DNA of 64,000 nucleotides from positions 2,914,001 to 2,978,000 of the forward strand of contig NZ_CP062803.1 in assembly GCF_008801925.2 (NCBI RefSeq). Reading direction: 5' to 3'. A program made the position numbers and the translations under genes. The notes beneath the pieces were generated by a model that worked only from the letters and a program-made list of their open reading frames with translations, was not told the DNA's origin and searched no databases. This DNA is from Cupriavidus basilensis (GTDB lineage: Bacteria; Pseudomonadota; Gammaproteobacteria; Burkholderiales; Burkholderiaceae). Below are positions 1 through 64,000 of the stretch, piece after piece. How positions within the stretch are numbered: position 1 is the first letter of the stretch; each line of letters begins with the position of its first letter.

Positions 1-1
1 C

Positions 2-358
2 TTCCTTCCGCACCGGCTCAACCGCCATCCCGTTGTGGTGCGCGGCCTCACCGCTGACGAACTCTGGATTTGCTGCGGCCTGTCCGGTGCCGCCGGCCTG
101 CTGGTCGGCGCGCCGCTGTCCTGGGTGTTCCGCACGATCGCGCTGGCGCCGACCTTCGTCGTCCTGGGCGTGGCGCTCGGCGTCTTCATCGGCGGCGGCA
201 TCCTGCGCCGCCTCAAGCGTGGGCGTCCCGACACCTGGCTGTATCGGCAACTGCAATGGCGCATCGCCACGCGCCATCCGCTGATGGCCGGCTGGGTGGG
301 TGGCCATGTGCTGATCTCGCGCTCGGGCTTCTGGTCCACCCGCAGGAGCATGCGATGA
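2..358 (+). CDS. ICE conjugal transfer protein, TIGR03750/DUF3487 family (5' partial)
   Basis: This is a small membrane protein of the ICE type IV secretion system. The open frame runs in from the window edge and reads FLPHRLNRHPVVVRGLTADEL, which matches the usual N-terminal region of the family, so the true start is upstream and the GTG codons at 35/38 are internal. Two hydrophobic segments (around bases 65-135 and 140-215) predict a two-pass inner-membrane protein. Its stop overlaps the next start (ATGA at 355-358), consistent with translational coupling. Its exact role in mating-pair formation is not known. Confidence 0.85.
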   Translation, partial: FLPHRLNRHPVVVRGLTADELWICCGLSGAAGLLVGAPLSWVFRTIALAPTFVVLGVALGVFIGGGILRRLKRGRPDTWLYRQLQWRIATRHPLMAGWVGGHVLISRSGFWSTRRSMR

Positions 359-1047
359 GCCGCTTCAAAAACGAGATCACCCACCTGCAGGCGCACATCA
401 AGACCTTGCGGCTGGCCGCGGGCGCGCTGGTCGTCGTCGCCCTGGTCATGGGCGGCGGCTGGTGGAGCGCGCCGCGCGACCTGACCATCCACGTCCCGCC
501 CGACCTGCGCTCTGGCAGTACCCGCAAGTGGTGGGAAGTGCCGCCCGAATCGGTCTATGCGTTCACGTTCTACGTGTTCCAGACGCTGAACCGCTGGCCA
601 ACCAATGGCGAGGAAGACTACTCGCGCAACCTCCACACGCTCTCGCCGTACCTTACCCCGTCCTGCCAGGCCTTCCTGCGCGCGGACTACGACTACCGCC
701 GTTCCACGGGCGAGCTGCGCCAGCGCGTGCGCGGGATTTATGAGATCCCCGGCCGCGGCTACGGCGACGACCCCACGGCGCGCGTGCGCGTGGTCTCCGA
801 CCGCGACTGGGTGGTGACGCTCGACATCACCGCCGACGAGTACTACGGCGCCGAGCAGGTCAAGCGCGCGCTCGTGCGCTACCCGGTGAAGGTCACGCGG
901 GTGGACGTCGATCCCGCCCGCAACCCCTTCGGCCTGGCGCTGGACTGCTACGACGGCGCGCCCCAGCGCATCAGCGCACCGGAGCCGACTCGCCCGGCAC
1001 CTGGCGGCCTGTCTCCGCAAGCGCCCCAAGGAGGAAACACCCCATGA
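355..1047 (+). CDS. ICE conjugal transfer protein, TIGR03746/DUF2895 family
   Basis: The product is 230 residues: a short cytoplasmic N-terminus, one membrane helix (about residues 20-40) and a periplasmic domain. The topology resembles VirB8/TraE-type scaffold proteins, which is an inference. ATG at 355 overlaps the stop of the preceding gene, so it is preferred over the far-upstream in-frame codon at 70. The C-terminal 30 residues are Pro/Gly rich. The stop again overlaps the following ATG (1044-1047). Family assignment rests on gene order and recognisable sequence (MSRFKNEITHLQAHIKTLRL). Confidence 0.85.
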   Translation: MSRFKNEITHLQAHIKTLRLAAGALVVVALVMGGGWWSAPRDLTIHVPPDLRSGSTRKWWEVPPESVYAFTFYVFQTLNRWPTNGEEDYSRNLHTLSPYLTPSCQAFLRADYDYRRSTGELRQRVRGIYEIPGRGYGDDPTARVRVVSDRDWVVTLDITADEYYGAEQVKRALVRYPVKVTRVDVDPARNPFGLALDCYDGAPQRISAPEPTRPAPGGLSPQAPQGGNTP

Positions 1048-1961
1048 AGCATCCTGTACTCGTGCTGCTGGGGCTGCTGGCCGTGGCCGCGGCACCCGTC
1101 TCCCATGCTGTGGAGATTCTGCGGTGGGAACGCATGCCGCTGGCGGTGCCGCTGAAGGTCGGCCAGGAGCGCATCGTGTTCATCGACCGGAACGTCCGCG
1201 TGGGCGTGCCCGCAGGCGTGGGCGAACGCCTGCGCGTGCAGAGCGCAGGTGGCGCGGTGTACCTGCGCGCCAGCGAGCCGATCGAGCCCACGCGGCTGCA
1301 ATTGCAGGACGCCGACACGGGCGCGCTGATCCTGCTCGACATTGCGGCCGAGCCGCCCAAAGACGGCGAAGCCGAGCTGGAGCCGGTGCGCATCGTCGAG
1401 GGCAGCAGCACCCCTGCGCGCTACGGCGATCAGCCAGGCGGTGCCGATGAGGCCCCGGCACGCGCCCAGGACCAAGCAGGTACGCGGGCGACCCGGCGCG
1501 AAACCCCGGTTCCGGTCGTCCTGACGCGCTTCGCCGCGCAGAACCTCTACGCGCCGCTGCGCACTGTGGAGTCGCTGCCTGGCGTCATGCGGGTGAACCT
1601 GCGCCGTGACCTCGACCTGGACACACTGATGCCAACGCTGCCCGTGCGCGCGGTCGCACTCGCGTCGTGGCGCCTGGAGGACCAGTGGGTCACTGCCGTG
1701 CGCCTGACCAACAGCAGCAGCGGCTGGGTCACGCTCGACCCGCGCGTGCTGCAAGGCGATTTCCTCACCGCCACCTTCCAGCACGAAGCGCTCGGACCGC
1801 GCGGGACGCCCGAGGACACGACCGTCCTGTACCTGGTGACGCGCGGGCACGGCCTCGCGCAATCGCTGCTGCCGGCGATCCACCGCTTCGACCCGGCCGT
1901 GCATCTGCCGCAGCGGGAAGCTGAAGCCGACGATGGCAAGGAGGCCCGCCATGCGCAGTAA
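1044..1961 (+). CDS. ICE conjugal transfer protein, TIGR03749/DUF3438 family
   Basis: This 305-residue exported protein has an N-terminal signal peptide (about residues 1-22, ending near SHA). It occupies the operon slot of a TraK/VirB9-like periplasmic component. The start overlaps the upstream stop, and GGAGG at about 1031 supports it. The C-terminal part (YLVTRGHGLAQSLLP and following) is typical of the family. The middle has a Pro/Ala/Glu-rich stretch. The outer-membrane or core-complex role is inferred from the family and context. Confidence 0.85.
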   Translation: MKHPVLVLLGLLAVAAAPVSHAVEILRWERMPLAVPLKVGQERIVFIDRNVRVGVPAGVGERLRVQSAGGAVYLRASEPIEPTRLQLQDADTGALILLDIAAEPPKDGEAELEPVRIVEGSSTPARYGDQPGGADEAPARAQDQAGTRATRRETPVPVVLTRFAAQNLYAPLRTVESLPGVMRVNLRRDLDLDTLMPTLPVRAVALASWRLEDQWVTAVRLTNSSSGWVTLDPRVLQGDFLTATFQHEALGPRGTPEDTTVLYLVTRGHGLAQSLLPAIHRFDPAVHLPQREAEADDGKEARHAQ

Positions 1962-3369
1962 CGGCTTGCTCAAGTGGCTGATGATCCCGGTCGCCTTGCT
2001 GGTGCTGTTCGTTGCCATCCGGCTGTTCTCCGGTGGAAGCACGTCGGCACCGCCCGCCGCGGATGCTGGCTCCAAGCTCACGCCCGAGGAAATGAAGGCG
2101 TTGGGCATCGAAGGCGATACCCCGCGCGATACCGTGGCAACGCTCGTCGCCCAGGTGAAACAGTTGCGCACCGAGCTTCAGACCGCGCTGACCGACAACA
2201 AGTCGCAGCGCGAGGAAAACCAGCGGCTGCGCCAGCGGGAGAACTCCATTGATCAGCGCATCAATTCGGCCCTCGAATCCGAGCGCTCCAACCTGCGCCG
2301 CGACCAGGAACAGGCGGCCAGCGCGCGCCAGCAGACCGAGGGGCTGCTCGCCGACCTGCAGCGGCGCCTGGACAGCATTGGCGGGCGCGGCGGCGGTCAC
2401 GCTGATCTGCCGGTGGGCCTGGGGCTGCGCGGCGGCGACGAGGCCGGCATGGAAGGCGGCATGCGCTGGGTCGAACCGGACGACGCGAAGAAGGCCGAGG
2501 GCCGCAATGGCAGTCGTGGCGCAGGCAGCGGCATGAGCTTCCCGACGAGCTTCGGCCCGGCACAAAGCACACTGGAAACCACCGCGGAAACCGTGGCGAA
2601 CGCCGGCGCAGGTGCGGCAGGCGTCAAGAGCGCCAAGCCGGTCTATACCGTGCCGACCAACTCGACACTGATGGGCTCCGTGGCGATGACGGCGCTGATT
2701 GGGCGCGTGCCGATCGACGGGACGGTGAACGATCCGTACCCCTTCAAGGTGCTGGTCGGGCCGGACAATCTGACTGCCAACGGCATCGACATTCCCGACG
2801 TGGCCGGCGCGGTGTTCTCCGGAACCGCATCGGGCGACTGGACGCTCTCGTGCGTGCGCGGCCAGGTTCGCAGCATCACCTTCGTCTTCAACGACGGCAC
2901 GATCCGCACGATTCCCGAAGACCGCGAAGGCAACCAGCAGAACAACCAGCAGCGCGACGGCCTGGGCTGGATCAGCGACCCGCACGGCATCCCGTGCGTC
3001 AGCGGCGAACGGCGCAGCAACGCCCAGCAGTACCTCGGGTCGCAAGCTCTGATCACCGCGGCCGGAGCCGGCGTGGCCTCGCTCATCGAGAGCGACAGCG
3101 GCCGCATGTCCTACGTCGGCTCGGACGGCGCCATCGGCACCGTGGGCATCAGCGGCAAGGAAGCAGTCGGCCAGATCCTCGCGGGCGGCGTCCGGGACAT
3201 GTCGACCTGGGTCAACAAGCTCTACGGACAGGCTTTCGCCGCCGTCTATGTGCAGCCCGGCGCCAAGGTTGCCGTCCACCTCGAAAAGCCGCTCGCCATC
3301 GACTTCGATCCCGAAGGCCGCAAGGTCGATCACCGCGCAGGAGAAAGCCATGCACTCGAACTTGACTAA
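1951..3369 (+). CDS. ICE conjugal transfer protein, TIGR03752 family (TraB/VirB10-like)
   Basis: This 472-residue protein has an N-terminal membrane anchor (LLKWLMIPVALLVLFVAIRLF), then a long coiled-coil-prone region (about residues 45-140, rich in Gln/Arg/Glu). A C-terminal periplasmic domain with 'VPTNSTLMGSVAMTALIGRVP' resembles VirB10/TraB core subunits. ATG 1951 is chosen over 1933 because GGAGG lies 6-10 bases before it. It overlaps the preceding gene by 11 bases. It probably spans the periplasm in the secretion channel. Confidence 0.85.
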   Translation: MRSNGLLKWLMIPVALLVLFVAIRLFSGGSTSAPPAADAGSKLTPEEMKALGIEGDTPRDTVATLVAQVKQLRTELQTALTDNKSQREENQRLRQRENSIDQRINSALESERSNLRRDQEQAASARQQTEGLLADLQRRLDSIGGRGGGHADLPVGLGLRGGDEAGMEGGMRWVEPDDAKKAEGRNGSRGAGSGMSFPTSFGPAQSTLETTAETVANAGAGAAGVKSAKPVYTVPTNSTLMGSVAMTALIGRVPIDGTVNDPYPFKVLVGPDNLTANGIDIPDVAGAVFSGTASGDWTLSCVRGQVRSITFVFNDGTIRTIPEDREGNQQNNQQRDGLGWISDPHGIPCVSGERRSNAQQYLGSQALITAAGAGVASLIESDSGRMSYVGSDGAIGTVGISGKEAVGQILAGGVRDMSTWVNKLYGQAFAAVYVQPGAKVAVHLEKPLAIDFDPEGRKVDHRAGESHALELD

Positions 3370-3799
3370 CCTGGCCCGTGGCCTGGCACTGGCCCTCGCC
3401 GTCGCGGTGCTTGGCGGCTGCGCCACCAGCAAGGAAAAGCTGCTGACCCACGGTGACCGCACGATGATGGACATCTGGCAGCAGGAGGCCGGCGACGGCG
3501 GTGGCGCAGCCGGACGGAACGCCGGCCGCCAGCTGCTCGATGCGCGCCAGAGCCTGCGTCGGCCCCTGACCGACGCCGACGTGCAGGTCGCACCCGTCGA
3601 GCAGATGCGCTACACGCGCACCGCGCGCAATGAGGTCCACCGCCAGTTCCAGCGTCTGCCCAATCCCGATCTCGTCATGTACGTGTATCCGCACCTGGCG
3701 GGCACGGACCCCGTGCCGGTGCCGGGCTACACGACGGTCTTCCCGCTCAACCAGCGCATCCAGTACGCCATGCCAGGCGAGCGCGTGGAGGCCTACTGA
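3350..3799 (+). CDS. ICE conjugal transfer lipoprotein, TIGR03751 family
   Basis: The product is a 149-residue lipoprotein. The N-terminal signal ends in a lipobox (VLGGC, Cys about residue 23), so it should be lipidated and membrane anchored. The start at 3350 has AGGAG six bases upstream; the longer frame from 3248 lacks a signal and overlaps the previous gene deeply. Members of this family resemble the small VirB7/TraV lipoproteins that stabilise the outer core complex, which is inferred. The stop TGA overlaps the ATG of the ATPase gene. Confidence 0.85.
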   Translation: MHSNLTNLARGLALALAVAVLGGCATSKEKLLTHGDRTMMDIWQQEAGDGGGAAGRNAGRQLLDARQSLRRPLTDADVQVAPVEQMRYTRTARNEVHRQFQRLPNPDLVMYVYPHLAGTDPVPVPGYTTVFPLNQRIQYAMPGERVEAY

Positions 3800-6693
3800 T
3801 GCGGTGGAAACTTCCCTGGCCTAAGCCGGCCGCGCCGAAGCTGGCCGCATCCGGCGCTGGTGATGATGAGCAGCCGGACGGCTGGCAGCGCCACGTCGAG
3901 GCCTTGCGGCAGGTCGGCATCCCCGAACCCGGCTCGGCAGTCCGGGGCCGCAAGCCGGCGACGGAGGCCGACGAGCAGGCGCTGTACGACGTCGCACCGT
4001 CCTTCGTGGAACTGCTGCCCTGGGTGGAGTTCTTGCCCGAGTCGAAATCGATGCTCCTGGAGGACGGCCAATCGGTGGCCGCCTTCTTCGAGCTGGTGCC
4101 GCTGGGGACCGAGGGCCGGGAACCCGGCTGGCTCGCGCACGCCCGCGACGCCTTAGAAAACGCGCTCCAGGACAGCTTCGATGAACTGGACGAGAACCCC
4201 TGGGTGTTGCAGCTCTACGCCCAGGACGAACCGAGCTTCGACCAGTACATGCAGACGTTGCGCGACTACGTGCAGCCGCGCGCCCGTGGCACGGTGTTCA
4301 CGGAGTTCTACCTGCGGTTCTTTGCCCACCATCTGCGCGCGGTGGCCAAGCCCGGTGGCTTGTTCCAGGACACGGTGGTCACACGCTTGCGCTGGCGCGG
4401 CCAGACGAGGCGTGTGCGCATGGTCGTCTATCGCCGCGTGACCGGACAAGGACAGGGCCAGGCAAACCGCCGGGGCCAGACACCCGAGCAGATGCTGAAC
4501 ATCGTCTGCGACCGCCTGTGCGGCGGGCTGGCGAACGCCGGCATCCAGGCTCGCCGCCTGGGTGCGGCAGACGTCCATGACTGGCTGCTGCGCTGGTTCA
4601 ACCCGCGTCCGACGCTGCTCGGGCCTGGGGTCGAGGACCGGGAGCGCTTCTATGCGTTCGCGCGCTACCCCGCCGACACCGAGGCTGGCGAGATCGAACT
4701 GGCGAGCGGGCGGGATTTTAGCCAGCGGCTTTTCTTCAGCCAGCCACGCTCGGACGTGGAGCATGGCACCTGGCACTTCGACGGCATACCGCACCGTGTG
4801 TTGGTCACTGACCGGCTGCGCATGCCGCCCGGAACGGGACACCTGACTGGCGAAACCCGCAAGGGCGATGCGATCAACACGCTGTTCGATCAGATGCCCG
4901 AGGACACGACGATGTGTCTGACCATGGTGGCGACGCCCCAGGACATTCTCGAATCGCACCTGAACCACCTGGCGAAGAAGGCAGTCGGCGAAACACTGGC
5001 ATCGGAGCAGACGCTCAAGGACGTGCAGGAGGCGCGCTCGCTCATCGGCAGCGCGCACAAACTCTACCGCGGCACGCTGGCCTTCTATCTGCGCGGACGC
5101 GACGAAGCCGAGCTTGACCGGCGCGGTCTGGACCTCGCCAACGTGATGCTCAACGCGGGGTTGCAGCCCGTTCGCGAGGACGATGAAGTCGCGCCGCTCA
5201 ACAGCTATCTGCGCTGGCTACCGTGCTGCTACAACCCCGCGCAGGATCGGCGAAACTGGTTCACCCAACTGATGTTCGCCCAGCATGTGGCGAATCTCTC
5301 GCCGGCGTGGGGTCGCAGCCAGGGTACGGGCCATCCGGGCAACACGTTCTTCAACCGCGGTGGCGGGCCGATCACGTTTGATCCGCTGAACCGCTTAGAC
5401 AGGCAGATGAATGCCCATCTATTCCTGTTCGGCCCCACCGGCTCGGGCAAGAGCGCCACGCTCAACAACCTGCTGAACCAGGTCACGGCCATCTACCGAC
5501 CGCGGCTGTTCATCGTGGAGGCTGGCAACAGCTTCGGCCTGTTCAGCGACTTCGCACGCATGCTCGGGCTGACGGTAAACCGGGTCAAGCTGGCCCCAGG
5601 TTCGGGCATCAGCCTCGCGCCATTCGCAGACGCGCGTCGGCTGATCGAGACGCCCAGCGACGTGCAGACGCTCGACGCCGACGCGCTGGATGAAGACCCG
5701 CCACCAGATGCCTCGGCCATGGAGGCGGACGAGCAGCGCGACGTGTTGGGCGAGTTGGAGATCACGGCACGGCTGATGATCACCGGCGGCGAGGACAAGG
5801 AGGAAGCCCGGATGACGCGGGCTGACCGCTCGCTGATCCGTCAGTGCATCCTCGACGCCGCCGAGCACTGCGTGGCCGACAAACGCACGGTGCTCACTCG
5901 CGACGTGCGCAACGCGCTGCGCGCCCGCGGCCAGGACCCGACGCTGCCCGAAATGCGCCGCGTGCGGCTGCTGGAGATGGCGGATGCGATGGACATGTTC
6001 TGTCAAGGCACGGACGGCGAAATGTTCGACCGCGACGGCACGCCGTGGCCCGAAGCCGACATCACCTTGGTTGACCTCGCGACATACGCCCGCGAGGGCT
6101 ACAACGCGCAGCTCTCCATCGCTTACATCAGCCTGATCAGCACGGTGAACAACATCGCCGAGCGCGACCAATACCTGGGACGCCCGATCATCAACGTCAC
6201 CGACGAAGGCCACATCATCACGAAGAACCCGCTGCTCGCGCCCTACGTCGTGAAAATTACAAAGATGTGGAGGAAATTGGGGGCCTGGTTCTGGCTCGCG
6301 ACGCAGAACATCGACGACCTGCCGCGCGCCGCGGAGCCCATGCTCAACATGATCGAGTGGTGGATCTGTCTCAGCATGCCGCCCGATGAAGTTGAGAAGA
6401 TCGCGCGGTTCCGCGAACTCTCGCCCGCGCAGAAGGCGCTGATGCTTTCGGCGCGCAAGGAAGCGGGGAAATTCACCGAAGGCGTCATCCTCTCCAAGAG
6501 CATGGAAGTGCTGTTCCGCGCCGTGCCGCCGTCCCTGTACCTCGCCCTCGCGCAGACAGAACCCGAGGAGAAGGCCGAACGCTACCAGCTCATGCAGCAG
6601 TACGGCTGCACCGAACTGGAAGCGGCTTTCAAGGTGGCCGAGAAGATCGACCAGGCCCGCGGCATCGAGTCGCCGGCCCTGGAACTGTCGTAA
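3799..6693 (+). CDS. Conjugative transfer ATPase, VirB4/TraC type (TIGR03744 / PFL_4706 family)
   Basis: This 964-residue protein is the energising ATPase of the mating-pair apparatus, acting at the cytoplasmic face. Walker A is GPTGSGKSA at about residues 545-553. A Walker B-like INVTDEGH lies near residue 800, followed by the 'WLATQNIDDLP' sensor region. The N-terminal half has no enzymatic motif, as in other VirB4 proteins. An acidic insert (DALDEDPPPDASAMEADEQ, around residues 630-655) lies between the Walker motifs. The ATG overlaps the upstream stop. Length and motifs look intact. Confidence 0.92.
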   Translation: MRWKLPWPKPAAPKLAASGAGDDEQPDGWQRHVEALRQVGIPEPGSAVRGRKPATEADEQALYDVAPSFVELLPWVEFLPESKSMLLEDGQSVAAFFELVPLGTEGREPGWLAHARDALENALQDSFDELDENPWVLQLYAQDEPSFDQYMQTLRDYVQPRARGTVFTEFYLRFFAHHLRAVAKPGGLFQDTVVTRLRWRGQTRRVRMVVYRRVTGQGQGQANRRGQTPEQMLNIVCDRLCGGLANAGIQARRLGAADVHDWLLRWFNPRPTLLGPGVEDRERFYAFARYPADTEAGEIELASGRDFSQRLFFSQPRSDVEHGTWHFDGIPHRVLVTDRLRMPPGTGHLTGETRKGDAINTLFDQMPEDTTMCLTMVATPQDILESHLNHLAKKAVGETLASEQTLKDVQEARSLIGSAHKLYRGTLAFYLRGRDEAELDRRGLDLANVMLNAGLQPVREDDEVAPLNSYLRWLPCCYNPAQDRRNWFTQLMFAQHVANLSPAWGRSQGTGHPGNTFFNRGGGPITFDPLNRLDRQMNAHLFLFGPTGSGKSATLNNLLNQVTAIYRPRLFIVEAGNSFGLFSDFARMLGLTVNRVKLAPGSGISLAPFADARRLIETPSDVQTLDADALDEDPPPDASAMEADEQRDVLGELEITARLMITGGEDKEEARMTRADRSLIRQCILDAAEHCVADKRTVLTRDVRNALRARGQDPTLPEMRRVRLLEMADAMDMFCQGTDGEMFDRDGTPWPEADITLVDLATYAREGYNAQLSIAYISLISTVNNIAERDQYLGRPIINVTDEGHIITKNPLLAPYVVKITKMWRKLGAWFWLATQNIDDLPRAAEPMLNMIEWWICLSMPPDEVEKIARFRELSPAQKALMLSARKEAGKFTEGVILSKSMEVLFRAVPPSLYLALAQTEPEEKAERYQLMQQYGCTELEAAFKVAEKIDQARGIESPALELS

Positions 6694-6706
6694 ACCGGAG
6701 AACGCC

Positions 6707-7492
6707 ATGGAACAGAAACGTCCTTCCATTCCGATGCAGGTCCAGGCGTTCCGCCGTCGCCGCTGGCGGCCTCGCTGGCCCTGGGTATTGGCTGCTGCGC
6801 TGGTCGCGCTGCTGCTGATCTGGCTGGTGTCCCGGACGCCCGGCGAATCCTCAGCGCCGTCGCGCGCGCCGGTCAGCACGGCGCAGGTCGCTGGGCCACC
6901 CTGGCAGATGGGCAACCCGGAAGGCCGTTTCACGCTGACGCTCTATGCCGACCTGGAATGCCCGTTCTGCCGGGAGTATTTCCCGCAGCTCAAGCGCTGG
7001 GTCGGCAACAACACCGACGTGGCGCTGCAATGGCATCACCAGCCGCTGGCCGCGCACGAGCCTGCCGCGTCGGCCGAGGCACGTCTGGCCGAGTGCGCCG
7101 CCGAAGCGGGCGGGCATGCGGCGTTCTGGCAGGCGGTCGAATGGGTCTATGCCCACACGCGCAGCGACGGCCAGGGCTTGCCCGATGGCTTGCGTTACCC
7201 CGAAACAACGTCAGCCATCGAACAGTGCATGGCTAGCGAGCGCCCCAACGTGGCCATCCGCGCGCAGGCCGCGGAAGCCACCAAGAGCGGCGTGACCGCC
7301 ACGCCGTCGCTGCGACTGCTCGATCGCCAGACGGGCCAGGCCATCCTGTTGCAGGGGCCGATCGAGGGCGATGCCTTGCTCTCGGCCATGGACCTGCTGG
7401 CGGCCGGGGAAATGGCCAGCGACGCGCCGGGTTCGCCCGCCACCCCCACATCCGAAATGCCTGCCGACGTTGTCGGCGACATGCCCAGGTAG
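6707..7492 (+). CDS. DsbA-like thiol oxidoreductase of the conjugation operon
   Basis: The 261-residue product has a basic N-terminus, one membrane helix (about 21-43) and a periplasmic thioredoxin-fold domain with the redox motif CPFC at residues 85-88. The cis-Pro loop VTATPSLRL is present. It probably makes or isomerises disulfides in cysteine-bearing mating proteins, several of which are encoded just downstream. It starts 13 bases after the ATPase stop, with GGAGAA as ribosome binding site. The C-terminal 30 residues are low complexity. Confidence 0.82.
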   Translation: MEQKRPSIPMQVQAFRRRRWRPRWPWVLAAALVALLLIWLVSRTPGESSAPSRAPVSTAQVAGPPWQMGNPEGRFTLTLYADLECPFCREYFPQLKRWVGNNTDVALQWHHQPLAAHEPAASAEARLAECAAEAGGHAAFWQAVEWVYAHTRSDGQGLPDGLRYPETTSAIEQCMASERPNVAIRAQAAEATKSGVTATPSLRLLDRQTGQAILLQGPIEGDALLSAMDLLAAGEMASDAPGSPATPTSEMPADVVGDMPR

Positions 7493-7674
7493 CCCTCGGT
7501 CTTGAAGGCTACGGCGCGGCTCGCCGCGCTGACCGCTACCCGTTCGCTTTCGCATCCTGGCCGCGAACAATCACCGCCGCGCGGTGATGGATGCACCTTG
7601 TTCCGCTGTTTCCATCCCCAGGAGGGCTTGCCCTCCCAGGGTGGCGCCCTCCGCTCACTTTCTGGAGGTCCGCC

Positions 7675-8169
7675 ATGTCTCTCGTCGCCAACGACTCCTG
7701 CGTGGAGCCACGTTTTGCCCCCATGTCCCAATCCGATGACTGGATCATCCGGCAAGCCATCGCGCTGCTGGAGCAGCGGGTCTTCAAGAAGGGGCCATCC
7801 CTGGAGAGGCCTGCCGCCGTCAAGGACTACCTGCGCCTGAAACTGGCCGCCGAGCCCAATGAAGTCTTCGCCATCGTGTTCCTCAACAGCATGCACGAGG
7901 TGCTGGCCTACGAGCCGATGTTCAGAGGCACGATCCATTCGACCTCGGTGCATGCGCGTCCGATCGTGCAGCGTGCCTTGGAACTGAATGCGGCAGCGGT
8001 CATTTTTTCTCACCAACACCCTTCGGGCTGCACGGAGCCGTCGAGCGCGGACCGTGCGTTGACCCAAACGCTGAGGGCCGCGTTGTCGCTGATCGACGTG
8101 AGGGTGCTGGATCACCTCATCGTCGGCCAGGGCACGCCGTACTCGTTCGCGGAATCCGGCCTGCTGTAG
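7675..8169 (+). CDS. RadC-like JAB/MPN-domain protein
   Basis: The 164-residue protein has the RadC-type JAB motif HQHPSGCTEPSSAD near its C-terminus, giving a putative zinc-binding MPN fold. The helix-hairpin-helix N-terminus of full-length RadC is absent, as is common for copies on plasmids, prophages and ICEs. The start at 7675 follows TGGAGG; an in-frame ATG at 7591 has no comparable site. The role of RadC is unresolved even in model bacteria. It is followed by a strong hairpin terminator, so it ends a transcription unit. Confidence 0.8.
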   Translation: MSLVANDSCVEPRFAPMSQSDDWIIRQAIALLEQRVFKKGPSLERPAAVKDYLRLKLAAEPNEVFAIVFLNSMHEVLAYEPMFRGTIHSTSVHARPIVQRALELNAAAVIFSHQHPSGCTEPSSADRALTQTLRAALSLIDVRVLDHLIVGQGTPYSFAESGLL

Positions 8170-8194
8170 CGACGGCATCGGCTCCCTGATCCAC

Positions 8195-8220
8195 GCGGAG
8201 GCTTCGGCCTCCGCTTTTTC
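8195..8220 (+). terminator. Rho-independent terminator after radC-like gene
   Basis: GCGGAGG and CCTCCGC pair around a CTTCGG loop and are followed by five T residues. It lies 26 bases after the radC-like stop. Confidence 0.85.
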
Positions 8221-8331
8221 ATGGGCGCGAGACAAGCAGGTATGCGGGCAGTGCGCGATGCGCATTGTTTGTTGGGGCCGCGTCGGCTTCGCGTTTGACT
8301 ACTGCTCTGATCAACTTCAAGGGCACGCGAC

Positions 8332-8778
8332 ATGACAGCATCCCTTTCCAGGTTCGCGCCGGGCTGGCGAACCCTCGGCCGGGCCGTGGCGCTGCCGGCA
8401 GCCCTGGCCGTTTTCAGCCCGGCCACCTTCGCCGCCGACGTGGTGGTCGTCACCGACAGCCGCCACCCGGTCAAGACCATGGGCGGCGAGCGGCTGATCG
8501 AGCTGGACGAAGCCCACAGGATTGAAGCGGAGCTTTCCGCGGGACTGCCCACCGACCCCGAACAGGCGACGGCCATCGTCAAGCGCCGGCTGAATGGCGG
8601 CGGTGCCGATCTGCAGCGACGCATCGCTTCCGCATACCAAGGCGTTACCGACGCATGGAGCCTCGGCATCACCAGCCTCCCGGCCGTGGTGGTGGACAGG
8701 CGCTATGTGGTCTATGGCGAGCCGGATGTGGCTCGCGCTGTCGCGCGCATCGAGCAGCACCGGAGGACCCAGCCGTGA
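8332..8778 (+). CDS. ICE conjugal transfer protein, TIGR03757/DUF1525 family
   Basis: This 148-residue exported protein has a signal peptide ending near TFAAD (about residue 35). The family is thioredoxin-like in size and resembles TrbC/TraW-associated proteins, but no CXXC is present. The C-terminal 'GITSLPAVVVDRRYVVYG' is the recognisable family signature. It is the first gene of the second mating operon, after the terminator at 8195-8220. Its stop overlaps the GTG start of the next gene. Confidence 0.85.
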   Translation: MTASLSRFAPGWRTLGRAVALPAALAVFSPATFAADVVVVTDSRHPVKTMGGERLIELDEAHRIEAELSAGLPTDPEQATAIVKRRLNGGGADLQRRIASAYQGVTDAWSLGITSLPAVVVDRRYVVYGEPDVARAVARIEQHRRTQP

Positions 8779-9722
8779 CCCGACCATTCGACCTGATGCG
8801 CCGCCTGCGCGCTGGCGTGGCTTCGTTGCTGCTGCTCAGCGCCACGGGCAGCTACGCCCTCAATACAGCGACCATCATCGGCTCGGTGGCATCGCCCGAT
8901 TGCCTCGAATACCGCGTCGTCGGCATCTGCTACTGGCTCTACTGCACATGGACGGGCTGCACCGTGCGCACGTCGATCAAGGTGCGCCACTACATCCCCG
9001 ATGCAGTGGTGTCGTCGTACTCGAATACCGGAGAAAACCCCTGGGTCGAAGTCCAGGCAATGAGCACGCCCAACCCGTCCGCCCAAGCTGGCGGCGACGG
9101 AACGACGAACGAGGATCACGAAAACAGCCTCGCCAAATTCAAGAACGCGGATGTCATCGGTCACCCCGGCGCAGAGGTGTTCAACCAGTTCGTCTCTTCG
9201 TCAGGCTACTTCTGTGAGGGCGCGGGCACGGCGTTTATGCCGTACTTGCTCAGCACCCTGGATACGCTGGCCTGGCGCTACAACGTGCCCGAGATGGCCT
9301 ACCCGGAAGCGCTGATTCCGGGCCGGCGCGAAGTCGGTGCCCGTACCACGATGAATCTCTGGGGCAACGTGTATCCCCGTGGCGGCTTCCTGCACCAGAC
9401 CGACGACTTCAAGGCCGGCGCAGTGGTGGCCCAGCGTGCGGGCGATGTGGTCACGCGCCGCGGGCAGATCCACGTCTATCAGCCGTTGCTTGCCAACTCC
9501 CGTGACGGCTACTGGCCGGCCGGCGCGCTGATGGAGGGCGATGCCTCGACCGGCAAGTGGCAAGAACTCACGCCCGTCCTGTCCTCGTCCTGCACGGTCT
9601 TCCCGCGCAGCGGCTTCCTTACCCAGGCCCAGCAAGGCGACTACGCATGGGCGCTGTGGCGGCCGTATGCCTGCTGCGAGCGCCGGGGCCAGGTGTTCCT
9701 GGGCAGCGTCGATTTCCTCTGA
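8775..9722 (+). CDS. ICE conjugal transfer protein, TIGR03756 family (TraU-like)
   Basis: The product is 315 residues and exported, with signal peptide residues ~1-31. It is cysteine rich (CLEY, CYWLYCTW, CCERRG) and resembles TraU-type periplasmic proteins that need disulfide formation. The GTG at 8775 is chosen because it overlaps the upstream stop (GTGA) and places the signal peptide at the N-terminus; the upstream in-frame ATG at 8655 would put 40 non-signal residues first. The cysteines give the DsbA-like protein encoded upstream a likely substrate, which is an inference. Confidence 0.85.
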   Translation: MTRPFDLMRRLRAGVASLLLLSATGSYALNTATIIGSVASPDCLEYRVVGICYWLYCTWTGCTVRTSIKVRHYIPDAVVSSYSNTGENPWVEVQAMSTPNPSAQAGGDGTTNEDHENSLAKFKNADVIGHPGAEVFNQFVSSSGYFCEGAGTAFMPYLLSTLDTLAWRYNVPEMAYPEALIPGRREVGARTTMNLWGNVYPRGGFLHQTDDFKAGAVVAQRAGDVVTRRGQIHVYQPLLANSRDGYWPAGALMEGDASTGKWQELTPVLSSSCTVFPRSGFLTQAQQGDYAWALWRPYACCERRGQVFLGSVDFL

Positions 9723-9731
9723 GGGGGTGCC

Positions 9732-11129
9732 ATGAAGTTCCGTCCTGCATTCAATCCGTTCTCCCGCCGGGTACGTCGCACGGAGATCGTCCTGGCACTG
9801 GCCGGCGCGCTCGCGCTGGGCAGCGGCGTGGCCTGGGGTCAACTGGGATACCAGACCAGCGGCAGCGTCATCGGCGATGACGTCATGTACTCGATCGGTG
9901 GCGGCAACGCCGTGTCGATGGGACGTGCAGCCGGCATGCGCTCCATCGGTGTCGGCGTGGGTTGGAACAGCAACTTGATCTGCGGCGACATGAGCATCCA
10001 GACCACGTTGAAGAACCAACTTAACGGCATTACCAACGGCTTCCAGCAAATCATGTCGTCGGTGATCCAGAGTGCCACCAGTGCGGTGGCATCGTTGCCC
10101 GCACTGATCATCCAGCGGGCCGATCCCGGTCTGTACAACCTGCTCACCAATGGCGTGCTGCAGGCGCGGCTGGATTTCGACCGCAGCAAGCTGACGTGCC
10201 GTGCCATGGCCGAGAAGATGGCCGAAACGGCGGGCGGCCAACTCGGCTGGAGCCAGATGGCCGAAGGGCTGGCGCTGCGCGATGCCGTGTCGAGCACGGA
10301 TGCGGTCTCGGCCATCGAGCAGGCCGAGACGCGCCGCGGCAATGACGGCGTGCCGTGGGTCGGGGGCAGCAACGCGGGCGGCTCCGGCCAGCCCGCGATC
10401 AAGGTCGTCGGCGATGTCACCCGCGCTGGCTACAACCTGGTCAACGGCCGCGGCGTGACCGACACCTCGTCCATTGCGCCGGCCAGTTGCAGCAGTCTCT
10501 CGTGCCAGACCTGGACCTCGCCGCAGGCTGCCGTCGAGTGGGCCACGCGCGTGCTCGGCGAGAAGGAGCAGCGCACGTGCGATGCCTGCACCAAGACCGA
10601 GACGACGCCGGGCGTCGGGCTCACGCCGCTGATCCAGGAGGAGTACGACGCCAAGCTGCAGGCGCTCCAGGACCTGGTAACCAAGGCCAAGAACACGACG
10701 CCGGAGAACCTGCGCGAAGCTGGCAGTGCGTCGCTGCCGATCACGCGCGGCGTGATCGAGGCGCTGCGCGACGAGCCCGACCAGCACCTGCTGTCGCAGC
10801 GCCTCGCGTCCGAGGTCGCGCTGGCATCCGTGCTGGAGAAAGCGCTGCTGCTGCAGCGCACGCTGCTCACGGGCAAGAAGGAGCCCAACGTCGCGGCGAA
10901 CGAACTTGCCGTGGAGGCGGTGAACCACGAGAGCGACACGCTCGACCGTGAGATTCGCAACCTCAAGACCGAACTGGAGCTGCGGCGCGAACTGGCGAAC
11001 AACTCGCCCATGGCGATCATCCAGCGCCACGGCGCGCGCGCGGCCGGTTCGCGCGGCATCTACGAGGGCGATCCTGTGCCGGACCGTCTCGACCAGCTCC
11101 AGAAGGGCAATCCGGGGAGTCGGCCATGA
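9732..11129 (+). CDS. ICE conjugal transfer protein, TIGR03755 family (TraH-like position)
   Basis: This 465-residue exported protein has a signal peptide ending around GVAWGQ (residue ~36). The central region has paired cysteines (LTCRAMAEKM, SCSSLSCQTW, TCDACTKTE). A predicted coiled-coil tail covers residues ~390-440. It lies directly after the TIGR03756 gene with GGGGGT as ribosome binding site, and its stop overlaps the next ATG. Family members occupy the TraH/TraU pilus-assembly block. A role in pilus assembly is inferred from order. Confidence 0.85.
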   Translation: MKFRPAFNPFSRRVRRTEIVLALAGALALGSGVAWGQLGYQTSGSVIGDDVMYSIGGGNAVSMGRAAGMRSIGVGVGWNSNLICGDMSIQTTLKNQLNGITNGFQQIMSSVIQSATSAVASLPALIIQRADPGLYNLLTNGVLQARLDFDRSKLTCRAMAEKMAETAGGQLGWSQMAEGLALRDAVSSTDAVSAIEQAETRRGNDGVPWVGGSNAGGSGQPAIKVVGDVTRAGYNLVNGRGVTDTSSIAPASCSSLSCQTWTSPQAAVEWATRVLGEKEQRTCDACTKTETTPGVGLTPLIQEEYDAKLQALQDLVTKAKNTTPENLREAGSASLPITRGVIEALRDEPDQHLLSQRLASEVALASVLEKALLLQRTLLTGKKEPNVAANELAVEAVNHESDTLDREIRNLKTELELRRELANNSPMAIIQRHGARAAGSRGIYEGDPVPDRLDQLQKGNPGSRP

Positions 11130-11497
11130 GCCCGGCGCGCATGGCCTGGCGGCCGCTGCGCTGGTTGTTCAGCCGGCGCGCGGCGAAGACGCTGCTGTGG
11201 CTGGTGCTTATCGTTGCCGCCGCAGTGGGGGCGAACGTCGCGGGCATCAACCTGGTCGGCAGCGTTGCAGGCTGGGAACGGTGGCTGGCGGCCTCCGCAG
11301 GGTATTTCTTCATCTGGCGGCTGTGCGTGTACGCGGCAACGGCCTATGGATGGTTCTGGATGCGCCGCCGGGTGCTGGCCCGCGAAGACCAAAGCGGGAC
11401 AGATGGGCAGGCGCGGCGCCGGCTGATCCGTACCGAGGTCGCCGGCGTCGTCGCCATCGTCGCGCTGGAAGCCAGCCTGTTGATGCAGGCCGCTTGA
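11126..11497 (+). CDS. Small ICE membrane protein between the TIGR03755 and TraG-N genes
   Basis: The 123-residue protein has three hydrophobic segments (about residues 20-43, 52-72 and 102-120) and a basic N-terminus. It probably sits in the inner membrane. The start overlaps the stop of the TIGR03755 gene. A small gene at this place is regular in ICEs of this family, but I recognise no domain. No function can be assigned beyond conjugation-associated. Confidence 0.7.
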   Translation: MSPARMAWRPLRWLFSRRAAKTLLWLVLIVAAAVGANVAGINLVGSVAGWERWLAASAGYFFIWRLCVYAATAYGWFWMRRRVLAREDQSGTDGQARRRLIRTEVAGVVAIVALEASLLMQAA

Positions 11498-11512
11498 GGG
11501 GAGATCGGGGCC

Positions 11513-13033
11513 ATGACGCTCTTCACGACCGACTATCTGGAGTACTACCTCACCCTCGTGTCCTGGATCGTCAACAACGGTATCTGGGCCGTGCTGGTGT
11601 CCAGCGGGGTGTTCGCGCTGCCTTTCGTCGCCATCGTCGTGCAGGAGTGGCTGAAGGCCCGCGCGGAAGGCGCTGACGAGGGCAACAAAGGCGTTCTGAG
11701 TGCCGCCCGTATCGAGAACCGGGTGTTCGTCGCGATCGTGGTGGTGATGTTCGCGGGCATTCCGTTCATCGACGTGGACCTCAGCACCATCCAGTACGAC
11801 AGCTCGCGCTCGGCGCAGTGCCAGGTCAGCGTGCCGCAGCCCACGGAAACCGGCTGGTCGCAGTCCTTCAGCACCATCAACAACCAGTCGGCGAAGGTGC
11901 CGGTCTGGTGGGCTTTCATGCACGCGCTCTCGCGCGCCGTCACGAGCGCCTCGGTAGCGGCGATCCCGTGCGGTACGGACCTGCGGCAGATGAGGATGGA
12001 GATCGACGCGACCCGCATTGACGACCCGGTACTGGCTCAGGAGGTCGCGGACTTCTCGCGGGATTGCTATGGGCCTGCGCGGGCCAAATTGTTCATGCAG
12101 CGCCCGGATCTCGATGAGCAGCAGATGCACGACGTAACCTGGATCGGCTCGCGCTTTTTCACGGACACGGGTGGCTACTACGACAGCTACCGCTCCAGCA
12201 CGGCGCGCGAGGCATGGCCCTATGACGACACCCGCGATGCAGGCCTCGCGCAGGTTGCCAATGGTGGCGGCTACCCGACCTGCAGGCAGTGGTGGTCAGA
12301 CGGCAGCAACGGCCTGCGCGCGCGGCTGCTGGGGCAAGTGGACCCGACCCTGCTGAATCGCCTGGCGGGCTGGGCCGGGTTCCTCAGCCGGGCCGAGGTG
12401 GACGATTCGGTGATCCGCGCCATCGCGTCACCGCGGCAGCAGAAACTGAACCAGGGCAGCGTCTATACGGACTACGGCGGCCAGATCGACAAGACCCTGC
12501 CGAACATCGTGACGCGCGCCACGGGCGACGTGGGGATGGCAGTCGGCGCGATTGCCGCGTTTCCTGCCATGGATGTCGTGCGCCAATCCCTGCCCATGAT
12601 CCTCGCCTTACTGAAGATGGCGCTGGTCATCTGCATCCCGCTCGTGCTGGTTGTGGGCACCTACGACCTGAAGACGGTCGTCACCGTCAGCGTCGTGCAG
12701 TTCGCGCTGTTCTTCACGGACTTCTGGTTCCAGCTCGCACGCTGGATCGATTCAACGATTCTGGACGCGCTTTATGGCTGGGGCTTTGGCTGGAACCGGC
12801 CGCACACCAACTTTGACCCGCTGGTAGGGTTGAACAACGCCTTCGGCGACATGCTCCTGATGTTCGTCATGGGCACGATGTTCCTGGTTCTGCCGGGATT
12901 CTGGCTGGCGAGCCTTACCTGGGTTGGGATTCGGGCCGGGCACGTCATCCAGGGACTTTCCGATGGCAGCAAGAGCGCCGGCCAAGCTGGCGGCAAGGGT
13001 GCCGGGGCGCTCACCGGAGGAAAACTGAAATAG
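11513..13033 (+). CDS. TraG N-terminal-domain conjugal transfer protein
   Basis: This 506-residue inner-membrane protein has an N-terminal double hydrophobic region (residues ~10-45), a large periplasmic section with Cys residues, and a C-terminal cluster of helices (about 345-470). It matches the TraG-N family involved in pilus assembly and mating-pair stabilisation. The C-terminus is Gly/Lys rich (GQAGGKGAGALTGGK). GGGGAGA precedes the ATG. It is the last plus-strand gene of the mating block and converges with the DUF3742 gene. Confidence 0.85.
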   Translation: MTLFTTDYLEYYLTLVSWIVNNGIWAVLVSSGVFALPFVAIVVQEWLKARAEGADEGNKGVLSAARIENRVFVAIVVVMFAGIPFIDVDLSTIQYDSSRSAQCQVSVPQPTETGWSQSFSTINNQSAKVPVWWAFMHALSRAVTSASVAAIPCGTDLRQMRMEIDATRIDDPVLAQEVADFSRDCYGPARAKLFMQRPDLDEQQMHDVTWIGSRFFTDTGGYYDSYRSSTAREAWPYDDTRDAGLAQVANGGGYPTCRQWWSDGSNGLRARLLGQVDPTLLNRLAGWAGFLSRAEVDDSVIRAIASPRQQKLNQGSVYTDYGGQIDKTLPNIVTRATGDVGMAVGAIAAFPAMDVVRQSLPMILALLKMALVICIPLVLVVGTYDLKTVVTVSVVQFALFFTDFWFQLARWIDSTILDALYGWGFGWNRPHTNFDPLVGLNNAFGDMLLMFVMGTMFLVLPGFWLASLTWVGIRAGHVIQGLSDGSKSAGQAGGKGAGALTGGKLK

Positions 13034-13044
13034 CGCGAGGCCGG

Positions 13045-13410
13045 TCAGTCGTCGGTGTACAACTCGTGCGACGTGTCGTTGTACAGGTTGGGATCGTAGC
13101 CCGGCGTCTTGCGCAGCTCGGTGAGGTCGGTGAAAGGCCACTCGTCCTCATCCGAAGTATTTGCAGCAGCAGCCCATCCCGCCGCCGCAACGCCCAGCAT
13201 CACGAGTGCAAACCAAAACGCAACGTAGAGCAGCACCCCCAGTACAGCCAGCTTGGCTACCCACACGAGCGCGGTAGCGCCAGCTCGCGGCATGCCCTTG
13301 GACACCAACCAGTTCGACGCCCGCCGTTCGCGTCGCGCATAGGCACGCCATCCGCGGCCAAAGGCGCGGCCGAGGCGTTCTGCGGTGCTGGTGCGGGTCG
13401 TCGTGTTCAT
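13045..13410 (-). CDS. DUF3742 family protein
   Basis: The 121-residue protein has one or two strong membrane segments (residues ~48-82) after a basic Arg-rich N-terminus. Proteins of this family are regularly encoded beside traG in ICEs of this type. The start at 13410 follows AGGAGA; the longer frame to 13455 has no ribosome site. The gene converges on traG with 11 bases between stops. Function unknown. Confidence 0.75.
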   Translation of the reverse strand: MNTTTRTSTAERLGRAFGRGWRAYARRERRASNWLVSKGMPRAGATALVWVAKLAVLGVLLYVAFWFALVMLGVAAAGWAAAANTSDEDEWPFTDLTELRKTPGYDPNLYNDTSHELYTDD

Positions 13411-13494
13411 GGTCGTCTCCTGCTGTTGAGGAATGCCTATTCCAGTTTGCTCCACTTCATTCGGTTTGCGGCTTCAATGTGTTTTCTTGCTGCT

Positions 13495-14127
13495 TCAGGA
13501 CGCTTCGTCATCCGGCCCCACCGGGCCGGGGTCGGGTTCAACGCCGATGCGGTAGGTAACAACGAAACGCGGCCAGTCCACATGGTCCACCAGGTCGATG
13601 TCCTCGATGACGCCAACCTTCGCTCCCGCACGCTCGAACAGGGCGATGCTCTTGGCGGGATAGTTGTTGCGCGACGGATAGAGCACCCCGTCGAACAGCG
13701 CCTGGCCATCATCTCCGAGCATCGCATGCACCTGGGCGGACACCCGCTGCGTGTGCGTGTAGTCGCGGCTGGCCAACTGCTCCAGGTTCAGGCCGAAGTA
13801 GCCCGCCATGACGCCCTGCGCCGTGAGATCGGCCAGAAACACGTCGTCCATCACGCCTACTGCGCGCACCATCCGGGCTTGGACTTCTTTCAGCGCGATC
13901 GAGCGTTGCGTGTCCGCAAGCCACTGGTGCTTGTGAAACACCGACTCCATCAGCGCCGTGGGCAGGTCGCGCCCCAGGTAGAGCACGCCGTAGGCCCCCG
14001 CTGGGTCATCGTAGCGATTCGTGCTGCTGCGGCCATAGTACAGCGGGCTGCCCCGATAGACGACGCGGCTCACATGCTGGAGCAGTTCACCGGCATCGAT
14101 CAGGAACGAAGGCAGCTCGTGGCTCAT
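13495..14127 (-). CDS. RES-domain toxin (NAD+-degrading type)
   Basis: The 210-residue protein has the RES-domain pattern: an early Arg (VVYRGSP), then RYDDPAGAYGVLYLG and ALMESVFHK, supplying the R-Y-E residues seen in RES proteins. Characterised RES toxins deplete cellular NAD+ by phosphorolysis or hydrolysis and arrest growth. It starts 12 bases after the antitoxin stop in one operon. It is likely an addiction module for ICE maintenance. Biochemical activity is inferred from the family. Confidence 0.85.
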   Translation of the reverse strand: MSHELPSFLIDAGELLQHVSRVVYRGSPLYYGRSSTNRYDDPAGAYGVLYLGRDLPTALMESVFHKHQWLADTQRSIALKEVQARMVRAVGVMDDVFLADLTAQGVMAGYFGLNLEQLASRDYTHTQRVSAQVHAMLGDDGQALFDGVLYPSRNNYPAKSIALFERAGAKVGVIEDIDLVDHVDWPRFVVTYRIGVEPDPGPVGPDDEAS

Positions 14128-14139
14128 GGCGGTCTCGCT

Positions 14140-14766
14140 TCAATGCACCTGGACGCCCAGCACGTTGAACACGGCCTCGGCCACGTCATCGATCGTGCCA
14201 TGCGTCACCGCATCCACGGGCGAGCGACCACCCAGGCCTTCGAGGGGTTCGGACAGCGCGCGGTAGATCGTCCAGTGGTCGATGCCCTCGACCTCCTGGA
14301 GCACGGTTTGGGTCAACTGCTGCTTCACCGGGTCGAGCTGCCAGTCGGGCAGCTTCTGGCCGCGCGGCCCCACGTTCAGCGCCAGCAGCCGACGGGCGAG
14401 GATGTCCTTGTAGATTTGCTGGCGCGACTTGTCCGCCAGCTTGGCGAACTCGGCAGGCGGCAGGTTGTCCGGCTGGTTGAAGGCTTCCAGCAGCAAGGCG
14501 CGGCCTCGCTGGACATCGGTTTCAGCCGGTGTCCAGCGCGTGTCGGAGCGCAACGCGGCCGCCTTGCGCTGCAAGGCCTGCGCCACCGTTTCACCTTCCA
14601 GGTTGGCGGGCAGCGTCACCGCCTCCACGCGCTCGTGGATGAACGCCTGCAACTCAGCCGCGAACGCCGGTGCATCCCGGATTTCGACGGTATCGGCGAA
14701 GCGTCGCACATCCTCCACCGTGACTCGCGGCAGCCGGTCGGCAATGAATTCGATCGCAGTGGGCAT
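14140..14766 (-). CDS. Antitoxin of the RES module (Xre/MbcA/ParS-like)
   Basis: The 208-residue protein is first gene of the toxin operon. Residues ~105-140 contain a helix-turn-helix-like stretch (FAKLADKSRQQIYKDILARRLL, then NVGPRGQKLPDWQL). The C-terminal ~70 residues correspond to the toxin-binding part of this antitoxin class. It is unusually long for the class, with a ~85-residue N-terminal region of unknown use. Residues 87-204 align closely with the C-terminal domain of the ICE integrase (see findings). It should neutralise the RES toxin and repress its own promoter at 14800-14828. Confidence 0.8.
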   Translation of the reverse strand: MPTAIEFIADRLPRVTVEDVRRFADTVEIRDAPAFAAELQAFIHERVEAVTLPANLEGETVAQALQRKAAALRSDTRWTPAETDVQRGRALLLEAFNQPDNLPPAEFAKLADKSRQQIYKDILARRLLALNVGPRGQKLPDWQLDPVKQQLTQTVLQEVEGIDHWTIYRALSEPLEGLGGRSPVDAVTHGTIDDVAEAVFNVLGVQVH

Positions 14767-14799
14767 GGTCAGCTCCCAGGTAGGTTTGAGACAGGATTC

Positions 14800-14833
14800 A
14801 CTCTAGTCTCCTTTGTCGCATTTGTCAACTTAG
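14800..14833 (-). promoter_or_regulatory. Promoter of the RES antitoxin-toxin operon
   Basis: Read on the minus strand: TTGACA (14828-14823), a 17-base spacer and TAGAGT (14805-14800), close to the sigma70 consensus. The spacer contains two TTTGTC copies (plus strand, about 14812-14817 and 14821-14826) that may be half-operators. ACTTAG (14828-14833) overlaps the -35 box. Confidence 0.75.
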
Positions 14834-14851
14834 TCGCCCGGGTGGGAGCCT

Positions 14852-14901
14852 ACCTGGCGGTGTAGCGCCCCGGCAGCATAGGCCGGGGCCCAGCGCCAGG
14901 T
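14852..14901. repeat. Nested inverted repeats upstream of traI (regulatory or oriT candidate)
   Basis: Outer arms are ACCTGGCG (14852-14859) and CGCCAGGT (14894-14901). Inner arms are GCCCCGGC (14867-14874) and GCCGGGGC (14882-14889) with a 7-base loop. The structure lies in the 316-base non-coding gap between the divergent antitoxin and relaxase genes. Its role (oriT, operator or attenuator) is not decided by the sequence alone. Confidence 0.6.
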
Positions 14902-14977
14902 CGCCGTCTAATCCATTCGTGCGGGTTCCGCATTGACGCTGGAGCCGCAGCCCAGGCCCCGCTATACCGAAACGGTT

Positions 14978-15053
14978 AAAGGCCAAAGGGTCGAAACGGC
15001 AAGGGAATGGGGTGCAAGGGGAAAGGCCCTACCTTGAAAAGGCCAAAAGGCCT
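14978..15053. repeat. Four AAAGGCC direct repeats and a short hairpin before traI
   Basis: AAAGGCC occurs at 14978, 15022, 15038 and 15046; the last two form part of a small palindrome (AGGCC-AAAA-GGCCT, 15040-15053). This purine-rich stretch ends 30 bases before the relaxase start. Short iterated motifs beside a relaxase gene are common in oriT or relaxosome-binding regions, but no nick site can be named. Confidence 0.4.
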
Positions 15054-15082
15054 CCCGCCCGGCCCGCCATCAGGACACCGAC

Positions 15083-16954
15083 ATGCTCTCCCTGTTCCAG
15101 CGAAAACGGCCCCCGGTCGCTGCCGCGCCGTCGCCAGCACCCGCCACCGACCTCCCGAAAGGGTTGATGCGGCCGGAGTCGGCCGCATCGTTGCTCGCCA
15201 CCCCGCGCCGGCAGAAGCTGCTGGAACACATCTGGCAGCGCACCTCGCTTTCGCGCAAGCAGTTCGCCTCCCTGTACCGCGCGCCGCTGGAGCGCTACGC
15301 CGAGCTGGTCCAGGCCTTCCCGGCTTCCGAAGCGCATCACCATGCCTACCCGGGCGGCATGCTCGACCATGGCCTCGAAATCGTCGCCTACAGCCTAAAG
15401 CTGCGGCAGTCCCATCTGCTGCCCATCGGGGCCAGCCCCGAAGACCAGGCGGCGCAGGCCGAAGCCTGGACTGCGGCCGTCGCCTATGCCGCACTGCTCC
15501 ATGACATCGGCAAGGTGGCCGTCGATCTGCACGTCGAGCTGGCCGACGGCAGCACCTGGCACCCATGGCACGGCCCGCTGCGCCAACCGTACCGCTTCCG
15601 CTACCGCGACGACCGCGAGTACCGGCTTCATAGCGCCGCGACAGGCTTGCTGTACCAGCAATTGCTCAATCGCGATCTGCTGGACTGGCTCAGTGGCTAT
15701 CCATCCTTGTGGGCGCCGCTGCTCTACGTCTTGGCTGGGCAGTACGAGCACGCCGGGGTTCTGGGCGAGCTTGTCGTGCAGGCCGACCGCGCCTCCGTCG
15801 CCCAGGAGCTGGGCGGCGATCCCGCGCGCGCCATGGCCGCGCCCAAGCACTCGCTCCAACGCAAGCTGGTCAACGGGCTGCGCTACCTGCTCAAGGAAGA
15901 GCTGAAACTGAACCAGCCGGAGGCCTCCGATGGCTGGCTCACCGAGGACGCGCTGTGGCTGGTGAGCAAGACAGTCTCGGACAAGCTGCGCGCGCACCTG
16001 CTGTCCCAGGGGGTCGATGGCATCCCCGCGAACAACACGGCCGTGTTCAACGTGCTACAGGATCATGCCATGTTGCAGCCCACCGCCTCCGGCAAGGCCA
16101 TCTGGCGCGCAACTATTACCAGTGAGAGTGGCTGGTCCCATGCCTTCACGCTCCTGCGCCTGGCCCCGGCGCTGATCTGGGAGCCCTCGGAGCGACCCAG
16201 CCCATTTGCGGGAACCGTGACCGTGGACAACGCCGGCGAGGCCGAGGACGGGCCGCGCCCGTCCGCACCCGACGCTGCATTGCTACCTGGAGCAGCGGTG
16301 GCAACGGAGAAGGAGCCCGCAGCAAGCAGCCGTCCAGATCAGTCGGGCGGAAGTCACGCCATACCTCCCAGCACGCAGCGCAATCCGGCCGACCCACTGG
16401 AAAGCATGCTGGCGATGTTCGAGACAACGCCTGAGCCGGAGCAGTCCGTCGAAGCCCCGCCAGAGGGTGCCGACGATGCAGCGGTGCCGCTCGACCCTCC
16501 CGCATCGGCCCCAGGTCCTTCGGCGCCGACCGCCGCGCCTGCGCCGCACGATTTCGCCTCATTTACCGGGCGGCCATCGGGCGAGCATTTCATGGCCTGG
16601 CTGAAACAGGCCGTCCAGACCCGCAAGCTCATCATCAATGACGCCAAGGCCCTGGTACATACCGTGTCCGACACGGTTTACCTGATCAGCCCTGGTGTTT
16701 TCCAGCGCTACGCACAAGAGCATCCAACCATTGGGCCGCTTGCGAAGGACGCGGCCCTGCAGGACTGGCAGTGGGTGCAGAAGCGCTTTGAAAAACTCGG
16801 ACTCCACAGGAAACAGCCATCGGGTCTGAACATCAGGACGTGCGAGGTCATGGGACCGCGCAAAACGCGCCAGGTGCATGGCTATTTGCTCGAAGACCCA
16901 TCGCACATATTCGATGCCGTTCCACCGAACAATCCTTATCTGTCGCTCAAATAG
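15083..16954 (+). CDS. traI: MobH-family relaxase TraI
   Basis: The 623-residue protein carries the N-terminal TraI_2/HD-type relaxase domain: 'HHAYPGGMLDHGLEIV' and LLHDIGKVAVD (HD at about residues 140-141). These histidines and aspartates bind metal in MobH relaxases. A low-complexity linker (about 380-510) leads to a C-terminal TraI_2_C-like domain (FMAWLKQAVQTRKLIIN and following). It should nick the ICE at oriT and pilot the strand into the recipient. It is transcribed divergently from the toxin-antitoxin operon, with AGGA 9 bases before ATG 15083. Confidence 0.9.
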   Translation: MLSLFQRKRPPVAAAPSPAPATDLPKGLMRPESAASLLATPRRQKLLEHIWQRTSLSRKQFASLYRAPLERYAELVQAFPASEAHHHAYPGGMLDHGLEIVAYSLKLRQSHLLPIGASPEDQAAQAEAWTAAVAYAALLHDIGKVAVDLHVELADGSTWHPWHGPLRQPYRFRYRDDREYRLHSAATGLLYQQLLNRDLLDWLSGYPSLWAPLLYVLAGQYEHAGVLGELVVQADRASVAQELGGDPARAMAAPKHSLQRKLVNGLRYLLKEELKLNQPEASDGWLTEDALWLVSKTVSDKLRAHLLSQGVDGIPANNTAVFNVLQDHAMLQPTASGKAIWRATITSESGWSHAFTLLRLAPALIWEPSERPSPFAGTVTVDNAGEAEDGPRPSAPDAALLPGAAVATEKEPAASSRPDQSGGSHAIPPSTQRNPADPLESMLAMFETTPEPEQSVEAPPEGADDAAVPLDPPASAPGPSAPTAAPAPHDFASFTGRPSGEHFMAWLKQAVQTRKLIINDAKALVHTVSDTVYLISPGVFQRYAQEHPTIGPLAKDAALQDWQWVQKRFEKLGLHRKQPSGLNIRTCEVMGPRKTRQVHGYLLEDPSHIFDAVPPNNPYLSLK

Positions 16955-16972
16955 CCGACTAAGAGGGGAAGT

Positions 16973-16999
16973 GCCACACGTTCTGTTTGAACGGGTGGC
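16973..16999. terminator. Hairpin between convergent traI and kdsA
   Basis: GCCACACGTTC and GAACGGGTGGC form an 11-bp stem with one mismatch and a 5-base loop, lying between the two converging stops. There is no clear T-tract, so termination is plausible rather than certain. Confidence 0.5.
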
Positions 17000-17004
17000 A
17001 GGCT

Positions 17005-17943
<939 letters not shown>

Positions 17944-18051
17944 TCACGGTCTTGAGCTTTGCGTGCAGACGCGTCCACAACAGCGCTTACAGGGTCCGAC
18001 CGGGGTCCGCACCGGCGACTCCGCCCGTGACCACGGTCTTCCTTCAGCGGC

Positions 18052-18309
18052 TCACTGAAGACCGAGCGCCTTCATCAGCCTCGGCTTCTGGCTCGCGAAG
18101 GTGCCATAGAAGACCTCGTCGCCGACGATCGTGATCGGGGCCACGCGCACGCCGGTTCGTGACTTGGCCTCCGCGGAAATCTTCGGGTCGGTCAGGTCGC
18201 GCTCTTCAAACGCGATGCCCTGCTGGGACAACCACTCCTTTAGTGCCCGGCAGTCCGGGCAAGTTGGAGTGCTATAGATGAGGATGCGCGGGGTGTTGGC
18301 TTGGTTCAT
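18052..18309 (-). CDS. Glutaredoxin-like protein
   Basis: The 85-residue thioredoxin-fold protein has a CPDC redox motif (residues ~17-20), then the family's RVAPITIVGDEVFYG segment containing the cis-Pro. It is probably a cytoplasmic thiol-disulfide oxidoreductase that buffers metal or oxidative stress. It starts 10 bases after the DUF305 stop, so the two are likely co-transcribed from the MerR-type promoter at 19054-19084. The start at 18309 is used because the upstream extension overlaps the DUF305 gene. Confidence 0.85.
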   Translation of the reverse strand: MNQANTPRILIYSTPTCPDCRALKEWLSQQGIAFEERDLTDPKISAEAKSRTGVRVAPITIVGDEVFYGTFASQKPRLMKALGLQ

Positions 18310-18319
18310 GGTCGTGCCT

Positions 18320-19021
18320 TCACTTGCCCCGAGCGACAAGCCAACTCTTCATCATGGCGATCTCGCCTTCCTGCGCGGAGATGACCTCCTGAGCCAACTT
18401 GCGGACCTCCGGGTTCTTGCCGTACTGCAGCGCCACCTTGGCCATGTCGATCGCACCCTGGTGGTGCGGGATCATGCCGCGCATGAAGTCCACATCGGCG
18501 TCGCCGCTGAAGTCGATCATCATGTCCGCATGCATGCGGTCGTTGCCGGCACGGTAGGCGGCCGTCGAGGCATCGCCCGAGCTGCCGGCCGCCGCCTGCT
18601 GGCCGTTGTCGCCCAGCCACTTGTTCATCATGGCGATCTCGCCTTCCTGCACGGTGATGACCTCCTGGGCCAGCTTGTGAACCTCCGGGTCCTTGCCGTA
18701 CTGCAGCGCCACCTTGGCCATGTCGATCGCGCCCTGGTGGTGCGGGATCATGCCACGCATGAAATCGACGTCGGCGTTGCCAGTGAACTGCGCTCCCATC
18801 CCGGCGTGCATCTGGTCGTTCACGGCGCGATACGCGGTCGTGGAAGGACTGTCATTGGCCGAGGCGCTGGAGGGCATCGCGTGCCCTTGGTGACCTCCGC
18901 CCGCACTGGCCTGCATCGCTTCACCCGACGGGACGACCACCTTCTTCTGGACGGCCATCAGGCCGGCGGCGACCACGACGGCGCCCGCAATGAACAAGAG
19001 GCTGAACTTGTTGACCTTCAT
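18320..19021 (-). CDS. Tandem DUF305 exported protein (CopM-like)
   Basis: The 233-residue protein has an N-terminal signal/anchor (residues ~7-23) followed by two near-identical DUF305 domains. Each carries [20 protein letters not shown] and QEGEIAMM, rich in Met and His. DUF305 proteins include periplasmic copper binders such as cyanobacterial CopM. The MerR/CueR-type promoter directly upstream supports a copper role. The two copies are also highly similar at the DNA level (18350-18559 versus 18626-18836), suggesting a recent internal duplication. A TTGAATG leader and AAGGAG precede ATG 19021. Confidence 0.85.
18350..18836 (-). repeat. Internal tandem duplication within the DUF305 gene
   Basis: Bases 18350-18559 and 18626-18836 (offset 276) are near-identical direct repeats encoding the two domains. 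The differences are mostly scattered single bases. Confidence 0.85.
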
Positions 19022-19053
19022 GAAAAAACTCCTTGAATGAGGTTGATGGGTTC

Positions 19054-19084
19054 ACTGTAGGGCCTCCCATTGTTGGAAGGTCAA
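19054..19084 (-). promoter_or_regulatory. MerR/CueR-type promoter of the DUF305-glutaredoxin operon
   Basis: On the minus strand TTGACC (19084-19079) and TACAGT (19059-19054) are separated by exactly 19 bases. The long spacer carries CCTTCC...GGGAGG, the dyad expected for a MerR-family activator. It resembles the copA and copZ promoters in this window. Confidence 0.75.
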
Positions 19085-19201
19085 GCCCTTATTTCGCCCG
19101 TCACTTGGCGCTGCACGGCGGTGTGCCCATGCCCATTTCAGTTGCAAGTAATTCTCAACAAAGGTAGGATGTTAGGACGTTAATAGCGAGAGTCCAGGAT
19201 C

Positions 19202-19612
19202 ATGTCCCAGCAACCGAAAGTTCACGACACCAGCGATTTCCCCATCGTCCGCTTCGACGGCGCAAGCATCTACAACGGATACAGCAGCGCCTGGTGCGCG
19301 GAAATGGATGAACTCGTCGCCTGCGGAAAGCCCTTCGTGCTTATCTACGTCGCGGGAGGGCCAGAAGAGACTCTCGACGATCGCGCTCAGCGCGGCGTCT
19401 GGCTGAAGACTCACAAGGAGACGCTTGGCGGCACATTGCTCGCGCTCATCCACGTCGAACCGGATTCGGATAAGCGAGCCCAGTTGGAGGCCATGCTGCC
19501 AAAGCTCGTCCAGGCTTTCGGTACACCGCAGTCCACCCGGGCCACCCACGCCGATGCCGAGGCGCTGGCCCGGTATGTCCTGGCGGGTGGTCGCGTCGAA
19601 GATTCGATATGA
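19202..19612 (+). CDS. Hypothetical protein
   Basis: This 136-residue soluble protein has no signal peptide or membrane segment. I do not recognise the family. It has a mixed alpha/beta look (FPIVRFDGASIYNGYSS, then a hydrophobic strand FVLIYVAG), and the C-terminus is helical. A purine-rich site lies before ATG 19202. It is divergent from the DUF305 operon and convergent with the GntR gene. Codon use is similar to its neighbours. Confidence 0.6.
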   Translation: MSQQPKVHDTSDFPIVRFDGASIYNGYSSAWCAEMDELVACGKPFVLIYVAGGPEETLDDRAQRGVWLKTHKETLGGTLLALIHVEPDSDKRAQLEAMLPKLVQAFGTPQSTRATHADAEALARYVLAGGRVEDSI

Positions 19613-19767
19613 ACAGCACCGTCCGGTCGCTGTAGCGCACCAAGGGCCTATCCATGAGGACCGGCTACCGCGTGCTCTCCGGGAAACAACCCGCGTTCCG
19701 ATCAACGGGGCCGGCGACCGGCTGCTCGATGGAAAGCGGCATTGCCAGCGCGGGAGTCGCGCTCGGA

Positions 19768-20463
19768 TCAACCCGATTTCTCAAGTGCCGCAATCAGCGG
19801 AGCGACCACGTTCCGCACAGCCGCCGCAGCTGCTTCTCCATCCTGGCGCTCGATAGCATCCACGATCGCCTCATGGGTCGCGAGACCCGGCTCGGGCAGT
19901 TCCTTGTCCTTCAGCGCAGTCAGCGTGTTCATGCGGACCGAGTTCGCGAAGTAGCGGTACAGCTCAGCCAGCGCGCCGTTGCCGCACATCCCGGCGATCG
20001 CGCAGTGGAAAGCCGTATCGGCCTCGGCAAAGGCCGCGCTCGATGCGTGTTGCTCCTGCTCGCCGCGGGCCTTCAACAGTCGGCGCAGCAGCCCAACGTC
20101 CGCCTTGGACCGATGCACCGCGGCCAACCTGGCCGCCTCGGTTTCCAGCATGCAGCGCAACGCGAAGTGCTCTCGCAAGCCGGAACGCCCGACACGGCGC
20201 ATGACCTCGGCCGGATCGATATTGGTTCGCACGTAGGTGCCATCACCCTGGCGGACTTCCAGGACCTGGCCGTGCGAGAGCACGCGAATGGCTTCCCGCA
20301 CCGTGTTGCGGCCAACCTCCAGCATCTCGGCCAGTTCCTGCTCCCTGGGGATGCGCTCGCCGACCTTCCAGGCGCCTCCCTCGATCTGGCCGCGGATCAG
20401 CTCAATCGTCGAATCGACGAGCGAACGCCGCGGCGCCTGTGGGAGTGTGAAGCGGTTATTCAT
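19768..20463 (-). CDS. GntR-family (FadR/FCD-type) transcriptional regulator
   Basis: The 231-residue regulator has an N-terminal winged helix (residues ~10-75, IPREQELAEMLEVGRNTVREAIRVL) and a C-terminal all-helical FCD effector domain with the His/Asp pattern (FHCAIAG, HEAIVDAIER). It probably senses a small carboxylate. Start 20463 is chosen because the longer frame to 20673 runs through the divergent gene's leader and has no family similarity. It likely controls itself and the divergent SnoaL-like gene through the palindrome at 20528-20550. Confidence 0.85.
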   Translation of the reverse strand: MNNRFTLPQAPRRSLVDSTIELIRGQIEGGAWKVGERIPREQELAEMLEVGRNTVREAIRVLSHGQVLEVRQGDGTYVRTNIDPAEVMRRVGRSGLREHFALRCMLETEAARLAAVHRSKADVGLLRRLLKARGEQEQHASSAAFAEADTAFHCAIAGMCGNGALAELYRYFANSVRMNTLTALKDKELPEPGLATHEAIVDAIERQDGEAAAAAVRNVVAPLIAALEKSG

Positions 20464-20527
20464 CGCGGTTCTCAAATGACGTAGAGACGGGAGCCCATCG
20501 GACCTCGATTGTAGCAACTCAGGCCTT

Positions 20528-20550
20528 ATACATAGGATGATTCTATGTAT
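20528..20550. promoter_or_regulatory. Palindromic operator between gntR and snoaL-like gene
   Basis: ATACATAG and CTATGTAT are perfect 8-base arms around a 7-base centre. A TACAAT -10 for the gntR direction lies at 20513-20508, so the palindrome covers its -35 region. TTGACA (20551-20556) follows directly. Confidence 0.65.
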
Positions 20551-20662
20551 TTGACAAAAGAGCAATTGCCGACGGCCTGTGCTTCGTTGCGCGCGACATG
20601 CGATTTTCCACCACGCCCGTGCGAGCGGGATTTTTTTCAACACCTTTTGGAGTATTTCGACC

Positions 20663-21205
20663 ATGAACAACATGCAGCACGCCCTGTCATTCAGGCCCCT
20701 TCGTTCTTCAGACGGCTTGCGCTGCCGTCCGGTGCAGGCTTTGGGAGCGATATTCCTCGGGCTGGCTTCACTCGCCTATAGCGTCACGTCGCAGGCGGCA
20801 GATGAGCCAGAGAACGTGAAGGTGGTCCGGCAATACCTTGACGCCTGGAATGGCGGGCGAACCGACGCGATGGAAAAAGTGCTCGATTCCAACGTCGTCT
20901 ATTTCAATACCAGCAATGAAGCGTCCCGCACTGGGCCTCAAGCCATTACCGAAGTCTCGCAGTTTCTGATGAAAATCCTGCCCGACCGAAAAATGAAAAT
21001 CCGTTCGCAGCCGGTTGCCTCCGGCGATGGTGTGGCGATCGAGTGGGAATTCACCGCCACCAAGAACAGCAATGGCGGGACGTCGCCCTCCAGTTCGACC
21101 ATCAGTTATTTCGGCGCGAGCTTCTTCCGTGTTTCGAACGGAAAGATTGTCTATGCCAGCGACTACTACAACCACAACACCATGCAGAAGCAGCTTCAGC
21201 AGTAA
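20663..21205 (+). CDS. Exported SnoaL/ester-cyclase-like protein
   Basis: The 180-residue protein has a signal peptide (residues ~1-45, ending SQAAD) and a SnoaL-like NTF2 fold (VRQYLDAWNGGRTDAMEKVL, FFRVSNGKIVYASDYYN). Such domains act as cyclases, isomerases or small-molecule binders; the substrate is unknown here. ATG 20663 has TTGGAG upstream. It is transcribed away from the GntR gene and may belong to its regulon. Confidence 0.75.
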   Translation: MNNMQHALSFRPLRSSDGLRCRPVQALGAIFLGLASLAYSVTSQAADEPENVKVVRQYLDAWNGGRTDAMEKVLDSNVVYFNTSNEASRTGPQAITEVSQFLMKILPDRKMKIRSQPVASGDGVAIEWEFTATKNSNGGTSPSSSTISYFGASFFRVSNGKIVYASDYYNHNTMQKQLQQ

Positions 21206-21386
21206 CGTAAATCCGCAAACAGGAAATCACCGACATGTCCCGCTTCATCATGCACAAGCCCTCGGCGCCGCCAGCGCAGCGGTGAGGCAAGCGCTTTTCC
21301 TCAATCCAAGGTAATTGCGCTGGTGACTTGATGAATATCTGACACGCCGGTTATCGAGCCTTGTCTCGATGAAATAGAAATCCCGA

Positions 21387-21890
21387 ATGAAACTACCAAC
21401 CACGAAGCAGGAACTCCTTGACAAGGTTCGCGCCAGCCACCGAAAGCTCGGGGTAGAAGCTGCCACCATTCCCGCCAGCCACTACCGGCACACGGCCATG
21501 ATCTGGCAGGAGCCGCGCCTGCATACCAACGCTGCGATGGTCCTGGTGGACGTCATCGTCTGGAACACGATGATCCTGCAGTTCGCGCATGATCGGACGC
21601 CTGGACCTTCGGCGTCCTTTTACTCGCCGAGTGCGATGGCGCAGCGGGCCGAGCGTCTTTCTGCCGGCTTCCAGCGCCGTTTCGCGGGCAGAGACCTTCG
21701 CGAGCTGGAAGCCATGCTCACGGAGGGACAGGACCGGGTGCTCGACTGCGTGGCGCACCATTCGAACGCCTCGCTTTTCGATCCCGCGTTGAGCCCGATG
21801 AAGACCCTCGGGCGCAAGATCCAGTTCTTCACCTCCACCGCCTACGACGACGCGCTGTCGAGGCTGCGCCAGTGGAAGCAGGTGCTGTAG
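21387..21890 (+). CDS. ClbS/DfsB-like four-helix-bundle protein
   Basis: This 167-residue soluble helical protein begins MKLPTTKQELLDKVRASHRKL, like the ClbS/DfsB (DUF1706, DinB-like) family. ClbS protects against colibactin by hydrolysing its cyclopropane warhead; most family members are uncharacterised. It carries the Trp and His residues scattered as in DinB-like folds (MIWQEP, VWNTMI). The start ATG has weak ribosome-site support. A stretch of 181 bases before it shows no clear gene. Confidence 0.65.
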   Translation: MKLPTTKQELLDKVRASHRKLGVEAATIPASHYRHTAMIWQEPRLHTNAAMVLVDVIVWNTMILQFAHDRTPGPSASFYSPSAMAQRAERLSAGFQRRFAGRDLRELEAMLTEGQDRVLDCVAHHSNASLFDPALSPMKTLGRKIQFFTSTAYDDALSRLRQWKQVL

Positions 21891-21936
21891 CGGCCGAGGC
21901 GACCCACTGCGCGGAGCGCCTCTTGCACCGCTCCGA

Positions 21937-22004
21937 TCAGACCGGAGCTGGCAGCGCCGGCTTTCGCGCGGCCTGCCACAGCAGCGGCACCAGGATCAGC
22001 GCCA
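21937..22004 (-). pseudogene. 3' remnant of an MFS transporter gene
   Basis: The minus-strand frame reads LALILVPLLWQAARKPALPAPV and stop. LALILVPLLWQ is identical to the C-terminal part of the MFS protein encoded at 25983-27164. A 33-base near-identical copy (21972-22004 versus 26003-26035, one mismatch) links the two. The homology stops at the edge of the IS3 element. Confidence 0.8.
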
Positions 22005-22074
22005 GTGACCTGCTCCCCCCAGGCCGTACCAATGTGAAGTAGCAAGGGGTCCGCCATTCAGGAGAATCGCAGAC

Positions 22075-22341
22075 ATGAGGAAGAGCAAGTTCACAGAGGA
22101 ACAGATCATCGGGTTCCTCCAACAGGCCGAGGTCGGCATGGCGGTGGCGGAGATTTGCCGCAAGGGCGGCTTCTCCGACGCCACGTTCTACAAGTGGCGC
22201 GCCAAGTTCGGCGGCATGCAGGTGTCAGAGGCCAGACGGCTGCGCGAGCTGGAGGCGGAGAACGCCAAGCTCAAGCACCTGCTGGCCGAGGCGCACCTGG
22301 ATCTGCATGCGCTCAAGAGCGTGCTCGGGGTAAAAAGGTAG
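22075..22341 (+). CDS. IS3-family transposase OrfA
   Basis: The 88-residue DNA-binding subunit has an HTH of the IS3/IS911 type (FTEEQIIGFLQQAEVGMAVAEICRKGGFSDATFYKWRAKF) followed by a leucine-zipper-like helix (residues ~55-85) for multimerisation. The frame ends GVKR and TAG. An A5 run (22332-22336) just before the stop is a plausible -1 slippage site that yields the OrfAB fusion transposase. Confidence 0.92.
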   Translation: MRKSKFTEEQIIGFLQQAEVGMAVAEICRKGGFSDATFYKWRAKFGGMQVSEARRLRELEAENAKLKHLLAEAHLDLHALKSVLGVKR

Positions 22342-23207
22342 CCCCACAAGCCCGGCGCGAGCTGATCACGCAGCTGGTGCAGGAGCACCAACTGTCCGAG
22401 CGTCGCGCGTGCGGGCTTGTGGGGCTAAGCCGAGACAGCTACCGGCACCCACCGGTGCCCAGCGCACAGACCCAGGCCCTGAAGGACAAGATCGTCGAGA
22501 TCGCGCATGTGCGTCGGCGCTTCGGCTACCGGCGCGTGCACGACCTGCTGCGCAACGACTTCCCTGGCGTCAATCACAAGCGGGTGTACCGGCTCTACAG
22601 AGCGGCCAATCTGGCGGTTCGCAAGCGCAAGAAGGCCAAGCGCCCCGTGATGGAGCGCACGCCCCTAAACATCGCCCAACGCATCAACGAGGTGTGGAGC
22701 ATGGACTTCGTCAGCGACAGCCTGGCCAGTGGCCGGCGCATCAAGTGCCTGACCGTGGCCGATGACTTCAGCCACGAATGCGTGGAGATCGCTGTGGACT
22801 ACGGCATCAGCGGCCTGTACGTCACCCGGCTGCTGGATCAGGCGGCGCGCTTCAGGGGCTACCCGGCCGCCGTCAGAACCGACAACGGCCCGGAGTTCAC
22901 CAGCCGGGCCTTCATCGCCTGGACGCAGGAACACCACATCCGGCACATCCTGATCGAGCCAGGTCGGCCCATGCAGAACGGCTACATCGAGAGCTTCAAC
23001 GGCAAGTTCCGCGACGAGTGCCTCAATGAGCACTGGTTCCAGAGCATGCGCCAGGCACGCACCGAGATTGCCGCATGGCGTCGGGACTACAACGAGGTTC
23101 GGCCTCACAGCAGCATTGGCCGCATACCGCCAGCCAGGTATGCCCAGCAACTGCGTCAGCACGCAGGCGACGCAGCTCGTCATGAGATCCCTGCCCAAAT
23201 CCATTAA
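22329..23207 (+). CDS. IS3-family transposase OrfB (DDE catalytic part)
   Basis: This is the catalytic half with the rve/DDE fold: WSMDFVSD (first Asp), RTDNGPEFTS (second Asp) and GYIESFNGKFRDECLNEHWF (Glu, 35 residues on). It overlaps orfA in the -1 frame and has no good start of its own, so translation by frameshifting at the A5 run before the orfA stop is likely. The given start marks the frameshift region rather than an initiation codon. It cuts and joins the IS ends. Confidence 0.9.
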   Translation, partial: GKKVAPQARRELITQLVQEHQLSERRACGLVGLSRDSYRHPPVPSAQTQALKDKIVEIAHVRRRFGYRRVHDLLRNDFPGVNHKRVYRLYRAANLAVRKRKKAKRPVMERTPLNIAQRINEVWSMDFVSDSLASGRRIKCLTVADDFSHECVEIAVDYGISGLYVTRLLDQAARFRGYPAAVRTDNGPEFTSRAFIAWTQEHHIRHILIEPGRPMQNGYIESFNGKFRDECLNEHWFQSMRQARTEIAAWRRDYNEVRPHSSIGRIPPARYAQQLRQHAGDAARHEIPAQIH

Positions 23208-23261
23208 CCTTCAACCCCAGGACCCCAACCTAATCACTGGTACGGCCTGGGGGGAGCAGGT

Positions 23262-23669
23262 CAGTGACGGCGGCTGCGAAGCAGTAGCCCACAGCAGGAA
23301 ATCGAACTATGAAACGAATAACCCCTTTCCTTCTGGTCGCAGTACTCGGGGGCACTGAAGCAGGCCAGCGTGTCTACTCATCGCGCATGAATTGCCTGAC
23401 AACCTTTCAAATTTAGAGAAGATAAATTGAAGTTCTGACGGGAATTTCTCAGTAAAAGAATCCTATCTTTCTCGTCAACAGACTGAACGGCACCCCCTGA
23501 GTTTTTATGCATATATTCAAGATCGGCAAATTCTTTAATGATTCACCACAAAAAAGGCGGGAAGCCCATTGAGCGATCCCGCCATAGCAAAAAACTCAAA
23601 CATGCTCACATCAGGAAACTTTACCCTGAAACGATCCCTTGAAATTTAAGCGCATAGTAATAATAAGAT
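23262..23669. other. AT-rich gap with a truncated secreted-protein start
   Basis: From here to about 25980 the base composition is much more AT-rich than the rest of the ICE. A short frame at 23309-23416 reads MKRITPFLLVAVLGGTEAGQ and stops after 35 codons; it looks like a signal peptide cut off from its gene. No other gene is visible. A terminator for the next minus-strand gene lies at 23549-23583. Confidence 0.5.
23549..23583 (-). terminator. Rho-independent terminator of the MerA-like gene
   Basis: On the minus strand the stem GGCGGGA/TCCCGCC (23556-23562 with 23577-23583) is followed by a run of T (plus-strand A run 23550-23555). It lies about 90 bases after the stop codon. Confidence 0.8.
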
Positions 23670-25124
23670 TTAGCCATTAGCCGAATCTTCCAAAGTTGGC
23701 GCACTGCTTGCTACGTTTTTAAGCGACTCCGCCATAGTGAAGTACGGAGACCACTGTTTTGCAAGTTGGTCAACCGTAAGTCCTGCGGAGATAATATAGG
23801 TTGCAGCTGCAATAACCTCTCCAGCAGATTCGCCTACCATATGAATACCCAGAATCCTTCCTGTCTCACGCTCGGATATCATCTTGATTATCCCTTTGTC
23901 GTGACGACTTACAATAGCACGTAGAACAAAGGAAACCGGAATTTCACGAACATCATAGGCAATTTGGGCCGCCTCAGCCTGCATAGGAGTCATGCCGACA
24001 GCAGCCATCTCGGGCGACGTGAAAATGACGCGGGGCAAGGCGGTGTAGTCTAGGGACCGAGGCTCGTTGCCCAGAGCATTGCTCGCGGCCACGGTCCCCT
24101 GCGCACTAGCGACATACACTAATTGAGCCATACCAGTGACATCGCCCGCTGCCCAGATGCGAGGATTTGAGGTTCGCAGATGTTCGTCCACAATTATTTC
24201 GCCTCGATCGCCCCTGGACACATTGACAGCATCCAAGTTGAGTCCTTCAGTTGCCGGACGGCGCCCCGTCGCTATGAGAATCTTATGGGCGAAAATTTGC
24301 TGAGTACGTCCTTCGGCGACGACAGTTGCAAGCACCCCGCTCTCGTGTGGTACGACGTTTGTCAGATTGGCGCCAGTATGGAACATGATGCCCTCCGCTG
24401 ACAGCGCCTGCTCCAGTGCCGCAGAAATCGCGGGATCCTCGAACGGTGCAATTCGAGGAGCTATCTCGACCACTTCAACCTTGCTGCCCAGTCGAGCGAA
24501 CAATTGACCTTGCTCCAGACCGATCGCATTGCCGCCGACGACCAGCATGGACTCAGGCACCTGCTCAAGGGACATGGCCGAGCCGGAAGTGAGAAAGTCC
24601 ACCTCACTGAGGCCAGGAATGGAAGGAATGAATGGCGCTGCCCCACTGGCGATCAGTACCTGCTTGGCGTACACCAGGTTTGTGTTTCCGTCTGAGTCCG
24701 CGACGACGAGCGCTACGATATCTGGCTCATCTGACGCTACAAAGGTCGCCTTGCCGCGAAATACCGCAATACCTGCATCCTTGGGTGCTTGTACATGGAA
24801 AGACTGCCGGAAGTGCCCGATCATTTGATCTTTATCTCTGACAAGCAAAGACAAGTCGACAGGCCCGGCCGAGGTCGCTATACCTGGGAACTTCCCATGC
24901 GCAGCAGACATGCGAGCAGAAGCCGCCGCAAGCAACGTCTTTGAAGGAACGCATCCTACATTGAGACAGGTCCCTCCTGCCAACCCCTGTTCGATCATGG
25001 CGACTGTTTTGTCGAGCCTACGTGCTTCGTTCGCTGCGGCTCTAGCCGCCGAACCGGAACCTATCGTGACTAGATCATAGATGACGGAGGGCTGTTGTGC
25101 GGAAGCCGCTGTTGTCGTGTTCAT
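23670..25124 (-). CDS. MerA-like pyridine nucleotide-disulfide oxidoreductase
   Basis: The 484-residue FAD protein has the dinucleotide-binding GSGSAARAAANEARR and the redox-active GGTCLNVGCVPSK. The second nucleotide fold is VVGGNAIGLEQGQLFARLG, and the ATGRRPATEGL and AAGDVTG motifs are present. The C-terminal dimer domain is of mercuric-reductase type (YFTMAESLKN). The C-terminal vicinal Cys pair needed by MerA to take up Hg(II) is absent, as is the N-terminal HMA domain. It may therefore reduce another substrate. Start 25124 follows GAGG; transcription is divergent from tetR with two TetR-like boxes between. Confidence 0.85.
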   Translation of the reverse strand: MNTTTAASAQQPSVIYDLVTIGSGSAARAAANEARRLDKTVAMIEQGLAGGTCLNVGCVPSKTLLAAASARMSAAHGKFPGIATSAGPVDLSLLVRDKDQMIGHFRQSFHVQAPKDAGIAVFRGKATFVASDEPDIVALVVADSDGNTNLVYAKQVLIASGAAPFIPSIPGLSEVDFLTSGSAMSLEQVPESMLVVGGNAIGLEQGQLFARLGSKVEVVEIAPRIAPFEDPAISAALEQALSAEGIMFHTGANLTNVVPHESGVLATVVAEGRTQQIFAHKILIATGRRPATEGLNLDAVNVSRGDRGEIIVDEHLRTSNPRIWAAGDVTGMAQLVYVASAQGTVAASNALGNEPRSLDYTALPRVIFTSPEMAAVGMTPMQAEAAQIAYDVREIPVSFVLRAIVSRHDKGIIKMISERETGRILGIHMVGESAGEVIAAATYIISAGLTVDQLAKQWSPYFTMAESLKNVASSAPTLEDSANG

Positions 25125-25154
25125 AAAAGAAGCCTCAAGGAAATTGCAAAGAAA

Positions 25155-25170
25155 GAGACAGATCGGTCTC
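25155..25170. promoter_or_regulatory. TetR/NemR-type operator, copy 1
   Basis: GAGACAGATCGGTCTC is a near-perfect palindrome resembling the TAGACC-N4-GGTCTA boxes of NemR-like regulators. It sits in the leader of the MerA-like gene. Confidence 0.7.
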
Positions 25171-25178
25171 CTTGAGGG

Positions 25179-25208
25179 ATTGTAGACAACCCTGTCTCCT
25201 TGTGTCAA
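25179..25208 (-). promoter_or_regulatory. Promoter of the MerA-like gene with operator copy 2
   Basis: On the minus strand TTGACA (25208-25203) and TACAAT (25184-25179) are spaced 18 bases. A second box, TAGACAACCCTGTCTC (25183-25198), lies between them, 28 bases from copy 1 centre to centre. A bound TetR protein would block the promoter. Confidence 0.72.
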
Positions 25209-25234
25209 CATGTCGCGTATGAATCCTCACAACG

Positions 25235-25819
25235 ATGAATAACATCATGGACAAAAAAGAACAGTTAGTCGCAACTGCCTTTAACCTTTTTTATAAGTAC
25301 GGCATTCATGCTGTTGGCATCAATCGGGTACTTGAAGAGTCCGGCATTGCCAAGAAAACGCTATATAACCATTTCTCCAGCAAGGAAGATCTAATTGCTG
25401 CGACCGTCGAATATTGTGATCAGCAGTATTTCTCTTGGCTCGATTTGCGTTTGCACGAAGCGACGCCAGGTAGGGACGCCTTGTATGCCATGCTTGATGC
25501 TTTTGACGATCTGTTTCAGGGTCTCGATCAATCCAAGCCACTTTTCTTGGGTTGTTATTTCATTAATGTCAGCGCCGAATTCAGCAATCCGGATCATGAT
25601 ATACATAAGCTTTGCGCCCGAAACAAAGAGGCTATGCTGCGATGGATCACACACCACACTTCACTTGTCATAACGTCCAGAGAATCGATAGTTCAAATCT
25701 CTGAAACAATTGCTATGTTGCTTGAAGGGGCGATTATTCAGGCTCACGTTCTTGGAGATCTGCACGCTGCTCGCAAAGCCAAAGCCGTGGTTAAACTGCT
25801 TCTTGATAAATCTAACTAA
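25235..25819 (+). CDS. TetR-family transcriptional repressor
   Basis: The 194-residue regulator has the N-terminal TetR HTH (AFNLFYKYGIHAVGINRVLEESGIAKKTLYNHFSSKEDLI). Its C-terminal helical ligand domain has several Cys residues (YCDQQ, LGCYF, LCARN) that might sense electrophiles. Codon use is AT-rich like the adjacent flavoprotein gene and unlike the rest of the ICE. ATG 25235 or 25247 could be used. It probably represses the MerA-like gene and itself through the two boxes at 25155-25198. Confidence 0.87.
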   Translation: MNNIMDKKEQLVATAFNLFYKYGIHAVGINRVLEESGIAKKTLYNHFSSKEDLIAATVEYCDQQYFSWLDLRLHEATPGRDALYAMLDAFDDLFQGLDQSKPLFLGCYFINVSAEFSNPDHDIHKLCARNKEAMLRWITHHTSLVITSRESIVQISETIAMLLEGAIIQAHVLGDLHAARKAKAVVKLLLDKSN

Positions 25820-25835
25820 CTAACTAACTAACTAA
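25812..25835. repeat. CTAA tetranucleotide repeat (six units)
   Basis: Six perfect CTAA units overlap the tetR stop codon and extend 16 bases beyond it, placing stop codons in more than one frame. Confidence 0.9.
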
Positions 25836-25982
25836 ATTCATCTGTCCATACAACTCTTTGACCATCAATAAAGGTGGAACGGCAAAGTAGCTTTCCGAAG
25901 TTTCAGCAGTGGAGACAAGTCGTGTAGTGCCGGAACGGGCCACTTATCGGCTTCCAGTCCTCGATCAATGCCCCAAGTCAAG

Positions 25983-27164
25983 TCAGTTGCAACCGTACCG
26001 CCCCTGCCACAGCAGCGGCACCAAGATCAGCGCCAAGGCCGGGAAGATCATCCAGTTGACCGCTTGCCAGCCCGAGCTGTGCAGGATCGACCCCGCGAGG
26101 AACGACACGGCCGCCGTGGCGGCGAAGACGAAGAAGTCGTTCATGCCCTGCGCCTTGCCCCGCTCGGCCGGGGTGTGGCAGTCGGTGACCATCGCCGTGG
26201 CGCCGATGAAACTCAAATTCCAGCCGATGCCCAACAGCGCCAGCGAGCCCCAGAAGTGGGACAGGCCGAGCCCGCCCAGGGCCACCACCCCGGAGGCGGC
26301 GAGCAGCACCATGCCGACGGCGGTCACGCGCTCCTTGCCGTAGCGCACCATCAGTCGCCCGGTGAAGAAGCTCGGCCCGAACATCGCCAGCAGGTGCCAC
26401 TGTATTCCTAGGGCGGCGTTGTCCACCGAATGCCCGTGGTTGACCATCGCCACCGGCGCGGCCGTCATCACGAACGCCATCACCCCATAGGACACCACGC
26501 CCGCAGCCACGGCCAGCAGATAGCGCGGCATCGCCAAGAGCTGCAGCACCGTCCGACCGCTATCGGCGACTGCTTCGGCCTGGGTCTGGCTCGGCGTGCG
26601 CAGCATCAGCAGGATCGGCAAGGCGATCAGCGGCAGCAGCGCCTGGCTGAGGAAGCTGCCAACGTAGGGCGTGCCCGCTACCGCATCGCGCGTGAAGATC
26701 ACCAACTGCGGCCCGATGATGGCGCCCGCGAGACCGCCCACCATGACCCAGGAAATGGCCTTGGCCTTAAGCGCGTCCTCGGCGGTGTCGGCGGCTGCGA
26801 AGCGGTAGCTCTGCACATACGCGCCGTAGAAGCCCGCCAGGAAGGTGCCGGCGCAGAAGATCCAGAACGAGGCCAGCATGATGCCCAACGCGGCGATCAG
26901 GCCCGAGGCCACGCCGAAGCCGACCCCCACCACGTATCCGTTGCGGCGGCCATGGTGCCGCATGATGAAGGCGGCAGGCAAGGTGCCGATGGCAAGACCC
27001 AGGCCGAACAGACTCACGGGCAAGGTGATCCAGGCCGAATTCTTGGCAAGCTGCTGGCCGACCAGCCCACCCAGCGACATCACGATGGGCGCGCTGGCGC
27101 CGCCGAGCGCCTGCGCGGCGGTGAGAACGCCGATGTTTCGGCGCGTGATGCTCTGGTCGGTCAT
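25983..27164 (-). CDS. MFS transporter
   Basis: The 393-residue protein has about 12 membrane segments and the MFS loop pattern (IMRHHGRRNGYVVG after TM2). A second half-repeat starts near residue 205. The substrate is not evident. The last codons (QGRYGCN) follow a 33-base repeat, and the original 3' end appears to lie at 21937-22004, so the gene was extended or rejoined by a 4-kb insertion. An ArsR/SmtB-like palindrome (27210-27223) lies 46 bases before the start, which would place the gene with the metal genes. Confidence 0.82.
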   Translation of the reverse strand: MTDQSITRRNIGVLTAAQALGGASAPIVMSLGGLVGQQLAKNSAWITLPVSLFGLGLAIGTLPAAFIMRHHGRRNGYVVGVGFGVASGLIAALGIMLASFWIFCAGTFLAGFYGAYVQSYRFAAADTAEDALKAKAISWVMVGGLAGAIIGPQLVIFTRDAVAGTPYVGSFLSQALLPLIALPILLMLRTPSQTQAEAVADSGRTVLQLLAMPRYLLAVAAGVVSYGVMAFVMTAAPVAMVNHGHSVDNAALGIQWHLLAMFGPSFFTGRLMVRYGKERVTAVGMVLLAASGVVALGGLGLSHFWGSLALLGIGWNLSFIGATAMVTDCHTPAERGKAQGMNDFFVFAATAAVSFLAGSILHSSGWQAVNWMIFPALALILVPLLWQGRYGCN

Positions 27165-27206
27165 GGGCGTCTTTCTTATTCGTTTGTCTGGCCGGAAATA
27201 TTACAC

Positions 27207-27226
27207 GCATGAATATATATTCAGTT
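27207..27226. promoter_or_regulatory. ArsR/SmtB-type palindrome upstream of MFS gene
   Basis: TGAATATATATTCA (27210-27223) is a perfect palindrome within GCATGAA...TTCAGT. It resembles the sites before the CDF, DUF4148 and P-type ATPase genes. Confidence 0.6.
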
Positions 27227-27243
27227 ATATGGACATGCGATGC

Positions 27244-27630
27244 TCACGAACCATCGCGAGCCGGTCCATCCTCGGAAGCCCCGGCGGAAGCAGCACCGTG
27301 CAGGGCCAATGCGAGCAGGTGCTCTTTCACCTGGATCAGTTGCTCCATGCGTTCCTCAACACAGGCGAGATGGCCTTGGACAGCCTGCCTTAGCAGCTCA
27401 GGTTCCAGGAACCCCTCATGTGCCCAACCCAGTAGGCGGCGCACGTCATCCAGGCCGATTCCCGAGGCACGGTAGTTGCGAATCAGGTGAAGCCGTTCGA
27501 CATGGGCCGGGCCATAGCGCCGATAGTTGTTGCGTGACCGCTCCGGGGCTTGCAACAGGCCCTCCCGCTCGTAGAACCGAATGTTCTCCGGGGGGGTGCC
27601 CGTCAAGCGCGCAAGTTCACCGATCCTCAT
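27244..27630 (-). CDS. MerR-family regulator (CadR/PbrR-like fold, few cysteines)
   Basis: The 128-residue protein starts with a typical MerR HTH (MRIGELARLTGTPPENIRFYEREGLL, then NYRRYGPAHVERLHLIRNYR) and has the long dimerisation helix. Only one Cys (HLACVEER) is present, whereas CadR/PbrR and CueR sensors use two or three, so direct thiolate metal sensing is doubtful. GGAG precedes ATG 27630. It overlaps the 3' end of an RND adaptor remnant, whose promoter region has MerR-type 19-base spacing. Confidence 0.82.
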   Translation of the reverse strand: MRIGELARLTGTPPENIRFYEREGLLQAPERSRNNYRRYGPAHVERLHLIRNYRASGIGLDDVRRLLGWAHEGFLEPELLRQAVQGHLACVEERMEQLIQVKEHLLALALHGAASAGASEDGPARDGS

Positions 27631-27857
27631 CCGGTTCTCCGTGCGCAACGATGGGGAACGCCGCCGTTGCGCATAGCCCTTATCCCGGCGACCGTGCGGG
27701 TAATGACCTCGGCCACGGGCACCTGCGGCGCCATCGGCGCGCCCGCCGGGGGCGCCGCGGCCTTGCCCTCGTCCTTGGCGTCGCGGGCAGCGATCGCTAT
27801 CCCCCCGACGGCTGCGATGACGCCTGCCACCACAATGATTCTGATTTTTTTACGCAT
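27627..27857 (-). pseudogene. Truncated RND efflux periplasmic adaptor (5' remnant)
   Basis: The frame encodes 76 residues: a signal/anchor (KKIRIIVVAGVIAAVGGIAIA), an Ala/Pro linker and PQVPVAEVITRTVAG, which is how MexA/AcrA-type adaptors enter their first beta-strand. Homology ends after about 58 residues, and the rest reads into unrelated sequence ending at the merR start. About 300 residues are missing, so it should be non-functional. The intact upstream promoter suggests it is still transcribed. Confidence 0.65.
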
Positions 27858-27923
27858 GGAAGTGACCCTTTCTTGGATGCAGGACTCCGGCCCTTCCGAA
27901 GCGCTCTGCAGACATTTGTGTGG

Positions 27924-27954
27924 AGGCTAGGCGTTACAACGACGGCAAGGTCAA
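27924..27954 (-). promoter_or_regulatory. MerR-type 19-base-spacer promoter
   Basis: On the minus strand TTGACC (27954-27949) and TAGCCT (27929-27924) are separated by 19 bases. The spacer dyad is weaker than in the copper promoters, so the regulator could be the downstream MerR-like protein rather than CueR. Confidence 0.6.
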
Positions 27955-27968
27955 GCCCTCTTGTTGCC

Positions 27969-30683
27969 TCAGCGGGCAGACGGCACGGACAAGGTGGTGG
28001 GACGCCCGGCGTCGTCGCCGTGGTTGGCCTCCGGCGCGCCCTTGAAGCGCAGCAGGCGCAGTGCGTTCAGCGTGACCAGGGCCGTGGCGCCGGTGTCGGC
28101 CAGCACGGCAACCCACAAGCCGGTGATACCCAACACGGTGGTGACCAGGAACAAGCCCTTGAGGCCAATGGCGAATACGACGTTTTGGTGAATGTTGGCC
28201 ATCGTCGCCCGCGACAGGGCCACCAGGTGGGCCACGTCCGTGACGCGGCTCTTGAGCAGCGCGGCATCGGCGGTTTCCAGCGCCACGTCCGTGCCGCCGC
28301 CCATGGCGATACCCACGTCGGCGGTCGCCAGGGCCGGCGCGTCGTTGATGCCGTCGCCGACCATCGCCACCTTGGCATCACGCTTCATCTCGTTGACCAA
28401 GCGCAGCTTGTCCTGCGGCAGCAGCTCGGCCTCCCACTCGATGCCCAGCTTGCCGGCGATCGCCTGCGCGGTGCGGCGGTTGTCGCCGGTCAGCATGACC
28501 GAGCGCACGCCCATGGCGTTGAGCTGGGCCACGCCTTCGCGCGCGTCGCGGCGGGGCTCGTCGCGCAGGGCCAGCAGGCCCAGAACGTTCTTGCTGGCTT
28601 CGTCGAACAGGACCACCACGGTCTTGCCGCCATCCTCCAGCTTGTCGATTTCCCTGCGGTGCGCGGCTGTCAGCGTGGCCGTCTGTTCCGCATGGGCGGG
28701 CGATCCGACAGCGAGCGCACTGCCGTTCACGGTGGCGCGCACCGCCTTGCCGGCAATGGCCGATGCGCCCGTGGCCTGGGGAATCGCCACGTCCAGGCTC
28801 TTGGCATGGGCGACAATGGCCTTCGCCAAGGGATGGTTTGAGCCGGACTCGACAGCGGCGGCAAGCGCAAGGACCTGTTGATGCTTGAACAGCCCGAAGG
28901 GCAGGACCTCGGTGATGCGCGGCTTGCCCTCGGTCAGCGTGCCAGTCTTGTCGAAGGCAATGGCGCGCACGCGGCCGATGGTTTCCAACGCGTTGCCACC
29001 CTTGATCAGCAGGCCCCGTCGCGTGGCCACCGCAAGGCCCGAGGCGATGGCCGCCGGTGTGGAGAGCACCAGCGCACATGGGCAGGCAATCAACAGCAGT
29101 GCGAGGCCGCGGTACAGCCAGGTACCCCAGTCGCCACCCATGGCAAGTGGCGGAACCACCACGATCAACGCCGCGATGGCCATGACGGCAGGGGTGTAGT
29201 AGCGGCTGAACTTTTCGATGAAGCGAGCCGTGGGCGCCTTGGAGGACTGCGCCTGCTCCACCAGTTGGATGATGCGAGAAATGGTGTTGTCCGATGCCGT
29301 CTTCTCGACTTGTACTTCGAGCACGCCATCGACGTTGATGGAGCCGGCGAACACGTCGGCACCGATAGCCTTTTGACGCGGTACGGACTCGCCGGTGATA
29401 GGCGACTCGTCCAGGCTGCTTTCACCGCGGAGGATCTTGCCGTCCGCAGGCACCCGGTCACCAGGGCGCACCAGCACGCGGTCGCTCACGCGCAGGGAAG
29501 CGGCGGGCACTTCGCGCTGCCCGCCCGCGGCATCGAGCAGTACCGCCGTCTTAGGCACCAGGGAGGCCAGCGCCTTGATGCCGGCGCGCGCGCGGCCGGC
29601 GGCCACGCTTTCCAGCAGCTCGCCGATCGCGAACAGGAACACCACGGCAGCAGCTTCCTCGGCCTCGCCTATCACGAGCGCGCCCAGCGAGGCGACGACC
29701 ATCAGCGTTTCGATAGAGAACGGCGAGCCTGACACAGCCAGCGCGAAGGCTTTGCGAGCGAACGGCAGCACGCCCGCGATCACCGCAGCGGCGAAGATCC
29801 ATTCAGCGTAGCCAGGAACGAACTGCGCGATCGCGTAGGCCGAGCCCATCAGGCCGCCCAGGCCCAGCACGTGCTTGCCTTTCTTCGTCTGCCACCAGCG
29901 CTGATGGCGCGCCGTCGATGCTGCTGCTGGGGCCGCGGGTGCTGAGCCATCATGGCGGCGCACGTCGGAGACGCCGAAGCCCAGGCTCTTGATGGTCTTC
30001 TCGATGTGGCCGAGCTGCGTGGGGCCGCCAGACGCGAGCGTCAATTCCAGCGTTTCTGCGGTGAAGTTTATGCGGGCATCGGACACGCCATCCATGCGAG
30101 CGAGCGCCGTTTCGATCTTGCCGACGCAACTGGCGCAGTCCATGCCCTCGACGCGCATGGACACGTTGGGGGGCGTGCTGGGTGCTCCACGGGAGGCAGA
30201 GGCCGGCGCATGGTCATGCCCGCTGCAGGCCCCGTGATCGTGACCGTGGTCATGGGCATGGGCATGGCCGTGAGCATGGCCATGCCCATGGTCATCACCG
30301 CACGCTTTGCCGTGCGAATGATCGTGCCCGTGGTCGTGGGCATGCCCATGGTCATGGTGGCCGCCGCAGCCGGCGTGGTCATGCGCGTGGGCCGCATGGC
30401 ACGGTGCAGGTGCTGCGGACATTTCGGACGCGGGCAGTGCCTGCACGTCGAAGCCCAGGGACCGGATTTTCTTGGCAATGTCGCGTGCAGTATTTCGGCT
30501 ACTTGTGCTGCGCGTCAACGTCAGCGTCTCATTTGTAAAATTAACCTGTACATTTGATACGCCATCAATTCGACCAAGCGCTGTTTCAATCTTGCCGACG
30601 CAACTGGCGCAATCCATACCTTCGACCCGAAAGCCCAGTTGTTCGTCCTGCGCTCCTGTGCCGTCCAATGTTTCCAAAGACAT
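27969..30683 (-). CDS. Zn/Cd/Pb-translocating P1B-type ATPase (ZntA/CadA type)
   Basis: This 904-residue efflux pump has two HMA domains with GMDCASC (about residues 23 and 185) joined by a strikingly His/Asp-rich linker (about 95-165). Eight membrane helices follow, with the ion-site ACPCALVLSTP. TGES and [11 protein letters not shown] (phosphorylated Asp) are present, as are the [12 protein letters not shown] hinge and the last-helix LADTGATALVTLNALRLL, whose Asp marks the Zn/Cd/Pb subgroup. GGAG precedes ATG 30683; the longer frame to 30818 is unlikely. An ArsR-type site lies at 30751-30772. Confidence 0.93.
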   Translation of the reverse strand: MSLETLDGTGAQDEQLGFRVEGMDCASCVGKIETALGRIDGVSNVQVNFTNETLTLTRSTSSRNTARDIAKKIRSLGFDVQALPASEMSAAPAPCHAAHAHDHAGCGGHHDHGHAHDHGHDHSHGKACGDDHGHGHAHGHAHAHDHGHDHGACSGHDHAPASASRGAPSTPPNVSMRVEGMDCASCVGKIETALARMDGVSDARINFTAETLELTLASGGPTQLGHIEKTIKSLGFGVSDVRRHDGSAPAAPAAASTARHQRWWQTKKGKHVLGLGGLMGSAYAIAQFVPGYAEWIFAAAVIAGVLPFARKAFALAVSGSPFSIETLMVVASLGALVIGEAEEAAAVVFLFAIGELLESVAAGRARAGIKALASLVPKTAVLLDAAGGQREVPAASLRVSDRVLVRPGDRVPADGKILRGESSLDESPITGESVPRQKAIGADVFAGSINVDGVLEVQVEKTASDNTISRIIQLVEQAQSSKAPTARFIEKFSRYYTPAVMAIAALIVVVPPLAMGGDWGTWLYRGLALLLIACPCALVLSTPAAIASGLAVATRRGLLIKGGNALETIGRVRAIAFDKTGTLTEGKPRITEVLPFGLFKHQQVLALAAAVESGSNHPLAKAIVAHAKSLDVAIPQATGASAIAGKAVRATVNGSALAVGSPAHAEQTATLTAAHRREIDKLEDGGKTVVVLFDEASKNVLGLLALRDEPRRDAREGVAQLNAMGVRSVMLTGDNRRTAQAIAGKLGIEWEAELLPQDKLRLVNEMKRDAKVAMVGDGINDAPALATADVGIAMGGGTDVALETADAALLKSRVTDVAHLVALSRATMANIHQNVVFAIGLKGLFLVTTVLGITGLWVAVLADTGATALVTLNALRLLRFKGAPEANHGDDAGRPTTLSVPSAR

Positions 30684-30750
30684 ATCAATCTCCTGGTTCT
30701 CTGAGTAATCGCCGTGGCAGGACGCACAAATCAGCGATCGGAATGTTATG

Positions 30751-30772
30751 CAAACAAATGAACACTTGTTTG
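30751..30772. promoter_or_regulatory. ArsR/SmtB-type site upstream of the Zn/Cd ATPase gene
   Basis: CAAACAA and TTGTTTG are perfect 7-base arms around ATGAACAC, about 70 bases before the ATPase start. TGAACA...TGTTTG resembles SmtB-family half-sites. Confidence 0.55.
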
Positions 30773-30830
30773 TATGTTTATTCAAAAAAAAGAAAGAATC
30801 TCTTTCTGGCTGAACCATCCGACCGCTGCT

Positions 30831-31427
30831 TTATGCAGCTGCCATTAAGTCATTTTTTGTTGCGCAGCATCTGGTAGGTTTCAAATGCGGTGCGGTAGGC
30901 ATCACTATAGGTATCAGGCGTCTGCTCACCAGCCCAGAATCCAGCCATTCCCGCAACCTGCCAATCTGCCAATCTGCCAAATCACTCTTTACTTGAGCAC
31001 GAGTCAATGCCACCGGAGCCTTGTAAGCCGCACCCAGCTTGAGCTGGAGATAGCTCTCGTAGGCTTGTTGGTAGGCTTGGGTGTGCGAAGCGGTGGTGAT
31101 TCCGCGCGAGGTGAACGCGTGCATGCCGGAGATTTTCCACAGTTCCAAATCAGCCATCACTTCAGCACGAGTCTTTCCTGCTGAGGGCGCCTGATACATA
31201 TCACCTTGGGTCAATTGCAAGTAGCGCTGAAAGGCAGCCTGGTATTGAGGGCTGAACGTATCCGGGCCGCTTTCGCCGCGAGACAACGCTTCCAACCCAG
31301 ATTGCCTCCAAGCAGCCAGATCCTCCTGGACCTGTTGCCGTGTCATATCTGCGGCGAACGGTTGAGCGTTTACTCCAGCAGCAAAAAGTGCGGAAAGCAG
31401 AACAGCAAAGCGAATTTTCTTGGACAT
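30831..31427 (-). pseudogene. DUF4148-repeat exported protein, frameshifted by an 8-base duplication
   Basis: The protein has a signal peptide (residues ~1-22) and repeats of about 50 residues of the DUF4148 type (TRxxVxxDLxxW...Y..AY..YLQL). In the third repeat an extra 8-base unit (CTGCCAAT, 30959-30981) shifts the frame. Removing one unit restores WQVAGMAGFWAGEQTPDTY and continues to a stop at 30850-30852. As read now, the C-terminal ~45 residues are altered. AAGGAG precedes ATG 31427. The family's function is unknown; the ArsR-type site upstream ties it to metals. Confidence 0.8.
30959..30981. repeat. 8-base tandem repeat causing a frameshift
   Basis: CTGCCAAT occurs twice in tandem at 30959 and 30967, followed by CTGCCAAAT. 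One unit fewer restores the DUF4148 reading frame. Confidence 0.85.
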
Positions 31428-31503
31428 GGTCAATACTCCTTGACGTTAAAAATAATGGCGTGGTCCTTACGCCTTTCGGATACCCCGTAGACAAATAATA
31501 ACA

Positions 31504-31525
31504 CACATGAAGATATGTTCAAGTG
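31504..31525. promoter_or_regulatory. ArsR/SmtB-type palindrome upstream of DUF4148 gene
   Basis: CACATGAA-N6-TTCAAGTG, arms matching with one mismatch, in an AT-rich setting (AATAATAACA...TTTATT). It is nearly the same as the site before the CDF gene (33144-33165). Confidence 0.7.
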
Positions 31526-31656
31526 TTTATTTTTAGAGTGCTTTTTGCTTGGGGTCTTCTAGGCATTCAGCAAGGCGCGCCGGTGTCTCTCTAGATTAAT
31601 AGCCAAAAAAAGCCTACCCCTTGAAGGCGTAGGCCGGCGCGCACTCACATGTTCAG

Positions 31657-32034
31657 TCAATCGTCGTGTCTGTCCTCCGAAATGTGAACCGCCATGTCCT
31701 GGAGTACCTGGCTGACGTGCTGGTCGGCAATGCCGTAGAAGATGTGCTTGGCTTGGCGCTCGCCGCGCACGAGGCGCGCGCCGCGCAACAGGCGCAGGTG
31801 ATGGCTGACCAAGGACTGCGACAGGTCTAGCGAGCCAGCAATGTCGCCCACTGCGACCGATCCGCGCATGCACTGCAACAGGATTTTCAATCGCGATTGG
31901 TCGCCCAGCAGGCGGAAGGTCTCTGCCAGAACAGCGACGTCACTTTGCGATAGTGCGAGGACATCAGTGGTCGTGCCGTGGTTAGAGGTCGAACATTGCA
32001 CAATAGCGGCGCTGGTGGTTTTGCGGGATGTCAT
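31657..32034 (-). CDS. ArsR/SmtB-family metal-responsive repressor
   Basis: The 125-residue winged-helix repressor has the recognition helix region LDLSQSLVSHHLRLLRGARLV. The C-terminal helix carries DQHVSQVLQDMAVHISED, the D-H...H-E pattern of alpha5-type zinc/cobalt sensors (SmtB/CzrA). The alpha3 CxC motif of ArsR/CadC is absent. It lies 43 bases downstream of the CDF gene in the same direction, so it is probably in its operon. It likely binds the CACATGAA palindromes upstream of CDF and neighbours. Confidence 0.9.
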   Translation of the reverse strand: MTSRKTTSAAIVQCSTSNHGTTTDVLALSQSDVAVLAETFRLLGDQSRLKILLQCMRGSVAVGDIAGSLDLSQSLVSHHLRLLRGARLVRGERQAKHIFYGIADQHVSQVLQDMAVHISEDRHDD

Positions 32035-32077
32035 GGATTCAAACCCTCAAGTGAACTGCGAACCGTCTAGCACGGCC

Positions 32078-33100
32078 TCAATGCTTGTGACCGGGAGCGG
32101 AGTGGTCATGGTCATGATTGTGCTCACTGTGGTCGTGGCCGCTGTGGTCCTGACGGCCTGTCGTGGGTTGCAGGCTGCAGATGTTCTCGTCAGCCTCCGA
32201 GTTCCAGTCGATTCCGACTGTGGCGTGTTCGATGCTGAACTGCTCTCGCAGCACCGCCTCGACGCGCTTGACCACAGCTCGCGCCTCCTCGTCCACGTTG
32301 GGTCGAACGTGTAGCGTGGCCATCGTGCGACCGGAAGTGAGTTGCCACACGTGAACATGGCTGACAGCCGCCAGGCCGGGCACAGTGCTCATCAGGCCTT
32401 GTTCCACCTTTTCCGGCGAAGCGTCCTCTGGCGCACCCTCCAACAGGATATGGATCGACTTGGCCAGGAGCTTCCAGGCGCTGCGCAGAATCAACGCCGC
32501 TACTAGAACCGACAGGATGGGGTCGATCGGAGTCCAGCCGGTGAAGTAGATGACGATCGCTGCAACGATGGCGCCGACAGAGCCGAGCAGGTCACCCATC
32601 ACGTGGAGGATGGCACCTTTCACATTGACGTGATCGGTTTCGCCGCGGGTCATGATCCACAGCACGAGGACGTTGATCAGTAAGCCGAGCACGGCGACGA
32701 TCATCATCGGGCCGGCGAGGATGACGGGCGGCGCCTGCAGCCGCTCCCACGCCTCGTAGGCGATCCATGCGACGATCGCGAACAGGGTCACGGCGTTCAG
32801 GAAGCCGGCGATGACCTCGAAGCGCAGGTAACCGAATGTGCGTTTGCTGTCGGCTGCGCGGCGACCGAATCGGAAGGCAGCGTAAGCCAGGGCAAGTGCC
32901 ACGGCGTCGGTCAGCATGTGGCCAGCATCGGCAAGTAGGGCTAGCGAGCCCGACAGCACGCCGCCGACAGCTTCCACGAGCATGAAGCCGAAGATCAGGA
33001 AGAAGGAAACCAGAACCTTGCGCTCGTTGGCGCTCGTCACTGTGGGGGTGTGGTCGTGATCATGGTCGTGACCATGGTCATGTGCATTGGATTGGGACAT
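32078..33100 (-). CDS. Cation diffusion facilitator (CzcD/ZitB-like)
   Basis: The 340-residue inner-membrane zinc/cobalt/cadmium-proton antiporter has six membrane helices. Metal-site motifs LLADAGHMLTDAVAL (helix 2) and HVMGDLLGSV (helix 5) supply the HxxxD pairs, and the cytoplasmic C-terminal domain holds HVHVWQL. Both ends are His-rich (HDHGHDHDHDH and GHDHSEHNHDHDH). The perfect ArsR-type palindrome at 33144-33165 lies 44 bases before the start. It forms an operon with the downstream arsR. Confidence 0.92.
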   Translation of the reverse strand: MSQSNAHDHGHDHDHDHTPTVTSANERKVLVSFFLIFGFMLVEAVGGVLSGSLALLADAGHMLTDAVALALAYAAFRFGRRAADSKRTFGYLRFEVIAGFLNAVTLFAIVAWIAYEAWERLQAPPVILAGPMMIVAVLGLLINVLVLWIMTRGETDHVNVKGAILHVMGDLLGSVGAIVAAIVIYFTGWTPIDPILSVLVAALILRSAWKLLAKSIHILLEGAPEDASPEKVEQGLMSTVPGLAAVSHVHVWQLTSGRTMATLHVRPNVDEEARAVVKRVEAVLREQFSIEHATVGIDWNSEADENICSLQPTTGRQDHSGHDHSEHNHDHDHSAPGHKH

Positions 33101-33139
33101 GGGCGCCTCTGCTGGTTGAGTGTTTGACTATGGCGAAAT

Positions 33140-33170
33140 ATAACACATGAATATGTGTTCATGTGATATA
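33140..33170. promoter_or_regulatory. ArsR/SmtB operator of the CDF-arsR operon
   Basis: CACATGAA-N6-TTCATGTG (33144-33165) is a perfect palindrome, extending to TATA...TATA on both sides with one mismatch. It is the best of the six related sites in the window. Confidence 0.82.
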
Positions 33171-33233
33171 TTTTCGCTCACCCTTCTCAGCCTCCGAAGC
33201 CATGCGTTGTGATGCCGCAACGAGAAAATGTGC

Positions 33234-34544
33234 CTATCCTTTCGGCCAGATACGGTGCAGGTCATCCAGAATCAGCTGGTGATGGTGCCTGCCTTGGTCT
33301 GCGTGTGTGCGTAAATGAGGGTGATCCGGCGGCAAGCTGGGGTGGTCATGCGCCACGTCAGAAGGGTCGCTGGCCGGCCACAGCCAGAGCGTCAGCGCCA
33401 CGCCGGCCAAGCCGACCAGGGACATGACAATGAAGGTCGATGGCAAGCCCATGACCGCGCCGAAGCGGCCGGCAAGTGGGTAGCAGATGAGCCAACAGGC
33501 GTGCGACAGCGCGAAGTGTGCCGCGAAGATCGCAGGACGGTCCTCGGCATGGGCCGAGCGGCGCAGAAGACGGCCGGATGGCGTTTGCGCCACGCTGTAG
33601 CCAAAGCCGATGATCAACCACAGCGGCAGCAACAATGCATAGCTCGGCAGCAGTGCGCCGATCCCCGTGCCCACGACCAGTACGGTAGCGCCGGTGAGCA
33701 TCGCGGTTCGGTCGGCCACCTTTTCCAGTAAGGATGGCAGAACGAAGGCTGCCACCATCGAACCGCCTCCGAATGCCGCCAGTGCCGACGCCACTTCGAC
33801 CTCGCCTAGGCCAAAGCGCGCCTTCACGAGAACCACCGTGTTCACGATCACCATGGCGCCCGCCGCCGAGACGGCCAAGCTGATCGCCAGCAGGCCCCGC
33901 AGGCGTGGCGTAGCGAGATAGATGCGTGTGCCGCGGGTCGTGCGATCCCAAATGCCGCGGCGCGGTCCGGGAATAGTTGTGGGCAACCGCACGCTGACCA
34001 CGAGCGCGGCTGAAACGAGGAAACCGAGCACTGTTCCCGCGAACAGGTTGTGAAAGCTGATGACGGTCAGCAGCGCAGCAGCCAGCATCGGGGAAATCAG
34101 GCTTTCCAGGTCATAGGCCAGCCGGGACAGCGACAGCGCCTTCGTGTAGTCCTCTTCATCGGGAAGGATGTCCGGGATAGTGGCTTGGAAAGTCGGCGTG
34201 AAGCCGGCGGATGCCGCTTGCAGGACAAAGATCAGCAGATAGATCTGCCAGACCTCGGTGACAAAGGGCAAACAGATCGCGACAACCGCTCGTACCAGGT
34301 CCAGCGCTACGAGCAATGACCGTCGCGGGAACTGGTCGGCGAAGGCCTGTGCGACTGGAGCGACTCCCACATAGGCCAGCATCTTGATAGCCAGCGCCGA
34401 CCCGAGCACCGCACCTGCATCGGCCCCGGCCAGCTCGTAGGCAAGTAGGCCGAGCGCTACCGTCATCAGGCCTGTGCCGACGAGTGCGATCACCTGCGCG
34501 GTGAACAGGTGGCGGTAGGTGCGGTTCTTTAGGACGGAGAGCAT
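33234..34544 (-). CDS. MFS efflux protein with His-rich tail (NreB/CnrT-like)
   Basis: The 436-residue transporter has about 12 membrane segments and a cytoplasmic C-terminus rich in His/Asp (HDHPSLPPDHPHLRTHADQGRHHHQL), as in NreB-type nickel exporters. It starts 9 bases after the stop of an RcnR-type regulator, so the two form an operon controlled by the G-tract palindrome at 34820-34842. Nickel/cobalt export is inferred from the tail and regulator; the core resembles other MFS groups too. Confidence 0.8.
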   Translation of the reverse strand: MLSVLKNRTYRHLFTAQVIALVGTGLMTVALGLLAYELAGADAGAVLGSALAIKMLAYVGVAPVAQAFADQFPRRSLLVALDLVRAVVAICLPFVTEVWQIYLLIFVLQAASAGFTPTFQATIPDILPDEEDYTKALSLSRLAYDLESLISPMLAAALLTVISFHNLFAGTVLGFLVSAALVVSVRLPTTIPGPRRGIWDRTTRGTRIYLATPRLRGLLAISLAVSAAGAMVIVNTVVLVKARFGLGEVEVASALAAFGGGSMVAAFVLPSLLEKVADRTAMLTGATVLVVGTGIGALLPSYALLLPLWLIIGFGYSVAQTPSGRLLRRSAHAEDRPAIFAAHFALSHACWLICYPLAGRFGAVMGLPSTFIVMSLVGLAGVALTLWLWPASDPSDVAHDHPSLPPDHPHLRTHADQGRHHHQLILDDLHRIWPKG

Positions 34545-34553
34545 CGAGAGACC

Positions 34554-34811
34554 TCAGAGCAGTCTGGTTAGCGCCTTCATTTCGGCTAGAACGGAGTCCT
34601 CATCATGAGATAGGCAGTGGTCGATGTGGTCATGGATCAGGACGCGCTTGGCCGCTGTGACGGCGCTCTCCACCGCAGCGAGCTGGCGAGCGATGTCCAG
34701 GCAGGTTTCTTCTCCTTCGATCATCCCGATGACGTGTCGCAGATGACCCTCGGCGCGCTTGAGCCGTTTCACGAGATCTGGGTGGCTGGTGTGCTTGTGC
34801 ATCTCTTTCAT
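34554..34811 (-). CDS. rcnR: RcnR/CsoR-family repressor
   Basis: The 85-residue all-helical repressor reads KEMHKHTSHPDLVKRLKRAEGHLRHVIGMIEGEETCLDIARQL. His near the N-terminus, Cys at ETCLDI, His at LIHDHIDHCL and Leu-rich helices match the RcnR/FrmR branch. The N-terminal His and the Cys fit a Ni/Co site of RcnR type. Start 34811 or 34802 is possible. It is followed by the NreB-like exporter. The operator lies at 34820-34842. Confidence 0.87.
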   Translation of the reverse strand: MKEMHKHTSHPDLVKRLKRAEGHLRHVIGMIEGEETCLDIARQLAAVESAVTAAKRVLIHDHIDHCLSHDEDSVLAEMKALTRLL

Positions 34812-34819
34812 GCAGCAAT

Positions 34820-34842
34820 CATATCCCCCCCCGGGGGATATG
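34820..34842. promoter_or_regulatory. RcnR/CsoR-type G-tract operator
   Basis: CATATCCCCC and GGGGGATATG are perfect 10-base arms around CCC, 9 bases before the rcnR start. AT-flanked G-tracts are what RcnR/CsoR proteins recognise. Confidence 0.85.
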
Positions 34843-34966
34843 CTCAAGGAGTCTGCATAGCTGTTTGCGCAGTGGATTAGCCCCACCTCGCCTCTCGATG
34901 TCTTGCGCCCGACGCCCTCTCTAAGGCGATTGGTGCTCAAAGGATGTAAGGTTTTCTTTCCCATTC

Positions 34967-34997
34967 ATATGAATAGATATACAATTGTTCATATCTA
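34967..34997. promoter_or_regulatory. ArsR/SmtB-like palindromes upstream of the czc-like genes
   Basis: ATATGAA (34967-34973) pairs with TTCATAT (34988-34994). TAGATAT (34974-34980) also pairs with ATATCTA (34991-34997). The region is AT-rich and about 100 bases before the czcC remnant start. Confidence 0.6.
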
Positions 34998-35176
34998 AGC
35001 CAGTGAACAGTGGCTTTTCAACGACAAGCACTTGCTCGGAAAGAGAACACCCAGCCGGGGGTAAGTACTGATGCAACACCGATGGAGAATTGAATGCTTC
35101 GCAAAGACATACGCAAGGGATGGATATGGGCGGTATCCACGCTTTGGGCCGGCACCGTGCTAGGGGCTGTTGAGAA

Positions 35177-35563
35177 TCACCGTGAGTTGATAACTCCAGC
35201 TGCGAGATAGATCATCGCCGCGAAGCTGGTATCCGTCTTGTCGCTGCGCATTGCAATTCGCTTGAACTCCTTGAGCTTGCCAAAGAAGTTCTCTATCAAG
35301 TGACGCCACTTGTAGACCTCCCAGTCAATCTCCAGCGGCTCTCTCCTTCGCGGCATCTGTGAGATCACCACCTGTGCGCCTCGTTTGTCCAACTCTTGGA
35401 TTAGCCAGTTCACATCGAAGGCCTTGTCGGCCAGCAAGGCTTCAAAGTGCACATCGGCGATCAGCTCTCTGACCCCCTTGGTGTCATGGCGCTGCCCTGG
35501 CATCAAGACGAACTTCACCAGATTGCCCAATGCATCCGTCAGCGCCAGTATCTTCGTGGTCAT
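35177..35563 (-). CDS. IS5-family transposase, C-terminal frame
   Basis: This is the catalytic C-terminal half: MTTKILALTDALGN, LLADKAFDVNWL (second Asp) and the Glu region RHLIENFFGKLKEFKR. It is separated from the N-terminal frame by a frameshift near 35570-35610, probably programmed at the AAAAGG run, as in IS427-group elements. The listed start is the first Met of this frame, not necessarily a real initiation codon. Confidence 0.85.
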   Translation of the reverse strand: MTTKILALTDALGNLVKFVLMPGQRHDTKGVRELIADVHFEALLADKAFDVNWLIQELDKRGAQVVISQMPRRREPLEIDWEVYKWRHLIENFFGKLKEFKRIAMRSDKTDTSFAAMIYLAAGVINSR

Positions 35564-35580
35564 ACCGCCCCGCGAGTGGC

Positions 35581-35931
35581 CTATGGCCTGGCCCGAAGTC
35601 CCCCTTTTGCCCCCTGGCCGTGCCGATGCACTTTCACAATCGTGGCATCCACCATCGCATATTCCATGTCTGGCTGCTCGCTCACCGCGTCAAACAGGCG
35701 TTGAAATACGTCGGCCTTGACCCAGTCTCTGAAGCGCTTGAACACCGTGTTCCACTTGCCGAACTCTGGCGGCAGGTCTCGCCAAGGGCTGCCTGTGCGG
35801 GCAATCCACAGCACTGCCTCAACGAAGCGGCGGTTGTCTGTGCCGCTTCGCCCCGGATCACTTGGTTTGCCAAGGCAGTGCGGCTCCATCTTGTCCCATT
35901 GCGCGTCTGTCAGTACCCATCGAATGCTCAT
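35581..35931 (-). CDS. IS5-family transposase, N-terminal frame
   Basis: The 116-residue N-terminal frame begins MSIRWVLTDAQWDKMEPHCLG, with WIARTGSPWRDLPPEFGKWNTVFKRF, the hallmark of IS5-family transposases. It ends with the first catalytic Asp in YAMVDATIVKVHRHGQGAKGG. The GGLRARP end is the out-of-frame tail; the active enzyme needs the frameshift into the downstream frame. Confidence 0.88.
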   Translation of the reverse strand: MSIRWVLTDAQWDKMEPHCLGKPSDPGRSGTDNRRFVEAVLWIARTGSPWRDLPPEFGKWNTVFKRFRDWVKADVFQRLFDAVSEQPDMEYAMVDATIVKVHRHGQGAKGGLRARP

Positions 35932-36237
35932 GCGCCTATTGCATCACATCCATTCACGCATTTCAGATTAATTCTCAACAGGCCCTAGCCCAACAAACGC
36001 GCACCTTCTACCAAAAGTCGTTCGCGATGGGCGAGACGGACATGCCGACACGCCTTCGCATCGAGCAGGAGGCCACCGAGGCCGAGCGCGCGGCGCTGCT
36101 CGCCAAGGTGGAGCATGCCGCGGCCATCTCGTCCCTGTTGCAGGCACAAGGCACGCTGCCGCAGCCGACCGAGACTTTCACTGACATCTCCGGCACGCGC
36201 TGATCGGCGCGCGCTCAACCATCCTGGAACCTTAGAA

Positions 36238-36789
36238 ATGTCGCAATCCTCTTTCTGGCGTGCAGCTGCCTTGTCCAGCCTCCTGCTTGGCAGTAGCGCA
36301 ACGTGGGCCGGCGACGGCCATGACCATGGCGAAGCCGCTCCTGCCCCCGCAGCGGCCGCGCTTCCGCGCTTTGCCGCAGTTTCCGATGACTTCGAACTGG
36401 TGGGTGTGCTGAACGGCCAGCGTCTCACACTCTACCTCGACCATGCTGCCGACAACCGGCCGGTGACCGATGGCGAGCTGACCCTCGAGCTGGGTGGTCA
36501 ACAGGTAAAGGTCAGCTCACACGGGGTTGGAGAGTTCGAGGCCGATCTGACTGAGCCGCTATCCGATGGCGAGACCTCAATCATGGCCACTATTACTGCG
36601 CAGGGCCAATCGGACCTGTTGACGGGCGTTCTCGATGTTCATAGCGAAGACGCCGAACACGAGCATGCCGTCGCATCCGGCCGTGTGGTCGTACTAGGTG
36701 GCGGTGCCGCAGTCCTCGGCGTCGGTGTCCTAGCGTGGGCGCTGCGCAGACGTACACGCACCAACGGTGCACTGCGAGGTGCAGCATGA
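36238..36789 (+). CDS. Membrane-anchored periplasmic protein of the czc-like operon (CzcB N-terminal-like)
   Basis: The 183-residue protein has a signal peptide (to about ATWAGD), then GDGHDHGE, a beta-rich domain (FELVGVLNGQRLTLYLDHAADNRPV) and a C-terminal membrane helix with a basic tail (VVLGGGAAVLGVGVLAWALRRRTR). The beta domain resembles the extra N-terminal domain of some CzcB proteins, here as a separate anchored polypeptide. It lies between the czcC remnant and czcB-like gene, with its stop overlapping the next ATG. A metal-delivery role is inferred. Confidence 0.65.
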   Translation: MSQSSFWRAAALSSLLLGSSATWAGDGHDHGEAAPAPAAAALPRFAAVSDDFELVGVLNGQRLTLYLDHAADNRPVTDGELTLELGGQQVKVSSHGVGEFEADLTEPLSDGETSIMATITAQGQSDLLTGVLDVHSEDAEHEHAVASGRVVVLGGGAAVLGVGVLAWALRRRTRTNGALRGAA

Positions 36790-37901
36790 AGCGCAACTTC
36801 CGTTTCCTAATGACGACGGCCATGGCGGCTGCATTGGCTCTGGCTGCTCCCGCGTTCGCTCACGACGGCCATGACCACGGCGACGAAGCGCCGGCTGCGT
36901 CTTCCAATGGCCCCCAGCGCCAGCCTGATGGCAGCGTGTTTCTTCCGAAACCGTCGCAACGTCAGATCGGTGTACGCACCCAGCTGATCAAGCAGGAGCC
37001 CTTGGCCCGCAGCCATGAACTGGCTGGCAAAGTAATCATGGACCCGACGACAGGCGGCAAGGTCCAGGCAATGGTAATGGGCCGGCTGGTGCCCGGGCCG
37101 GATGGTCTGCCGCAGATCGGCCAATCCGTGCGCAAGGGCCAGGTGCTGGCTTACATCGAACCGGCCAGCGGTGTGCTGGAGCGCTCAGGCCAGATGGCCC
37201 AGGTTGCCGAGCTGCGTGCGGGCCAAGCGCTCGCGCAGAAGCGCTTGGCCCGGCTGCGCGAGCTGTCGGAGACCGTGCCCCGCAAGGAGATCGAAGCAGC
37301 CGAAAGCGAAGTGAACAGCCTGACCGAACGCGCCCGCGCCTTGAGCGGGGGCCTCGCCGGCAGGGACGTACTGAAGGCCCCAGTCAGCGGCGTCATCGCA
37401 TCCAGCCCCGCAGTTGCCGGGCAGGTCGTGGATGCGCGCGAACTGGTGTTTGAGGTGGTCGATCCGACCCAACTGCGCATCGAGGCGCTTGCCTACGATC
37501 CGGCAATGGCACAGAACCTGGCCGGTGCTGCACTCGCAGTAGGCGGTCAGAAGGTGCCGCTGAGCTTCGTCGGTGCCGCCAGCAGCCTGCGCGAGCAGGC
37601 CCTGCCCATGCTGTTCAAGGGCACCAGCGAAAGCCTCTCGCGCTTGGCGGTCGGTATGCCGGTGGTGGTCTTCGTGCAAGAGGCGACGACGGTACCTGGC
37701 TACCGCGTGCCTTCCGGTGCGCTGATGAAGAACCCTGCCAACCAGAACATCGTCTGGGTCAAAGACCAGGCCGAGCGCTTCGAGCCGCGTGTCGTGAACA
37801 TCACTCCTTTGGATGGTGCATCCATCGCTGTCACTTCGGGCCTGGCGGACGGCGACCGCGTGGTTGTCGAGGGCGCGTCCCTGATCAATCAAGTTCGTTG
37901 A
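36786..37901 (+). CDS. Heavy-metal RND efflux periplasmic adaptor (CzcB-like)
   Basis: The 371-residue membrane-fusion protein has a signal peptide (to about PAFAHD), a His motif HDGHDHGDE and a barrel-sandwich region (AGKVIMDPTTGGKVQAMVMGRL). A coiled-coil hairpin covers about residues 140-190, with the second lipoyl half LKAPVSGVIASSPAVAGQVV and a C-terminal membrane-proximal domain. It links the inner-membrane pump to an outer-membrane channel. ATG 36786 overlaps the upstream stop. The czcC partner upstream is broken. Confidence 0.88.
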   Translation: MKRNFRFLMTTAMAAALALAAPAFAHDGHDHGDEAPAASSNGPQRQPDGSVFLPKPSQRQIGVRTQLIKQEPLARSHELAGKVIMDPTTGGKVQAMVMGRLVPGPDGLPQIGQSVRKGQVLAYIEPASGVLERSGQMAQVAELRAGQALAQKRLARLRELSETVPRKEIEAAESEVNSLTERARALSGGLAGRDVLKAPVSGVIASSPAVAGQVVDARELVFEVVDPTQLRIEALAYDPAMAQNLAGAALAVGGQKVPLSFVGAASSLREQALPMLFKGTSESLSRLAVGMPVVVFVQEATTVPGYRVPSGALMKNPANQNIVWVKDQAERFEPRVVNITPLDGASIAVTSGLADGDRVVVEGASLINQVR

Positions 37902-37914
37902 GGGGCACCATTCC

Positions 37915-40900
37915 ATGTTCAAGTGGCTTCTCGAAAATAGCTTACGAAACCGGCTCCTGGTCATCATCGGGGCGCTGGTGCTGATGGCGTATGGCGCGTT
38001 CACCCTGACGCGCACGCCGGTAGATGTCTTTCCCGATCTCAACAAGCCGACCGTCACTCTCATGACGGAGGCTGGCGGCATGGCTGCCGAAGAAGTCGAG
38101 CAACTCATCACGTTCCCGCTCGAAACGGCCATGAACGGCCTGCCCAGCGTCGAAAGCGTGCGCTCGGTCTCCAGCGCCGGGCTTTCCTTCATCTACGTGA
38201 CATTTGACTGGAAGACCGACATCTTCCGGGCGCGCCAGATGGTCTCCGAACGCCTGACGTCCATGGAGGAAGGGCTAGCCCCGGGCGTGACGCCCACTAT
38301 GGGGCCAATCAGCTCAGTGATGGGCGAGATCATGCAGATTGCAATCCCCATCGGTGCCAAGCCCTCAGGGCAGAAGAACGCAGCCCCGCCGCTGTCGGCC
38401 ATGGACACTCGCGAGTACGCGGACTGGGTGCTACGCCCCCGGCTGATGGCCATACCTGGTGTTGCCCAAGTCATCCCGATCGGAGGCGAGGTCCGTCAGT
38501 TCCAGGTCCAGCCCAACACCACGCGAATGTCAGAGCTGGGCGTGACTGCGTCCGATCTGGATGCGGCTCTCAAGGGCTTCTCCGCGAACACTTCCGGCGG
38601 CTTCCTGGAGATCAATGGCCGCGAGTACCTGATCCGCAACCTGGGCCGCACGTCCCGACTCGACGACCTGCGTAACCTGCCTCTCGCGGTGCGTGCGGGC
38701 CAACCCATCCTGCTCCACCAGGTCGCCGATGTTCAGTTTGCGCCAGCCATCAAGCGCGGCGATGCGGGCTTCGAGGGCCTGCCAGCCGTGATCCTGGGCA
38801 TCCAAAAGCAGCCCACGGCCGATACGATTGCACTGACCCGCTCGATCGAGTCAGCGTTGGCGGACATGAAGGGCTCACTGCCGGCTGGCATGGCCGAGCC
38901 ACAGGTGACCTTCCGACAAGCCAACTTCATCGAGGCGTCCATCAGCACGCTGCAAGGCAAGCTCATCGGCGCATCGGTCTTCGTGGCGGTGATCCTGTTC
39001 TTCTTCCTGGGCACTTTGCGCCCCCTGGTGATCGCGTTGACCGCGATTCCTGCCTCGATCTTCGTGACCGGGCTGGTGTTCCACTATTTCGGCCTATCAA
39101 TCAACACCATGACGCTCGGTGGGCTGGCGATCGCCATCGGCGGTCTCGTGGACGATGCTGTGGTCGATGTGGAGAACATCATGCGGCGGCTCAAGGAGGA
39201 CCGCACCCGCCACCCTGAGAACCGGCTGACGCCCCTGGTCATCGTTGCCAGGGCCTCGATGGAGGTTCGCTCGGCGATTCTCTACGCCACGATGATCATT
39301 GTGCTGGTGTTCCTGCCCCTGTTCGCGCTGCCGGGGATGGAGGGGCGCTTGTTCGTGCCGCTGGGCATCGCCTTCATCGTCTCCACGCTGGCCTCGCTGC
39401 TGGTCTCTGTGACGGTCACTCCGGTGCTTTCGTACTACCTGCTGCCCAAGATGAGGACGCTGGACCATGGCGACACTCGGCTTCTAGCCTGGTTGAAGAC
39501 GCGCTATCAGGGCGGCCTGCAGCGGGTCTTGCAGCGGCCGCGTGCCGCCCTTGGCATGGCCGCTGTGGCTGTCACACTGGCTGTCGCCGCGGTGCCATTC
39601 TTCCCGACCACGTTCCTGCCCCCGTTCAATGAAGGAACGTTGCTGGTGGGCCTGCGCCTGAATCCCGGTGTGACGCTGGCCGAATCTTCGGCGCTTGCCC
39701 AGCAAGCCGAGCTGCTGGTCGCGCAGGTGCCAGAGGTGCAGCACGTGGGCCGGCGCAGCGGACGGGCCGAGCTGGACGAGCATGCCGAAGGCGTGCATGT
39801 CAGCGAGCTGGACGTGGGCCTGCTGCCCGCCTCGGAGCTAAAGCGCTCCATGGAGGAGATCACCGCCGACATCCGTTCGCGTCTGGCTCACTTGCCCGGC
39901 TCCATCGGCATTGGCCAGCCGATCTCGCACCGCATCGACCACATGTTGTCGGGGGTGCGCTCGCAGATCGCCATCAAGGTGTTCGGCGAGGACCTGGACG
40001 TCCTGCGCGGGCAGGCGGATCTGCTGCGCGCCAAGCTGGCCGGAATTCCGGGGCTTGCTGACCTGGAGATCGAAAAGCAGGTCCTAGCGCCGCAGATCAA
40101 AATCCGCGTGGATTATGCGGCGGCGGGACGCTACGGCGTGGCCGCACCGCAAATTCTGTCCACGCTGCAAAGCCTGGTCGAAGGCGAAAAGATCACCGAG
40201 GTCATCGAGGGCAACCGCCGCTTCGCGCTGGTGGTTCGCCTGCCCGAGCAGGCGCGGTCGATTGAGGGCTTGAGCCGCATCCTCATCGACACGCCCATGG
40301 GTCGGGTCCCGTTGTCGCGCCTTGCCACCATCGAAGACAGCGACGGCCCCAACCAGGTCAGCCGCGACGATGGCCGTCGACGCATAGTTTTGTCGGCCAA
40401 CGCTCAGGGACGGCCGCTGTCCGAAGTAGTGGCCGACATACGCAGCGTCGTCCAAGAAGTGCGCTTGCCCGAAGGCTACTTCATCACGCTGGGCGGCCAG
40501 TTCCAGGCACAAGAGGAAGCCTCGCGACTGGTGGGCCTGCTGTCCATCGTCTCCCTGACGCTCATGTTCGTGGTGTTGTACACGCGCTACAAGTCGGTCG
40601 TCCTATCAGCGCTCATCATGGTGAACATTCCATTGGCCCTGGTCGGCGCCGTGTTGGGGCTGTGGCTGTCTGGCCAGCCGTTGTCCGTGGCCGCCCTGGT
40701 CGGCTTCATCACGCTCGCGGGTATTTCTGTGCGCAACGGCATCCTGAAGGTGAGCCACTACCTCAACCTCATGCGCATGGAGGGCGAGGACTTCGACCAG
40801 AAGATGATCGTGCGTGGCTCGCTCGAACGGCTTTCCCCGGTTCTGATGACCGCGCTGGTCACGGCCTTCGCGCTGGCCCCGCTGCTGTTCGAGGCGTCCC

Positions 40901-41061
40901 GACCCGGTACTGAGATCCTGCACCCCGTCGCGGTGGTGATCTTCTCGGGGCTGGTCAGCTCCACGCTGCTAGACACCTTCCTTACACCCGCCATGTTCTG
41001 GCTGTTCGGCCGCAAGCCTGCCGAACGCCTGCTGGACGACCGCGACGCGGAGGCATTCTGA
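37915..41061 (+). CDS. Heavy-metal RND efflux pump (CzcA/CusA family)
   Basis: The 1048-residue proton-driven pump has 12 membrane helices and two large periplasmic loops. It begins MFKWLLENSLRNRLLVIIGA, typical of HME-RND proteins. The helix-4 segment GGLVDDAVVDVENIMRRL carries acidic residues for proton relay but does not exactly match the CzcA or CusA signatures, so the ion is uncertain (a divalent cation is likely). It follows the czcB-like gene by 13 bases. It needs an outer-membrane partner, which is destroyed in cis. Confidence 0.9.
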   Translation: MFKWLLENSLRNRLLVIIGALVLMAYGAFTLTRTPVDVFPDLNKPTVTLMTEAGGMAAEEVEQLITFPLETAMNGLPSVESVRSVSSAGLSFIYVTFDWKTDIFRARQMVSERLTSMEEGLAPGVTPTMGPISSVMGEIMQIAIPIGAKPSGQKNAAPPLSAMDTREYADWVLRPRLMAIPGVAQVIPIGGEVRQFQVQPNTTRMSELGVTASDLDAALKGFSANTSGGFLEINGREYLIRNLGRTSRLDDLRNLPLAVRAGQPILLHQVADVQFAPAIKRGDAGFEGLPAVILGIQKQPTADTIALTRSIESALADMKGSLPAGMAEPQVTFRQANFIEASISTLQGKLIGASVFVAVILFFFLGTLRPLVIALTAIPASIFVTGLVFHYFGLSINTMTLGGLAIAIGGLVDDAVVDVENIMRRLKEDRTRHPENRLTPLVIVARASMEVRSAILYATMIIVLVFLPLFALPGMEGRLFVPLGIAFIVSTLASLLVSVTVTPVLSYYLLPKMRTLDHGDTRLLAWLKTRYQGGLQRVLQRPRAALGMAAVAVTLAVAAVPFFPTTFLPPFNEGTLLVGLRLNPGVTLAESSALAQQAELLVAQVPEVQHVGRRSGRAELDEHAEGVHVSELDVGLLPASELKRSMEEITADIRSRLAHLPGSIGIGQPISHRIDHMLSGVRSQIAIKVFGEDLDVLRGQADLLRAKLAGIPGLADLEIEKQVLAPQIKIRVDYAAAGRYGVAAPQILSTLQSLVEGEKITEVIEGNRRFALVVRLPEQARSIEGLSRILIDTPMGRVPLSRLATIEDSDGPNQVSRDDGRRRIVLSANAQGRPLSEVVADIRSVVQEVRLPEGYFITLGGQFQAQEEASRLVGLLSIVSLTLMFVVLYTRYKSVVLSALIMVNIPLALVGAVLGLWLSGQPLSVAALVGFITLAGISVRNGILKVSHYLNLMRMEGEDFDQKMIVRGSLERLSPVLMTALVTAFALAPLLFEASRPGTEILHPVAVVIFSGLVSSTLLDTFLTPAMFWLFGRKPAERLLDDRDAEAF

Positions 41062-41114
41062 TGCAACGCCTTCTGTCACCCGATTTCAACCACCGTAACC
41101 CTATAGGAGCTTTC

Positions 41115-41513
41115 ATGTCTGTTCGATTTCGTTCCCTCACGGCCGGCACCGCCCTCGCCCTGGCATCCGTCACCGCCTTCGCCGCAGGCGACCATGACCA
41201 CGCGCATGACCACAAGCCGCTGCATGGTGGCGTCGTGACCGAAGTCCGGGACGTGGACTACGAGTTGGTCGTTCAGCCCGCAGCAGCGCAACTCTACCTG
41301 CGCGACCACGGCAAGCAGGTCAATGTAAGCAACACCAAAGCCAAGCTCACACTGTTGACCGGCTCACAAAAGCAGGAGGTGCAACTCACGCCTGCCGCGG
41401 ACGGAAGCCGCCTCGAAGGCAGCGGGACCTTCGCCGCAGCCAAGGGCACGAAGGCCGTCGTCCAAGTCGAACGTGGGGGCAATACCGCGAGCGCCCGGTT
41501 CGTTCTGCCGTAG
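41115..41513 (+). CDS. Exported His-rich small protein of the czc-like operon
   Basis: The 132-residue protein has a signal peptide (to about AFAAGD), a HDHAHDHKPLHGG metal-binding stretch and an Ig-like beta domain. It probably binds metal in the periplasm. ATG 41115 has AGGAG upstream; the alternative 41061 start overlaps the pump stop but lacks the signal at its N-terminus. I do not know a family name. It is the last gene of the czc-like operon. Confidence 0.7.
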   Translation: MSVRFRSLTAGTALALASVTAFAAGDHDHAHDHKPLHGGVVTEVRDVDYELVVQPAAAQLYLRDHGKQVNVSNTKAKLTLLTGSQKQEVQLTPAADGSRLEGSGTFAAAKGTKAVVQVERGGNTASARFVLP

Positions 41514-41618
41514 TGTTCAACGTGATCGTCAGGGAACGAGCTGTAATCTGGCGACCACCTGACAAAAGGCGCGACATAGGCGCTCACTATTTCCTCAAAA
41601 ACTTTGGAGATGTAAATC

Positions 41619-43046
41619 ATGGAAATGCATTTCGACGTCATTGTTATCGGTGCCGGCCCAGGCGGATACATCGCGGCCATTCGCGCTGCCCAATTAGGCA
41701 TGAAGGTCGCTTGTGTAGATGCCTGGAAGAACAAGGACGGAAAGCCAGCACCTGGCGGCACCTGCAACAACATCGGTTGTATCCCTTCGAAAGCGCTACT
41801 GCAGTCGTCAGAGAACTTTGAACAAGCCAAGCACCACTTTGGCACGCACGGCATCTCCACGGGTGATCTGCGCATGGATGTGACCACGATGTTGGAACGT
41901 AAGAATCAGGTCGTGAAGTCCAGCAACGAAGGCATCCTTTATCTGTTCCGCAAAAACAAGGTCCAGTTTTTCAACGGCCTGGCGTCTTTCACCAGGACTG
42001 TCGATGGTGGCTTCGAGGTGAGCGTCGCCGCCGATGAGGCTGTTACCTTGGTGGGCAAGCAGATCATCGTTGCCACAGGCTCCAACGTGCGGCCACTCCC
42101 CAACCTACCGTTCGATGAGCGGGTCGTGCTCTCCAACGACGGCGCGCTGGACATCGCGGCCGTGCCCGATCGGTTGGCCGTCATCGGTGCCGGCGTGATC
42201 GGCCTGGAGCTGGGCTCCGTTTGGCGCCGCCTGGGGGCGGATGTCACGATCCTCGAAGGCTTGCCCAGCTTCCTGCCAATCGTCGACCAAGCCATCGCCA
42301 AGGAGGCGAAGAAGGCGTTCGACAAGCAAGGCCTGAAGATCGAACTAGGTGCGAAGGTTCGCGAAGTCAATGCAACCGAGGCTGGCGTGACTATTCACTA
42401 CACCGACAGCCAGGGCCAGACGCAGTCCTTGCAGGCAGACAAAGTGATCGTGGCTATCGGCCGTGTGCCCAACACCGAAGGCCTGAATCCGGCCGCCGTG
42501 GGACTCCAACTGGATGAGCGCGGCGCCGTGCTGGTGGACGATGAATGCCGCACCAGTGTGCCCGGCATCTGGGCCATCGGTGACGTGGTGCGTGGCCCGA
42601 TGTTGGCGCACAAGGCGGAAGAGGAAGGTGTCGCAGTGGCCGAGCGCATTGCCGGCCAGCACGGTCACGTCGATTTCAATACGATCCCCAACGTCATCTA
42701 CACCAGCCCAGAGATTGCCTGGGTAGGCCGCACCGAGCAGCAGCTCAAAGAGCAGGGCACCGCCTATCGAATCGGTTCCTTCCCGTTCATGGCCAATGGC
42801 CGCGCGCGTGCGCTGGGCGACACGCCGGGCCTCGTCAAGGTGATCGCCGATCCTGCCACTGATGAGATACTCGGCGTGCATGTGGTCGGCCCGCAGGCCA
42901 GTGAACTGGTGGCCGAGGCCGTGATCGCCATGGCGTTCAAGGCCAGCAGCGAAGACATCGCCCGCATCTGCTTTGCCCATCCGACCCTCTCCGAGACGTT
43001 CAAAGAGGCCTCGCTGGCCGTGGACAAGCGCGCGCTCAACTTCTGA
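41619..43046 (+). CDS. lpdA: Dihydrolipoamide dehydrogenase (E3)
   Basis: The 475-residue flavoprotein disulfide reductase has an FAD fold VIVIGAGPGGYIAAIRAAQLG and the redox pair in GGTCNNIGCIPSKALL. NAD fold is AVIGAGVIGLELGSVW, and WAIGDVVRGPMLAHKAEEEG plus the catalytic AHPTLSE (His-Glu) are present. It reoxidises dihydrolipoyl groups. No E1/E2 genes are nearby, so the copy may serve redox homeostasis or metal stress. GGAG precedes ATG 41619. It is a cargo paralogue of the host enzyme. Confidence 0.92.
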   Translation: MEMHFDVIVIGAGPGGYIAAIRAAQLGMKVACVDAWKNKDGKPAPGGTCNNIGCIPSKALLQSSENFEQAKHHFGTHGISTGDLRMDVTTMLERKNQVVKSSNEGILYLFRKNKVQFFNGLASFTRTVDGGFEVSVAADEAVTLVGKQIIVATGSNVRPLPNLPFDERVVLSNDGALDIAAVPDRLAVIGAGVIGLELGSVWRRLGADVTILEGLPSFLPIVDQAIAKEAKKAFDKQGLKIELGAKVREVNATEAGVTIHYTDSQGQTQSLQADKVIVAIGRVPNTEGLNPAAVGLQLDERGAVLVDDECRTSVPGIWAIGDVVRGPMLAHKAEEEGVAVAERIAGQHGHVDFNTIPNVIYTSPEIAWVGRTEQQLKEQGTAYRIGSFPFMANGRARALGDTPGLVKVIADPATDEILGVHVVGPQASELVAEAVIAMAFKASSEDIARICFAHPTLSETFKEASLAVDKRALNF

Positions 43047-43155
43047 TTGATCGGAAGCGGCATCCAAACCACCTCACCGAACGCAGCTGCGGGCGGTGGG
43101 GCGCATATCGCCATGGAACGTAGGCCACGCCGCAACGGCATGCTATGCCCAACAG

Positions 43156-43512
43156 TTACTCGTCGTTGTGGTCTTCCGCGATGTGGGTGGCCATATCCAG
43201 CAGCACCTGGTTCACGTGCTTGTCCGCCACCTCATAGAAGATCTGTTTGGCTTGGCGCACGCCCTTGACCAGGCGAGCACCGCGCAGCAGCCGCAGGTGG
43301 TGGCTCACCAGCGACTGCGAGAGTTCGAGGGTTTCAGCGATGTCCCCGACCGAGGAAGAGCCTTTCATGCAGCACAGCATGATTCTCAGCCGGGACGGGT
43401 CACCCAGGAGGCGGAATGTCTCAGCCAAGATGGTCACGTCATTCTGTGACAGCGATTCCAAATCGGCGCTGGGACCCTTCGGTGGGGTACTGAATGGCTT
43501 ACTTGTATTCAT
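43156..43512 (-). CDS. ArsR/SmtB-family metal-responsive repressor (second copy)
   Basis: The 118-residue repressor is closely similar to the one at 31657-32034: the same HTH stretch (ELSQSLVSHHLRLLRGARLV) and alpha5 metal pattern (DKHVNQVLLDMATHIAED), with no CxC site. It is probably a zinc/cobalt sensor. It stands alone, convergent with lpdA, and no clear palindrome precedes it, so it may act on sites elsewhere in the element. The start is 43512 (MNTSKPF); the longer frame to 43566 is not supported. Confidence 0.88.
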   Translation of the reverse strand: MNTSKPFSTPPKGPSADLESLSQNDVTILAETFRLLGDPSRLRIMLCCMKGSSSVGDIAETLELSQSLVSHHLRLLRGARLVKGVRQAKQIFYEVADKHVNQVLLDMATHIAEDHNDE

Positions 43513-43681
43513 TTTTAAAATATTTCCTAACCTCGAATGGCTGTTTTCGCCCTTCAGAATTAACAAGGCAGCGGCCGCTTAGGCGCGCGCAGCAAAGAAC
43601 CAGTGCGAGCCTGGCAGGCAAGGCCTCCGTTCCCCGTGCACCGGGTCATTTCTGAAACCTGACAGCATCCGAAAAAGCGCT

Positions 43682-43712
43682 TGACCTTCCCACGATGGTA
43701 AACCCTAAGCTC
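43682..43712 (+). promoter_or_regulatory. CueR-type promoter of copA
   Basis: TTGACC (43682-43687) and TAAGCT (43707-43712) are separated by 19 bases containing CCTTCCC...GGTAAACC. The spacing and dyad are those of CueR-activated promoters. Confidence 0.82.
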
Positions 43713-43747
43713 CCTCCATGTCGAATTTCAACTATGGGAAGCACACC

Positions 43748-46243
<2,496 letters not shown>

Positions 46244-46258
46244 GAAAGGAGGAACACC

Positions 46259-46738
46259 ATGAACATCGGTGAAGCATCCAAGGCCTCGAAGGTCTCGGCC
46301 AAAATGATCCGCTACTACGAGCAAATCGGTCTGATCCCTCCGGCTGACCGCACCGATTCGGGCTACCGCGCCTATACCCAGGACGACGTTCACCGGTTGC
46401 ATTTCATCCGGCGTTCGCGCGACCTCGGCTTCTCGGTGGCCGAGATCACGGACTTGCTGGGACTGTGGAATGACAAGTCGCGCCAGAGTGCTGATGTAAA
46501 GCGTCTGGCCCAGCAACACATCGACGAGTTGGACCGGCGCATCGAGAGCATGCTGGAGATGGCCGCGACGCTCAAGGCGCTGATCCGGTGTTGCGCCGGC
46601 GACGAACGGCCCGACTGCCCGATCCTGCACACGCTGGAGCAGCCCGATATCAGTGACAACAAGCCCGAAGCGCGCACTGGCGCAGTGCCGCGCCGCGCGC
46701 GAGCCAACGCAGCAGGAAAAAAGCCGTGTGCGCACTGA
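46259..46738 (+). CDS. cueR: Cu(I)-responsive MerR-family activator CueR
   Basis: The 159-residue regulator has the MerR HTH (MNIGEASKASKVSAKMIRYYEQIGLI), a dimer helix and the copper loop with C112 and C120 (CCAGDERPDCPIL), as in E. coli CueR. The C-terminus has an extra basic, Cys/His-ending tail. AAAGGAGG precedes the ATG; it is co-transcribed with copA. It should act at the 19-base-spacer promoters before copA, the copZ-like gene and the DUF305 operon. Confidence 0.93.
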   Translation: MNIGEASKASKVSAKMIRYYEQIGLIPPADRTDSGYRAYTQDDVHRLHFIRRSRDLGFSVAEITDLLGLWNDKSRQSADVKRLAQQHIDELDRRIESMLEMAATLKALIRCCAGDERPDCPILHTLEQPDISDNKPEARTGAVPRRARANAAGKKPCAH

Positions 46739-46753
46739 GCAGCCAGGAGAGAT

Positions 46754-47092
46754 ATGCCCAAAATCACCGTCTTGCCCCATCCTGAACTGGCGCCTGAGGG
46801 AGCCGAACTGAACGTGCCAGCAGGCACTTCGATCTGCGAGGCCCTGCTGGACAACGGCATCGAGATCGAGCATGCCTGCGACATGAGCTGTGCCTGCACG
46901 ACCTGTCACTGCATCGTGCGCAAGGGGTTCGATTCTCTAAACGAAGTCGAGGAATGCGAGGACGATCTGCTCGACCGGGCCTGGGGACTGGAGGCGCAGT
47001 CGCGGCTGAGCTGCCAGGCCATCGTTGCGACCGAAGACCTGACCGTCGAGATCCCCAAGTACACGATCAACCATGCCAAGGAGAACCACTAG
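46754..47092 (+). CDS. fdx: [2Fe-2S] ferredoxin (ISC type)
   Basis: The 112-residue adrenodoxin-type ferredoxin has cluster cysteines in EHACDMSCACTTCHC and a distal RLSCQAI. It normally donates electrons in Fe-S cluster assembly. Copper damages Fe-S clusters, so a ferredoxin directly downstream of copA-cueR may help repair; this is inferred. The gap from cueR is 15 bases with GGAGAG as ribosome site. Confidence 0.9.
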   Translation: MPKITVLPHPELAPEGAELNVPAGTSICEALLDNGIEIEHACDMSCACTTCHCIVRKGFDSLNEVEECEDDLLDRAWGLEAQSRLSCQAIVATEDLTVEIPKYTINHAKENH

Positions 47093-47315
47093 GAGCCTGC
47101 GTGCTGCCTCAGGCGCACCGGCCTGCGGCAGGGTTGCTCTGGCAGATGGAGGACTGACGGCATTGCCGCCAGATAACCAACCCGTGGGCCAGACCAACCC
47201 GCGAGCCAGGTGTCTACACTCCCTTTGCACGGTCGTCGGTTAGGCTGGAAAGGTCATCAACGTCCTTAAATCCGTGACGGCCGGCCCATGGAAAGTCCCA
47301 CAGGAGAAGTCCTGC

Positions 47316-47588
47316 ATGTCTGCGCCCAAGCTAGCCACGCTCTACCGAATGGTCATGCCCGGCCATACCTGCCCCTACGGGCTGAAGTCGCTCGATCTGC
47401 TCAACCGCAAGGGCTACGAGGTCGAGGACAAACACTTGGCAAGCCGCGAGCAGACGGATGCGTTCAAGAAGGAGCATGGCATCGAGACCACGCCCCAGGT
47501 CTTCATAAACGGGCGGCGCGTGGGCGGCTACGACGACCTACGCAAATTCTTCGGCATGTCCGTGAAGGACAAGAACGCCGTGACCTAG
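47316..47588 (+). CDS. Glutaredoxin domain protein (N-terminal half of a broken Grx-MauE gene)
   Basis: The 90-residue glutaredoxin has the motif TCPYG, keeping only the first Cys, and the Grx signatures TTPQVFINGRRVGGYDDL. It ends at an in-frame TAG (47586-47588), after which the same frame continues as a MauE/DoxX-like membrane domain. It is therefore probably the first half of a former fusion protein. AGGAGA precedes ATG 47316. The truncated protein may still fold and act as a monothiol-like glutaredoxin. Confidence 0.8.
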   Translation: MSAPKLATLYRMVMPGHTCPYGLKSLDLLNRKGYEVEDKHLASREQTDAFKKEHGIETTPQVFINGRRVGGYDDLRKFFGMSVKDKNAVT

Positions 47589-47594
47589 ACCCCT

Positions 47595-48052
47595 GTGATC
47601 GCGCTGTTCGCCACGGCGGCCGCAATGGCGCTGGCGGCGAGCTGGGCGGCCTTCGGCCAAGTCTAGAGCATTCAGGCGGCAGAGTGGTTCGTGGCCTTTG
47701 CCATGTGCCTCCTGGCGCTGCAGAAGCTCAAGGACGTGGACGGCTTCGCGACGACCTGCTGGCCAAGCGCTGGGTTCGGTATGCCTATTTCTACCCGTTC
47801 GCGGAGGCCATCGCAGGCGTCCAGATGGTCGCGGGCGTGGGGATGTGGGTGTCGATTCCGTTGGCGCTGTTCATCGGGACCGTCGGGGCCGTGTCGGTTT
47901 TCAAGGCGGTCTATGTCGATCGCCGGGAACTCAAGTGCGCCTGCGTGGGCGGGGACAGCAACGTGCCGCTGGGCTTCGTGTCCCTGACCGAGAACCTGAT
48001 GATGGTGGCGATGGCCCTGTGGCCAAGGTCGGCCTACCTTGGGATGCACTGA
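47595..48052 (+). pseudogene. MauE/DoxX-like redox-associated membrane protein, degraded
   Basis: In frame with the upstream glutaredoxin, bases 47595-47663 read VIALFATAAAMALAASWAAFGQV. They hit a second TAG (47664-47666) and continue EWFVAFAMCLLALQKLKDVDGF. Around 47745-47765 the frame shifts to DDLLAKRWVRYAYFYPFAEAIAGV and ends ...NLMMVAMALWPRSAYLGMH. Four membrane segments of a MauE-like protein are thus spread over two frames with two amber stops. It is non-functional as read unless the sequence contains errors or recoding. Confidence 0.8.
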
Positions 48053-48126
48053 GCGCCGCGCCAGGTACGGCGCAGCGCACGTGCTCGCATCGGCCGTCCT
48101 GTGTGCATGCCGGCCACGATGCGGTG

Positions 48127-48321
48127 TTACTGCGCGCGCGGCGGGAAGCCAGCTTCGCTCAGGGCCGCGGCGATCTGCTCTTGCGAGGCCGAGGTCTGGA
48201 CCTCGACACGGCGGGTCGGCGGGTCCGTGACGATCTTGGCGTTGGGGTCGATCATTTGGATCGTTTTCGTCACAGTGCGGGCGCAGCCGCCGCAGGTCAT
48301 GTCTTCGAGATGGAATTGCAT
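48127..48321 (-). CDS. Heavy-metal-associated copper chaperone (CopZ-like)
   Basis: The 64-residue HMA domain protein has a MTCGGCARTV metal site (residues 8-17) and the ferredoxin-like fold ending ALSEAGFPP. It probably carries Cu(I) to CopA. AAAGGAG precedes the ATG at 48321. The promoter at 48352-48382 has the 19-base spacing and the clear CCTTCC...GGCAAGG dyad of CueR targets. Confidence 0.92.
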   Translation of the reverse strand: MQFHLEDMTCGGCARTVTKTIQMIDPNAKIVTDPPTRRVEVQTSASQEQIAAALSEAGFPPRAQ

Positions 48322-48351
48322 GGAAAACTCCTTTCGGGTTGGGGTGTTTGA

Positions 48352-48382
48352 AGTGTGCTCCTTGCCACCGTTGGAAGGTCAA
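48352..48382 (-). promoter_or_regulatory. CueR-type promoter of the copZ-like gene
   Basis: On the minus strand TTGACC (48382-48377), 19 bases with CCTTCCAACGGTGGCAAGG as dyad, then CACACT (48357-48352). Confidence 0.8.
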
Positions 48383-48421
48383 TCGCTATTTGCATCCCCG
48401 CCACACCAACCGGCCGAATGC

Positions 48422-48640
48422 TCATAGGGGCAAGGCCGTGGTGCTCTTTACGCGATCCAGCACGAAGCTGGTCTTGCAGTCCTGCACGCTGGGGTGCTTG
48501 AGCAGCGTGTCGAGCACGAAGCGGGAGTAGTGAGCCATGTCCATGACGACCACCCGCAGCAGATAGTCCATGTCGCCGGTCAGCGCATGGCACTCCACAA
48601 CCTCTGGCCAGTTCTGGACAGACGCGCGGAACACGTCCAT
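48422..48640 (-). pseudogene. Lrp/AsnC-family regulator, 5' truncated
   Basis: The 72 residues cover only the C-terminal RAM/ligand domain ([25 protein letters not shown]...SVQDCKTSFVLDRVKSTTALPL). The N-terminal helix-turn-helix is missing. The frame meets the hpd remnant head to head at about 48640-48660. It cannot bind DNA as an Lrp protein. Confidence 0.85.
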
Positions 48641-48654
48641 GGGATTGCGCTTGT

Positions 48655-49235
48655 GCGAGTCGGAGTACTGGGCCGACTTCTACACGAAGTTCTTCAACTT
48701 CCAAGAGATCCGCTACTTCGACATCAACGGCGAGTACACCGGCCTAGCCTCCAAGGCGATGAGCGCGCCGGACGGCCTGATCCGCATCCCGCTGAACGAG
48801 GAAGCACGCCAGGGCGGCGGCCAGATTGAGGAATTCTTGATGCAGTTCAGCGGCGAGGGCATCCAGCACATCGCCCTGCTGTGCGACAACCTACTCGATG
48901 CGCTCGACCGCGTGCAGATGGCCGGTATCCCGCTGCTGACCGCCCCCAACGACATCTATTACGCAAACTTGGAAAAGCGCCTGCCCGGCCATGGCCAGCC
49001 CGTACCCGAGTTGCAGGCGCGCGGCATTCTGCTCGACGGCACGACCGAAGGCGGCCAGCCCCGCCTGCTGCTGCAGATATTCTCCGAGCCGCTGCTTGGC
49101 CCGGTGTTCTTCGAGTTCATCGAGCGCAAGGGCAACTACCGCGAGGGCTTCGGCGAAGGAAACTTCGGTGCCTTGTTCGAGTCGATGGAACGCGACCAGA
49201 TCAACCGTGGCTCGTTGGAAATCAACCCGGCCTGA
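48655..49235 (+). pseudogene. hpd: 4-hydroxyphenylpyruvate dioxygenase, 5' truncated
   Basis: The frame begins at [20 protein letters not shown] and runs to the normal C-terminus ([21 protein letters not shown]), including the iron-site region [10 protein letters not shown] and the inner [13 protein letters not shown]. About 170 N-terminal residues are lost. Translation from 48570 would only add antisense-lrp residues. The gene once lay divergent to lrp; a deletion removed both 5' ends and the promoters. Confidence 0.85.
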
Positions 49236-49279
49236 TTTGGGCCTTTCCATGAAGGCAGAGCGCCTTCAGTCCTACATCT

Positions 49280-49303
49280 CGCGAGCCCCTCTGTGGGCTC
49301 GCG
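49280..49303 (+). terminator. Hairpin downstream of the hpd remnant
   Basis: CGCGAGCCC and GGGCTCGCG are perfect 9-base arms with a 6-base loop, followed by a short T-rich stretch; likely the original hpd terminator. Confidence 0.65.
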
Positions 49304-49401
49304 CTACTTTGGCGTCAGTACTGCCTTAGCCGCTCAAGCATTGAGCGGGTTGGCTTCGGCGTCACGTTCCGAAACAGTTGCTACCGCCCTTGACTTGAGT
49401 T

Positions 49402-49421
49402 AATACATGAACATATGTATT
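49402..49421. promoter_or_regulatory. Orphan ArsR/SmtB-like palindrome
   Basis: AATACAT-GAACAT-ATGTATT, perfect 7-base arms; contains ACATGAACATATGT, similar to the sites at 31504 and 33144. No metal gene follows directly; the next gene is lysR at 49556. Confidence 0.5.
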
Positions 49422-49555
49422 CTTATTCAGATACACCGATGGCCTTTTTCCTCGCCCTGAAGAGGGACCCAGCACTACGTCGCCCCCTCTAAGCGCACTT
49501 CGGCAGCAATGCGCCGTGGCCAACCCAATGACCAGGATTGCTGAAGGACGTGCCC

Positions 49556-50449
49556 ATGGAACTTCGTCATTTGCGCTGCTTCGTGGCTCTCGCCGAAGAG
49601 CTGCATTTCACCCGTGCTGCGGAGCGCTTGCACATCGAGCAGCCGCCGCTGTCCCGCACGATCAAGGAATTGGAAGACGAACTGGGGGTGCTGCTCTTTG
49701 ACCGCGATCGGCGGGGAACGCGGTTGACGCCAGCGGGCACCACCTTCCTTCAGGACATTCGCAGGCTGTTCACCAACCTGGAGCAGGCACGAGAAAACGT
49801 CAGGGCGATCGCCGCAGGCCTAAGAGGCAGCGTGCGCATCGCCATCTCCGATGGCGCCATCGACCCGCGGCTGTCTGCACTTCTTGCCCTGTGCCGCCAG
49901 GAGGAGCCGGAGATCGAAATACGGCTCTCCGAGGTCACCCTGGCGGAACAGTTGCGGGGACTGCGATCCGGCGACTTCGCGATCGGTTTCGCACACACCG
50001 CGGACGTCGGCGACGGACTGGTGACGGAGCCCATCTGGCAGGACCCGCTGGTGGTGACCGTGCCGATCCGGCACCCGTTGCTGGCCCACAAGGAAGTGTC
50101 GCTACGTGAACTCGTGAGTTACCCGCTGGTGATGTGCGATCCGCAGCTTTGCGAGGGCTACTGCCGCGAATTGACCCGGCTGCTACATCCCCTGGAGCGC
50201 GAGTCCACCATCGTTGAGCATGTCTCGTCGCTGGACATGATGCTCACATTGGTCGGAGCTGGTTACGGCATCGGCTTCGCAACGGCGACCCGAATCGCGG
50301 CGTGTCAACGTCCCGACGTGGTGATCCGGCCGTTGGCGCTCGATTCGGCCGTCATCATCACCTACCTGCTTCGGCCCGAAGGCGGTAGCGGACTATCCGC
50401 ACCCGTAGAGCGCTTCATCGAGCGTTTGCGTTCGCCAAAGAGCGATTAG
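49556..50449 (+). CDS. LysR-family transcriptional regulator
   Basis: The 297-residue regulator has an N-terminal winged HTH (MELRHLRCFVALAEELHFTRAAERLHIEQPPLSRTIKELE) and a LysR substrate-binding domain from about residue 90. AAGGA precedes ATG 49556. The target and inducer are unknown. Genes like this one, with the following xre and effector-domain genes, are often near the integrase end of related ICEs, so it may regulate the element. Confidence 0.88.
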   Translation: MELRHLRCFVALAEELHFTRAAERLHIEQPPLSRTIKELEDELGVLLFDRDRRGTRLTPAGTTFLQDIRRLFTNLEQARENVRAIAAGLRGSVRIAISDGAIDPRLSALLALCRQEEPEIEIRLSEVTLAEQLRGLRSGDFAIGFAHTADVGDGLVTEPIWQDPLVVTVPIRHPLLAHKEVSLRELVSYPLVMCDPQLCEGYCRELTRLLHPLERESTIVEHVSSLDMMLTLVGAGYGIGFATATRIAACQRPDVVIRPLALDSAVIITYLLRPEGGSGLSAPVERFIERLRSPKSD

Positions 50450-50475
50450 CTACGACGCCTGCGCCACATCCGGCG

Positions 50476-50784
50476 TCACGCATCGCCCTGAAGGTAGAGG
50501 TTGCGCTCCGTGGCCGTCATCAGTTCGGCCGAGCTGATCTTGAGAGCCAGGGAAATTTTTAGAATGAGAGCGAGTGTCGGCATGTGCTCGCCGCGCTCAA
50601 TCTTGCCCATGTGCGAGCGCGCGATCCCCGCCAAGCCCGCGAACTCATCCTGAGCAATCCCCTGAGCCAGGCGAGCGGCTCGCACCGCTTGCCCGAACGC
50701 CAACGCCGGTGCGGACTCATAGGTGGTTACTCCGGCGGGCCGTCCAGGCCGAATAGTGCGCTTCTGCATTCGCAGAAGCGTCAT
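50476..50784 (-). CDS. Xre-family helix-turn-helix regulator
   Basis: The 102-residue protein has a Cro/C1-type HTH (FGQAVRAARLAQGIAQDEFAGLAGIARSHMGKIERGEHMPTLALILKISLALKI) in its C-terminal half. A short basic N-terminus precedes it. The start is uncertain (50784 or 50769), and no ribosome site is obvious; the longer frame to 50871 crosses the promoter region. It is divergent from the LysR-effector gene, with a palindrome between. It likely represses both. Confidence 0.8.
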   Translation of the reverse strand: MTLLRMQKRTIRPGRPAGVTTYESAPALAFGQAVRAARLAQGIAQDEFAGLAGIARSHMGKIERGEHMPTLALILKISLALKISSAELMTATERNLYLQGDA

Positions 50785-50796
50785 GGAATCACTGAT

Positions 50797-50831
50797 CTTT
50801 AACCACGTTAAAGATATCTCTTGAGTATGAT
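50797..50831. promoter_or_regulatory. Operator/promoter between xre and the effector-domain gene
   Basis: CTTTAAC-CAC-GTTAAAG (50797-50813) is a perfect palindrome. TATGAT (50826-50831) is a good -10 for the plus-strand gene, so the palindrome covers its -35 region and the leader of xre. Confidence 0.65.
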
Positions 50832-50873
50832 GTCGGCTGCTCTTTTCGATCCCGTTGCCTCTTGGGGGCATCC

Positions 50874-51515
50874 ATGCACAACGCCATCAGACCGTCCCCG
50901 AATTTCACACTCGCCATAGCGCCAGGTGTGCCGTCTTCACGGCTGTCGGCGCTGCTTGCACTGCAGCGAGCGCACGAGCCGGGTGTCGCGATCGCCGTGC
51001 GTGAAGTTTCGGATCAAGAGCTGGTAACGGGCCTGCATGAGGGCCGCTACGACGCGGGGCTATCTCTTAGCAGTGCGGGGGATCACCTGACGAGTAGCCG
51101 GAGGCTGTGGTGCGAAAGCATGGCCGTCGCGATACCACCGCGGTTCCGTTTGGTTGATCAGGCGAAGCTCACCATCTCCGATCTTCAGGACTATCCAATC
51201 TATCGCTGGCAGGCGGAGGCTTGTCCCTTGCTGGACGAGAGGTTGGCCTCCCTGATGCCAGTGGACCAAGAGAACATCCTGCCTGCAACTTCATTCGAGA
51301 TGATGGCGCTGTGGGTTTCAGCCGGCTACGGCATCGGCGTATGCGCGCAATCGCGCATCGAGCGTGCCCATCAATGGGGGGTAAGCATGCGACCGCTCGC
51401 CGATGGCCCCTATGAGATCGTGACGTACCTCCAACGGCCCCACGCGCAAGCAGATTCTGCTGCCAAGCGTTTCGAGCGCAGGGCGCTGCAGATCGCCGAG
51501 GCAGGCGCCCTGTAG
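50874..51515 (+). CDS. Stand-alone LysR-type effector-binding domain protein
   Basis: The 213-residue protein matches a LysR substrate-binding domain (FTLAIAPGVPSSRLSALLALQRAHEPGVAIAVREVSDQELVTGL, with the late TSFEMMALWVSAGYGIGVCAQSRI hinge) but has no DNA-binding domain. The upstream sequence shows no lost HTH; instead an xre gene with its own operator is divergent. It may titrate or sense a ligand and act on a partner. GGGGGC lies before ATG 50874. Similar genes recur near integrases of related ICEs. Confidence 0.75.
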   Translation: MHNAIRPSPNFTLAIAPGVPSSRLSALLALQRAHEPGVAIAVREVSDQELVTGLHEGRYDAGLSLSSAGDHLTSSRRLWCESMAVAIPPRFRLVDQAKLTISDLQDYPIYRWQAEACPLLDERLASLMPVDQENILPATSFEMMALWVSAGYGIGVCAQSRIERAHQWGVSMRPLADGPYEIVTYLQRPHAQADSAAKRFERRALQIAEAGAL

Positions 51516-51581
51516 CAGGCACTCCTATAGGCCGGAGCCGTCTCATCCCGGCCATAGGTTGCAGCATGGGACTAGACCGGA

Positions 51582-53525
51582 CTAGACCCCTTCAAGCACC
51601 GCTGCGCTGTCCACCAGTCGGCGGACGCTCTGCCGCACGTCCTCGGGGATGGGCCGCGGGGCAACGGCCTCGGGCACATCCGCATGGTGCTGGTAGTCGC
51701 CCATGAGAACCCGGATGATTGCGGGCACGTTCGTTGGCGTGACCGCATCAATGGCCGCACGATCACCCAGGTCGGGGTGAGGCTGGGTCAGCATGCGGTA
51801 CAGGTCCCACGAATCGGCGTGCGGGCATTGGTTCATGAGCACTTGGGCCAGCTTGTGCTTGAGCGGCACCAGTTGCCAGTCGGGAACCCGCTGCCCCCGG
51901 TTGCCCAGGCTGATCGACAGCAGCTTGCCCGCCTTCAGCTCGCGGTTGATCTGGTCCTTGGACTTCCCGGCCAGCTTGCCGAACAGCGGGACCGGCAGAT
52001 TGTTCGGCGACTCGTAGATGGCCAGCATTTCCTCGCGCTCGCGCTGGATCGCGGAGACTTCCGGCTCCGGGGCATGCACCGGAGGCGGCGGCACCTGCGA
52101 CAGCCGCTGGAACATGATTCCGCCGCTGTTGGGGGTCACGACGATAGGCGTGGCCACCACGGGCGGCACGCCGGGGACAACAGGCTCAGCAGTCGTGGAG
52201 ACCGCGCCCACCACTTCCTCCACTTCCGCCATTGCCGGCACCCCGTCGATACGGATGGTCAGATGCGCGCTCGCGGCTTCGACTTCACCCTGTTCGAGCA
52301 GGTCAAGACGGTCTGCCCAGTCCTGCATCATGCGACGCCGAGGCTCCACGTACTTGGCGTGGTTGTAGGCCGAACTCACCTTGTTGGGGTCGGAGTGCGA
52401 AAGCTGAGCGTCCACCCAAATCTTCGGGTATCCGATCTCGTTGAGCGCGGTCGAGATGGTGCCGCGGATGCCGTGGCCGGTCAGGCGCCCCTCGTAGCCC
52501 ATGAGCTGCACGGCCTTGTTGAGGGTGTTCTCGCTGATGCGCTTCTTGAGTTCGCTGCGATGCGACAGCAGGTACTTCTGCGCTGGACGCATCACGCCCA
52601 GGAGATAGCGCACGATCTCGATGGCCTGCAGGGACAGGGGCACGATGTAGGGCGGCACGTCCTGCGGCCGCTTGCCGGCCTTGCGCATTTCGTCCTGGAG
52701 TTGCTTGACGACCTGCGGCGGGATGATCCACAAGCCGCGGTCGAGGTCGAATTGCTCAGGCTCGGCCAGGCGCAACTCGCCCGTGCGCACCCCCGTCAGG
52801 AACAGCAGCCGGACGCCAAGCTGGGTCTGCCAGCCCCGGGGGTTGTAGCGCCGGAGCTTCTGAAGGAACTCGGGCAGCTCGGGCAGGTGCAGATAGGGGT
52901 TGTGGGCCACCGGGGGCTTGGGCTCGGCCACCACGTCCAGGTCCGCGGCCGGATTGACTTCCAGCCCTTCGGCGATGACCAGGGCATAGCGGAACATCTG
53001 GTTGAACCAGGTGCGGACCTTCTCGGCGGTGGTGAACGCCTTGCGTTTCTCGATCGCCGCCACGACGCCCACGAGCTGGGGCCGTCGAATGTCGTAGATC
53101 GACATCTTCCCCAGGGTAGGCAGCACGTCCTTGTTGAAGATGCGCAGGATCTGCGAAAGCGTGCTCTGACGGCCTTCCTTGAGTTCCTTGCGGCGATGCT
53201 CGACCCAAGCATCGAAGACGTTCTTGAAGGTGTATTCGCCCGCCAGCTTGGCCGCGTGCCGGCGCTGGTCGCGTTCGATTTGGGGATCAATGCCCTTGGC
53301 GAGCAGAACCTGAGCCTTGTCCCGCTCGGCGCGGGCCTCGCGCAGACTGAGGGCGGGATAGCCACCCAGGGACATGCGCTTTTGCTTGCCCAGCCAGTAG
53401 TATCGGAAGATCCACGACTTGCCGCCTGCGGCAGAGACCATCAGGCCCAGGCAGTCGTTATCGGAGAGGGTGTAGCGCTTGCCGGTGGTTCTTGCCTGCC
53501 GGACTGTCAGATCAGAGAGTGCCAT
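51582..53525 (-). CDS. int: ICE tyrosine integrase with C-terminal antitoxin-like domain
   Basis: The 647-residue integrase is of P4/ICEclc type. The N-terminal arm-binding domain (LTVRQARTTGKRYTLSDNDCLGL) is followed by a core-binding region. The catalytic domain has R247 (TGVRTGEL), H351/R354 (GHGIRG), H377 (LSHSDP) and Y387 (SSAYNHA). A Pro/Val-rich linker (about 440-493) then leads to residues 494-610, which match the RES antitoxin of this ICE, and a ~37-residue tail. Ordinary relatives end near residue 420. It recombines the ICE at the tRNA-Gly 3' end. The ribosome site lies in an inverted repeat. Confidence 0.92.
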   Translation of the reverse strand: MALSDLTVRQARTTGKRYTLSDNDCLGLMVSAAGGKSWIFRYYWLGKQKRMSLGGYPALSLREARAERDKAQVLLAKGIDPQIERDQRRHAAKLAGEYTFKNVFDAWVEHRRKELKEGRQSTLSQILRIFNKDVLPTLGKMSIYDIRRPQLVGVVAAIEKRKAFTTAEKVRTWFNQMFRYALVIAEGLEVNPAADLDVVAEPKPPVAHNPYLHLPELPEFLQKLRRYNPRGWQTQLGVRLLFLTGVRTGELRLAEPEQFDLDRGLWIIPPQVVKQLQDEMRKAGKRPQDVPPYIVPLSLQAIEIVRYLLGVMRPAQKYLLSHRSELKKRISENTLNKAVQLMGYEGRLTGHGIRGTISTALNEIGYPKIWVDAQLSHSDPNKVSSAYNHAKYVEPRRRMMQDWADRLDLLEQGEVEAASAHLTIRIDGVPAMAEVEEVVGAVSTTAEPVVPGVPPVVATPIVVTPNSGGIMFQRLSQVPPPPVHAPEPEVSAIQREREEMLAIYESPNNLPVPLFGKLAGKSKDQINRELKAGKLLSISLGNRGQRVPDWQLVPLKHKLAQVLMNQCPHADSWDLYRMLTQPHPDLGDRAAIDAVTPTNVPAIIRVLMGDYQHHADVPEAVAPRPIPEDVRQSVRRLVDSAAVLEGV

Positions 53526-53534
53526 TTCGAGGCT

Positions 53535-53552
53535 CCTAAGTTATGACTTAGG
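53535..53552 (-). promoter_or_regulatory. Inverted repeat overlapping the integrase ribosome binding site
   Basis: CCTAAGT-N4-ACTTAGG, perfect 7-base arms. In the mRNA the 3' arm runs into the AGGAG ribosome site just before the ATG, so it could hide the site in a hairpin or be a protein operator. Confidence 0.6.
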
Positions 53553-53683
53553 CCTAATGCTCGTCATGGTTCCCGCTCAGCCCCAGCAACTATCCGGTAG
53601 CCGTCCCAACCGTATTCTTGTGCCTCAATTGGTCACTCAAAAACGGTAGCTGTGGGTGGATTTCCGTGGCGCTCGCTGGAATG

Positions 53684-53709
53684 AAAAAAGGGGCCAAAGC
53701 CCCTCTTTT
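53684..53709 (-). terminator. Rho-independent terminator downstream of tRNA-Gly
   Basis: On the minus strand GGGGC-N4-GCCCC is followed by six T. It lies inside the ICE end, between the tRNA and int; it has a T-rich tail on the other side too and may work both ways. Confidence 0.8.
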
Positions 53710-53717
53710 CAACGACT

Positions 53718-53741
53718 TACAGACGTCAGTAGAAGTCTGTA
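53718..53741. repeat. Inverted repeat at the ICE end
   Basis: TACAGAC-N10-GTCTGTA, perfect 7-base arms, 10 bases inside the tRNA 3' end. It may be part of the recombination site bound by the integrase. Confidence 0.5.
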
Positions 53742-53751
53742 GATCACTATC

Positions 53752-53769
53752 TGGAGCGGGAGACGAGGC
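53752..53769. other. Probable ICE attachment core at the tRNA-Gly 3' end
   Basis: ICEclc-type integrases recombine at the 3' terminal ~18 bases of tRNA-Gly. The integrase gene lies 227 bases away, so this segment is the likely att core. The matching copy at the other ICE end is outside the window. Confidence 0.65.
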
Positions 53770-53827
53770 TCGAACTCGCGACCTCAACCTTGGCAAGGTT
53801 GCGCTCTACCAACTGAGCTACTCCCGC
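53752..53827 (-). tRNA. tRNA-Gly (GCC)
   Basis: It is a 76-base cloverleaf with acceptor pairs GCGGGAG/CTCCCGC, discriminator T and encoded CCA. The D-arm is AGCTCAGTTGGTAGAGC, the anticodon loop TTGCCAA (GCC, glycine) and the T-loop GTTCGAGCC. It is intact even though the ICE abuts its 3' end, because the element restores the end sequence. Confidence 0.95.
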
Positions 53828-53994
53828 AGGATCCTGCTAACTTCTTACTTAAAACACAGCTTTTGTGCCAATACCGCTCACATCTCGCTACATTCTTGCT
53901 GCTTTTCGCTTCGTTCGGTTTGTTTCGTCAGAAGCGAGAACAGGATTATTGCAAATCAGCGACGTGGTCGTCAAGCATATTTTTCATCGAACCA

Positions 53995-54597
53995 TCACTT
54001 TTGTGCGGTGGCCTCGCCACTCAGGCCGCTGCGCTCGCGAATCTGCGGCCACGCCAGCTTCATGTAATAGAACATCGACCACAGCGTCAGCACCGCCGCC
54101 ACGTAGATCAGCCATGCGCCGAGCACGGAAGCATCGACGATGCCGAGCAGGCTATCGTTGAAGAGCAGCAGAGGGATCGCGATCATCTGGAAGGTGGTCT
54201 TGAGCTTGCCGAGGAAATTCACCGCGACGCTCTTCGACGCCCCGATCTGCGCCATCCACTCACGCAGCGCGGAGATGGTGATCTCCCGGCCAATGATCAC
54301 CAGCGCGATCAGGTCGGCCACCCGGCCCAGCGCCAGCAGCGACAGCAGCGCGGCCGCCACCATCAGCTTGTCGGCGACCGGATCGAGGAAGGCGCCAAAG
54401 GAAGACGTCTGGTTCCAGCGCCTTGCCAGGAAACCGTCCAGCCAGTCGGTGACTGCGGCCACGATGAAGAAACCGGCTGCCGTCATGTTCTTGGCATGCA
54501 TGGGCAGCCATGCTTCAGGCAGGTAGTACACGCCCACCACGAGGGGAATCATGGCAACACGGAGCCAGGTCAGCAGGATCGGTATATTCAGCGGCAT
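53995..54597 (-). CDS. pgsA: CDP-diacylglycerol-glycerol-3-phosphate 3-phosphatidyltransferase
   Basis: The 200-residue inner-membrane enzyme makes phosphatidylglycerol phosphate, the first committed step to phosphatidylglycerol and cardiolipin. The CDP-alcohol phosphotransferase motif is present in TDWLDGFLARRWNQTSSFGAFLDPVADKLM, with all three Asp of the D-G-A-R-G-D-D pattern. Start 54597 (MPLNIPILLTWLR) is the normal family N-terminus; the frame to 54630 adds 11 residues. It is a host gene next to uvrC. Confidence 0.92.
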   Translation of the reverse strand: MPLNIPILLTWLRVAMIPLVVGVYYLPEAWLPMHAKNMTAAGFFIVAAVTDWLDGFLARRWNQTSSFGAFLDPVADKLMVAAALLSLLALGRVADLIALVIIGREITISALREWMAQIGASKSVAVNFLGKLKTTFQMIAIPLLLFNDSLLGIVDASVLGAWLIYVAAVLTLWSMFYYMKLAWPQIRERSGLSGEATAQK

Positions 54598-54700
54598 GGG
54601 GGCTCGGAACGAAACGACGGCAATGGGCAACGCCGAGATTGTCGCCTATTTCAACGATGGCCGAGCATTTCCTGCCACATGGGCGTCGGATTTGTCCGGA

Positions 54701-56836
54701 TCAATGTAGCTGCCGATAGATTTCCTCGGCCAGCGCGTGCGATATACCATCGACGCTGGCCAGTTCGTCGATGCTGGCCGCGACCACCCCGCGCAGGCCG
54801 CCAAAGCGCGTGAGCAGCTTCTGCCGGCGGCGCGCGCCGACGCCCTCGATCTCCTCCAGCCGCGAGGTGTTGCGCACCTTGGCGCGGCGCGCGCGCATGC
54901 CGGTAATGGCAAAGCGGTGCGCCTCGTCACGAATCTGCGCCACCAGCATCAACGCCGCGCTGCCCTGCCCCAGCTCCAGCGAAGGACGGCCATCGGCGAA
55001 GATCAGCGTCTCCAGCCCGACCTTGCGGCCCTCGCCCTTGGCCACGCCGACCAACAGCCCGATATCGAGGCCAAGCTCCTCGAACACCTGGCGCGCAACC
55101 TCCACCTGACCCTTGCCGCCATCGATCAGCACCACGTTCGGCACCAGCGCCAGCGCACTGGATGCCCCCGCCTCGCCGCCTTGCTCGCCACCCTCGGGGG
55201 CGGGCTCCTGCGCCTGCTCCATCATCTCCACCAGCTTCTGGTAGCGGCGGGTCAGCACCTGACGCATGGCGGCGTAGTCGTCGCCGGGCGTGATGTCCTG
55301 GATGTTGTAGCGGCGGTACTCGGCGTTCTGCATCTCGTGATGGTGGAAGACCACGCAAGACGCTTGCGTGGCCTCGCCAGCGGTGTGACTGATGTCGAAG
55401 CATTCGACCCGCAGCAAAGCGAGGTCTTCCATGTCGATGCCGATCGTCTCGGCCAGCGCCCGCGTACGCGCCTGCTGGCTGCCTTGCTCAGCCAGGCGGC
55501 GTGAAAGCGCCAGCTCGGCGCCCTTCTGCGCCATCTCGAGCCAGGACCGGCGCTGCCCCTGCGGCTGGCGCACCAGCGTGACCTTGCGCCCCGCCTGCAT
55601 CGACAACGCTTCCAACAGGGCCTTGCCTGGCGGCAGGTGGCTCACCACCAGGATCGGCGGCACGGCCTGGTCCAGATAGTGCTGCGCCATGAAGGCGGAC
55701 AACACCTCGGCGGCGATGCGCTCGACCGGTATGCCGGCCGGGCCGCCGGGCGCTGCCGCGCCCTCACCGCCTGCCTCGCCTGGCTCGATCACCGCGCCGG
55801 CACCGATATCCTCGTCCTGGTGCCCAACAATCATCGCGCCTTCCTCGACGTGCGCGGGAAAGTAAGCCTTGTCGCCAAGATGGCGGCCTCCGCGCACCAT
55901 CGCCAGGTTGACGCACGCGCGCCCCCCCTCGACCGCTACCGCAAGCACGTCGATGTCGCTGGACTGCCCGACCTCCTCCACGGCCTGCCGCTTGAGCACG
56001 GTGGACAGCGCGCCGATCTGGTCTCGCACCGCTGCCGCCTGCTCGAACTCCAGCCGCCCGGCGTGCTCTTCCATCTTCGCCTGCAAGCCTTCGAGCACCT
56101 CGTTCTGACGGCCTTGCAGGAAGCGCGCCGCGTTGCTGACATCGCGCGTGTAATCCGCCTCGCTGATGGCGCCCACGCAAGGCCCGGTGCAGCGGTGGAT
56201 CTGGTGCAGCAGGCAAGGCCGCGTGCGATTGGTAAAGACGGTGTCCTCGCAGGTACGCAACTGGAACACGCGCTGCAAGATCTGCATGCTCTCCCGCACA
56301 GCGCCGGCGCTGGGGAACGGCCCGAAATACTGATGCTTGCGGTCAGTGGCACCGCGGTAATAGGCCATGCGCGGGAAGCGATGGCTGGTCAGCTTGACGA
56401 ACGGATACGACTTGTCGTCGCGAAACAGGATGTTGTAGCGCGGCGCCAGCGCCTTGATCAGGTTGTTCTCGAGCAGCAGCGCCTCGGCCTCGGTGCGCAC
56501 CACCGTGGTATCGATGCGCACGATCTTGGCCACCATCATGGCAATGCGCGGCGACAGCAGCGTCTTGTTGAAGTAGCTGGAGACACGCTTTTTCAGGTCG
56601 CGCGCCTTGCCCACGTAAAGGACATTGCCCTGGGCATCGAAGTAGCGATAGACCCCGGGCAGGCCGGGCAATTGCGCAATCACGGCCTTGGCGTCGAACG
56701 GCGTGTCTGGCACAGGTTCGCCGGGCGCCGCGCAAGGGACCGCCAAGGACGCCTTGGCCGGCTGCTCGGGCCGCTCATCCGGCTGGGCGGCAGTGGACGC
56801 GCCCTGATCGTGGGTTTCAGGTTCCTGCTGGGACAT
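54701..56836 (-). CDS. uvrC: Excinuclease ABC subunit C
   Basis: The ~711-residue nuclease makes both incisions in nucleotide excision repair with UvrAB. The N-terminal GIY-YIG domain ([27 protein letters not shown]), UVR region (around residue 255, [24 protein letters not shown]) and RNase H-like C-nuclease ([20 protein letters not shown] and VLIDGGKGQ) are present, with helix-hairpin-helix motifs at the C-terminus. It has a long low-complexity N-terminal lead. The start could be 56836 or 56872; no strong ribosome site decides it. Confidence 0.93.
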
Positions 56837-56948
56837 CGGTAGCGAATTGACCGTGGGTTGGCTGTTGGCGCGCATGCCCGGCTGGGCCAAGCCGCAACAA
56901 GCTCTAAAATTGCAAGTTTAGAGCAAATCCTTGCGGAGCCCCGCCACC

Positions 56949-58151
56949 ATGCCCACTCAGCCCGATCGCGCCATCCGCTCCTGGGACATCTTCTGCACAG
57001 TCATCGACAACTATGGCGATATCGGCGTCTGCTGGCGACTGGCACGGCAGTTGGCCCAGGAACACGGCCACGCGGTACGCCTGTGGGTGGATGACCTGGC
57101 CAGCTTCGCGCGCCTTGCGCCAGGCCTCAACGTCGCCGCCCCAGAGCAAGTGCTTGCCGGCGTGACGATTCGCCCGTGGCGGCGCGCGGACCAGGAAAGC
57201 GCCGAGGAGAGCGCCGCGCGCTTCGCGGGGGTCACGCCGCACGATGCGGTGATCGAATCCTTCGCTTGCGACCTGCCGGCCACGTTCCTGGCCGCCATGG
57301 CTGCATGCGAGCCCAAGCCGGCCTGGATCAATCTCGAATACATGAGCGCCGAGCCCTGGGTCAGGGAACACCACGGCATGGCCTCGCCCCATCCGCGCCT
57401 GCCACTGGTCAAGTACTTCTTCTTCCCCGGCTTCGAGCCCGGCACGGGCGGCCTGCTGCGCGAAGCCATGCTCGGCATGCAACGCGAGCACCTGCGCACC
57501 AGCCCCGCTGCCCAAGCGGCGCTCTGGCATCGCCTTGGCTTCCAGCCCATCGACGGCGCGCTGAAAGTCAGTCTGTTCGCATATGCCAATGCTGCGTTGC
57601 CAGCGCTGCTCGCACAATGGCGGGATGGCCCGGACCCGGTCCAGTGCCTGGTCCCGGCCGGCCTGGCGGCGCAGCAGGCAAGCGAATGGTTCGGGGCGGC
57701 CGGTTGCGTGCCCGGCAGCGCCTTCGCGCGCGGCAACCTGACCGTGCAGGTGGTGCCCTTTGTGCGCCAGGAGCACTACGATGAACTGCTCTGGCTATGT
57801 GACCTGAACTTCGTGCGTGGCGAGGATTCATTCGTGCGCGCACAGTGGGCTGGCCGGCCCTTTGTCTGGCATATCTACCCGCAATCCGACGCCGCGCACA
57901 TGGTCAAGCTCGATGCCTTCCTGGCTCTGTTCCGGCATCGGTTGGAACAAAGCGGCCAGATTGAGGTTGCCAACGCACTTTCCACCTTCTGGCACAGCTG
58001 GAATAAGGAGGGTGAATCACCTGATTGGTCGCGCCTGCGCGCCCATCTACCCGTGCTGGGTGCCGCCACCGAGCAGTGGCAGCGCAGCCTGCAGCACCTT
58101 GGCGACCTGGCCGCAAATCTCGTGGCCTTCTGCGAAAATCGGGTAAAATAA
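56949..58151 (+). CDS. earP: EF-P arginine rhamnosyltransferase EarP
   Basis: The 400-residue glycosyltransferase (DUF2331) transfers rhamnose from TDP-rhamnose to Arg32 of elongation factor P. WDIFCTVIDNYGDIGVCWRLARQL is the diagnostic N-terminus; the C-terminal domain contains FVRGEDSFVRAQWAGRPFVWHIYPQ. ATG 56949 is preferred over the TTG at 56931. It is divergent from uvrC, and its substrate gene efp follows directly downstream. Confidence 0.95.
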   Translation: MPTQPDRAIRSWDIFCTVIDNYGDIGVCWRLARQLAQEHGHAVRLWVDDLASFARLAPGLNVAAPEQVLAGVTIRPWRRADQESAEESAARFAGVTPHDAVIESFACDLPATFLAAMAACEPKPAWINLEYMSAEPWVREHHGMASPHPRLPLVKYFFFPGFEPGTGGLLREAMLGMQREHLRTSPAAQAALWHRLGFQPIDGALKVSLFAYANAALPALLAQWRDGPDPVQCLVPAGLAAQQASEWFGAAGCVPGSAFARGNLTVQVVPFVRQEHYDELLWLCDLNFVRGEDSFVRAQWAGRPFVWHIYPQSDAAHMVKLDAFLALFRHRLEQSGQIEVANALSTFWHSWNKEGESPDWSRLRAHLPVLGAATEQWQRSLQHLGDLAANLVAFCENRVK

Positions 58152-58277
58152 TGGGTTATTTTGATGGTGACCAGGCCGGAAGACGGAAACGCCCCGCGCA
58201 AGCTTGCGCGCAGTGTGTCGGCAGAGCGCCTTCGCCATACCGAATTCCGAGACATTCTTTTTCAGGAAATAGTTCAG

Positions 58278-58838
58278 ATGAAAACCGCACAAGAACTCCG
58301 CGTCGGCAACGTATTCATGATCGGTACCGACCCGATGGTCGTGCAGAAGGCTGAGTACAACAAGTCGGGCCGCAACTCCGCCGTGGTCAAGATGAAGTAC
58401 AAGAACCTGCTGACGGAAGCCCCGGGTGAATCCGTCTTCAAGGCTGACGACAAGTTTGAAGTCGTGATGCTGGAACGCCGCGAATGCACCTACTCGTACT
58501 TCGCCGACCCGATGTACGTGTTCATGGATACCGACTTCAACCAGTACGAAGTCGAGCAGGACAGCATGGGTGACTCGCTGAACTACCTCGAAGACGGCAT
58601 GACCGTCGAAGTGGTGTTCTACAACGACAAGGCCATCTCGGTGGATATGCCGACCACGCTGGTCCGCGAGATCACCTACACCGAGCCGGCAGTCAAGGGC
58701 GACACCTCGTCGGGCAAGGTGCTCAAGGGCGCCAAGATCAACACCGGCTTCGAGCTGCAGGTGCCGCTGTTCTGCAACATCGGCGACAAGATCGAAATCG
58801 ACACCCGTACCGGCGAATACCGCAGCCGCGCAAACTAA
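58278..58838 (+). CDS. efp: Elongation factor P
   Basis: The 186-residue translation factor rescues ribosomes stalled at polyproline. It has the three-beta-barrel family pattern, ending [18 protein letters not shown]. Residue 32 is Arg (KSGRNSAVV), the site rhamnosylated by EarP, rather than Lys for EpmA. The start at 58278 gives the normal length; the frame from 58161 is too long. A strong terminator follows at 58888-58909. Confidence 0.96.
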
Positions 58839-58887
58839 GCGCAGCTGATTCGCCGCCATCCGCAGCGCGGGTGGCGCAACGGAAAAA

Positions 58888-58909
58888 GGGCAGCTTCGGC
58901 TGCCCTTTT
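58888..58909. terminator. Terminator between efp and nagZ
   Basis: GGGCAGC-TTCG-GCTGCCC stem-loop flanked by A-run and T-run; works for both convergent genes. Confidence 0.88.
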
Positions 58910-58948
58910 CCTTTCCCCGCTGCTTGCCGGCCTTCGGCCAATGCAGCG

Positions 58949-59998
58949 TCAGGCAATCAAGCTGTGGCGCTTGAGCACGCGCATGGCGGCGGCGTACTCC
59001 GCCTCTTGCATCAGCTTGTTCCAGTCCAGCGGCTTGCGGCGCCCGAACAGGCGGCGGATACGGCGTTGCGAGGTCTTGCCGATACGCACATCGAGCTCAT
59101 CCAGCAACTGGTCGGCCCGCTCCGGATGGTTGCAGATCAGCACCATGTCGCATCCGGCGCCCAAGGCAGCACGCGCGGCCTCGGTCACCGTGCCCGCGAC
59201 GCTGGCCCCTTCCATGCTCAGATCGTCGCTGAAGATCACGCCTTCGAAGCCCAACTGGGTACGCAGCACGTCCTGCAGCCAGTAGCGCGAGAAGCCGGCC
59301 GGGTGCGGGTCGACCTTGGGGTAGATCACGTGCGCCGGCATCACCGATGACAGCGTCATCCCCATCCACTCGTAAGGGCGCGCGTCCTGCGAGAGGATCT
59401 CGTCAAGGCCGCGCTCGTCCACCGGCACGGCCACGTGCGAATCCGCGGCCACAAAGCCGTGCCCCGGGAAGTGCTTGCCGCAATTGGCCATGCCGGCAAG
59501 CAGCAGGCCGTGAGTCAGGTGGTTGGCAAGCATGGTCACCACACGCGGGTCAGCGTGGAAGGCTCGGTCGCCGATCACGGCGCTGAGACCGTAGTCCAGG
59601 TCGAGCACAGGGGTGAAGCTCAGGTCGATATCGCAGGCGCGCAATTCGGCCGCCAGCACGTAGCCGCAGGCCACGGCCGCCTTGGTTGCCGCCAGCACGT
59701 CCTGGTCCCACAACGCGCCAAGCCGGGCCATGGCCGGCAGGTGCGTGAAGCCGTCGGTCTTGGCGCGCTGCACCCGGCCACCCTCGTGATCGATGCAGAT
59801 CAGCACATCGTCGCGCACGGTGCGGATCTCATGCGTCAGTGCCTGCAGCTGCGCACGCGATTCGAAGTTGCGCGCGAACAGGATCACGCCACCGGTCAGC
59901 GGGTGAGAAATGCGGCGGACATCGTCCGCATCGAGCTGCTTGCCTTTGACATCGAGTACAACCGGACCCGGCCGTTTACCGGGAATCTTCTTGATCAT
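58949..59998 (-). CDS. nagZ: Beta-N-acetylhexosaminidase NagZ
   Basis: The 349-residue family GH3 cytoplasmic enzyme removes N-acetylglucosamine from anhydromuropeptides in peptidoglycan recycling. The family signature [16 protein letters not shown] supplies the catalytic His and binding residues; the nucleophile Asp lies in [12 protein letters not shown]. Its start overlaps the acpS stop by 4 bases (ATGA), so it is the last gene of the rnc-era-recO-pdxJ-acpS-nagZ unit. Confidence 0.95.
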
Positions 59999-60438
59999 TT
60001 GGATTCTTCACTAGGCTGGGAGGCAAGCGGCGGGCTGACGCCAGCGCCGCCCGGCTCGGCAATCGCAAAAGCGACCGCATAATCATGTTCGTCGCTGACA
60101 CTGACCCGTACCACGAGGCCGCGCTCCCGCAGCCAGGCGTCGAGCTCGCCGTGGCAATGCGGATACGGCTCGCCGGAGGGCAGGTTCAGCAGCTCCATCG
60201 CGCGCCAGGTCATTGGCCAGCGCATGCCCAGGCCGATCGCCTTGGAGAAGGCCTCCTTGGCGGCGAAACGCGTGGCCAGGAAAGCGAGCCCGCGTTTTTC
60301 CGAGCGCGCCTTGCGGGCGTGGTACTTTTGGAGTTCCTGCGGACCAAGCACCTTCTCGGCAAACCGGCCGCGCGTGCGCTCCATCACGCCCTGCACGCGA
60401 TCGATCTGGATGATGTCGGTGCCGATGCCGTAGATCAC
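59995..60438 (-). CDS. acpS: Holo-[acyl-carrier-protein] synthase
   Basis: The 147-residue phosphopantetheinyl transferase activates ACP with CoA. Motifs [12 protein letters not shown] (Mg-binding Asp) and [12 protein letters not shown] (Glu and Lys) are present. GTG at 60438 is used because it overlaps the pdxJ stop (GTGA) and yields the usual VIYGIGTD start; there is no nearby ATG. The C-terminus is ~15 residues longer than usual. Confidence 0.93.
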
Positions 60439-61217
60439 GCTGCGGTGTCCGGGCGTGGATAGGTGGTACCGAGACGCGCGGCGACCATGATGGCCTTCAT
60501 CTCGCGCACGGCGTTCTGCCAGCCGACAAAGACCGCATGCGCGACGATGGCGTGGCCGATATTCAGTTCCTTGATGCCATGCAGCGCGGCCACCGGCTGC
60601 ACATTGGTGTAGTGCAGGCCGTGGCCGGCGTTGACCACCAGACCGAGCCGCACGCCGGCATCGACGCCTTCGGCGACGCGGCGCAGCTCGGTAGCCTGCT
60701 CCTCGGCCGAATGCGCATCGGCGTAGCGCCCGGTGTGCAGTTCCACCACCGGCGCGCCGCAAGCGGCAGCGGCTTCGATCTGCTCGACCTGCGCATCGAT
60801 GAACAGCGAGACGCGAATGCCCGCGTCGGCCAGTTGGCGGCAGGCGGCCTTGACCTGCTCGAAGCGCCCGGCTACGTCCAGGCCGCCTTCGGTGGTGACT
60901 TCCTCGCGCCGCTCGGGCACCAGGCAGACATCCTGCGGACGGATCCCGCAGGCAATGTCGAGCATTTCCTGGGTGATCGCGCACTCCAGGTTCATGCGCG
61001 TGGCCAGCAGCGGGCGCAGCGCGTGCACGTCGGCGTCGCGGATATGGCGGCGGTCTTCGCGCAGGTGCAGCGTGATCAGGTCGGCGCCGGCCTGCTCGGC
61101 CTGCAGCGCTGCCTGGATCGGATCGGGATAGACCGTGCCGCGCGCATTGCGCAGCGTGGCCACGTGGTCGATATTGACGCCAAGGTCGATGACGCCGGGA
61201 TGCGCGTGGAAGATCAT
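60435..61217 (-). CDS. pdxJ: Pyridoxine 5'-phosphate synthase
   Basis: The 260-residue TIM-barrel enzyme joins 1-deoxyxylulose 5-phosphate with 3-amino-2-oxopropyl phosphate in vitamin B6 synthesis. The signature [22 protein letters not shown] and the [15 protein letters not shown] loop are intact, as are the Glu/His residues in LECAITQEM and NAGHGLHY. It overlaps acpS by 4 bases and follows recO in the same operon. Confidence 0.95.
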
Positions 61218-61247
61218 GCGGGTGGGCTCTAAAGGCTCGGAAACAAA

Positions 61248-62126
61248 TCAGAGATAGTGCAGGTCGATCAGAATCTGGCGCGTCTTCAGCGGCGCGCCTT
61301 GCAGATAATAATGCAGCAGGAAGCGCATCAGGGCACGACTTTGCGTGACAGTTTGTATACGGCTATAGTCGTCCTGCGACATGTCGAGCAGCGTCTGGCC
61401 GGAAACCACCGGCCAGGATGACGGATCGCTGGCCTGCGCGCGACGCACGCCGCGCTCAGGCTGGTAAACGTAGTCCAGCTCCGGCTCGACCGTCTCGCCG
61501 GAATTGGCGCACTCATCGAAAGCCACCGCAAAGCCGGTTTCCTGCAACAGCACACGCTCAAAGCCGCGCAGCACCAGTCCGGCCGGCTCGCCGTGCGAGA
61601 GTTGGGTCAGCGTGGCCATGTACTGGCGAAACAGGGTAACGTGGGCGTCTTCGCGGGCGCAAAACCGCAGCAACAATTCGTTGAGATAAAAACCTGAGAG
61701 CAAGGCGTCGCTTGCCAGCGGCAGCATGCCGCCAACCCACTCCGCGCGTGTCAGCGTCTTGACCTCGCCGCGGCCGCTCCATGACAGCGAGATCGGCTGG
61801 AAATGCTGGAGTACCGGGCGCAGCGCCGAATGCGGCCGCTTGGCGCCCTTGGCCACCATGGCGACGCGCCCGTGGTCACGCGTGAACACGTCGAGGATCA
61901 GGCTGGTTTCGCGGTAAGGCCAGGCATGCAGCACGAAGCCGGGCTGGTTGGCGACGCGCAGCTCGGTGCGCGCCGGCACAATGCGCAACGCGCGATCCAT
62001 CATCGCGCGTTGCTCCGCCACTGCCATGCCAGGCACGGCATGGCTGCCCAGCAGTTCGGCGGCTTCTTCCACCACCGGGTCAATGCGGCGGGCCTTCAGG
62101 GCAGGCCCGCCCGCTCTATCACTCAT
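61248..62126 (-). CDS. recO: DNA repair protein RecO
   Basis: The 292-residue protein of RecFOR-dependent gap repair loads RecA on SSB-coated DNA. The N-terminal OB fold ([35 protein letters not shown]) and helical C-terminal part are recognisable. The N-terminus is about 55 residues longer than usual; the start overlaps the era stop by 8 bases. An internal start nearer residue 45 is possible. Confidence 0.92.
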
Positions 62127-63054
62127 AGCCGTAGGCGCGCAATCCAGCTTCGTTGTCGGCCCAGCCGCTCTTGACCTTGATGAACATCTCCAGGTAGACC
62201 TTGCCGTCGAACAGCTTCTCCATGTCGATGCGGGCCTCCGTGGAAATGGTCTTGAGCTTGGCGCCCTTGTTGCCGATGATCATGGCCTTGTGCCCGTCGC
62301 GCTCGACCAGGATGGTGGCAAAGATGCGCCGCAGCCGGCCTTCGGTCTCGAATTTCTCGATGATGACCGTGCTAGTGTAGGGCAACTCGTCACCGGTCCA
62401 GCGGAAGACTTTCTCGCGGATGATCTCCGAGGCCATGAAGCGCTCGCTGCGATCGGTCATGGAGTCGGCGTCGTACATCGGCTCGCCTTCCGGCAAGTAA
62501 GGCCGGATGATGGCGAGCAGGCGTTCGATGTGATCGTGCGTCTTGGCCGACATCGGCACCACTTCCGCGAACTGGAACTGGTGTCCCATCTTTTCCAGGA
62601 AGGGCATCATCACCTCTGCCCGATCCGCGCCAAGGCGATCCAGCTTGTTGGTGACCAGCAGCACCGGCACTTTCTTGGGCAGCAGCGACAGCACCTTCTC
62701 GTCGTCGGCGCCGTAGTAGCCGGCCTCGACCACGAACAGCACCAGGTCCACCGACGACAGGGTCGAGGTGACGGCACGGTTCAGCGAGCGGTTCAGCGCG
62801 CTGGCATGGCGGGTCTGGAAACCCGGCGTATCGACGAAGACGAACTGGGCGTCCTCGGTGGTCTGGATGCCAACGATGCGGTGGCGCGTGGTCTGCGCCT
62901 TGCGGGAGGTGATGCTGACCTTCTGGCCAACCAGCGCGTTCATCAGCGTGGACTTGCCGACGTTGGGACGCCCGACAATAGCCACGGTGCCGCAACGAAA
63001 GGCTGCGCCTGGGGTACCCGCGGCGTCTTGCTGCGGATTGGTAGATTCGGTCAT
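62119..63054 (-). CDS. era: GTPase Era
   Basis: The 311-residue ribosome-assembly GTPase binds 16S rRNA. G1 GRPNVGKS, G3 DTPG, G4 TNKLD and a C-terminal KH domain ([23 protein letters not shown]) are present. The start overlaps rnc by 4 bases. It lies between rnc and recO as in most beta- and gamma-proteobacteria. Confidence 0.96.
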
Positions 63055-63821
63055 TCCTTCAACCTGAGAGACAACTGGGGATCGGGCGGCACCGGCTGCT
63101 TGCGCGTCTTGCCGGTGCGCTCGGCCCGGCTGCGCTTGAGCAACTGGGGCACGAGCTTTTGCACCTCGTCGAGCGCCAGCTTGGCGGCGGCTTGCTCGGC
63201 GGCACGGCGCGACGCGCCAGTACCGAACACCCGCACTTCCAGTTTAGGCACGGTGCACTCGACTTCAAACTGCTGATTATGCGCGGCGCCATGGGTGGCG
63301 ATCACGTTATATTGCGGCAGGGCTATCTTGTGGCCTTGCAGGTACTCCTGCAACAGCGTCTTGGCATCCTTGCCCAGCGTGCGCGGATCCACCTGCTCGA
63401 GGATGGGGATGTAGAGCTTGCGGATCAGTGTGCGCGCACCTTCGAAGCCGGCATCGAGGAATACGGCGCCGACGATGGCTTCCAGCGCATCGGCAAGAAT
63501 CGAAGGGCGGCGGAAACCGCCGCTCTTCAGTTCGCCCTCACCCAGGCGCAGCGCCTCGGACAACTGCAGCATCTGGGCAATTTCATACAGCGCCTGCTGC
63601 TTGACCAGGTTGGCGCGCACGCGGGAGAGATCGCCTTCGTCGAGCTTGCTGAACATGCCGTACAGCATATCGGCCACGGCGCAGTTCAGCACCGAATCGC
63701 CCAGGAATTCCAGGCGCTCGTTGTGCAAGGCACTGTGGCTGCGGTGCGTCAGCGCCTGCTGCAGCAATTCTGGCTTGCTGAAGCGGTAGCCGAGGCGTTG
63801 CTGCAAGGCATCGAGGTTCAT
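63051..63821 (-). CDS. rnc: Ribonuclease III
   Basis: The 256-residue enzyme cuts double-stranded RNA in rRNA processing. The catalytic signature [12 protein letters not shown], the second acidic motif [13 protein letters not shown] and a C-terminal double-stranded RNA-binding domain (about residues 155-225) are present. It overlaps era by ATGA and starts just 1 base after the stop of the preceding DUF4845 gene. Confidence 0.96.
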
Positions 63822-63822
63822 G

Positions 63823-63999
63823 TCAGTACTGCGTTCCCGAATAGGTAATCATAAGGCTCAGAGGGCCGTATAACGGCACCTCGTTACGGTAGGAAAAACC
63901 CACCGAGCGGATCGTGCCATTGTCGTCCTCGTGAATGTCCAGATCGTCGCTGCGCACAGCGGTGATACGGTCAATCTGTGCTTGCTTGGCGAAATAATC
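63823..63999 (-). CDS. DUF4845 family protein (partial, C-terminus)
   Basis: The last 58 codons of a gene that continues beyond the window read [15 protein letters not shown] and on to [17 protein letters not shown]. This matches the DUF4845 membrane-anchored protein usually encoded just before rnc and after lepB. Its function is unknown. The stop lies 1 base before the rnc start. Confidence 0.8.
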
Positions 64000-64000
64000 G

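Follow-up and report, generated by a model that had tools for sequence, protein, structure and literature searches.

An ICEclc-type integrase with a C-terminal module homologous to a RES antitoxin of the same element

An ICE of Cupriavidus basilensis encodes a tyrosine integrase that runs on for 255 residues after residue 392, where its arm, central and catalytic domains end by Pfam comparison, and the question is where this tail comes from and what it does. We analysed one window, meaning the whole stretch of 64,000 nucleotides (RefSeq assembly GCF_008801925.2, contig NZ_CP062803.1, positions 2,914,001 to 2,978,000 of the forward strand), and number positions from its first letter (Table 1). 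The three domains, together with the tRNA-Gly(GCC) gene alongside, assign the integrase to the P4/IntB13 type. A sequence-only reading of the window had placed the integrase on the same element as a RES antitoxin, and the MobH relaxase, TraC, TraG_N and TIGR03755 matches, with the tRNA-Gly gene beside int, bear this out. Judged from family matches of the relaxase (MobH/TIGR03760, PFGI-1 class) and of the T4SS core (TIGR03744 TraC, TraG_N and TIGR03755), the element is predicted to be of the PFGI-1-class/ICEclc type.

Table 1 Features of the integrase gene, the RES locus and their flanks (window positions).
Feature	Position	Strand	Basis or remark
Tyrosine integrase, P4/IntB13 type, 647 aa	51582..53525	-	Pfam Arm-DNA-bind_3, Phage_int_M, Phage_integrase
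Recombinase proper, residues 1-410	52296..53525	-	Pfam matches stop at residue 392
Variable linker, residues 411-487	52065..52295	-	dN/dS 0.25, mean column identity 0.82
Captured antitoxin-like module, residues 488-608	51702..52064	-	BLASTP 46/109, hhalign 99.7%
Winged-helix-like tail part, residues 509-556	51858..52001	-	Antitoxin identity 25/48
ParS/MbcA-like tail body, residues 557-598	51732..51857	-	15/42 identical, dN/dS 0.23
Degenerate match to antitoxin C-terminal helix, residues 599-613	51687..51731	-	0/15 identical, dN/dS 0.655
Perfect inverted repeat CCTAAG-N6-CTTAGG at int ribosome-binding site	53535..53552	.	Sole copy in window
tRNA-Gly(GCC), presumed insertion site	53752..53827	-	ARAGORN
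RES antitoxin, 208 aa	14140..14766	-	RES gene 12 nt downstream; C-terminal fold comparison
Winged-helix-like antitoxin part, residues 101-148	14323..14466	-	Alignment
Xre/MbcA/ParS-like antitoxin part, residues 149-205	14152..14322	-	
RES-domain toxin	13495..14127	-	PF08808 E=1.1e-18
Third gene, DUF3742, 136 aa	13045..13455	-	PF12553 E=4e-43
Antitoxin promoter/operator block, 9-bp iterons	14799..14831	-	Conserved in 24 thinned upstream regions

Homology of the integrase tail to the RES antitoxin

BLASTP aligned integrase residues 488-596 with antitoxin residues 80-188 without gaps (46/109 identical, 72/109 similar, E=1e-28), close to the roughly 44 identities in 112 positions counted in the sequence-only reading, and the Smith-Waterman score of the pair was 247 against a maximum of 63 over 2000 shuffles. 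Comparison of the two family alignments by hhalign joined antitoxin residues 80-199 to integrase residues 488-607 over 120 columns (probability 99.7%, E=4.3e-25), so that the profile comparison proposed as a check finds the two regions related. The tails also matched outgroup RES antitoxins from beyond ICEs, six of seven copies of which adjoin RES genes, at 98.7%, with five shuffled controls at 0.4% or less. The C-terminal module of the integrase is homologous to the RES antitoxin. In the genome of the window, a search with the antitoxin profile found two places only, the antitoxin and the integrase tail, and 311 proteins matched the tail at E<=0.001. Identity between the window pair differs by segment: the winged-helix part has 25/48 identical residues, the ParS body 15/42 and the last helix 0/15. 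The earlier view that the common region spans both the HTH-like segment and the presumed toxin-binding end thus holds for the former and only in part for the latter, antitoxin residues 191-205 having no identities.

The 208-aa gene is, by sequence and fold comparison, a predicted RES antitoxin of the Xre/MbcA/ParS class. Its 12-nt spacing from the RES gene is kept in 78 of 80 loci (L021 and L082 are without RES), and the DUF3742 gene lies beside the pair in 74 of the 80. The C-terminal part, in a structure model that is usable only for about residues 140-208, aligns best with Xre, VPA0769, ParS and MbcA chains, a toxin-binding fold. Neither PF09722 at E<=1 nor any other Pfam family matched the window antitoxin directly; PF09722 matched the relatives L131, L133 and L124 at E values of 0.0004-0.0076, below the Pfam cut-off, and did not match L135, and the one HTH_17 match, at E 0.055, was in L124, a distant relative. 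Searched against PDB sequences, the antitoxin profile gave 0 matches at E<=10, PHROGs had no match for antitoxin or toxin, and PADLOC none for integrase, antitoxin or toxin. The AlphaFold model of the integrase has pLDDT below 50 from residue 287 onward, with ten-residue means of at most 41 in the tail, and supports no fold assignment there. We note that homologues of the 208-aa antitoxin are often named 'integrase' in public databases, a label that probably stems from the module common to both proteins and calls for caution.

Distribution of the tail and its separation from the RES pair

A search of 398 family genomes with the integrase core (residues 1-410, E<=1e-60) separated two groups of integrases. 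Among the best four or fewer matches scored per genome, the range from 43% to 56% identity is empty. Above it, the 18 full-length matches with at least 60% identity all lie in frames of 615-731 aa and also give a tail match; below it, the 63 at 35-43% all have frames measuring 401-481 aa. We set aside eight core matches at 56-90% that are partial or interrupted (in G424, in two pieces, and in G472, G617, G633, G668, G705 and G782). In 36 genomes picked for tail or antitoxin, 38 of 40 near-full-length core matches at 58% or more measure 615-731 aa, the exceptions being a 451-aa frame (G386:C34) with the tail in an overlapping frame and a 474-aa frame (G399:C22:15285) with no tail match listed. 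A broader sample, 369 genomes from across the class, proved too sparse and yielded the genome of the window itself and a single weak match; weak fragments came from G228 in that sample and from G386:C7:4752 among the antitoxin-chosen genomes. The tail is confined to one integrase clade. A passage of PMC2892462 describes even the integrase of ICEclc as "unusually long", and with all 18 close relatives at 615-731 aa the earlier statement that ordinary P4/ICEclc-type integrases end near the catalytic Tyr does not stand. In two genomes (L163, 6615-7106; L164, 6040-6531) a 163-aa open frame holds the tail alone, without an integrase core.

Tails and antitoxins were tabulated in the same 398 genomes from the best seven or fewer candidates per genome, with antitoxins taken at E<1e-60, a weak G423 row falling outside those candidates, and weak or broken rows (G466, G433, G421, G633, G448, G804, G786 and G750) scored as neither. 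On this basis 16 genomes have a tailed integrase and 15 an antitoxin (both in 6, tail only in 10, antitoxin only in 9, neither in 373). The co-occurrence that the sequence-only reading had proposed to look for is indeed above chance (Fisher p 6e-6), but 10 of the 16 tailed genomes have no antitoxin of this family, and the excess can be accounted for by both genes being carried on one element family. Every antitoxin copy in this sample adjoins a RES gene (15/15). In three of the ten tail-only genomes (G553, G589 and G644) nothing matches RES at E<=0.001, and these three go part of the way towards what the earlier reading had named as contrary to it, a common ICE integrase domain occurring without a RES pair. 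From a separate set of 40 genomes chosen for the antitoxin, 15 were searched with the integrase core, and in three of these (G389, G390 and G392) a tail-less integrase of 459 aa, presumably that element's own, lies on the contig of the RES pair, about 36 kb away; in G390 and G392 a different contig bears a tailed integrase as well. RES pairs of this family occur without any tested ICE gene at L078, L083 and L154-L161, some of these contigs being short, and BLASTP with the window RES protein (E<=1e-4) found no RES-like open frame in the flanking sequence retrieved for the tailed integrases. The tail is separable from the RES pair.

Constraint along the tail and candidate DNA sites

Constraint differs between the parts of the tail. 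Across 11 integrase genes divided into nine segments of our choosing, the winged-helix part has the lowest dN/dS (0.063, with 41 of 48 columns invariant in alignment A2), followed in our comparison by the helix preceding it (0.084), the catalytic domain (0.094) and the ParS body (0.23); the last helix has the highest of the nine (0.655). The corresponding values for last helix and winged-helix part are 0.213 and 0.113 in 23 antitoxin genes, and 0.334 and 0.151 when four non-ICE genes are added; the contrast between tail and antitoxin is therefore one of degree only, since the last helix of the antitoxin is also less constrained than its winged-helix part. In NatR-NatT, as described in a section of PMC11535050, the C-terminal helix of the antitoxin reaches into the substrate cavity of the toxin. 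No conserved, terminal helix of this kind was found in the integrase tail, in which about 34 residues follow the matching segment, and by analogy, with NatR-NatT as a guide, the tail appears to have lost conservation of a toxin-entering helix. The ParS-like body is still constrained, and protein contacts may therefore persist.

These patterns bear on the earlier proposal of toxin coupling, in which the recombinase would bind or neutralise the RES toxin during excision; if the tail did so, or if it competed with the antitoxin, the integrase level at excision would set toxin activity. The homology and the excess co-occurrence speak for such coupling. So does the set of 40 antitoxin-chosen genomes, of which 37 give a tail match; for 25 of their 41 antitoxin copies a tail match lies within 150 kb on the same contig. 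In ICEclc, moreover, the relaxase-like ORF50240 and ORF53587 flank three ORFs on one strand (52324-53196) that share a single transcript, which falls in stationary phase (log2 -1.2) as intB13 rises (+3.1), according to excerpts of PMC2892462; from gene order, these ORFs may be the equivalent of the RES operon. However, one element family can account for the co-occurrence, the helix that would enter the toxin is hardly conserved and is not terminal, some genomes with a tailed integrase give no RES match, and the RES-pair contigs of G389, G390 and G392 carry a tail-less integrase. Toxin control by the tail is thus disfavoured on sequence grounds, and we regard it as quite unlikely. The constraint on the ParS-like body would also suit a tail that hetero-oligomerises with the antitoxin, which would then tune the integrase without any contact between tail and toxin; with 10 of 16 tailed genomes lacking an antitoxin of this RES-antitoxin family among the best seven or fewer candidates per genome, we consider this very unlikely.

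The earlier reading had further suggested that the antitoxin controls int, or that the integrase binds the antitoxin operator. A 33-column matrix built from 24 upstream regions scores 61.1 at the antitoxin operator block, of which the window has one full copy, and at best -15.6 within 53500-53800, where no antitoxin operator was found near int; the two promoter regions have two 8-mers in common against a shuffle mean of 2.0. The putative recognition helices differ as well (SRQQIYKDI in the window antitoxin, SKDQINREL in the window integrase), and neither suggestion is supported. Such a difference would fit different DNA targets. Our searches found no DNA site for the integrase tail. As a separate observation, in 76 of 80 relatives the antitoxin promoter region (14767-15082) is shared with a MobH relaxase gene that points the other way, and the antitoxin might therefore regulate the relaxase too.

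Tailed integrases (L114-L171) fall into users of tRNA-Gly(GCC) and of tRNA-Gly(CCC), with a single switch on the tree. The motif SKDQ[IV]NRE[LI] is present in 7/7 aligned integrases beside the former and SRRWI[TS]YEI in 12/12 beside the latter, no tRNA having been found for eight of the 27 aligned. We considered this match of tRNA type and recognition helix as independent evidence and rejected it, the core and tail trees each needing one change only.

A different site lies at the ribosome-binding site of int, where a perfect inverted repeat could let the tail repress its own gene. The repeat is the sole copy in the window. Of 27 tailed integrases, four of them duplicates, 23 are preceded at the corresponding place by an inverted repeat of 5-8 bp, the sequence of which comes in several versions. 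Shuffle probabilities for the 23 range from 0.003 to 0.29, however, and the sequences are related; the window leader transcript folds into a hairpin at the palindrome (-12.1 kcal/mol, z -1.8), as do all four leaders folded, and the palindrome may therefore act as RNA. We judge such autoregulation unlikely; the repeat is possibly a translational switch or an operator.

Taken together, these results lead us to favour, as the probable though by no means certain account, a tail that is a once-captured RES-antitoxin module, now an extra DNA-binding domain of the recombinase and no longer a RES antitoxin. A module with winged-helix-like and Xre/MbcA/ParS-like parts would have been fused once to the ancestor of this IntB13-type clade and inherited since. 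It would now form an additional, group-specific DNA-binding domain (we infer both the binding and the site), most likely touching element DNA near the ends at excision or integration, and the ParS-like remnant may aid contact between subunits. A more specific, and in our estimate rather unlikely, version has the tail as a built-in excisionase whose winged helix binds the element arms in cis and sets direction; this would account for the description, in a passage of PMC13393423, of the ICEclc-family integration/excision module as a single recombinase.

Origin of the tail and comparison with known systems

Core and tail trees are concordant on the main (tRNA-type) groups, L128 joining the ICEclc-type group in the core tree only. 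With the long frames of the close core matches, this agreement makes one old fusion the simplest reading. In a domain tree from which ANTI_L152, OUTRES_L132, TAIL_L163 and identical rows were left out, the tail group has weak support (51/81) and the antitoxin group 77/56, with long branches at L122 and L130. Such support leaves room for the reverse origin, in which the C-terminal half of the antitoxin derives from the integrase tail. Against this, more distant, non-ICE RES antitoxins have the module (of the four tested, three gave a PF09722 match short of the Pfam cut-off), and tail-less P4-type integrases form the wider background; we hold the reverse origin to be highly improbable, and the direction of capture was presumably from antitoxin to integrase.

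Decayed elements suggest how such a fusion could arise. In G782 (L162, 8372-11146) a single open frame joins the integrase N-terminus to a whole antitoxin, with RES adjoining. We rejected it as a working fusion: the integrase match stops at residue 192 and is followed by unrelated sequence overlapping a cut relaxase gene, and the joined frame is most likely a deletion scar. At L079 (6936-11269) a decayed element has an interrupted integrase (about residues 1-582) near the antitoxin. Apparent deletions have thus left integrase residues 1-192 (L162) or about 1-582 (L079) 1-2 kb from the antitoxin, and, int and the RES operon being co-oriented, deletions that bring integrase parts near the antitoxin are a possible route to fusion.

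For the ICEclc-family integrases, a model of bacterial gene transfer, this analysis gives the long C-terminus an origin and a testable role, in which the DNA-binding module of an antidote is reused within a recombinase. By title and abstract, we found in the literature no antitoxin-like integrase tail, no role for the Int-B13 tail and no link of that tail to an antitoxin; the 1998 Int-B13 paper may discuss the tail. Int-B13 of ICEclc is likewise P4-type and, in the same passage of PMC2892462, "unusually long". As in Xre-RES, MbcTA, ParST and NatRT, a RES toxin is paired here with an antitoxin, and the chains that align best with the C-terminal part of this antitoxin are Xre/VPA0769/ParS/MbcA; unlike in those systems, the antitoxin has 208 aa, is extended at its N-terminus and contains an HTH_17-like segment. 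A parallel for the role of the tail is RdfS of Mesorhizobium japonicum R7A, a winged-helix protein that partners an ICE tyrosine recombinase according to a portion of PMC11963761; RdfS is a separate protein, whereas here the winged-helix-like part lies inside the integrase itself, where a comparable role is our proposal.
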